A stretch of 27,577 nt of DNA from IMG/VR virus record IMGVR_UViG_3300025732_000213, positions 1 through 27,577 of that record; one strand, 5' to 3'. Both the position numbers and the translations under genes were made by a program. Of the stretch, positions 1 to 27,577 are shown piece by piece (within the stretch, counting starts at the first letter, position 1; every line of letters starts with the position of its first letter). A model generated the notes under the pieces. The model had not been told where the DNA came from, did no database searches, and saw nothing but the letters and a program-made list of their open reading frames with translations. The DNA comes from a virus.

Positions 1-1105
1 TTCCTAGTACTAGACAGCTTAACTCATTAATTGAGATACCTTCAGAAAAGATAGATTGTGTGCCAAACAACACTTTTTTCTCTCCAGATGCGATTTGTTG
101 AGCGGCTTTTAGTCTAGCTTCACGCGTTTGGTCGCCCGTAACACTTACAGCAATTTCGCCTACCAGTTCGGCGCAGCTCTTCAAAAATCGCACACGATCA
201 GAAAGCACCAAAACTCTATGGCCTTTCATTGCATAAGCTGCTGCAATCATTGCTACTGAATGCTGATATTGCTCATTAAATGCTAAATCATTAACGCGAT
301 TTGCCCAAGGAATATTCATACCATCCATAAATCGAATTTCGCTTTGTATTACATCTACTTTTGGCACCATGTAGTTTTCTTTTGGCGGCTGAAAGATTTT
401 TGATCCAAAGTAATCTTGGAAAACAATGTGTTTTCCGTCTTTTCTTTGAATTGTTCCAGACAATCCAATTTTATATCGCGCAAAACTTTTATCAATAATT
501 CGTGAAAAAGTGGGACTACTTACATGATGCATTTCATCTAGTATAAGAGTTCCAAATTCTCGTGAAATTTCATTGATTTTTTTGTATAAAGTCTGCACGT
601 TTCCAATTACAATATTACTTGAGGTATCAAACTTTCCGCTACCAATGATTCCAGGCTTAAATCCATACAGTTTTTCAACTTCTTCAGCCCATTGATCACG
701 AAGATTGGTTGTATGAGTTACTACTAGCGTTTTCTGACCAAGTTTCCCCGCTATGGCTAGCGCAGTGAATGTCTTGCCCCAGCTAACAGAAGCATTTATA
801 ATACAACTATCGTCTACTTGATCATATACTTCTTGCTGACTTGCATATAATTGAAATTTGCGTGCAGGAAATTCTACAGGATTTAATACTCTTTTGTCAG
901 AAATTTCATATTCTGGAGGAATAAGATCCATTCTTCCTGAAGGCAAAGTAACTAAGCTAGGGTTAACTCTTCCTAAGTTTTTAATTACAATGGGACTGCT
1001 AGTATCGTTGAAAGATGGAATTACATAAGTAAGATCAGAGTCTAATTTTTCAAAAAGCTCTGAAGTTACTTGAAGATAAATTCGATTTGATAATACTGCT
1101 TTCAC
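1..1105 (-). CDS. SF2 DNA helicase, UvsW/T5 D10-like (C-terminus outside window)
   Basis: This is an ATP-dependent superfamily 2 helicase, likely acting in phage recombination, fork remodelling or replication restart. Reading from a GTG start, residues about 105-112 (ASVSWGKT) form Walker A, 190-193 (DEMH) the DExH Walker B box, and 216-218 (SGT) motif III. Near the edge, residues FGTQSIFSEGISI resemble the motif V region. About 80 residues precede the helicase core. The GTG start overlaps the phoH stop as GTGA, so the two genes are probably translationally coupled. The gene is cut at position 1, after 368 codons. Fold and class are secure; assignment to UvsW/D10 rather than another SF2 branch is inference. 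Confidence 0.88.
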   Translation of the reverse strand, partial: MKAVLSNRIYLQVTSELFEKLDSDLTYVIPSFNDTSSPIVIKNLGRVNPSLVTLPSGRMDLIPPEYEISDKRVLNPVEFPARKFQLYASQQEVYDQVDDSCIINASVSWGKTFTALAIAGKLGQKTLVVTHTTNLRDQWAEEVEKLYGFKPGIIGSGKFDTSSNIVIGNVQTLYKKINEISREFGTLILDEMHHVSSPTFSRIIDKSFARYKIGLSGTIQRKDGKHIVFQDYFGSKIFQPPKENYMVPKVDVIQSEIRFMDGMNIPWANRVNDLAFNEQYQHSVAMIAAAYAMKGHRVLVLSDRVRFLKSCAELVGEIAVSVTGDQTREARLKAAQQIASGEKKVLFGTQSIFSEGISINELSCLVLG

Positions 1106-1770
1106 TTGTAGTTCATATAGTGGTGTTTTTGAATCAAATAATCTTTTACAAAATCGCTTCTTACGATATCTTTAACGCCAAATTCAATAAAATCGAAACA
1201 ATTCATTCCTTTTATAATTTCTACAAAATCTGTAAGTCCATTTTGTTTTAAATCTGACTGGAAAAAGTCTCCGCAAAATATAGTTCTACAATTTTTTCCA
1301 ACTCGAGTAATAATTGAGTCAAGTTCGTGAAAACTCATATTTTGAGTTTCGTCTACAATAATTACTGAGTCATTTAGTGTAAGACCGCGAAGATAAGAAG
1401 TTGTCATAAATTCTACAATTCCTTTTGTTTTAAGAATTTCATAGGCATCTCCGCGACCGAACAGCTCATTGCAGATATTATAATACGGAACTTCATAAAT
1501 TTTTGACTTTTCTTTTTCTGACCCTGGTAGAAATCCAATATCACGAGTAGGAACAGCACTTCTTATAAGAGTTACACCATTATAATAGTCTTTTAGTATA
1601 TCGTCGAAAGCTAGGTAAAGAGAAATAAAAGTTTTACCAGTACCTGCTGAACCGCACAACACTAAATTTTTATCACTGTCAAAAGCTTGACACTGGCTTT
1701 GTGTTAATGGTTCGACTTCTTCAAGTTGTAAATTGTTATCGATCAACGATCTTCTCTTTGGCTTTGGCAT
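1102..1770 (-). CDS. phoH: PhoH-like P-loop ATPase
   Basis: This 222-residue protein has the single ATPase domain of the PhoH family. Walker A is GSAGTGKT at residues 40-47, preceded by the family's typical LTQSQCQAF adenine-side segment. Walker B is IIVDETQNM, and the conserved IFCGDFFQSDL sensor segment follows. PhoH-like proteins are common in phages and are thought to be RNA/DNA helicase-type ATPases, but their role in infection is not settled. The gene abuts its upstream neighbour and its stop overlaps the GTG start of the SF2 helicase. The full length fits phage PhoH proteins. Confidence 0.9.
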   Translation of the reverse strand: MPKPKRRSLIDNNLQLEEVEPLTQSQCQAFDSDKNLVLCGSAGTGKTFISLYLAFDDILKDYYNGVTLIRSAVPTRDIGFLPGSEKEKSKIYEVPYYNICNELFGRGDAYEILKTKGIVEFMTTSYLRGLTLNDSVIIVDETQNMSFHELDSIITRVGKNCRTIFCGDFFQSDLKQNGLTDFVEIIKGMNCFDFIEFGVKDIVRSDFVKDYLIQKHHYMNYK

Positions 1771-2271
1771 TCAAATAAACCTTCTAATTTCAGGTTGTTT
1801 TTCTTCTGAAAAACTTAATACTTCCCAAGGAAAATTATCTATAAACATAATATTTGCCCAGGAATACCCTGCTGGAGGTGGTCTCGGCAAATAAAATGCT
1901 TTTGACAGACCTCGAACTTCCATTTTTGTGAAATGATCATAATACTTTATATCTTTGATCTTAAAAGATCGAATTTTACTAGCTTTTGTTTTTCTATAAG
2001 AAAAAGTTCTGCCTTTTGTATCTATAAAGTGCCTGTAATTTGCTTTTATCATCGACAAAAAGTCTACTGCAGTATAATTTAATGGGTATAGTTTTTCTTT
2101 TGGTATATGTAGTCTTCTCTGCCCTAAAGTTTCGCCTATCTGTCTTCTATCGTCCACAATTTTATCATGGCAATACGTTACTTTATCATAGTAAGTAAGC
2201 TCGTCAGATAATAACTTATAGACTGGAAATGTTACTATATGTATTGTCTTTTTTGTAATTTCAGGCAACAT
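1771..2271 (-). CDS. Hypothetical protein between polymerase and phoH
   Basis: I do not recognise this 166-residue protein. It is basic and rich in Lys, Tyr and Phe, with no membrane segment or cysteine pair. A proline-rich stretch (LPRPPPAGYSW) lies near the C-terminus. The reading frame is open to a TTG at 2280, but the ATG at 2271 is the more natural start. It overlaps the end of the DNA polymerase gene by 11 bp. Its position in an unbroken replication operon suggests a replication or repair accessory role; this is inference only. Confidence 0.7.
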   Translation of the reverse strand: MLPEITKKTIHIVTFPVYKLLSDELTYYDKVTYCHDKIVDDRRQIGETLGQRRLHIPKEKLYPLNYTAVDFLSMIKANYRHFIDTKGRTFSYRKTKASKIRSFKIKDIKYYDHFTKMEVRGLSKAFYLPRPPPAGYSWANIMFIDNFPWEVLSFSEEKQPEIRRFI

Positions 2272-4540
2272 TGTGAACAAGTGGATATTGTGTTTCTAGC
2301 TTACCAAATGAGTAATCTTGCCCAATATCAAAAGAAATGCCAATAGGGCAACCTGAAATAGAAATGCCACGATCTCGTTGAATACAAGTTTGAATAATAC
2401 TTTGGTATTCTTCCACTTCTGAGTCTGGTACTTCTGCTAGAATCGAGTCATGAACAAGAGCAAAAATTTTGCTTTTCATTTTTCGAGCTTTCAGTTCTTC
2501 ATGCGCTTCGAATGCGCCAATCAAATTAACGTCAGATGCTGGAGACTGCACCATGAAGTTAAGACCTGAGCGTACTTCGTGATCTACGATACCTACATTG
2601 TCAGACTTTACGTTAGGCAATCGACGCTTACGCCCAAAGTGTGAGTAAATAAACGCGTTGGCGCGAATAAAATCACACGTTGTATCAATCCAGTTCTTTA
2701 GACCATAAAAAGTACCAAAGTATTCATCGATAACTTGCACAGCTTCTTTGAGCGTAATATTTCCGCCATCTTTTTGCACTTGTGACCAGATTTTGCGCGG
2801 CCCCGCTCCATACATAATGCCGAAAGTAATAGCCTTGGAGTATTGACGTTCTTGCTTATAGAGAGTTTCTACTTCTTCGACACTGCAAGGCAGACGAAAT
2901 ACTCGCTTAGCAATAGACGAGTGAAAGTTACCTCCAGATACAAATACTTCTTGCAAAGCCTTATCTTTTGACAATACAGAAGCTACATATACTTCGGCGG
3001 TAACCAAGTCTGCGGAAACAATCTTATGTCCGGGAGCGGCAAGAATACAACCTTTTACGAGCGGGTTATCTCGTGGAAACTGTTGAGCATTAAGCTTGCC
3101 ACTAGAAGATAGCCGTCCAGAAGTAGTTACATGCAAGTTAAACCCGGTACGAATTCGTGAGTCTTTGTCAAGTTGTGGCAAAATTTTATCGATATAAGTA
3201 TTTTTAATTTTACCCATTTTACGCACATTAAGAATTAAGCCAGGAATTTCATGTCGATGGCTAAGTTCTTTTAATACTTCAGAATCAGTTGAGTCTGCAC
3301 CTTTATCTGTCTTTTTGCCTGTAGGAGCAAGCCCTACAAAGTCAAAAAGAAGTTCTCGGAGCTGCATAGTGCTATTAGGGTTGAAGTCTCCATTTGCATC
3401 TGTATAAGCTTGAACTTGTGGGTATTCTTGCAGTTTTTGTACTGCTTCATAAATCTCTGTTTGCAAAGTTTCTTGTGCAACAAGAAGTCTTTGACGTGAA
3501 AAGGGAATGCCTGCATCTTGCATTTCAATGATAAAAGCAGTTGCAGGAATAAGAATATTATAATAAACATTTTTAAACTTTTGATTTTTTTGAATCAAAG
3601 GATTAAATTTAGCATGTAGAATATAAGTAACAAGAGCATCCATTGATGCGTATACTTTAATCACATCAAAAGGAATCATTCCAAAGTTGAAGTTATCTTT
3701 GAGAACACCAGTCTTTTTACGGTACTCTTCAATCCAATCATACATTGGCTTTTCGTAGTCGCCATAAGGCGTATATTTAAGAGCTAGGCTTTTCAGACCG
3801 TGTGTACCTACAGTTTCATCGAGCACATAGTGCTGCAGCATCGTATCCTCAAATTTAGGAAATTTGAAGCCAAACTGATACTGGAAATATCCAATATCAA
3901 ACTTGGAGTTGTGAAACACTACTGTCTTAGTATTAAACAAATATTGAAGACGCTCTTCTACTTCTTCGTCAATTACATCTGTCGTAATATACACACCCTT
4001 AATGCCATCATAGCACATCGAAATGCCAAGCATATGACCATTACGATGATAAAGACTGGTCGCTTCGGAGTCAAGGGCTACGAACGCGGAGGAATGAGCA
4101 ATTGCAGCTTCAATATACTCTAGTGCTTCTTCTTTAGTCTCAATTCCGCGAGTAATGCTATCGTCTACTTTGACGGCGGTAACTTCTCCAGTAATGTACT
4201 TGATAATATTATCCCTAGATTCAACCCAAGTTTTTTCTACTTCTGGCTTAAATGCAAGCATTGCTGGGTTAATGACAGGAAGAAACTTATCGTCCACTAC
4301 TCGTCCGCTGTACTCGGTGACAGATTTAAGATTAGCAAGATATTTGCAAGCTTCTGAGCCTACAAGAATAATCCAATCATAGTTATCTGTATTCAATTGA
4401 AGATCAACATTTTTCTTCAATACTTTGGCTACAGTAGCGTCTGAACAAAGACTAAATTGTTCAAATTCAAATGATCCATTAAAAAGTTTATCGTAATTAT
4501 TACGACTTGGTTTTGCTTCAACAATTGCTACATTAGCCAT
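2261..4540 (-). CDS. Family A DNA polymerase with 3'-5' exonuclease
   Basis: This 759-residue protein is the replicative polymerase. Residues about 55-115 (ILVGSEACKYL, then FLPVINPAML) resemble the uracil-DNA-glycosylase-like N-terminal domain of some phage polymerases. The proofreading exonuclease carries Exo I D157/E159, Exo II N211/D215 and Exo III Y297/D301. In the polymerase domain, motif A has D511 and E516 in DLVTAEV, where DYSQIEL is usual. Motif B has R565, K569, F573 and Y577-G578. Motif C is HDS at 697-699. The Phe at the nucleotide-discrimination position resembles E. coli Pol I. The gene overlaps primase by 8 bp upstream. All catalytic residues are present, so it is probably active. 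Confidence 0.96.
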   Translation of the reverse strand: MANVAIVEAKPSRNNYDKLFNGSFEFEQFSLCSDATVAKVLKKNVDLQLNTDNYDWIILVGSEACKYLANLKSVTEYSGRVVDDKFLPVINPAMLAFKPEVEKTWVESRDNIIKYITGEVTAVKVDDSITRGIETKEEALEYIEAAIAHSSAFVALDSEATSLYHRNGHMLGISMCYDGIKGVYITTDVIDEEVEERLQYLFNTKTVVFHNSKFDIGYFQYQFGFKFPKFEDTMLQHYVLDETVGTHGLKSLALKYTPYGDYEKPMYDWIEEYRKKTGVLKDNFNFGMIPFDVIKVYASMDALVTYILHAKFNPLIQKNQKFKNVYYNILIPATAFIIEMQDAGIPFSRQRLLVAQETLQTEIYEAVQKLQEYPQVQAYTDANGDFNPNSTMQLRELLFDFVGLAPTGKKTDKGADSTDSEVLKELSHRHEIPGLILNVRKMGKIKNTYIDKILPQLDKDSRIRTGFNLHVTTSGRLSSSGKLNAQQFPRDNPLVKGCILAAPGHKIVSADLVTAEVYVASVLSKDKALQEVFVSGGNFHSSIAKRVFRLPCSVEEVETLYKQERQYSKAITFGIMYGAGPRKIWSQVQKDGGNITLKEAVQVIDEYFGTFYGLKNWIDTTCDFIRANAFIYSHFGRKRRLPNVKSDNVGIVDHEVRSGLNFMVQSPASDVNLIGAFEAHEELKARKMKSKIFALVHDSILAEVPDSEVEEYQSIIQTCIQRDRGISISGCPIGISFDIGQDYSFGKLETQYPLVHNVA

Positions 4541-5366
4541 ACAATACCTCTTTTAATTTTTGAACTTGATTAGTAGTCAGTTCGCCTGGATCTTTGTTAT
4601 CTTTAAGAGTATGAATTTTTGCGTCTAAATCTATTTTTTCTGCAATATCTTTTACTTTTTTAGCGCCCTCTATACCCGCTTTATCACTATCATAAAGTAC
4701 GTCGATGCCTTCTACACCTTGAAGCTTGAGCAAGTCAAATGAAGTATCTCGCACTGTAGTTACTCCGAACGATGTAACAACATTTGTTAAGCCTTTGTCG
4801 TGTAGATTTAACATATCAAAGATGCCTTCTACTAAAATTATTCTACCATTAATAGGTGTTACTTGAGGAAATAAAGGAAGAGCTGAACCACTTGGATGAA
4901 TATAATATTTTTTACTTAACGTGCCGGTATCATCCCTTCCTATAAAAGCAACTACTCTACCTGTAATATCTGTAATTGGAAATACTACTCGATTCATGAA
5001 TTCTTTCTGCGCACTTCTAAAAGCTCCAAACTTTTTATAAGTTTCTGCTGAGATATTTCTCCAGTTACTTTCATATTCGATTGCGTCGATAGGTAAGGAA
5101 TAGCCAATACTTTGTTGTCGTATTTTTTCTATCTTTCTTTTTACCTTTTCACGCATTAATTCTAACTTATTCGGGGCGTGTTTGTAAAGAAAAAAAATAT
5201 TTCCCTTGAAGCCACACGCCATACACTGAAAAATGCCAAGAACTTTATCAATTCTCATACTAGGGTTGGAATCGTCGTGCTCAGGATTAAGGCATTTTAC
5301 TAAAAAATCTTTTCCACTAATATTGTAAGCAATCTTTTTTGTATTTAAAAGTTCTTCTACGGTCAT
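4533..5366 (-). CDS. DnaG-type DNA primase (zinc ribbon plus TOPRIM)
   Basis: This 277-residue primase makes RNA primers for lagging-strand synthesis. The N-terminal zinc site is C25, H30, C48 and C51, a CHC2-like arrangement that recognises template. The TOPRIM core has E180-G181 in LVEGIFDML and D226/D228 in YDSDKAG, followed by KDPGEL at 259-264. It is much shorter than bacterial DnaG and lacks a separate helicase-binding C-domain. The DnaB-type helicase is encoded immediately upstream with a 4-bp ATGA overlap, so the two are likely coupled and act together. Confidence 0.94.
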   Translation of the reverse strand: MTVEELLNTKKIAYNISGKDFLVKCLNPEHDDSNPSMRIDKVLGIFQCMACGFKGNIFFLYKHAPNKLELMREKVKRKIEKIRQQSIGYSLPIDAIEYESNWRNISAETYKKFGAFRSAQKEFMNRVVFPITDITGRVVAFIGRDDTGTLSKKYYIHPSGSALPLFPQVTPINGRIILVEGIFDMLNLHDKGLTNVVTSFGVTTVRDTSFDLLKLQGVEGIDVLYDSDKAGIEGAKKVKDIAEKIDLDAKIHTLKDNKDPGELTTNQVQKLKEVLYG

Positions 5367-6715
5367 TGGTCATCATACACGCTTTCGCCTGTACTCTCCG
5401 ATACTTTTTTATCCGCAGGATTTTTTGCAGACTCTGGGCCAATCTTTAGAGTTTTCCAGTCTATAGCTGAAGTAAACCCTTTTACTTCTCCATTTCTCAT
5501 CTTTACACAATTAAACGAAATACAGTTGTCTTCAGGGCTATGAGTGTCTAGAGTAAATGCGGCGTCTGCGGCATCTAGAATACCTTTTGCAAATCGAGCT
5601 TCACCAGTTGCATCAATTTGATACGGAGCAATGATAGGCACTTCATACTGTTGTGCCATACTTTTTAGTGCTTTACTGATCTCAATTTGTTCTGTCCAGT
5701 CATACTGCCCAAATTTAGAGTATTGATTTCCTGTTCTATACTTTACTTGATTAAGGTAGTCTACGATAATTGCTTTTGGATTAATAGTAACAATCTTTTT
5801 ATCCATTTCACTTCGAATTTTGGAAACAGATAGTTCTGGATCGTAGATTACATCTAATTGTGTTTGTTTTAAAGGATTCTTAATTAACTGCGTATGAAAC
5901 TTATCAAATGAGTTATGAGATAAATAGTCTTTATATGCTGTTTCTCCTTCTTCAAAACGATTTGCCCACCACTGAGCTACTCGTCTCCACTCTGGGATGG
6001 AAAGAGACTTATTTCTTATTGCAGCCATATTTACATTTGTAGCGATAGCGCAAATTCGTTGAAGAATAGAACGAGAGTCCATCTCAATAGTAAAATAGAG
6101 AACAGACTCATTTTCATTATAAATATTAGCAGCAATATTAGCACAAGTAAGCGATTTACCGGCCCCGCGCCGGCCTCCAATAAGAATAAGATCCCTTGGG
6201 GAGAATCGCATAACTTCATCATATTCAGCGTTCAAGCTAAGAGGAACATTCCGTGCAAGTTCTTCTTCAGAGTAGAAAAGATCAATTCGACGCATATCAT
6301 TTTCTGGCGTGCGAAGATCTACTTTAGATTCTACGTCTAGAACAATTGCTTGTAAGTTTGATAGACTTTCTTCTGCGTTGTCTACTGCTACCGAAGTTTC
6401 CAAATACTTTTCAAGCTGAGTCATGATCTCTGCTTGAGTGTATTCGTTTTTAAGATACTCTAAAAGTTGAGAGGAAGGAATATCCATGTCTTGAGCTTTC
6501 TCTACGACATAGATTTTTTCAAGAGTTCGACGGTCTCGAACAGATAGTTTAAGATCGTCAAAACTTGGAAGGCTAGAAAACTGATCTACATGGTTTTCTA
6601 TTACTGAATGTATTTTGCTAAATTCTTCAGGCAGATAGTGTTTCTGTAGACTGGCCCAAGTGTCCACATCATTATCAATGATAATTTTTTTGATGAGAAC
6701 ACTAGCTAGGTTCAA
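5363..6715 (-). CDS. Replicative DnaB-type DNA helicase
   Basis: This 450-residue protein has a helical N-terminal region (about 1-140) and a RecA-fold motor. Walker A is GRRGAGKS at 181-188. FTIEMDS follows, then Walker B IIVDYLNQV, and a late IIAPYQID segment matching DnaB motif 4. It should unwind DNA 5'-3' as a hexamer at the fork. The start is TTG at 6715, placed by an AGGAGAG Shine-Dalgarno at 6720-6726. It is the first gene after the terminator at about 6743-6779, and the following primase overlaps it by 4 bp. The order helicase-primase-polymerase is a continuous replication operon. Confidence 0.94.
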   Translation of the reverse strand: MNLASVLIKKIIIDNDVDTWASLQKHYLPEEFSKIHSVIENHVDQFSSLPSFDDLKLSVRDRRTLEKIYVVEKAQDMDIPSSQLLEYLKNEYTQAEIMTQLEKYLETSVAVDNAEESLSNLQAIVLDVESKVDLRTPENDMRRIDLFYSEEELARNVPLSLNAEYDEVMRFSPRDLILIGGRRGAGKSLTCANIAANIYNENESVLYFTIEMDSRSILQRICAIATNVNMAAIRNKSLSIPEWRRVAQWWANRFEEGETAYKDYLSHNSFDKFHTQLIKNPLKQTQLDVIYDPELSVSKIRSEMDKKIVTINPKAIIVDYLNQVKYRTGNQYSKFGQYDWTEQIEISKALKSMAQQYEVPIIAPYQIDATGEARFAKGILDAADAAFTLDTHSPEDNCISFNCVKMRNGEVKGFTSAIDWKTLKIGPESAKNPADKKVSESTGESVYDDQ

Positions 6716-6742
6716 TTAACTCTCCTACATTTTTATATGCGA

Positions 6743-6779
6743 TAAAAAGGAAGCGAGAAGATTACTCTACTCGCTTCCT
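6743..6779 (-). terminator. Rho-independent terminator after the tandem-HTH gene
   Basis: A perfect 10-bp inverted repeat (AGGAAGCGAG at 6748-6757, CTCGCTTCCT at 6770-6779) has a 12-base loop and is followed on the minus strand by TTTTTA. It lies 21 bp past the stop of the gene ending at 6801 and just before the helicase ribosome-binding site. Replication genes downstream must be read through it or use a promoter I cannot identify. Confidence 0.88.
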
Positions 6780-6800
6780 CGAATTGGGAGTCAATCCAAC

Positions 6801-7529
6801 TTAGCCAGTAGCTTTCTCTTTGCGAGCAGCTCCATCATAGTTAGATGCTACCAGGCCGCGACGAGTGAGCATCGTCTTGACACCACGAACCGTCTTGCCA
6901 AGACGCTCTGCAATGTCTTCCACTGACATGTCAGTAATGTCACCCAGAGCCTCAAGGGGATCTACTTGTTCTGCGGCTCGCTCGCGCTGAGGCGGGATCT
7001 GAGTAATAGTACCAGCACGGAGAAGCGAAAGAGCTTTTCCACGAATACTATTGATCGTGCGATTCAGAGCATCTGCGATTTCTTCTACAAAAGAGCCCTT
7101 GTTAACCATACGAATAAAAGTTGCCTCTTCTGCATCCGTATAGGTCTTAACCGTTTCCGGCTTCGGAGTAGGACGAACATGACCAGTCAATTCCAGAGAA
7201 AGAATTTTTCCCTGAATTTGCTTAGCAGTAAATTCGCCGTCACCAAATTGCTCTGCAATTTCACCATAGGTGTACTTGCCAGAGTTTGCTTCTACGAAGT
7301 CTGCAAGGTCATCAGCTTGCTCATCCGTGAAAGCTTTGCGAGCAGTGGCAGAAGCCAGCTCAACTTCAATACCCATCTTACGCAGCTTACTAGAAACTGA
7401 GCGTGCTGAGGTTTCAAAACGCTCGGCAGCTTCAGCTACAGTATTTTGCGATACTGGGGTTTCATCTCCCACAAAACTTTCCAGTTCTGCGGTACGTTCA
7501 TCAGTCCACTTCGGAAGTGCTTTAGTCAT
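6801..7529 (-). CDS. DNA-binding protein with about four tandem HTH-like repeats
   Basis: This 242-residue protein has repeated units of about 45 residues. Unit 1 spans W8-M52, unit 2 F67-L113, unit 3 Y130-A172 and unit 4 about D197-G225. Each has an acidic aromatic start (WTDE, FTDE, YTDA; absent in unit 4) and a V/I-A-E...S-V-x-K-L helix-turn-helix-like core. It is probably a sequence-specific or coating DNA-binding regulator. It overlaps the ligase gene upstream by 1 bp (TAATG), has a strong TAGGAGAT ribosome-binding site, and ends in a strong terminator, which suggests abundant expression. Length and position resemble T5 D5, an abundant early DNA-binding protein, but homology is not shown. 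Confidence 0.85.
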   Translation of the reverse strand: MTKALPKWTDERTAELESFVGDETPVSQNTVAEAAERFETSARSVSSKLRKMGIEVELASATARKAFTDEQADDLADFVEANSGKYTYGEIAEQFGDGEFTAKQIQGKILSLELTGHVRPTPKPETVKTYTDAEEATFIRMVNKGSFVEEIADALNRTINSIRGKALSLLRAGTITQIPPQRERAAEQVDPLEALGDITDMSVEDIAERLGKTVRGVKTMLTRRGLVASNYDGAARKEKATG

Positions 7530-8296
7530 TATCGATCTCCTAGAAATTCTTTCAAATTAGTAACTACAGTTATACCTGATTCTTTCGCTTTTTTAGTCTT
7601 TGCTGACTCTATACCACTCTCGTTAACCAAGATAGTGACATCTTTTGTCATACTATCTTTTACCTGATACCCGAGAGCTTGTAATGCACTGGCGGCTTCA
7701 GCTTTAGTTTTGAACGACGAAAGTTTACCTGAAATACACACAACTCCAATAATTCTTTCAAGTTTAGGTTTTTTAGATACTTGAAAAGAAAAAGGATAGA
7801 TATCCAGATTATCTTTTGTCGCGTTCCACCAATGCATCAAATTTTTAGTAGCTGCTGGCCCGAGTCCGGCTTGTTGGCAAACACTTTCACTAAGTTCCTG
7901 AATACTAGTTATTACTTTGCAAAGCTTTGCTGTAGCCGTCTCTCCAATCAACGGAATACCAAAGGCGGGAAGAACATTCTCCAGAGGTGCTGAGATAGAA
8001 GCCTGAATTTCTTCAAACAACTTTTTAGCAATAAGCTCAGAGCCAAGGCCATCCACCATAGTTACTAAATCAAGCTCATAAATTTGTTCAATAGATTGCA
8101 AATTTAGGTTTTCTATTGTGGCGGGACCGAGACCCTTAATCTTTAGAGATTTTGCCCAATGTTCGATACGCTTTGAATTTTTAGCATAGCAATCCACATT
8201 CAGGCAATAGAGAAGATCATTTTTCCATTCCAAGACGAATCCACAACTTGGGCACTTAGAAGGAGCTTGAATAGTCCTAAAAGTGTTTGCGGTCAT
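7529..8296 (-). CDS. NAD-dependent DNA ligase, C-terminal subunit (Zn, HhH, BRCT)
   Basis: This 255-residue protein carries the back half of LigA. The zinc finger is C15, C18, C31, C36. Helix-hairpin-helix units follow at IKGLGPATIENL, VDGLGSELIAKKL and AGLGPAATKNL. A C-terminal BRCT domain runs from about residue 185 (GVVCISGKLSSFKTK). It lacks the nucleotidyltransferase, which is encoded separately at 8504-9427. It must associate with that protein for full DNA-joining activity, as in other split phage NAD ligases. An upstream in-frame ATG at 8311 exists, but it lies only 11 bases past the -10 box. The ATG at 8296, preceded by GAGAGAG, is the better start. Confidence 0.93.
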   Translation of the reverse strand: MTANTFRTIQAPSKCPSCGFVLEWKNDLLYCLNVDCYAKNSKRIEHWAKSLKIKGLGPATIENLNLQSIEQIYELDLVTMVDGLGSELIAKKLFEEIQASISAPLENVLPAFGIPLIGETATAKLCKVITSIQELSESVCQQAGLGPAATKNLMHWWNATKDNLDIYPFSFQVSKKPKLERIIGVVCISGKLSSFKTKAEAASALQALGYQVKDSMTKDVTILVNESGIESAKTKKAKESGITVVTNLKEFLGDR

Positions 8297-8322
8297 AAGT
8301 TGCTCTCTCATCTTGAAGTAAT

Positions 8323-8351
8323 ATTATAGGCTGATTGGGCTAAAAAGTCAA
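8323..8351 (-). promoter_or_regulatory. Sigma70-type promoter for the ligase C-subunit gene
   Basis: Reading the minus strand, -35 is TTGACT (8351-8346) and -10 is TATAAT (8328-8323), with a 17-bp spacer. It sits 11 bp beyond the stop of the small membrane-protein gene and should drive the ligase C-subunit and the tandem-HTH gene as far as the terminator near 6748. Confidence 0.9.
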
Positions 8352-8362
8352 GATTTATTTTT

Positions 8363-8503
8363 TTATGGGTCCACCGATGAAATAATACCATAACTTATTG
8401 AAACTAAAAAAATAGTTAACCAGTACGGGCCAAATAAATTTTGTATTAATATTGGATATATAATTAATCCTAAACTTAGCCCTAAAATTGTTATAACCCA
8501 CAT
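8363..8503 (-). CDS. Small two-helix membrane protein
   Basis: A 46-residue frame opens at the ATG directly after the ligase N-subunit stop (TAA-ATG). It is almost entirely hydrophobic: residues about 2-20 (WVITILGLSLGLIIYPILI) and about 27-42 (YWLTIFLVSISYGIIS) form two likely transmembrane helices, joined by QNLFGP. It has no signal cleavage motif. The gene fills the space between the two ligase halves and stops just before the next promoter. Function is unknown. The composition and placement argue that it is a real gene. Confidence 0.6.
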   Translation of the reverse strand: MWVITILGLSLGLIIYPILIQNLFGPYWLTIFLVSISYGIISSVDP

Positions 8504-9427
8504 TTAATTGAGTCTTTGAACTACTCTAGGTATAATATCTCCACTACGAATTACTCGCACCTTGCAACCTTCTTCAAGCTGAAGAGCTTCAATGTACTTC
8601 ATGTTATGAAGGGTTGCTCTACTTACAATTGCTCCGTCAATGTTTACTGGAGTAAGAATTGCCACTGGCGATACTACGCCAGATCTACCTACATTCCAGA
8701 TTACTTTTTCAAGAGTAGTGACTACACCTTCCTTTTGCTTTTTAAGCGCATAAGCGCCACGAGGATGATGTGCCGTATATCCTAGTTTTTCGAACTGAGA
8801 ATTATCATCGATTCGAATAACAAAACCATCTGTTGGATAATTACTCAAATCATTGTGTAATACTGTTAAAAATCCGTAATCATGCAAACTTTGCATATCT
8901 AGGCTATAAGAAATATTTAACCCAGGCGATAAACCATGGGCAAAAAAGTGTAAGTCTCGAGTTGTAAACTCTTCAGCTGACTTTAGATTTAACGCACCCG
9001 CTGCATAGTTCCGTGCGTTTTCAATTGAACTTGGAGCTACAATTTCTCCAGTAATTTGAACAATTCCTTTTGTAGGAATATTTTTAGGAATATTCATTGT
9101 TTTAACAAGAGAAGTAATGTCTTGGCCTCTCTTACCATCTCCTCGTGTAAGAGCAAGCCAAAACTCTCCTGCTACATATAAAATAGAAATTGCAGCGCCA
9201 TCAAGTTTTACAGATTTTACTCCACCTTCGAAAGGAGAGGTATCTTCTGGATATACTTTTTTAAGTGAGTACATCGGATAAGCATGTCCGATACCTTGTG
9301 GGTGCTTTGCGCCTACACTTTCGTAATTATAAAGTTCGACTAGTGAATCGAACTCTTCATCAGACAATATCGGGTTGCCATCGTAGTAGCATTTTGCTAC
9401 ATAATCAAGATAGGTTTTGATTGACAT
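8504..9427 (-). CDS. ligA: NAD-dependent DNA ligase, N-terminal adenylation subunit
   Basis: This 307-residue protein has the front half of LigA. Domain Ia motifs for NAD+ recognition (YYDGNPILSDEEFD, residues 14-27) are followed by the adenylation domain with nucleophile K74 in KLDG, TRGDGKRGQD at 94-103, a GEI motif (ITGEIVAPS) and YALKKQ. The OB fold ends in DIIPRVVQRLN. The zinc, HhH and BRCT domains are absent and lie in the gene at 7529-8296. Translation starts at ATG 9427 with TGGAGA upstream, under its own consensus promoter. Split NAD ligases are known from T5-like phages. Confidence 0.94.
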   Translation of the reverse strand: MSIKTYLDYVAKCYYDGNPILSDEEFDSLVELYNYESVGAKHPQGIGHAYPMYSLKKVYPEDTSPFEGGVKSVKLDGAAISILYVAGEFWLALTRGDGKRGQDITSLVKTMNIPKNIPTKGIVQITGEIVAPSSIENARNYAAGALNLKSAEEFTTRDLHFFAHGLSPGLNISYSLDMQSLHDYGFLTVLHNDLSNYPTDGFVIRIDDNSQFEKLGYTAHHPRGAYALKKQKEGVVTTLEKVIWNVGRSGVVSPVAILTPVNIDGAIVSRATLHNMKYIEALQLEEGCKVRVIRSGDIIPRVVQRLN

Positions 9428-9450
9428 GAAAGTTTCTCCAGAGTTTATAT

Positions 9451-9479
9451 ATTATATAAAATTTGGAAAAAATAGTCAA
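9451..9479 (-). promoter_or_regulatory. Sigma70-type promoter for the ligase N-subunit gene
   Basis: Minus-strand TTGACT (9479-9474) and TATAAT (9456-9451) have a 17-bp spacer. The -35 box begins 3 bp past the stop of the PC4-like gene. Confidence 0.9.
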
Positions 9480-9482
9480 CAT

Positions 9483-9764
9483 TTATTTTTCATAAATTTC
9501 TGTAAGTAAATCTTTAAAATTTTGAATTATAATCTCTTTGCTTTCCGCTAGCGAAAGAATCTCAGTAAGACCAATAAATAGCTCACGGCTATTTTCAATA
9601 TCGAGAGGAATAGAAATTCCTTCACTAGAGGGTGCCCACTCTTCATCGAAGTTCATATAATATTTTCTAAGATGTAAATACTCTACACCTCTAAATTCGT
9701 TTACTACTAGTCTTACTTGATTATATTCTCCATCTTGTATTATTCTATGATAAATTTCACTCAT
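9483..9764 (-). CDS. PC4/p15-like single-stranded DNA-binding protein
   Basis: This 93-residue protein matches the pattern of the PC4/p15 transcriptional coactivator fold. A beta-rich core carries VRLVVNEFRGVEYLHLRKYY, an acidic turn and tryptophan (DEEWAPSSEGISIPL), then a C-terminal helix. Such proteins dimerise and bind single-stranded DNA, and a homologue has been described in phage T5. It is encoded after the 87-residue gene with an 8-bp overlap and just ahead of the ligase promoter, so it probably supports replication or recombination. The family call rests on pattern recognition, without a profile search. Confidence 0.72.
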   Translation of the reverse strand: MSEIYHRIIQDGEYNQVRLVVNEFRGVEYLHLRKYYMNFDEEWAPSSEGISIPLDIENSRELFIGLTEILSLAESKEIIIQNFKDLLTEIYEK

Positions 9765-10020
9765 TTTTTAGTATTGAACTCAAAGGCACAACACTGGTTA
9801 CATTTTCTGGGTCCATTAGTCGGTACGCGTCTGTGTCCCAGCAAAACATTAATACTGTACTATCACCTTCTTTGGCTCTATTATTTTTTCCCTTAATATA
9901 GTCATTATTAAAGTCAATAGTGCAGACGTTATATTTTACTTTATTTGAGTTTGGACTTCTATATGTAATTACAGCATCGCCATATTCTTGTAGTAATTTT
10001 TTAAACTCTTCTTTTTTCAT
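9757..10020 (-). CDS. Conserved phage protein, unknown function
   Basis: This 87-residue protein begins with a basic helix (MKKEEFKKLLQEYGDA). Beta-like segments (ITYRSPNSNKVKYNVCTIDF) follow, then a distinctive FCWDTDAYRLMDPENVTSVV stretch. It resembles small conserved phage proteins of unknown role. It begins after a strong terminator and overlaps the PC4-like gene, suggesting a two-gene unit. AAGGA stands upstream of the ATG. No promoter could be identified between the terminator and the start. Confidence 0.75.
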   Translation of the reverse strand: MKKEEFKKLLQEYGDAVITYRSPNSNKVKYNVCTIDFNNDYIKGKNNRAKEGDSTVLMFCWDTDAYRLMDPENVTSVVPLSSILKNE

Positions 10021-10090
10021 TCCGAGATATCCTTAGAAAGTATTGCAAAACTTTTTTAGCAGGGACTTTCTTTGCTGGTTTCTTCGGACG

Positions 10091-10123
10091 AAAAAAAGTC
10101 CGGAAAGACCGTAGTCTTTCCGG
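10091..10123 (-). terminator. Strong rho-independent terminator
   Basis: A perfect 10-bp stem, CCGGAAAGAC/GTCTTTCCGG (10100-10123) with a 4-base loop, is followed on the minus strand by ACTTTTTTT. It closes the gene ending at 10142. TTTT on the other flank means it could also act weakly on the plus strand. Confidence 0.93.
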
Positions 10124-10141
10124 TTTTGTAATTTCGAAAGA

Positions 10142-10591
10142 CTAGGCTGCTTTTGCGTTGCCAAGTACTTCCGCAAAGTAAAGAGCTGCTTTGCCCGTCA
10201 GTTTTTCGATAATCTCTGCGTCTGGTTCCAGCCCGAGATCGCGAATTGCTGCATTCAATTGATCGAGTGCAACAGCTTTGCTAATACGCGAACTGCCTTC
10301 ACTCTTAGAAGAAGAGCGGCTAGTAGCACCCGCTGCTGCTTCCTTCTTGACATACACGCCAGCTTTTGTCAGAATCATACGAACACCGTTCGGCGACTCT
10401 TCTAGTTCGTCTGCAATATCCTTTACAATCTCCATAGAATTTTCCGGAGTCGGATCTGCATCCTGATACATTTTGATTGCTTCTGCTCGTTTTTGATCAT
10501 CCCACGCCACTTTTTTTCTCCTTGCTTTGCCTGTAAAACCAATCGTATTGCCTGTTGCCCTGAGTTGAGCTTCGTAAAATCGATCGCCCAT
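10142..10591 (-). CDS. HTH protein related to the tandem-HTH repeat unit
   Basis: This 149-residue protein has one helix-turn-helix-like module at about residues 29-75 (WDDQKRAEAI, then VKDIADELEESPNGVRMIL). It resembles repeat 4 of the protein at 6801-7529 (DIAERLGKTVRGVKTML). A Ser/Ala-rich linker follows, then a helical C-terminal domain (residues about 103-149). It is probably a DNA-binding regulator or nucleoid-like factor. The frame is open to GTG 10603, but ATG 10591, with GGAGGAAG just upstream, is the start that fits the promoter at 10613-10641. It is a monocistronic unit with its own promoter and terminator. Confidence 0.83.
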   Translation of the reverse strand: MGDRFYEAQLRATGNTIGFTGKARRKKVAWDDQKRAEAIKMYQDADPTPENSMEIVKDIADELEESPNGVRMILTKAGVYVKKEAAAGATSRSSSKSEGSSRISKAVALDQLNAAIRDLGLEPDAEIIEKLTGKAALYFAEVLGNAKAA

Positions 10592-10612
10592 CACTTCCTC
10601 CACTGTCTATAT

Positions 10613-10641
10613 ATTATAGACTTGGCAGGTTGAAAAGTCAA
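10613..10641 (-). promoter_or_regulatory. Sigma70-type promoter for the 149-residue HTH gene
   Basis: Minus-strand TTGACT (10641-10636) and TATAAT (10618-10613) have a 17-bp spacer. It lies 9 bp past the stop of the membrane-protein gene upstream. Confidence 0.91.
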
Positions 10642-10650
10642 CATCAATTT

Positions 10651-10911
10651 CTATCGTTCCTCAAATTTAATCAAATCTTCAATAACTGCTTGGCGCATAC
10701 GCTCACAGCGAGATTTATTGAATACACAGATATAAAAAAATACTGGAGAAAATATCATACTCATTCCTAGCGTAGTACCATAATAGATACAAGCAGATAT
10801 AAAGCCTTTACGATGTGAGTATATCTCTAAGTATTTTTTACGAATTGGGTAGAAAATTTCTTTGCAGGCAATTAAACTTGTTGCAACTACAAAGATGATT
10901 AAATATTTCAT
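10651..10911 (-). CDS. Small membrane or lipoprotein-like protein
   Basis: This 86-residue protein has a hydrophobic N-terminus (MKYLIIFVVATSLIAC) containing a possible lipobox LIAC with Cys16. A second hydrophobic segment (about residues 38-62) runs through GTTLGMSMIFSPVFFYICVF. The C-terminus is charged. It could be a lipoprotein with one further helix or a two-helix inner-membrane protein. A 4-bp ATGA overlap couples it to the HTH gene upstream. Function is unknown. Confidence 0.7.
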   Translation of the reverse strand: MKYLIIFVVATSLIACKEIFYPIRKKYLEIYSHRKGFISACIYYGTTLGMSMIFSPVFFYICVFNKSRCERMRQAVIEDLIKFEER

Positions 10912-11588
10912 AGTGATTTAAAAGAAACTCCATATTCAAGAAGATGTTCTAGTCTCCCTAGATCATATGCAGGTGCTGCCGCATAAAATCCTCCAAAGTC
11001 TACAGAAGGAAAGTAGTTCGACGAGTCTTGCATTTTTTCATTGATGTAAATTTGGTAACACTTAGAGTTATACTTTTCTAGGTATTTTGAATCTTTGTAT
11101 TCTTTTACAACAATGCAGGGTGCATGATACTTGGCAGACCACGCAATTTCATTTGCACTAAACTCTTCCGAGATACATTCATCTGGCAGAAGTGCTGTCT
11201 TGTATTTATCGTCTCCAGTTACTTTTTCTGGAATACCAATTCGTGCAACTACATTTTTTACAAATGTTGGCGAACGATAAATACGTCTGGAGATTTCGGC
11301 AATAGTGTCTCCGCTTAGAAGCGATTCCGCTATAAGGCGCACTTCTTCTGGTTGAGCCGCTTTGCCTCGGCGCTCCTGTTTTTTACGTGAAGTGGTTTCT
11401 TTGTCTCGTTTCCAATTTTCTATAATATTGTTGAGCCTAGTAGTATTATACGAAATATTTAGAATTTCGCAGGCTTCTTTTTTAGAAATTGGATTTTTAT
11501 CCGACTCAAGCAAAGAAACAACTCGTGCAATATTTGCCTCTGTCAGTTTTTCTGTATCTTTTTTCTTTACTTGTTTAGTTGTTTTCAT
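10908..11588 (-). CDS. DNA-binding protein with two HTH motifs
   Basis: This 226-residue protein has a very basic N-terminal half with two likely helix-turn-helix motifs: residues 37-58 (SKKEACEILNISYNTTRLNN) and about 94-117 (DTIAEISRRIYRSPTFVKNV), separated by a Lys/Arg-rich linker. The C-terminal half (about 120-226) is less basic, contains CIVVKEYKDSKYLEKY, and may be a sensing or protein-binding domain. It is probably a phage transcription regulator. It is linked to the zinc-ribbon gene by a TAATG overlap. Confidence 0.8.
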   Translation of the reverse strand: MKTTKQVKKKDTEKLTEANIARVVSLLESDKNPISKKEACEILNISYNTTRLNNIIENWKRDKETTSRKKQERRGKAAQPEEVRLIAESLLSGDTIAEISRRIYRSPTFVKNVVARIGIPEKVTGDDKYKTALLPDECISEEFSANEIAWSAKYHAPCIVVKEYKDSKYLEKYNSKCYQIYINEKMQDSSNYFPSVDFGGFYAAAPAYDLGRLEHLLEYGVSFKSL

Positions 11589-11764
11589 TACGATTCAATC
11601 CACTCATAACCACAATCGTCACATTCATAAGAATAGTGATCGTCGCCATTATAGTTGTCGTCTATAAGTTCAAGCTCTGCACTACACAAAGGACAATGAT
11701 ACTTAATAAAATTACTATACTGAACTGCTTTGGGGGCTGGAACACTTCTCATTGCTGACTTCAT
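11588..11764 (-). CDS. Zinc-ribbon protein
   Basis: A 58-residue protein with two CxxC knuckles, CPLC and CDDC, about 25 residues apart in an acidic setting (LELIDDNYNGDD, then YSYECDDCGYEW). This is a typical small zinc ribbon that could bind nucleic acid or protein. The frame is open further upstream. ATG 11764 is chosen because AGGAAGA lies 5 bases before it and it follows the upstream stop with no overlap. No specific function is assigned. Confidence 0.72.
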   Translation of the reverse strand: MKSAMRSVPAPKAVQYSNFIKYHCPLCSAELELIDDNYNGDDHYSYECDDCGYEWIES

Positions 11765-11765
11765 A

Positions 11766-12374
11766 TTATCTTCCTGAAATTCTCCTGTCATAACTTGCCA
11801 TATTTTCATCCCACCATTCTGGCTTAGATCTAAATTTCCAGGTAGCAAATGTCGCTTTATCTAGCATGTAGAAATAACGATAAGTTTGCACTGGGTTATT
11901 TTCATCTCGTAGTTCTGGTGGGAACTTATCTGAAAGCGCTAGTGCAAACTTTGTAAGCCCATTATTAGGTAATTTTTTAGGAACTTCAAAGTTTTTAACT
12001 ATGCGCTCTAGATCTCTCACTTTGCCATAGCGGTACGTGTACTCGTCGCAAAGACCTGCGGCGTAATTAAACGTATACGCATAGTTTTCATAAGACGAAC
12101 GCACCCATATAGTACAAGGATGATTGTACATAGTAGGTAGATAGGGGGAAAGAGGTCTTTGCTCTTGAGGAAGAGCTACAATACTTTTTTTAGCTTTATT
12201 AAGCTCTGCTGTCTCTTCTTTTGTAAGAGCACGAGGTATGTAGCCTAGAATATTGTCAACCCATAGAGCAGTGCTCATCATTTGAGCAGCTTCTAGGGGC
12301 ATTTTTACTACATGCTTATCTACATGATACTCGAGACTTTTGTTAAGGTCGTAATCTAGAATAAAAATATTCAC
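11766..12374 (-). CDS. Conserved phage protein, unknown function
   Basis: This 202-residue protein has a characteristic N-terminus, MNIFILDYDLNKSLEYHVDK, followed by HVVKMPLEAAQMMSTAL. The pattern recurs in many phage proteins of unknown activity. The conserved His, Asp and Lys residues suggest an enzymatic or nucleic-acid role, but I cannot name one. Aromatic segments follow (PCTIWVRSSYENYAYTFNYA, PVQTYRYFYMLDKATFATW). It starts at GTG 12374, about 30 bp downstream of a consensus promoter, and is the first gene of the block 12374-10651. Confidence 0.78.
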   Translation of the reverse strand: MNIFILDYDLNKSLEYHVDKHVVKMPLEAAQMMSTALWVDNILGYIPRALTKEETAELNKAKKSIVALPQEQRPLSPYLPTMYNHPCTIWVRSSYENYAYTFNYAAGLCDEYTYRYGKVRDLERIVKNFEVPKKLPNNGLTKFALALSDKFPPELRDENNPVQTYRYFYMLDKATFATWKFRSKPEWWDENMASYDRRISGR

Positions 12375-12404
12375 AATGATTTACTGAATTAATAAATGAA
12401 GTAC

Positions 12405-12433
12405 AGTATAACACAGAGAGGAGTAAATGTCAA
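12405..12433 (-). promoter_or_regulatory. Sigma70-type promoter
   Basis: Minus-strand TTGACA (12433-12428) and TATACT (12410-12405) have a 17-bp spacer. The -35 box overlaps the stop codon of the small gene at 12430. It should drive the genes from 12374 down to 10651. Confidence 0.88.
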
Positions 12434-12561
12434 AATTTAAATCTTAATTTCAAAATTAAATACCTGAGTACGACGCGGCAGTATTCATCAGAGAGTTCTG
12501 ATACTGACACTTCTTGATTCATTAACTGTTGTATTATTGCTTCGTACTCAGGCTTAATCAT
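12430..12561 (-). CDS. Small hypothetical protein, 43 residues
   Basis: The frame starts at ATG 12561, three bases after the stop of the 67-residue gene. It has an acidic front half (KPEYEAIIQQLMNQEVSVSE) and a basic hydrophobic tail (VVLRYLILKLRFKF). The stop overlaps the -35 box of the next promoter. The ribosome-binding site is weak. The tight fit between neighbours favours a gene, but short length keeps confidence moderate. Function is unknown. Confidence 0.45.
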   Translation of the reverse strand: MIKPEYEAIIQQLMNQEVSVSELSDEYCRVVLRYLILKLRFKF

Positions 12562-12564
12562 AAC

Positions 12565-12768
12565 TTACTTCTTTGGTTTATCGTTATCATCTTCATCGTC
12601 TTCCTCATGAAAGACATCTCCGTGCATTCCTTTCTTGCCCGCGTGCTCTCTCCACATTGAATAACAAATGGCCACTGCTTGTCCTTGCTCTCGTCCTTCT
12701 CGAACTAGCTCAGGTATGCAGCGTGCAATAAATGCATCTTGATTTTCATTCTTTCGAGGTTTTGGCAT
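12565..12768 (-). CDS. Small phage protein with RCIPELV...AVAICYSMW motif
   Basis: This 67-residue protein has a core FIARCIPELVREG, then QAVAICYSMWREH, and an acidic tail (HEEDDEDDNDKPKK). The Cys-containing core resembles a short domain (C...QR.AVC...W) often found at the ends of phage head or protease proteins; here it stands alone. It overlaps the end of the 144-residue gene by 23 bp, so both are likely translated together. The function of this domain is not established. Confidence 0.72.
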   Translation of the reverse strand: MPKPRKNENQDAFIARCIPELVREGREQGQAVAICYSMWREHAGKKGMHGDVFHEEDDEDDNDKPKK

Positions 12769-13180
12769 GTTCGTCTCGTATAAGTTCTACATAGTTGTAG
12801 ACTTCATCGATAAGCTCATAGATTTCATCTACAAGCGTATCATCTTCTGAAAAACTTTTGTCTTCATTATTTAGCTGATTTACTTTAGAACGTGCCCAGG
12901 ACTGCCCAGGGTCTCCGCCCCATAATGCCCAAGCAATACGCCCAGCGCTAGGATAACCTTGCTCACCGGGCGAAAAACCTTGGCCTTGCTTATCTACTTC
13001 ATGCCTAGAAAAATATGAATGCATTCTTCGCACAGTACTAGGCGAAAGATTTTCTTTGCGTATGAGTTGATTTGCGCGTGTAACTCCAACAATTGTTCCA
13101 CCACGATTGTACTCTTTTCTCCAATCTAGGCCGCGTCTAGCTTCTGCGGCCATTGCATCAGTAGGTACTAAATCTACCAT
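12746..13180 (-). CDS. Phage protein with GYPSAGRIAWALWGGD domain
   Basis: This 144-residue protein carries a recognisable phage domain: RRGLDWRKEYNRGGTIVGV, then LSPSTVRRMHSYFSRHEVDK, then GYPSAGRIAWALWGGDPGQS, followed by an acidic helical tail. The domain is usually seen within larger phage head-morphogenesis or protease-region proteins, and its activity is unknown. ATG 13180 is chosen because GGAG stands 6 bases upstream; the frame is open to TTG 13192. It follows the tRNA-Ile gene directly and is probably part of the transcript starting near 14147. Confidence 0.78.
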   Translation of the reverse strand: MVDLVPTDAMAAEARRGLDWRKEYNRGGTIVGVTRANQLIRKENLSPSTVRRMHSYFSRHEVDKQGQGFSPGEQGYPSAGRIAWALWGGDPGQSWARSKVNQLNNEDKSFSEDDTLVDEIYELIDEVYNYVELIRDEHAKTSKE

Positions 13181-13193
13181 AGTTTTCTCCAAT

Positions 13194-13269
13194 TGGTACT
13201 TCGGGATGGAATTGAACCATCGGCCTGGCGCTTATAAGACGCCTGCTCTTACCACTGAGCTACCGAAGT
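13194..13269 (-). tRNA. tRNA-Ile(UAU)
   Basis: A full cloverleaf. Acceptor ACTTCGG/CCGAAGT is 7 bp, anticodon stem GGCGT/GCGCC has loop CTTATAA (anticodon TAT), T-arm is GATGG-TTCAATT-CCATC, and CCA is encoded. It reads AUA. Most bacteria read AUA with a lysidine-modified CAU tRNA instead, so UAU is notable. Confidence 0.95.
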
Positions 13270-13276
13270 AAATAAG

Positions 13277-13352
13277 TGGTGGGCCCACTAGGATTTGAAC
13301 CTAGAGTCAACAGATTATGAGTCTGCTGCATTAACCGTTATGCTATAGGCCC
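13277..13352 (-). tRNA. tRNA with CAU anticodon (Met elongator or Ile2)
   Basis: Acceptor GGGCCTA/TGGGCCC, anticodon stem GCAGA/TCTGT with loop CTCATAA, T-arm CTAGG-TTCAAAT-CCTAG, encoded CCA. The paired G1-C72 excludes an initiator. The sequence alone cannot decide between elongator Met and lysidine-modified Ile2. The UAU tRNA next door makes Met somewhat more likely. Confidence 0.94.
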
Positions 13353-13363
13353 ACAGACTTAAC

Positions 13364-13437
13364 TGGTGCGGCTTGAGAGAATCGAACTCTCACTACTAGC
13401 TTGGAAGGCTAGAGCACTACCTTTATGCAAAAGCCGC
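13364..13437 (-). tRNA. tRNA-Gly(UCC)
   Basis: Acceptor GCGGCTT/AAGCCGC, anticodon stem CTAGC/GCTAG with loop CTTCCAA (TCC), T-arm GAGAG-TTCGATT-CTCTC, encoded CCA. It reads GGA and GGG. Confidence 0.95.
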
Positions 13438-13444
13438 GGATGTT

Positions 13445-13529
13445 TGGTGCCCCGAGCCGGACTCGAACCGGCACGCTAAAAAGCGACAGATTTTAAGTCT
13501 GTTGTGTCTACCTATTCCACCACAGGGGC
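13445..13529 (-). tRNA. tRNA-Leu(UAA)
   Basis: Acceptor GCCCCTG/TCGGGGC, anticodon stem ACAGA/TCTGT with loop CTTAAAA (TAA), and the long variable arm CGCTTTTTAGCG of class II tRNAs. T-arm GCCGG-TTCGAGT-CCGGC, encoded CCA. Confidence 0.95.
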
Positions 13530-13540
13530 AATACTTATTG

Positions 13541-13759
13541 CTATGTCAGGTTAGAGTAAGCTTCAACTTGTGCCTTAAGTTGACTCAAAACTTGATCAGA
13601 AATCTTCATATCGTCCCCTGTATGAATACTTTCGTCGCTTAAATCACAATACCAGCCCGGCATATCAAAAGTGGCTTCTTGCCCTTTGTAGGCGATAGTA
13701 ATCGGTCGAATGTCTCGAAACATTTGATAACCTGTTTTTGGGCATATTGGACTAGACAT
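13541..13759 (-). CDS. MqsA-family antitoxin N-terminal domain, standalone
   Basis: This 72-residue protein resembles the N-terminal domain of MqsA/YgiT-type antitoxins: CPKTGYQMFRDIRPITIAYK, then FDMPGWYCDLSDESIHTGDD, then a helical tail SDQVLSQLKAQVEA. The usual CxxC pairs are reduced to single cysteines (Cys6 and the Cys of GWYC), and the C-terminal HTH DNA-binding domain of MqsA is missing. No toxin gene is adjacent. It may bind a host toxin of this type or have another role; this is inference. It lies between tRNA-Pro and tRNA-Leu on the same strand. Confidence 0.7.
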   Translation of the reverse strand: MSSPICPKTGYQMFRDIRPITIAYKGQEATFDMPGWYCDLSDESIHTGDDMKISDQVLSQLKAQVEAYSNLT

Positions 13760-13784
13760 TTTTTCTCAATCACAATGGGAATAA

Positions 13785-13861
13785 TGGTCCAGATGGCAAG
13801 ATTCGAACTTGCGACCCCTCGCTCCCAAAGCGAGTGCACTACCAAACTGTGCTACATCTGG
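13785..13861 (-). tRNA. tRNA-Pro(UGG)
   Basis: Acceptor CCAGATG/CATCTGG, D-stem GCAC/GTGC, anticodon stem CTCGC/GCGAG with loop TTTGGGA (TGG), T-arm GCAAG-TTCGAAT-CTTGC, encoded CCA. Its first 10 bases overlap the end of an upstream CDS. Confidence 0.95.
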
Positions 13862-14031
13862 TCGTTATCTTCGGTCATCCACTTGTCCCACGCATTCCAA
13901 AGCTCGTTATACACTGCGTAGGCTATGTCCTCACGACTAGGAGTGTCTGTATGCTTAAACGCTCGATTCAAGCCAAATCCAATACCTTCTTCAAAAATTG
14001 AATCAAGAACTACACGCATATTTGGTTGCAC
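13852..14031 (-). CDS. Small conserved phage protein ending inside tRNA-Pro
   Basis: A 59-residue frame starts at GTG 14031 behind TTAGGAGAG; ATG 14019 is an alternative. The core VLDSIFEEGIGFGLNRAFKH is followed by TDTPSREDIAYAVYNELWNA and resembles small conserved phage proteins. The TAG stop is bases 8-10 of the tRNA-Pro gene, so the last codons read the tRNA acceptor strand. The mRNA and tRNA therefore cannot both come intact from one transcript molecule if the tRNA 5' end is processed. Function is unknown. Confidence 0.72.
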   Translation of the reverse strand: MQPNMRVVLDSIFEEGIGFGLNRAFKHTDTPSREDIAYAVYNELWNAWDKWMTEDNDQM

Positions 14032-14049
14032 TATACTCTCCTAATTACA

Positions 14050-14139
14050 TGGCGGAAGCGGTGAGATTCGAACTCACGAACGGGATAAACCGTTGCCTAT
14101 TTTCAAGACAGGTGCCTTCAACCACTCGGCCACACTTCC
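14050..14139 (-). tRNA. tRNA-Ser(UGA)
   Basis: Acceptor GGAAGTG/CGCTTCC, D-arm GGCCGAGTGGTTGAAGGC, anticodon stem CCTGT/ATAGG with loop CTTGAAA (TGA), long variable arm, T-arm GTGAG-TTCGAAT-CTCAC, encoded GCCA. It is the first gene after the promoter at 14154-14182. Confidence 0.95.
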
Positions 14140-14153
14140 AAACTTCAGAATAT

Positions 14154-14182
14154 ATAATATCAAAAATAGATTTCAAAGTCAA
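14154..14182 (-). promoter_or_regulatory. Sigma70-type promoter of the tRNA cluster
   Basis: Minus-strand TTGACT (14182-14177) and TATTAT (14159-14154) have a 17-bp spacer. It lies 14 bp past the stop of the 51-residue gene and about 15 bp before tRNA-Ser. It should produce a mixed tRNA/mRNA transcript reaching to about 12430. Confidence 0.86.
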
Positions 14183-14196
14183 GAAGTAATTTTGAA

Positions 14197-14352
14197 TTAG
14201 TCAAACCAATGGCGAATAACACCGGCTATAATTACAAAATTAGTAATTAGATAGGTAACCACAATAGCAGTACGAATAATAGCAATAACATTGGCTTCTC
14301 TATCATCAGTTCCACTTTTTTCTCCTAATGCTTTTGCCCACAATCTCCACAT
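14197..14352 (-). CDS. Small conserved phage membrane protein (MWRLWAKALGEK)
   Basis: A 51-residue protein. The N-terminus MWRLWAKALGEKSGTDDREA is followed by one hydrophobic segment (about 21-47, NVIAIIRTAIVVTYLITNFV onward) and RHWFD. This small single-helix membrane protein is widespread in marine and T7-like phages near tail or lysis genes. Its role is not established. It starts 2 bp after the tail-assembly gene stop. Confidence 0.75.
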   Translation of the reverse strand: MWRLWAKALGEKSGTDDREANVIAIIRTAIVVTYLITNFVIIAGVIRHWFD

Positions 14353-14353
14353 T

Positions 14354-14800
14354 TTAAGGAATAGAAGGCCATTGTATTTCTTCTATAGAAGTTGCATTTA
14401 AATTATTTTGAGGTACGTCTCGTAAAGCTTGCCTGTAATTAGTCCAATCAAGTTTTTTACTTTGTGTAATAGGTGCATCTTCAAGTTGAGTCCAGTCACT
14501 ATAATATAACTTTCCATCTCTAAGTCGCCTAACTTCGTCCCAAAATCTATCTGACTTAAATGTCCACTCACCATTTTCCCAATCGTAAAAAAAATTTGGT
14601 TTTGGAGTTCTTGTAATCCAAGCTTGTTCAACATAGCCCCAAATATGAGTCTTGGAAAACTCTGTCAAATTTATAGATATATCCATATGTTTTATCAGTA
14701 GATCTCCGACCATACTACCGTCGGGCCACTGGTTATCGTCTCCTGGAGAACACCATTGTTGAATCTCTCCTGACGAATTTAAAAAAGCTACATTTATCAT
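14354..14800 (-). CDS. Tail fibre assembly chaperone-like protein
   Basis: This 148-residue protein has a C-terminal segment of about residues 89-130 (VRRLRDGKLYYSDWTQLEDA, then ITQSKKLDWTNYRQALRDVP). It matches the short motif RD..L..SDWTQL.DA....K..W..YRQALRD of phage tail-fibre assembly proteins. The N-terminal part is less conserved. It follows the fibre genes with a TAATG overlap, as expected for a chaperone. The family pattern is clear; the precise partner is inferred from position. Confidence 0.85.
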   Translation of the reverse strand: MINVAFLNSSGEIQQWCSPGDDNQWPDGSMVGDLLIKHMDISINLTEFSKTHIWGYVEQAWITRTPKPNFFYDWENGEWTFKSDRFWDEVRRLRDGKLYYSDWTQLEDAPITQSKKLDWTNYRQALRDVPQNNLNATSIEEIQWPSIP

Positions 14801-15507
14801 TAAGATACTACCTCCACAATCATATAATCTCGTTTAGAATTAGTGCCTAAATAGTAGTTAGAAACTGTGCTCCAATCAGGCCTTACTACACCTTGTAGTA
14901 TATATACATGCCTTAAAGTTATAACACTAGTACTATGGTTAAAATGTGCTAAAGATCCAAAAAATGTCCAGTAATCTGGGCTATAAGGAGGAACTGCAGC
15001 ATTATAGAGTACATCCCCAACAAAAGAAGTTGCTGTCACATATACATTATTAAAATTTACCCCTGCTGGGCAAGTGAAAGTAGTCTCACTAACTCCAGTT
15101 AGCGTCCCTACTGATAGTATATTAAAACTGTATTGAGTACTGCCACTAAATAAAATTTCTCCGTTACTTTTTTTAACTTCTAGGCCATACCCTGAGGATG
15201 CGGGAGTTATGTTGTCTTGCCTTGAAAACTTAACATATTTAATTCCATCAGTTACGCCAAATAATTGTTCTTCAATATCGTTATAGCCTGCAAATCTTCC
15301 TATGTGTGGAGAATAAAAAACAGCACCAGATTCTCCATCTTGTGGTCTTGCTAATAGTATAACATCTGAGCCCATTGTGTAAGAAGGATTTGCTCCATAA
15401 CCATTTACACTAACTGGGCCGGAAGTGCTATAATAATTAGGAAAACTTTGTTCACTGTTAAAAACTATTCTACCTGAATTATTTAAAACTTCTATGCCAT
15501 ATGCCAT
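14800..15507 (-). CDS. Tail/virion protein with YGLEV modules
   Basis: This 235-residue protein contains two copies of a module beginning AYGIEVLNNSGRIVFNS and GYGLEVKKSNGEILFSG, about 105 residues apart. Similar modules occur in phage structural proteins of unknown detail. The same module ends the 1193-residue protein (NYGLEIYNSSETKVL). It is probably part of the tail fibre or a tip attachment protein. It lies between the large fibre gene and the assembly chaperone-like gene. Confidence 0.72.
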   Translation of the reverse strand: MAYGIEVLNNSGRIVFNSEQSFPNYYSTSGPVSVNGYGANPSYTMGSDVILLARPQDGESGAVFYSPHIGRFAGYNDIEEQLFGVTDGIKYVKFSRQDNITPASSGYGLEVKKSNGEILFSGSTQYSFNILSVGTLTGVSETTFTCPAGVNFNNVYVTATSFVGDVLYNAAVPPYSPDYWTFFGSLAHFNHSTSVITLRHVYILQGVVRPDWSTVSNYYLGTNSKRDYMIVEVVS

Positions 15508-15508
15508 T

Positions 15509-18500
15509 TTAATCCCTCAATACAAAATAGTACACATTTCTGGATTGAGATGTGCCGCCTGCTTCTACTCTATCAATTTTTAGTGTAAAAGAACCGCTAG
15601 CTATAGTATAATAATAAGCTAATTTTGGATCATAATCTCCATGCTCTGTTATAAGAATTTGCCAAGAGTCATCTGTAGGGCTTATGCCGGTTACAGATAT
15701 AGCCGAAGAGCTATAAGTTGCTACTGTAGTTCCCACTGTTATAGTTGCAGACCCTGCAGTTACTAATCTTGGAACTCTACTACTAACTGCGAGAACTTTT
15801 GTTTCAGAGCTATTGTATATTTCTAGTCCGTAGTTTGAAGTGTTAATATCAGATGCAGTAGTAGTTGAAAAAGTTCCTGCAACTCCCCCTATGGTAAGGG
15901 TAGTAGATGTTGTTATATTTTGTTGATTTGAAGAAGTGTGCCTTACTTTAAAAGTATCATTTACTGAAGCGGTTCCATTTTGCGAAGTCCAAGTGCCTGA
16001 ATTATTCTTTTCATACTCCCCATTTGAAATGCTAACTGCTGTCGTTGTATTAATTCCTGTCACAGTTATAGCATTACTAGCGTATACTTGATTTTTTGTG
16101 GCTCCATTAATTGAATTAAAACTAAACTGATCGGGGGTACTGTCCGTAGCAGAACCAGCTGTTGTAATAGAATAAGTATCACTAGTGCCCCCTACAGTAA
16201 GAGTAGTTGAAACTGCGGTTCCTGTAAGAGTAGAAGAAGTTAACCTTAGTTGAAATTTATCATTTACACTAGCTGTGCCATTTGATGCAGTATAGGCCCC
16301 CCAGGCCCCGCCAGTAAATTTTCTATATTGACCACTCCCTCCAGAAATACTTACTGTTACTGAAGTGTCTATTCCTGTAATAGTTACTTCATTTGAAGTA
16401 TAAGGTAAATTAGTAGCGGCATCCGAGACATCTGTAAAGCTAAAAGCATCTGGAGTACTGTCAAAATTATTTCTAGTTATATTATAAGTAGTAGCATTTA
16501 CATGTAATCCATCTCCACCACTGCTGGTAGCTACATTTGCTGTTATATAGTAAGTTTTAGTCGCTCCAATAGCTGGAACATTGCTTATAGTCATAAGCAC
16601 ATCAGTAGTAGCTGACCCTAAAATAGTTCCAGAATAACTATCTAATCTTACATAGTACGTTGTGTTTGTACTACCATTTTGTACAGTAACTGTATGGGTG
16701 CTAGCTCCCACAACTATAGGGCTGTTAGTAGCGGTAGTTATGCTAGTATCGGGTGCAATGTATCCTGCGGTATAAGCAACACTAGTACTATAAAGTGATG
16801 CGTTAGTATTACGAGAAGCCCAGTAGTATCTAGTAGTGCCTCTGGCTTGAGTGAAGGTATTACCAGCCTGCCAGCCAGTAGACGGCAATGAGTTAGTAGT
16901 AGTCTGAGCGTACTGTAGTGTACCTCCGCCCACTCCATTAACAGACATATTAACTGTTGCAGTAACATTAACTGCAGCGGCGTTATTATCAGTTACTGAC
17001 CCTATAACGGGATCTTGGTTACGAGTTATAGTATAAGTAGTAGCGTTAAAATGAGTAGTATTGTCTCCTCCACTAGCTGTACTTCTAGTAGCGGTTATAT
17101 AATAAGTACTAGTACTACCTGCGGCTGGAACATCATTTACAGTAATAGCAACACTAGTAGTACTAGGAGTTCCAGTAGCTAATATGGTTCCAGTATAGCT
17201 ACCAGACCTTACATGGTAAGTAGTATTAGAATCCCCATTAGCTATAGTTACCTGATGGCTAGTAGCTCCTGGAACTACAGGGCTATTGGTTGTCGTTGTA
17301 ATAGTACTATCAGGAGATAAATAACCAACTGCATCTGCAACACTAGCGCTATAAAGTGATACATTAGTATTACGAGAAGCCCAATAGTATCTAGTAGCTC
17401 CTCTTGGATGAGTAAAGGTATTACCGGCCTGCCAGCCAGTGGCCGGTAATGCGTTAGTAGTAGTCTGAGCGTACTGTAGTGTACCTCCACCTACTCCATT
17501 AACAGACATATTAACTGTTGCAGTAACATTGGCTGCAGCAGCATTATCATCTGTTACTGAGCCTATAACGGGATCTTGATTACGCGTTATAGTGTAAGTT
17601 GTAACATTAAAATGAGTAGTATTATCTCCACCACTAGCTGTACTTCTAGTAGCAGTTATATAATAAGTATTAGTTCCTCCCTGAGCTGGAACGTCATTTA
17701 CAGTAATGGCAACACTAGTAGTACTAGGGATTCCAGTAGCTAATATTGTTCCACTATAGCTACCAGACCTCACATGGTAAGTAGTATTAGAATCCCCATC
17801 AGAGATAGTAACCTGATGGCTAGCAGCTCCTGGAGCTACAGGGCTATTATTTGTAAGCGTAACAGTTGTATCAGGAGATAAATAACCAACTGCATCAGCA
17901 ACACTAGCGCTATAAAGTGATACATTAGTATTACGAGAAGCCCAGTAGTATCTAGTAGCTCCTCTAGGGTGAGCAAAGGTATTACCAGCCTGCCAGCCAG
18001 TGGACGGCAATGAGTTAGTAGTAGTCTGAGCGTACTGTAGTGTACCCCCGCCTACTCCATTAACAGACATATTAACTGTTGCAGTAACATTGGCTGCAGC
18101 AGCATTATCATCTGTTACTGATCCTATGACGGGATCTTGGTTACGAGTTATATTATAAGTATTAACATTAAAGTGTGTGGTATTATCGCCACCACTAACG
18201 GTACTTTTAGTAGCCGTTATGTAATAAGTATTAGTGCTTCCTGCGGCCGGAACATCATTTACAGTAATAGTAACACTAGTAAGAGATGGGGGCGGAGATC
18301 CGGTAGCTAATATTGTTCCAGTATAACTACCGGATCTCACATGATAAGTATCATATTCAGATGCGTCAGCTATTGTAACTTGGTGACTAGTCGCTCCTGG
18401 GGCCACGGGGCTATTATTTGTAAGCGTAACAGTTGTATCAGGCGATAAGTATCCAACGGCATATGTTACACTTGAGCTATAAAGAGATACATTAGTATTA

Positions 18501-19090
18501 CGAGAAGCCCAGTAGTATCTAGTAGTTCCCCGAGCTTGCGTAAATGTATTACTAGCCTGCCAGCCAGTGGCAGGTAATGAGTTAGTAGTAGTTTGAGCAT
18601 ACTGTAATGTACCGCCCCCACTTCCACTAGAGGATAAGTTTACTGTAGTTGTTACTTGACTTACAGCGACATTGTTATCTGTTACACTGCCAATTACGGG
18701 AGCGGTGCCTACTCCATCGTCCCAAACAACAACTCTAGTAAGACCTGCCGATGAACCAAAAACACTTGCAGCTCCAGACCATGTCCAAGTATTTCCTCCA
18801 CTAAAACTTGCTGAAGTTCTATTAAAAGTGGTTCCGTTTACATCCATTGTGGCCCATCCACCGTTAGTAACGGTGCCGGCCATCTTAAAAATAAGGTTTG
18901 AGGCTAGGCTATTTGTATATATTTGGTTAATATTTGCACCAGAGTATATATTACTGGTGCCGTCGACTATACTACCAAAAGCGGCGGGAGCTTGCCCTGT
19001 TCTACTGTAGCCCGCATAAGTGGTTTGAAACGGGGGATCTCCTGTAGTAAAAGCGCCTGTAGTAACTGTTTGGGTATCAAGAGTTGCCAT
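15509..19090 (-). CDS. Large repetitive tail fibre-like protein
   Basis: This 1193-residue Ser/Thr/Asn-rich, cysteine-poor protein has a unique N-terminus (about 1-130). Then come four tandem units of about 187 residues (each starting near PVIGSVTD and containing GGGTLQYAQTTTN, GATRYYWASRNTN and TYHVRSGSY). After these are two units of about 106 residues starting DSTPDAFSF or DSTPDQFSF with Ig-like beta segments, then a C-terminal YGLEI module. Such beta-rich repeats are typical of adhesive tail fibres. Its start shares one base with the stop of the gene upstream (TAATG). Receptor binding is inferred. Confidence 0.82.
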   Translation of the reverse strand: MATLDTQTVTTGAFTTGDPPFQTTYAGYSRTGQAPAAFGSIVDGTSNIYSGANINQIYTNSLASNLIFKMAGTVTNGGWATMDVNGTTFNRTSASFSGGNTWTWSGAASVFGSSAGLTRVVVWDDGVGTAPVIGSVTDNNVAVSQVTTTVNLSSSGSGGGTLQYAQTTTNSLPATGWQASNTFTQARGTTRYYWASRNTNVSLYSSSVTYAVGYLSPDTTVTLTNNSPVAPGATSHQVTIADASEYDTYHVRSGSYTGTILATGSPPPSLTSVTITVNDVPAAGSTNTYYITATKSTVSGGDNTTHFNVNTYNITRNQDPVIGSVTDDNAAAANVTATVNMSVNGVGGGTLQYAQTTTNSLPSTGWQAGNTFAHPRGATRYYWASRNTNVSLYSASVADAVGYLSPDTTVTLTNNSPVAPGAASHQVTISDGDSNTTYHVRSGSYSGTILATGIPSTTSVAITVNDVPAQGGTNTYYITATRSTASGGDNTTHFNVTTYTITRNQDPVIGSVTDDNAAAANVTATVNMSVNGVGGGTLQYAQTTTNALPATGWQAGNTFTHPRGATRYYWASRNTNVSLYSASVADAVGYLSPDSTITTTTNSPVVPGATSHQVTIANGDSNTTYHVRSGSYTGTILATGTPSTTSVAITVNDVPAAGSTSTYYITATRSTASGGDNTTHFNATTYTITRNQDPVIGSVTDNNAAAVNVTATVNMSVNGVGGGTLQYAQTTTNSLPSTGWQAGNTFTQARGTTRYYWASRNTNASLYSTSVAYTAGYIAPDTSITTATNSPIVVGASTHTVTVQNGSTNTTYYVRLDSYSGTILGSATTDVLMTISNVPAIGATKTYYITANVATSSGGDGLHVNATTYNITRNNFDSTPDAFSFTDVSDAATNLPYTSNEVTITGIDTSVTVSISGGSGQYRKFTGGAWGAYTASNGTASVNDKFQLRLTSSTLTGTAVSTTLTVGGTSDTYSITTAGSATDSTPDQFSFNSINGATKNQVYASNAITVTGINTTTAVSISNGEYEKNNSGTWTSQNGTASVNDTFKVRHTSSNQQNITTSTTLTIGGVAGTFSTTTASDINTSNYGLEIYNSSETKVLAVSSRVPRLVTAGSATITVGTTVATYSSSAISVTGISPTDDSWQILITEHGDYDPKLAYYYTIASGSFTLKIDRVEAGGTSQSRNVYYFVLRD
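15845..16462 (-). repeat. Two tandem intragenic repeats, about 318 bp units
   Basis: Two units start at DSTPDAFSF and DSTPDQFSF (plus-strand tactgtc ending at 16462 and 16144, 318 bp apart). They share TAVSTTLTVGG- and NGTASVNDKF-like segments. They are more diverged than the large units. Confidence 0.78.
16465..18700 (-). repeat. Tandem intragenic repeats, about 561-567 bp units
   Basis: The string reading cctat(a/g)acgg on the plus strand recurs at 17001, 17562 and 18123, with a diverged copy at 18690, giving spacings of 561, 561 and 567 bp. Units 2 and 3 are near-identical over long stretches; the outer copies are more diverged. All spacings are multiples of three and the repeats encode the fibre's large modules. 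Confidence 0.9.
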
Positions 19091-19413
19091 TACCAGGGAA
19101 TTCCTAGACCCCTTCTAAATAGGGGGTCTCTTTGTGCTAACATGTTGGCGGCTACGGCCTCTTCGGCAGAATGCCCGTTTGGAAAAAGTTGGTCTAGTGT
19201 ATTTTTTACCCAGGAGATTGCTTGTTCTTCTGTTAGAGTTTCCCAGGGAATAAAATTTTGTATATTTTCCACGTCGAGTTGTACGTTTCCCCAATTGTAT
19301 CCCATATCGGGGCCATCGTGAATTTCCACCCACCAGTGAATGTTTTTGACCACTTTTTGCAGTGTGCCAAGTTCTTCGATATATTCTAGCTCTCTTATTT
19401 TCCACACAAACAT
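19090..19413 (-). CDS. Phage structural-region protein, unknown function
   Basis: This 107-residue protein begins MFVWKIRELEYIEELGTLQK and ends with DPLFRRGLGIPW. The central segment FIPWETLTEEQAISWVKNTL matches a pattern found in small proteins of tail regions in aquatic phages (NFI....LTE.QVI.WVK..L, ending PW). It directly precedes the large fibre gene and shares one base with it (TAATG). It is probably a small virion or tail-assembly component; no activity is known. Confidence 0.75.
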   Translation of the reverse strand: MFVWKIRELEYIEELGTLQKVVKNIHWWVEIHDGPDMGYNWGNVQLDVENIQNFIPWETLTEEQAISWVKNTLDQLFPNGHSAEEAVAANMLAQRDPLFRRGLGIPW

Positions 19414-19428
19414 AAATTTTTCCTTAAT

Positions 19429-19504
19429 TGGTGCTCCCGGAGAGACTCGAACTCCCGACCCACTGAGTACAAATCAGTAGCTCTACCAACTGAGCTACAG
19501 GAGC
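19429..19504 (-). tRNA. tRNA-Thr(UGU)
   Basis: Acceptor GCTCCTG/CGGGAGC, D-arm GCTCAGTTGGTAGAGC, anticodon stem ACTGA/TCAGT with loop TTTGTAC (TGT), T-arm GGGAG-TTCGAGT-CTCTC, encoded CCA. It begins one base after the stop codon of the upstream gene, so it has no separate promoter. It is isolated from the main cluster. Confidence 0.95.
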
Positions 19505-19792
19505 TTATCTTTTATATCTTGAGTCAAGACGAATATAAGGATTTTCAAAAACATTTTTTTGTAGCATCCATGTCGAAGGATATCGAAAAGGCTCTAATAC
19601 GCTTCGAGAAGCTACAGTTTGAAAGTCCAATGTTAAATATCTTAGCCAACCAGATTCCGCTTCTTCTAATTTTTCAATTGGAATAGCATTGAACAACTTG
19701 TATGGATCAGATAAAATCATTACATCCATACCAATAAATTCGAATCGAGTAGGATGCCATGTAATTGTTGCTATACTATTTAAGGGATGCAT
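19505..19792 (-). CDS. Hypothetical protein, 95 residues
   Basis: I do not recognise this protein. It has no membrane segment or cysteine pair. It reads MHPLNSIATITWHPTRFEFI with later GWLRYLTLDFQTV and EPFRYPSTW. It overlaps the ParB-like gene by 17 bp and its stop abuts tRNA-Thr, showing tight packing. It may work with the ParB-like protein, by position only. Confidence 0.68.
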   Translation of the reverse strand: MHPLNSIATITWHPTRFEFIGMDVMILSDPYKLFNAIPIEKLEEAESGWLRYLTLDFQTVASRSVLEPFRYPSTWMLQKNVFENPYIRLDSRYKR

Positions 19793-20195
19793 AATAATAC
19801 ATTAAAAAGATTGCCTCAATTGGAGTTTCTACTTCTACGCAATCAATACTAGTTATACTATTGCGTTCTGCAATTGTAAGTCGTTGATTTCCAAATAAAC
19901 ATAAGTAAGTTTTTTCTGCATCATAAGGTGAAATATAACTTTTATTTACATTTACAATTGCATGATGATAGGCAACTTTTGTATTTTTTGTTACAATAAT
20001 TGGATTTTTCATTCCATTTGCTAAAATATCTTTTTCTAGCGAAAAAAATCCAGGCTCAAGTAATCTACTTTTTCGAGTAACACAATTTGCAATTTCTTTG
20101 GTTTCAATATGCTTTACGAAAAAAGTTCGTTTAACTTCAGTTAAATTTTCATCAAAAAATACTCGAGTAACCTTCGAGTTATTGTGTGCTTTCAT
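19776..20195 (-). CDS. ParB/sulfiredoxin-like domain protein
   Basis: A 139-residue protein resembling the ParB-like nuclease fold. LEKDILANGMKNPIIVTKNT matches the ...L..SI...G...PI.V segment. YLCLFGNQRLTIAERNSITS then matches the G.HR...A...G...I motif, with Asn-Gln-Arg in place of the usual Gly-His/Glu-Arg. Such domains bind nucleotides or DNA and some modify DNA or proteins. It lies between the spanin genes and tRNA-Thr, overlapping the outer spanin gene by 17 bp. The fold call is from pattern only. Confidence 0.62.
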   Translation of the reverse strand: MKAHNNSKVTRVFFDENLTEVKRTFFVKHIETKEIANCVTRKSRLLEPGFFSLEKDILANGMKNPIIVTKNTKVAYHHAIVNVNKSYISPYDAEKTYLCLFGNQRLTIAERNSITSIDCVEVETPIEAIFLMYYYASLK

Positions 20196-20511
20196 CTATT
20201 TTTTGATAAAAAAGTATTGCGTTTTGAGATTCTTTTATATATCGCCGAAGCTCTTGAACATTATGAGCTAAGCTCTGATACCCAGCCGGAGTAACAGCAT
20301 AAAAAACTCCACTTGATACATCTTGAATTTCTTTTAAAAATACTTCTAAATTTTTTTCGGATACCACATAAAACTTAACTGGTTTGAGGCTTACAGCTTC
20401 GATAGGAGGAGGATTGAGTACAAGAGGTTTAGGGCAGTCTTGCACTATAGGAGGTGGAGGAGCAGATGCACAGCCGCTTAAAAATAGAGAAAGAAAAAAT
20501 ATTTTTTTCAT
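20179..20511 (-). CDS. Outer spanin (Rz1-like lipoprotein)
   Basis: This 110-residue lipoprotein has signal MKKIFFLSLFLSGC with lipobox LSGC (Cys14). The mature part starts ASAPPPPI and is proline-rich at first, then helical. Outer spanins link to the inner spanin and fuse the membranes at lysis. The mature part (97 residues) is long for an Rz1. A 4-bp ATGA overlap ties it to the inner spanin gene, so they are separate rather than embedded genes. Confidence 0.83.
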   Translation of the reverse strand: MKKIFFLSLFLSGCASAPPPPIVQDCPKPLVLNPPPIEAVSLKPVKFYVVSEKNLEVFLKEIQDVSSGVFYAVTPAGYQSLAHNVQELRRYIKESQNAILFYQKIDESTQ

Positions 20512-20924
20512 TTTGTCATTTTACTCTGAAACTCAGATGTTTCCGTCTCTATTGTTTGAAACACTTCTTCAGTAGCGCGATTTACTCGCAGTTCAATAAG
20601 CTCTGGTTTTTTCTGTGACAATTGTTGTAAATTATGTCGCTCAAATATCTGCAGTGCTTTATTTACTTCTTTTCGCACTTCTGCATTTTGTGAGTAAACA
20701 TTATTTAGTCTTTCGCTCTGTACTGCAACTTCAGCTTGAAAAGTTGAAAATTGTGCAGATAAAGCAGAAAATTGTTGTTCTTTTTGCTGTACTTGAAGCT
20801 CAAGATTTTCATTTGTTTTCTTGAGCATTTCTACACGAATATATAAAAAGCCGAGAGACCCCGCTACGGCGAGTAACCCAACAATCATTAAGTTGTTTTT
20901 AAGCCCCGCGAGCCAGATCATCAA
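20508..20924 (-). CDS. Inner spanin (Rz-like)
   Basis: This 138-residue protein has one N-terminal transmembrane helix (about 11-29, NLMIVGLLAVAGSLGFLYI). A long coiled coil follows (about 32-110, ENLELQVQQKEQQFSALSAQ onward), with a charged C-terminus. This topology, position after lysozyme and the lipoprotein gene downstream identify an Rz-type inner spanin. It overlaps the lysozyme gene by 26 bp. A second ATG lies one codon in. Confidence 0.88.
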   Translation of the reverse strand: MMIWLAGLKNNLMIVGLLAVAGSLGFLYIRVEMLKKTNENLELQVQQKEQQFSALSAQFSTFQAEVAVQSERLNNVYSQNAEVRKEVNKALQIFERHNLQQLSQKKPELIELRVNRATEEVFQTIETETSEFQSKMTK

Positions 20925-21405
20925 TAGTTCTCATGCGAGCAACTAGTCGCTTTGATCGATCGCCAACTTGACGATACCAACGGCTATCTTCCATTTGAAG
21001 TGCTGCCTCCGACCAGTTGTGCTCATAGACAGCCGCGATCAACTTCTTAAACTTCATGAAGCGATCGCGACCTAAATTAAACAACATATTTATGAGTATT
21101 TCTTGCGCTTCCGCAGGTATGGTTTCCCAGTTATTGAATATGACTCGAAAATCAGAAATTGCAATGGCGAGGTCATTATTGAGCAACTCGCGACACTGAT
21201 CTTCAGTTATGCTGTCTCCTAGTTTTAGATCACAAATACCAGGCGGATCATTTTTCTTTATAAGATGACCTATACCGACGGTCAGAAGTCCTTCAGTATC
21301 GTGATATGCTTTCAGTTTTCTGCCTTCATCAATCTCAATCTGACGCATGAGACGGTTCATATTTATTTTATTCATATCGTACCTAGGAAACCACCCTTTA
21401 CTCAT
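20899..21405 (-). CDS. Endolysin, T4-type lysozyme (GH24)
   Basis: This muramidase cleaves the glycan strands of peptidoglycan. IEIDEGRKLKAYHDTEGLLT carries Glu27, Asp36 and Thr42, with the same 9- and 6-residue spacing as Glu11-Asp20-Thr26 of T4 lysozyme. GIGHLI follows. The rest (EAQEILINMLFNLGRDRFMK, SRWYRQVGDRSKRLVARM) fits the helical C-lobe. No signal peptide or anchor is seen, so a holin is needed. The start at 21405 follows the 31-residue gene; ATG 21375 or 21360 would match T4 length better and cannot be excluded. Confidence 0.95.
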   Translation of the reverse strand: MSKGWFPRYDMNKINMNRLMRQIEIDEGRKLKAYHDTEGLLTVGIGHLIKKNDPPGICDLKLGDSITEDQCRELLNNDLAIAISDFRVIFNNWETIPAEAQEILINMLFNLGRDRFMKFKKLIAAVYEHNWSEAALQMEDSRWYRQVGDRSKRLVARMRTIDDLARGA

Positions 21406-21409
21406 TTAA

Positions 21410-21505
21410 TTACAAAAGTTGGGATGCTTGTGCTACAGCCGTGAGGCACATAAGACAAAGCATTGCTATGCCCATATGATGTAGTACAATTTCAAGCTTA
21501 TTCAT
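21410..21505 (-). CDS. 31-residue membrane protein, holin candidate
   Basis: A short frame (ATG 21505, TAA 21410-21412) fits exactly between hsp20 (stop at 21506) and lysozyme. It encodes one hydrophobic segment (residues about 11-27, MGIAMLCLMCLTAVAQA) with charges only near the N-terminus (K3, E5). Location directly before the endolysin suggests a holin or lysis regulator, though it is unusually small. The tail AQASQLL could also be read as a signal peptide end. Function is inferred. Confidence 0.5.
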   Translation of the reverse strand: MNKLEIVLHHMGIAMLCLMCLTAVAQASQLL

Positions 21506-21892
21506 TTATTTAATCTCAATATACTTGGCGGGGTTAATTGCCCTAGGTTTGAAAGTAATTTTAAGAAGCCCGTCCTGAAACGAAGCATTCGTTACTTCCA
21601 GATTTTTCGGAACAAAAAAACTGCGCCGGAAGGCTTTGCTGCTAATACCCTTATGAATATAAGTTTCTGTACCTTCTGATTTATCGCCTTCAATCGTAAG
21701 CAAACCGATATCAAAATGAATCTTAACACTTTCTTTGGACCAGCCAGGAAGTGCTAGATCAACTCGATATTCATTTTCTGTAAGCTGTACGACATTAAAG
21801 CGAGGAAAAGCATCTACATTTAGATTGCCAAAAAAGTCATTAAAAAACTTGTCACCACCCACAAAGAAGTGGTCCAATAGTCTAGTAGTCAT
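21506..21892 (-). CDS. Small heat-shock protein Hsp20/IbpA type
   Basis: This 128-residue chaperone has an alpha-crystallin domain at about 31-116 (FNVVQLTENEYRVDLALPGW, then LLTIEGDKSE, then the conserved ASFQDGLLKITF). A C-terminal I-x-I motif (IEI, 125-127) docks neighbouring subunits. The N-terminus is short. It holds unfolding proteins in an ATP-independent way. AGGAGATAA precedes the ATG. It lies immediately downstream of the tmRNA and may share its transcript. Confidence 0.94.
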   Translation of the reverse strand: MTTRLLDHFFVGGDKFFNDFFGNLNVDAFPRFNVVQLTENEYRVDLALPGWSKESVKIHFDIGLLTIEGDKSEGTETYIHKGISSKAFRRSFFVPKNLEVTNASFQDGLLKITFKPRAINPAKYIEIK

Positions 21893-21987
21893 ATTTATCT
21901 CCTTGAAAATAAACTTGCCCCTTACGGAAGCAATAATGAAAAGAAAGTTTTTCTGTTGCCAGGGAAACTTTCAAACCCCGAGAAACC

Positions 21988-22032
21988 TTACGCTGCTAGA
22001 GCGAAGTCCTCAGAATAAACATCATCATTTGC
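21988..22032 (-). other. tmRNA tag reading frame
   Basis: The resume codon GCA (22032-22030) opens 14 codons reading ANDDVYSEDFALAA before TAA at 21990-21988. The AND start and ALAA end are typical of proteolysis tags; ALAA is the ClpXP/ClpAP-type degron end. The preceding AAAATAAAC fits the A-rich resume region. Confidence 0.93.
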
Positions 22033-22138
22033 GTTTATTTTAATTTGCATCTTCGACCGAGAAATCTCAATCCTAACGACTTTCGCATTGCCGATTCTCC
22101 GCATTACTTTCGGTTGCCTGTCGAATCCTGACACCCCC

Positions 22139-22164
22139 ACTAAAATATATTGAACAATACACTT
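22139..22164 (-). other. Excised spacer between the two tmRNA pieces
   Basis: An AT-rich 26-base segment joins the encoded CCA of the acceptor piece to the first G of the coding piece. In permuted tmRNAs this loop is removed, giving a 3' CCA and a mature 5' end (the latter by RNase P). Removal here is inferred. Confidence 0.82.
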
Positions 22165-22227
22165 TGGTGGAGGTGGGCGGAATCGAACCGCCGTCCAAAC
22201 TTCTTATTTGTAATACATCAACGAATA

Positions 22228-22299
22228 TGGTGCTGAGATTGGATTCGAACCTTGTCCTATAGTGTTGTCCACCTGTACGTCCCACCGTACTGTCCCAGC
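22228..22299 (-). pseudogene. Degenerate tRNA-like element upstream of tmRNA acceptor piece
   Basis: Acceptor strands GCTGGGA (22299-22293) and TCTCAGC (22238-22232) pair over 7 bp and are followed by A and CCA. A D-stem GTAC/GTAC and a canonical TTCGAAT T-loop are present. However, only two T-stem pairs form, and I cannot draw a 5-bp anticodon stem with a 7-base loop. It is probably a decayed tRNA, a processing signal, or part of the tmRNA precursor. It lies one base before the tmRNA acceptor region. Confidence 0.55.
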
Positions 22300-22309
22300 A
22301 AAAAAATAT

Positions 22310-22654
22310 TTAGAAGTAATATCGAAGCTCGGTCTCTACTCGGCTATACACGTCGCCTTCGAAAGAATCAACTTGAAAGCCTTCTACTTCTCCACGCACT
22401 TCAAAATTATTCCAAAAGGGAAACCTATAGCCAGCTTCGTAAGAAGTGCCTACTTCTCCGTCATATACTACCGTGCCTGCTTCGAGATAGAAGTGATCGC
22501 CTTCCATGCCTACTCGAGCACTATTTAATGCACTATTATCTACATAGTCTTCATCCAGAAAATAGACTTCATTTTCATATTTTGAATAAAACTTGAGTTC
22601 TGCTGCAGCAGGAAGAGCTGCAAACAAAAGAGAAGCTGCAATAATATTTTTCAT
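22310..22654 (-). CDS. Small outer-membrane beta-barrel-like protein
   Basis: This 114-residue protein has a signal peptide (MKNIIAASLLFAALPAAAEL, cleavage after AAA). About 96 mature residues follow with alternating hydrophobic and polar strands, ending in Phe (ETELRYYF), the usual outer-membrane assembly signal. It is acidic. AGGAAA precedes the ATG and a perfect consensus promoter lies about 50 bp upstream. Possible roles include surface exclusion or membrane alteration; none is shown. The tmRNA locus follows immediately. Confidence 0.78.
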   Translation of the reverse strand: MKNIIAASLLFAALPAAAELKFYSKYENEVYFLDEDYVDNSALNSARVGMEGDHFYLEAGTVVYDGEVGTSYEAGYRFPFWNNFEVRGEVEGFQVDSFEGDVYSRVETELRYYF

Positions 22655-22699
22655 AACTGTGTATTTCCTATAGGCTTACGCCGCTTTTTAATTGCGTAT

Positions 22700-22728
22700 A
22701 TTATACGTCAAATTGACCTTTTTGTCAA
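22700..22728 (-). promoter_or_regulatory. Perfect-consensus sigma70 promoter
   Basis: Minus-strand TTGACA (22728-22723) and TATAAT (22705-22700) have a 17-bp spacer, an exact match to consensus. It lies 13 bp past the glycosyltransferase stop and is the only promoter I see for the outer-membrane protein gene, tmRNA and hsp20. Confidence 0.93.
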
Positions 22729-22741
22729 CTATCAAATTTTA

Positions 22742-23575
22742 TTAATTTGGAGCTGCTTGTACAGATGAAAGTGCTGAGAGACTGCCTTGAAATCCATATG
22801 TGCCCACATGAGTAAGAGAAATCCATGGACAGGCCCAGATTTTTCCGCCCATGTTACGAACTTTGTGCGAAAAATAGTAGTCTTCTGAAAGGTATCGTTT
22901 ACTTTCAGAATCAATTTCACAGTCAAAATACGCAGTAATTTCTCGAGTACCATTAAAATGCTCTGAATGAACATGATCTGGTAAATATCGATTTTCTGGG
23001 TATGCTTCATCAAATTTCTTGAAAACATCTCGTCGAATAAGCATAAATCCAGTTGCGCCTTCCATAATTTCTACAGGTTCACTGAGCTTAAACGAATGCG
23101 TATTGGGTAACAAATTAAATGCAAATCCACCTCCAAAAAGAGCAAGTTCATCTACATTTTTCATTTCAATATTTCGTTCAACTGCTTGTTTAATTCGATC
23201 CCAGTGAATTTGTTTTTTCGGGTAAAGTCCGCACAAAACATCATATTCAGAATCTTCTGACGACAAAGCAAGCATTGCTAGAATGTCCATGGGAGCAAAA
23301 GCAATATCTGAGTCGATAAACATCATATGAGTTGCGTCACTTCGCAAAAAGCCATCCACAAGATAGTTTCGTGCTCGTTGAATCAACGATTCATTATAAT
23401 GAAAAGAAGCTTCCCATTGCAAGTCATATTGTCTACAAATTGTAGAAAACTGAAGAAGTGCATGAGTATATGGACCCATACACATTCCACCATACATAGG
23501 AGTTGCAATAAAAATCTTGCGTTTACGCAACTCTTCTATATCAATTGTAATTTTATCATTATCTACCTTGGCCAC
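22742..23575 (-). CDS. GT-A type glycosyltransferase
   Basis: This 277-residue protein has the front of a GT-A nucleotide-sugar transferase: IFIATPMYGGM, then SLIQRARNYLVDGFLRSDAT, then HMMFIDSDIAF with the metal-binding DSD (D88 and D90). C-terminal acidic and aromatic motifs (EDYYFSHKVRNMGGKIWACP) resemble the acceptor half. It may glycosylate phage DNA, a virion protein or host surface sugar. The frame is open to GTG 23617, but GTG 23575 behind AAGGAG is preferred. It overlaps the 51-residue gene by 17 bp. Confidence 0.83.
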   Translation of the reverse strand: MAKVDNDKITIDIEELRKRKIFIATPMYGGMCMGPYTHALLQFSTICRQYDLQWEASFHYNESLIQRARNYLVDGFLRSDATHMMFIDSDIAFAPMDILAMLALSSEDSEYDVLCGLYPKKQIHWDRIKQAVERNIEMKNVDELALFGGGFAFNLLPNTHSFKLSEPVEIMEGATGFMLIRRDVFKKFDEAYPENRYLPDHVHSEHFNGTREITAYFDCEIDSESKRYLSEDYYFSHKVRNMGGKIWACPWISLTHVGTYGFQGSLSALSSVQAAPN

Positions 23576-23714
23576 GATACTCCTTGTAATTTCTTTTTTG
23601 ACTCTTAGATAAACCACTAAATCTTACCATAGAAGAATTTCCGCTAGTGGCGCTGCGCTTTGGCTTGTGCTTTACCTTCTGTTGTTGCTTTCCGCCAATA
23701 GATCCTTTTGCCAT
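23559..23714 (-). CDS. Small basic conserved phage protein (MAKGSIGGKQ)
   Basis: A 51-residue, strongly basic protein: MAKGSIGGKQQQKVKHKPKR, then SGLSKSQKRNYKEYRGQGR at the end. Similar short Lys/Arg-rich proteins starting MAKGSIGGK occur in other phages; their role is unknown, though nucleic-acid binding is plausible. AGGAATAAAAAA precedes the ATG. It overlaps genes on both sides. Confidence 0.7.
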   Translation of the reverse strand: MAKGSIGGKQQQKVKHKPKRSATSGNSSMVRFSGLSKSQKRNYKEYRGQGR

Positions 23715-23857
23715 TTTTTTATTCCTAAATTTTTCTCAGCCCACTCCAGAGCTTTCTCAGCAGTAGAAAACAAAGGATCAAGCTCGATATCATCGTCTGT
23801 TACCCAAGCCCATGAATTGCCCAACAACGTATTGTCGCATCGATAAATTAATTTCAT
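23672..23857 (-). CDS. Hypothetical protein, 61 residues
   Basis: The protein reads MKLIYRCDNTLLGNSWAWVT, then DDDIELDPLFSTAEKALEWA, ending basic. It is not recognised. It starts with a 4-bp ATGA overlap with the DUF3310-like gene and overlaps the next gene by 43 bp. The start coupling supports it as a real gene. Confidence 0.62.
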   Translation of the reverse strand: MKLIYRCDNTLLGNSWAWVTDDDIELDPLFSTAEKALEWAEKNLGIKKWQKDLLAESNNRR

Positions 23858-24129
23858 GCACGAGGATCATCCCCTATCATCATTCGCAGATAAAAAATTG
23901 CTTTTTGAACGTCACTTTCAAAAGAACTTTTAAATGGCGATCTCAAAATATATGCGACTGCGCTGCAAAGAAAATGAATATCCATTGCAGTCAAAGGAAC
24001 TTCCGATGAACTTTCAATTTTATTTGTAAGTCCTTCTAGAATATTGAGAACATCCGTTGCAATCAATTCTCCTTCCAGTGAGCTAATCCAAAGCTCATAG
24101 TGTGAAGGATGATTAATCAAATCTGTCAT
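23854..24129 (-). CDS. DUF3310-like protein
   Basis: This 91-residue protein has the INHPSHY opening of the DUF3310 family. A helical segment (HFLCSAVAYILRSPFKSSFE, then SDVQKAIFYLRMMI) corresponds to the family's ...A...YL.R...K....D..KA..YL pattern. Members are common in phages and are often annotated as nucleotide-kinase-like without proof. It overlaps the MazG-like gene by 4 bp, which suggests a nucleotide-metabolism context. Confidence 0.74.
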   Translation of the reverse strand: MTDLINHPSHYELWISSLEGELIATDVLNILEGLTNKIESSSEVPLTAMDIHFLCSAVAYILRSPFKSSFESDVQKAIFYLRMMIGDDPRA

Positions 24130-24518
24130 AGATCACCTTTTTTTCGATTTTCGCTAAACCAAACATCAAACTCGCCATTTGGATAGCGAGATTTCAACTT
24201 TGTGACATTTTCTTCAATTACATCGTATGGGTCCAACTGCAAAGCATTACAAGCGTTTATCCAATACCAAAGTATATCTCCAAGTTCTCGTTTCATGTGA
24301 TGCACATCAAGAGGCTTACCTTGAAAGATTGTCTTTTTTACCAGCTCATCAAACTCTCCAGTTTCAGACGACAGCCCAATTGCTGCTGTAAGCAGCAGGC
24401 TTGGCTCTACATTTTGAGAGCGAAGCTCTTCGAGACTTTTCAAAAATTCGCTATGAATCTTTGACTGAGGGCTAGTAACTGCCCAGACAAAATTTTTATA
24501 TTTATTGAGGTCGATCAT
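24126..24518 (-). CDS. MazG-like nucleotide pyrophosphohydrolase
   Basis: This 130-residue single MazG-type domain should hydrolyse nucleoside triphosphates to monophosphates. Metal ligands are E52 and E55 in SSETGEFDELV and E78/D81 in KRELGDILWYW. The frame is open to TTG 24524; ATG 24518 is preferred, inside the last codons of thyX. Phage MazG may remove nonstandard dNTPs or affect alarmone levels; here it sits with thyX in a nucleotide-supply block. Confidence 0.88.
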   Translation of the reverse strand: MIDLNKYKNFVWAVTSPQSKIHSEFLKSLEELRSQNVEPSLLLTAAIGLSSETGEFDELVKKTIFQGKPLDVHHMKRELGDILWYWINACNALQLDPYDVIEENVTKLKSRYPNGEFDVWFSENRKKGDL

Positions 24519-25140
24519 AAACAAATACTCGTGCTAACTCTTTTTCACAGGCTACAGCGATTTCTCGATGTTCTTTTTGAGTTTCTGGGCCGCTGCGCAG
24601 CTCAATGTAGTGAATCCAAGATCGAAGCGTGCCTGCCATGTAGATTACACTTTCTGTCAATCCTTCTGGAAGAAGTGCTCGTGCCTGTTCTTTTGCAATA
24701 CCGTTGGCAAGTGCCCAGCCATAATTTTTACGAGCAACGTTCATTACTTCGTTTTGACGAAAGGTCCACTCGGCATTTAACAAAGGATCTGTATTTTCGA
24801 TACTATTTTGTCGATTTTTAGTATCCTGCAGACGAGCTTCGCGCAATGTAAAATTTTGTGCGACTGCATATCGCTGACTAAACTCTTGAAAAGAAAAGCT
24901 TCGATGGCGCAATATTTGACGAGCAATATCTCGAGTTGTGCGAATTTCCATCGTAGCTGATGCCATTTCAAAAGGCGACCAGTGAGAGTGTTTTACAAGA
25001 TACTTCAGCAATCGGCCGCTTGTCTCAGTATTGAGCTGGTTGCCGGGATTGGAGACTCGTGCCACGTAGGCAATAAATTCTGTGAGATCTGTAATTTCTT
25101 CGATTACAGGCTGAGTGTATGCAATAAGTTTTACTGTCAT
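24502..25140 (-). CDS. thyX: Flavin-dependent thymidylate synthase ThyX
   Basis: This 212-residue enzyme makes dTMP from dUMP using FAD and methylene-tetrahydrofolate. The ThyX signature RHR-x7-S is present (RHRSFSFQEFSQR, R78, S88, R90). HSHWSPFEMA and LRSWIHYIELRSGPETQKEH match flavin and substrate regions. Length is standard. It starts with a 4-bp overlap with the preceding small gene and overlaps MazG downstream. It should raise thymidine supply for the AT-rich phage genome. Confidence 0.96.
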   Translation of the reverse strand: MTVKLIAYTQPVIEEITDLTEFIAYVARVSNPGNQLNTETSGRLLKYLVKHSHWSPFEMASATMEIRTTRDIARQILRHRSFSFQEFSQRYAVAQNFTLREARLQDTKNRQNSIENTDPLLNAEWTFRQNEVMNVARKNYGWALANGIAKEQARALLPEGLTESVIYMAGTLRSWIHYIELRSGPETQKEHREIAVACEKELARVFVYDRPQ

Positions 25141-25277
25141 TTTGCAACAGTTCTTCGTTCGTAACTAAGTCGCTGCAAAATTTCATTTACAACGCGATAC
25201 CTAATAGCGTCGGGGAGTTGCTTGAGTGCATCATAGATAACCAATTTAACTTTGGATTCTTCATGCAGATCGATCAT
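25137..25277 (-). CDS. Small hypothetical protein before thyX
   Basis: A 46-residue frame (MIDLHEESKVKLVIYDALKQ, then LPDAIRYRVVNEILQRLSYE, ending RRTVAK). It overlaps the 63-residue gene by 17 bp and thyX by a 4-bp ATGA. Translational coupling at both ends supports it. It is predicted helical. Function is unknown. Confidence 0.65.
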   Translation of the reverse strand: MIDLHEESKVKLVIYDALKQLPDAIRYRVVNEILQRLSYERRTVAK

Positions 25278-25452
25278 TTAATGGCTCCAGTAGGTAAAGA
25301 GGCGCCCAGCCCCCAGTAAGAATGCTTCTATCAACGTACTTATAGTAATACCCTTCTTCCTGATCTGTATCTTTTGAAGTAAACTTTTCTAGTCGCACTT
25401 TTACGTGTGCGCCAGCAAATAATTTAAGTTTTACTATATCACCAGGATTCAT
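25261..25452 (-). CDS. Small hypothetical protein, SH3-like
   Basis: This 63-residue protein begins MNPGDIVKLKLFAGAHVKVR, then YYYKYVDRSILTGGW, LYLLEPLN. The NPGDIVKLK opening looks like a small beta-barrel (SH3/KOW-like) protein. It overlaps the upstream gene by 14 bp and the downstream one by 17 bp. Function is unknown. Confidence 0.64.
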   Translation of the reverse strand: MNPGDIVKLKLFAGAHVKVRLEKFTSKDTDQEEGYYYKYVDRSILTGGWAPLYLLEPLNDRSA

Positions 25453-25645
25453 GATGCACTACTTTTGAAATAAATATTTCGTCTTCGATTCGAACGAGTA
25501 ACCACTCTTCTTCACAAACAAAAAAGTTACACCAATCTAGTGAAGAATCTTTTTTAAAGAATTGGAGCTGCTTCAGCACTTCCTCTGGCAAAGGGGACGG
25601 CTTCGGAAACTTTCCCCAACGAATGTTCATGATATCGTTTGACAT
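25439..25645 (-). CDS. Small hypothetical protein, 68 residues
   Basis: ATG 25645 (MSNDIMNIRWGKFPK) is chosen because GAGGAAC lies just upstream; ATG 25660 is an alternative. Its first 92 bases overlap the gene at 25554-25805 in another frame, an unusually long overlap here. The C-terminal part CNFFVCEEEWLLVRIEDEIF is unrecognised. Confidence 0.58.
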   Translation of the reverse strand: MSNDIMNIRWGKFPKPSPLPEEVLKQLQFFKKDSSLDWCNFFVCEEEWLLVRIEDEIFISKVVHHESW

Positions 25646-25805
25646 AAGTTCCTCGTTCATATGAATTCCAAATCAAAGTTCCGCGCTTATAAGCTTTTTG
25701 TACTTGACGACTTACTGTCCCTACATTAGGATGTCGCTTTCGAGATCTTGTAGTTAAGACTTCTTCGTCATCGGCTGGAAGAAGAATTTCATAATCAACA
25801 CTCAT
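25554..25805 (-). CDS. Small hypothetical protein, 83 residues
   Basis: This protein starts with a 4-bp ATGA overlap with the upstream gene: MSVDYEILLPADDEEVLTTR, then a basic middle (SRKRHPNVGTVSRQVQKAYK) and RYHEHSLGKV. The last 30 residues overlap the next gene in a different frame and may be a low-constraint tail. It is not recognised. Confidence 0.62.
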   Translation of the reverse strand: MSVDYEILLPADDEEVLTTRSRKRHPNVGTVSRQVQKAYKRGTLIWNSYERGTYVKRYHEHSLGKVSEAVPFARGSAEAAPIL

Positions 25806-26056
25806 TGTTTTGGCCCATAAAAATGATTGAATAATGCAGTCTTTGCTTGCTTGATCGCGACCCCGCGATCGGACATGTCGAATCCATGTGTCTGTTTATC
25901 TAGCACTTTGATACATTCTGTAATAATTAAATGTGCGTATTCAACAACGTCATCAATCTCGGCTTCGAGGCAGATACTATGGTAATAGTTTAACTCTGAA
26001 GCGTCTGGCTCCAGTAACCTGCTCTCGACCCCGAGATCAAAGATTTTTGTATTCAT
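25802..26056 (-). CDS. Hypothetical protein, 84 residues
   Basis: The frame is open to ATG 26200, but ATG 26056 (MNTKIFDLGVESRLLEPDAS) fits the promoter at 26066-26094. That ATG is only 9 bases after the -10 box, so the mRNA would be almost leaderless. The longer version would overlap the conserved upstream gene by 89 bp. The protein is helical (ICLEAEIDDVVEYAHLIITE) and unrecognised. Confidence 0.6.
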   Translation of the reverse strand: MNTKIFDLGVESRLLEPDASELNYYHSICLEAEIDDVVEYAHLIITECIKVLDKQTHGFDMSDRGVAIKQAKTALFNHFYGPKQ

Positions 26057-26065
26057 AGTGCATAT

Positions 26066-26094
26066 ATTATACTCGTATGCATCTAAAATATCAA
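26066..26094 (-). promoter_or_regulatory. Sigma70-type promoter close to an ATG
   Basis: Minus-strand TTGATA (26094-26089) and TATAAT (26071-26066) have a 17-bp spacer, 17 bp past the stop of the 226-residue gene. It should drive the genes from 26056 through thyX and MazG and possibly on to the glycosyltransferase. Confidence 0.83.
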
Positions 26095-26111
26095 GTGATA
26101 TTTTTTGTATA

Positions 26112-26792
26112 CTAGTCCCACAAGCCCTGATAATACTTACCAAAATAGGTAAAAGCTTTTCGTTTGCGATCTTCGTATGCTCGTCGAGCTTCTTCATCAA
26201 ACTCAGTAGTAGTAGTAAGTTCTACCATACCATCTTCTCTGGTAGTTGTAGTAATCTCTCCTTCCTTAGTGATAAAAGAAGGTTCATTTCCACTAGCAAG
26301 CTCATTGAACGCCCAAATCATTTCATTGAGAACATAATCCCAACGAGCATGATGAAACTCGTCAGTATCCCACTCATTTTCTTTTGGGGAAGCATTTGTG
26401 CTACGAATTTCTTCTGGCACATCTTCGTCATCAATGAAAGGTGAACCATGCCTATTCTCTCGCAACAGCATAAGAGAAGGAAGAATAATATGGGATAAGG
26501 TAGTAAATAAATCCCATACATCACTACGATCAATCTTTACTTTTACTTTTCGAGACTTGAGCTTATCAAGTTTCAAAAGTGCTTTATACAGTAGTGTAGG
26601 CTTTCTATACTCTTGTATATTAATATCTTTACGCACGCTTCCGTAGGCTAGCCACTCTCCAAAGTTGTGCACCCAATCCGGTTTTACTGGGTAGCCATAC
26701 TCATCTGGGGTACTTTTAGCCCAGAAGCAAATCGCCTCTGCAAGCTGATAAGGCCCAAACCACGTCGGATATTTCCCAATTTTAACTTTCAT
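26112..26792 (-). CDS. Conserved phage protein (MKVKIGKYP family)
   Basis: This 226-residue protein starts MKVKIGKYPTWFGPYQLAEA, then KPDWVHNFGEWLAYG. RKVKVKIDRSDVWDLFTTLS, HGSPFIDDEDVP and HHARWDYVLNEMIWAFNELA follow. This is a common phage protein of unknown function, usually found beside the 91-residue MFRYSTN protein as here. The frame is open to 26837, but ATG 26792 with GGTGG upstream fits the family start and overlaps the neighbour by 11 bp. Confidence 0.82.
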   Translation of the reverse strand: MKVKIGKYPTWFGPYQLAEAICFWAKSTPDEYGYPVKPDWVHNFGEWLAYGSVRKDINIQEYRKPTLLYKALLKLDKLKSRKVKVKIDRSDVWDLFTTLSHIILPSLMLLRENRHGSPFIDDEDVPEEIRSTNASPKENEWDTDEFHHARWDYVLNEMIWAFNELASGNEPSFITKEGEITTTTREDGMVELTTTTEFDEEARRAYEDRKRKAFTYFGKYYQGLWD

Positions 26793-27057
26793 AATTAAAC
26801 CACCGTATTTCTGGATTCGTTTTATAATATTCTGCAAGAATCTGGTCTAGATTCCCCTGTGTTTCTGTGCGGAAATCATGTAGCCATTCACTGAGTCTGT
26901 TCCAGTCTTCCACATGCATAGTCCCAACCCCAATTTCATCTGGATATGGCTCATCGCCACCATAGACATCTATACGACCTGATGCCCAATGATTGCCGTT
27001 CTTATGAATCCAATCGTAATTGATTGGACCCATCCAGTTAGTAGAATATCTAAACAT
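26782..27057 (-). CDS. Conserved phage protein (MFRYSTNWMGP family)
   Basis: A 91-residue protein, MFRYSTNWMGPINYDWIHKN, then WASGRIDVYGGDEPYPDEIG and HVEDWNRLSEWLHDFRTETQ. Homologues lie beside the MKVKIGKYP-type gene in many phages, so the pair probably acts together. Function is unknown. It overlaps the downstream member by 11 bp. Confidence 0.8.
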   Translation of the reverse strand: MFRYSTNWMGPINYDWIHKNGNHWASGRIDVYGGDEPYPDEIGVGTMHVEDWNRLSEWLHDFRTETQGNLDQILAEYYKTNPEIRWFNYES

Positions 27058-27059
27058 AA

Positions 27060-27347
27060 CTATTCATGTTTGTTAAACAAGCCCCTAATTTCAATAAGAA
27101 GATCTCTAACTTTATCATGCTCCATCATTTCTGGATTAAAAAATCCACCAACAGACAGATATTCAGTGATTCTGTTAGAAAACTCTGCGAACTTATGCCT
27201 GTCTTTCCACAATACAATAGCAGCTTCTATTTCGCCCATTTGTTCTAGACGAATGTGGTCCATGACACCCCATTCATCATTACGCTTTGTCATTTCCCAA
27301 AGTTTATCATAATGCTTCTGAAGCACATCTTCCACTACATCATACAT
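27060..27347 (-). CDS. Hypothetical protein, possible frameshifted 3' part
   Basis: This 95-residue frame from ATG 27347 reads MYDVVEDVLQKHYDKLWEMT, then RNDEWGVMDHIRLEQMGEIE and AAIVLWKDRHKFAEF; it is open to 27377. It has no clear ribosome-binding site. It lies in the +1 frame relative to an 18-codon start (27340-27396) that is coupled to the upstream gene. The two may be one gene broken by a frameshift or joined by programmed shifting. Confidence 0.6.
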   Translation of the reverse strand: MYDVVEDVLQKHYDKLWEMTKRNDEWGVMDHIRLEQMGEIEAAIVLWKDRHKFAEFSNRITEYLSVGGFFNPEMMEHDKVRDLLIEIRGLFNKHE

Positions 27348-27396
27348 GGTAAATACCAGGAGCAAGTTCATAATCATTGTATGAATAGTATTTCAT
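27340..27396 (-). CDS. Short coupled reading frame (MKYYSYNDYE)
   Basis: ATG 27396 overlaps the upstream stop as ATGA, the usual coupling here. It encodes MKYYSYNDYELAPGIYHV and then TGA. The sequence looks like the front of a protein, not a complete one, and the downstream frame overlaps its end. It is probably the 5' part of a frameshifted gene. Confidence 0.42.
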   Translation of the reverse strand: MKYYSYNDYELAPGIYHV

Positions 27397-27577
27397 TTAA
27401 ACCACTCATCTACATAGGACGATCTAAGATCGAATTTCTTGCAAAAAGATTCCAGCAGTCTGTAGTCATGATCATCATCACATATAGCATTATGAATGGC
27501 AAGATAACCTGCTAGTTGCGCAGGAGCATACGCTTCTGGACCCCAGCCAAACACGCTATAAAGAACATGGCGATAAG
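27393..27577 (-). CDS. Hypothetical protein, C-terminal 60 residues
   Basis: The frame is open to the window edge (first full codon at 27575) and ends with TGA 27395-27393. It reads YRHVLYSVFGWGPEAYAPAQ, then LAGYLAIHNAICDDDHDYRL and FCKKFDLRSSYVDEWFK. The start is outside the window. I do not recognise it. Confidence 0.65.
   Translation of the reverse strand, partial: YRHVLYSVFGWGPEAYAPAQLAGYLAIHNAICDDDHDYRLLESFCKKFDLRSSYVDEWFK

Follow-up and report, generated by a model that had tools for sequence, protein, structure and literature searches.

Two-piece tmRNAs have been described in bacteriophages before. Such a tmRNA was reported in 2022 for the OM43 phage Melnitz; of 133 phage tmRNA structures, 53 were two-piece forms, and 50 of these 53 were marine or aquatic (PMC9004378). 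In addition, the models for permuted tmRNAs have been merged and 79 bacteriophage tmRNA sequences have been given (PMC11915505). In line with these reports, about 60 further permuted tmRNA calls were obtained among IMG/VR loci chosen by one acceptor-end pattern. A permuted tmRNA in a phage is therefore of a known kind and offers no architectural novelty, and the suggestion of an earlier note on this DNA, that parts of the architecture may be undescribed in phages, had been overtaken by the Melnitz report. A further point of reference is YrlA, a bacterial Y RNA with a module that mimics tRNA. Here, we analysed a stretch of 27,577 nucleotides from a virus record of IMG/VR, hereafter the window. 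We put at roughly 0.8 the probability that it encodes a functional phage tmRNA and, beside it, a real, conserved structured RNA. We read the latter, a tRNA-like element, as an undescribed RNA that is strongly conserved and often attached to or nested in permuted tmRNA genes.

The DNA polymerase encoded by the contig is 43% identical to its counterparts in T5-like phages, among them Vibrio phage pVp-1. Moreover, the contig contains a NAD-dependent ligase split into two ORFs, a primase, a helicase, PhoH, ThyX and MazG, as well as spanins, an endolysin, tail-fibre assembly genes and seven tRNAs (ARAGORN). From the polymerase and the split ligase we read the phage as probably T5-like. An ORF of 1193 aa (15509-19090) located beside the tail-fibre assembly genes has large internal repeats with a period of about 550 nt and 77-82% identity in self-matches. 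In the region under study, the gene order on the minus strand is OMP-like ORF, tRNA-like element, tmRNA and Hsp20. A sigma-70 promoter-like site (TTGACA-17-TATAAT, minus strand, 22700-22728), identified by a 12/12 match to the consensus, lies upstream of the OMP-like gene and is the probable source of a precursor transcript. The OMP-like ORF itself (minus strand, 22310-22654) encodes a beta-barrel outer-membrane-like protein of 114 aa with a weak Pfam match to Phage_OMP (24.9 bits, below the 27-bit cut-off), and about 10 nt separate its stop from the tRNA-like element that follows. Beyond the tmRNA follow a terminator-like stem-loop with a T-rich tail (minus strand, 21915-21933), of which one was found and 0.7 expected in shuffles, and a gene for an Hsp20-family small heat-shock protein (minus strand, 21506-21892; phrog_432, PF00011).

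The minus strand from 22226 to 21937 encodes a circularly permuted two-piece tmRNA, as indicated by the Rfam model RF04321 and by ARAGORN. The latter called a permuted tmRNA (tmRNA*) at 21897-22257 on the minus strand with the tag ANDDVYSEDFALAA, and RF04321 (tmRNA_permuted) matched 22226-21988 from the first to the last position of the model with 113 bits (E 1.3e-21), the gathering score being 47. The alpha model RF01849 likewise scored above its cut-off (66.3 bits versus 50), whereas the beta model RF01850 remained below its gathering cut-off (76.4 bits versus 84), which is passed by three element-bearing relatives (L131, L129 and L124). Together with the phage genes on both sides, these calls bear out the proposal of the earlier note that a phage carries a permuted two-piece tmRNA, including the hit to permuted covariance models (RF04321 and RF01849) that it had named as a check.

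The piece with the 3' acceptor strand and T-arm is encoded upstream of the piece with the 5' acceptor strand and the coding part, and the two strands are complementary: GGGGGTG (22138-22132) and CACCTCC (22175-22169) form seven pairs, including the alanine identity pair G3-U70. The acceptor piece (minus strand, 22165-22226; ARAGORN, Rfam) comprises a P2 strand, the T-arm GGCGG-TTCGATT-CCGCC and the 3' acceptor strand, after which A73 and an encoded CCA end at 22165. An intervening sequence of 26 nt (minus strand, 22139-22164), delimited by the sequence and the RF04321 alignment and expected to be removed, separates this piece from the coding piece (minus strand, 21937-22138; ARAGORN, Rfam), which contains GGGGGTG, the D-loop-like GGATTCGACAG, a P2 strand, the tag frame and a post-tag pseudoknot. 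The 3' end of the coding piece is uncertain, as the Rfam models place it at 21937-21941 and ARAGORN at 21897. The acceptor strands and the CCA set the inner fragment ends exactly at 22138 and 22165, as had been predicted, and the 7-bp acceptor match and the 7-bp P2-like pairing noticed earlier are both present, the latter between GTATTAC (22216-22210) and GTAATGC (22107-22101); a further segment, ATTC (22226-22223)/GAAT (22097-22094), is found as well. The interval 21912-22226 proposed for the gene, with its low end just past the terminator-like stem (21933-21915), does contain the tmRNA, but the tRNA-like element directly upstream (22299-22228) was missed.

The tag reading frame (minus strand, 21988-22032; ARAGORN) specifies ANDDVYSEDFALAA and a stop. 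A tag of the phage's own had been postulated; the tag is indeed real and complete, but it ends in a conventional ...ALAA degron, that is, a proteolysis signal. In the post-tag pseudoknot (minus strand, 21943-21980), GAAAGTTT (21972-21965) pairs with AAACTTTC (21950-21943) in a helix that is compensated in relatives, and by inspection a second helix between CGGGG (21980-21976) and CCCTG (21964-21960) is possible.

Outside the same phage, the nearest tmRNA that we found is that of L012, which matches at 82% over 304 nt. Its tag, ANDDVYTEEYALAA, is related to ANDDVYSEDFALAA by codon changes of which two are silent and three conservative, and its post-tag helix, GGGAGTTT/AAACTCCC, is compensatory to that of the window; in further phages the strands of this helix are replaced by other complementary strands. 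The G3-U70 pair was present in 74 of 74 distinct phage loci parsed and in 23 of 23 alphaproteobacterial tmRNAs parsed. Of 58 alphaproteobacterial genomes, 52 had an RF04321 score above the cut-off, versus 2 of 229 genomes of one gammaproteobacterial class, and given this specificity the score in the window is not due to chance. A gene for SmpB was found neither in the 27.6-kb contig, which is a fragment, nor in 21 element-bearing contigs, so that SmpB of the host would presumably be needed. We regard the tmRNA gene as complete and probably functional.

With regard to its origin, the T-loop of the window tmRNA is TTCGATT, whereas GGC[A/G]GTA was found in 23 of 23 alphaproteobacterial tmRNAs parsed, and the tmRNA is nearer to the beta than to the alpha model (76.4 versus 66.3 bits). 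Judged by these features, descent from a betaproteobacterium-like host of the permuted lineage is plausible. Among phage permuted tmRNAs, the T-loop conforms to TTCGANT in 65 of 74 and to the alphaproteobacterial GGCAGTA in 6 of 74 (e.g. L274, L275, L285 and L330), and this mixture points to probably more than one bacterial source lineage. A relative of the window with 12 shared proteins (L072) has a permuted tmRNA call of its own with a long, odd predicted tag; the tRNA-like element was not found in the L072 sequence examined.

The tRNA-like element (minus strand, 22228-22299), delimited by its presence in relatives and by covariation, ends in a CCA at 22228, one base before the tmRNA acceptor piece. 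Its helix P1 is formed by GCTGGGA (22299-22293) and TCTCAGC (22238-22232), followed by A and CCA (22230-22228), and encloses a D-like hairpin with the loop GTGGGA (22285-22280), a middle arm consisting of a 3-bp hairpin with the loop GACAA (22269-22265), and a T-like arm, GGTTCGAATCC (22251-22241). Together, the loops of the D-like and T-like arms could build an elbow of the tRNA type.

The window and L012 have a common stretch before the acceptor piece that shows compensatory changes. A pattern derived from it retrieved 19 IMG/VR stretches, and broader patterns retrieved more; the last broad scan fixed GTGGGA, CAG, CAA and GTTCGAATC and left free P1, the pairs of the middle stem and the greater part of the D-like stem. 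The IMG/VR pattern scans yielded at least 129 stretches and at least 66 distinct cores, some from the same phage, and as most records are fragments, the number of distinct copies does not equal that of independent events. An alignment of 59 distinct sequences among the matches listed contains four helices, namely P1 (7 bp), the D-like stem (5 bp), the middle stem (3 bp) and the T-like stem (2 bp). Paired cells amounted to 92.6%, versus 69.8% in shuffled alignments and at most 44.6% in versions slid by one to three columns, and two-sided changes affected 220 cells, versus 61.8 in shuffles, and 14 of 17 pairs. No shuffle matched either measure; the shuffles leave shared ancestry in, and the slid versions also keep it yet score far lower. 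The loops GUGGGA, GACAA and UUCGAAU are nearly invariant across the aligned copies, partly through selection, as exact-pattern scans favour a conserved core. Single-sequence folding gave weak z scores, namely -1.5 for the L012 copy and -0.4 for a shortened form of that in the window, and the case for the structure therefore rests on covariation. RNAalifold favours a GGAC/GUUC hairpin over the T-arm; the full 5-bp T-stem in the copies of L159 and L343 supports the T-arm. Since the middle arm cannot decode, P1 ranges from 5 to 24 bp across copies and CCA is mostly not encoded, the element is not an ordinary tRNA.

We next turn to the distribution of the element. One record per distinct copy among the matches listed, corresponding to 50 contigs, was searched whole with RF04321. 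The model was detected in 35 of these 50 listed contigs, and in 26 of the 50 the element is located within 100 nt of a permuted tmRNA or inside its spacer; of the listed element records longer than 55 kb, 18 of 21 contain a permuted tmRNA and three do not. The element occurs in different settings. In the window and in L012, L127, L131, L136, L178, L185, L280, L285, L291 and others it directly precedes the acceptor piece, which in many relatives begins at once after P1. In at least 14 distinct copies it is nested in the spacer that separates CCA from coding piece; the distance to the coding piece hardly varies among these copies, and the spacer stem runs on into P1. The remaining copies are found in tRNA arrays or alone, with no adjacent tmRNA. 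That the element is present in RNA transcription units of three kinds speaks for a free, trans-acting RNA, as do the variable length of P1, the mostly unencoded CCA and a copy with a T-run hairpin directly behind it (L159). Two spacers (L430, near 5149-5181, and L438, near 3257-3289) have kept the stem, the core of the element being mostly deleted, which suggests that the element is a removable module. It was absent from the examined flanks of the other permuted tmRNA loci in the IMG/VR set chosen by the acceptor-end pattern; as most permuted phage tmRNAs thus lack it, tmRNA function does not depend on it.

Among named phages and plasmids, blastn revealed no relative of the element, the short matches in Vibrio phage F86 and Citrobacter phage Tr1 being due to chance. 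Likewise, the element was not found in 398 proteobacterial genomes, where weak matches reached 33 bits and the five best coincided with tRNA-Lys genes, and by inspection a scan of a genome collection for one subtype contained no genuine copy. The element thus seems so far confined to uncultivated phages. In a contig of an uncultured alphaproteobacterium (OY282459.1; L202 and L248) we observed tandem tRNA-like units with CCA and a period of about 206 nt.

Concerning the identity of the element, Rfam 15 assigned no family at gathering score and returned chance-level matches and an overlap of the unpaired leader of the tmRNA models; the match to RAGATH-32 (E 3.6) was one expected by chance. Neither ARAGORN nor RF00005 called a tRNA at 22299-22228. 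YrlA was considered since pattern matches in sphingomonads and planctomycetes proved to be this RNA; it was rejected because the T-arm comes first in YrlA and the element has no match to RF02553 at E values up to 10 or, in a second search, up to 5, which leaves the common GGTGGGAC as incidental. The L159 copy terminates in CCA, immediately after which comes a GC-rich hairpin with a run of T; this hairpin corresponds to a strong match to the abiF RNA (RF03085, positions 347-383 on the plus strand, 57 bits, E 2e-10). The stretch encodes structural-type ORFs and no recognised abiF gene, and the abiF-like RNA might be a mimic, carried by the phage, of the RNA antitoxin in AbiF defence; as it stands beside a single copy of the element, it was discarded as a hint to the function of the latter. 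A literature search with thin coverage of subscription journals and preprints returned no description of the element.

We envisage that one precursor would comprise the OMP-like gene, the tRNA-like element, the acceptor piece, the spacer and the coding piece. By analogy with established tmRNA biology, the spacer (22164-22139) would be lost, and the acceptor stem and P2 would hold the two pieces together. The alanyl-tRNA synthetase of the host would charge the tmRNA via G3-U70, and SmpB and EF-Tu of the host would bring it to stalled ribosomes, where the tag ANDDVYSEDFALAA would mark incomplete proteins for host ClpXP-type proteases and ribosomes would be recycled during infection. The element may be excised from the same precursor as a separate RNA by tRNA-processing enzymes. 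Once released, it might occupy a recogniser of the tRNA elbow, such as a host nuclease that targets tRNAs or a factor in translation or tRNA maturation. We consider the chances of its acting in trans as a tRNA mimic about even, and a decoy for tRNA-directed defence is, by analogy, our leading guess as to its function. On balance, we lean slightly towards the view that the element is the founding member of a class of phage RNAs not described before, namely tRNA mimics that have an elbow but cannot decode, act in trans and share near-invariant GUGGGA, GACAA and UUCGAAU loops. Such RNAs, spread among diverse uncultivated phages, would be made from tRNA arrays, permuted-tmRNA leaders or excised spacers and may serve, for example, as decoys for tRNA-directed host defence or in regulating translation or the processing of tRNAs.

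The main rival, which concerns the adjacent and nested copies, is that the element is a cis-acting processing signal, where RNase P and 3' tRNA processing would generate the 5' terminus of the acceptor piece or cut the spacer open. The single base between the CCA of the window element and the acceptor piece, the immediate start of this piece after P1 in many relatives and the nearly fixed distance of at least 14 spacer copies to the coding piece are in line with such a role. However, many copies reside in contigs or tRNA arrays without an adjacent tmRNA, most permuted phage tmRNAs lack the element, and the spacer stem survives where the core is mostly deleted, and we therefore regard the cis role as unlikely. 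Still less can be said for a decayed or mis-scored phage tRNA gene: the arm order of tRNA, an acceptor-like P1 of 7 bp, a CCA in some copies, the tRNA arrays around some of them and the coincidence of the five best bacterial cross-matches with tRNA-Lys genes would all agree with it, but strong covariation and near-invariant loops over 59 sequences, a conserved stem of 3 bp capped by a GACAA loop in place of a decoding anticodon arm, and a P1 of free length do not. We consider this reading very improbable and rejected decay on the basis of the covariation.

The tmRNA, in turn, could be a functionless passenger that was, for example, acquired by imprecise excision beside the host ssrA. tmRNA genes are common integration sites, which counts in favour of this scenario. 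Moreover, gene exchange with a prophage has been raised for Melnitz (PMC9004378). Compensated helices and a tag conserved at the protein level between divergent phages, together with the invariant G3-U70 (74/74), nevertheless make a passenger hardly credible. It is also conceivable, though doubtful, that the phage tmRNA acts mainly on the host tmRNA by competing with it or redirecting it, for instance so that host proteins are degraded or trans-translation in the host is blocked. Selective tagging of host proteins has been suggested (PMC9004378), and in E. coli the endogenous tmRNA is inhibited by a tmRNA of mycobacteriophage DS6A that lacks a tag (cited in PMC11915505); a complete tag with a standard ALAA degron, however, fits ordinary rescue. 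We thus favour a functional phage tmRNA engaged in ribosome rescue and, beside it, a conserved structured RNA that may act in trans.

Taken alone, the tmRNA adds one more phage with a ribosome rescue RNA of its own, now apparently a T5-like one. The element carries more weight, as it is defined by covariation, seemingly confined to phages, and would represent tRNA mimicry without decoding ability. Its nesting in the spacer of a split tmRNA in some phages implies that one precursor could yield two functional RNAs. The question why phages keep tmRNAs and tRNA arrays becomes testable, since the accompanying RNAs may counter host defences or control translation.

Finally, we compared both RNAs with known systems. 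Like YrlA (RF02553), the element appears as a small non-decoding tRNA mimic with a UUCGA-type T-loop; in YrlA, however, the T-arm precedes the D-arm and the acceptor hairpin is closed, whereas the phage element has the normal arm order of tRNA. With tRNA (RF00005) it shares the order of acceptor, D-like and T-like arms and weak cross-matches at bacterial tRNA-Lys genes, but it differs in its 3-bp anticodon-like arm with a GACAA loop, a T-stem of mostly 2 bp, a P1 of 5-24 bp and the CCA that is mostly absent. The window tmRNA agrees with the permuted tmRNAs of proteobacteria and cyanobacteria (RF04321/RF01849/RF01850) in gene order, G3-U70, CCA, spacer, P2, tag and post-tag pseudoknot; in contrast to them, it is phage-borne, has a short spacer of 26 nt and a tRNA-like element upstream, and scores below the beta and above the alpha cut-off. 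Rfam revealed no riboswitch in the window. Melnitz and other marine phages with ssrA likewise encode two-piece tmRNAs, for which a role in rescue or tagging has been proposed (PMC9004378). Melnitz, however, belongs to the myophages of the pelagimyophage group and has a glutamine riboswitch linked to its ssrA, whereas the apparently T5-like phage of the window has the tRNA-like element.
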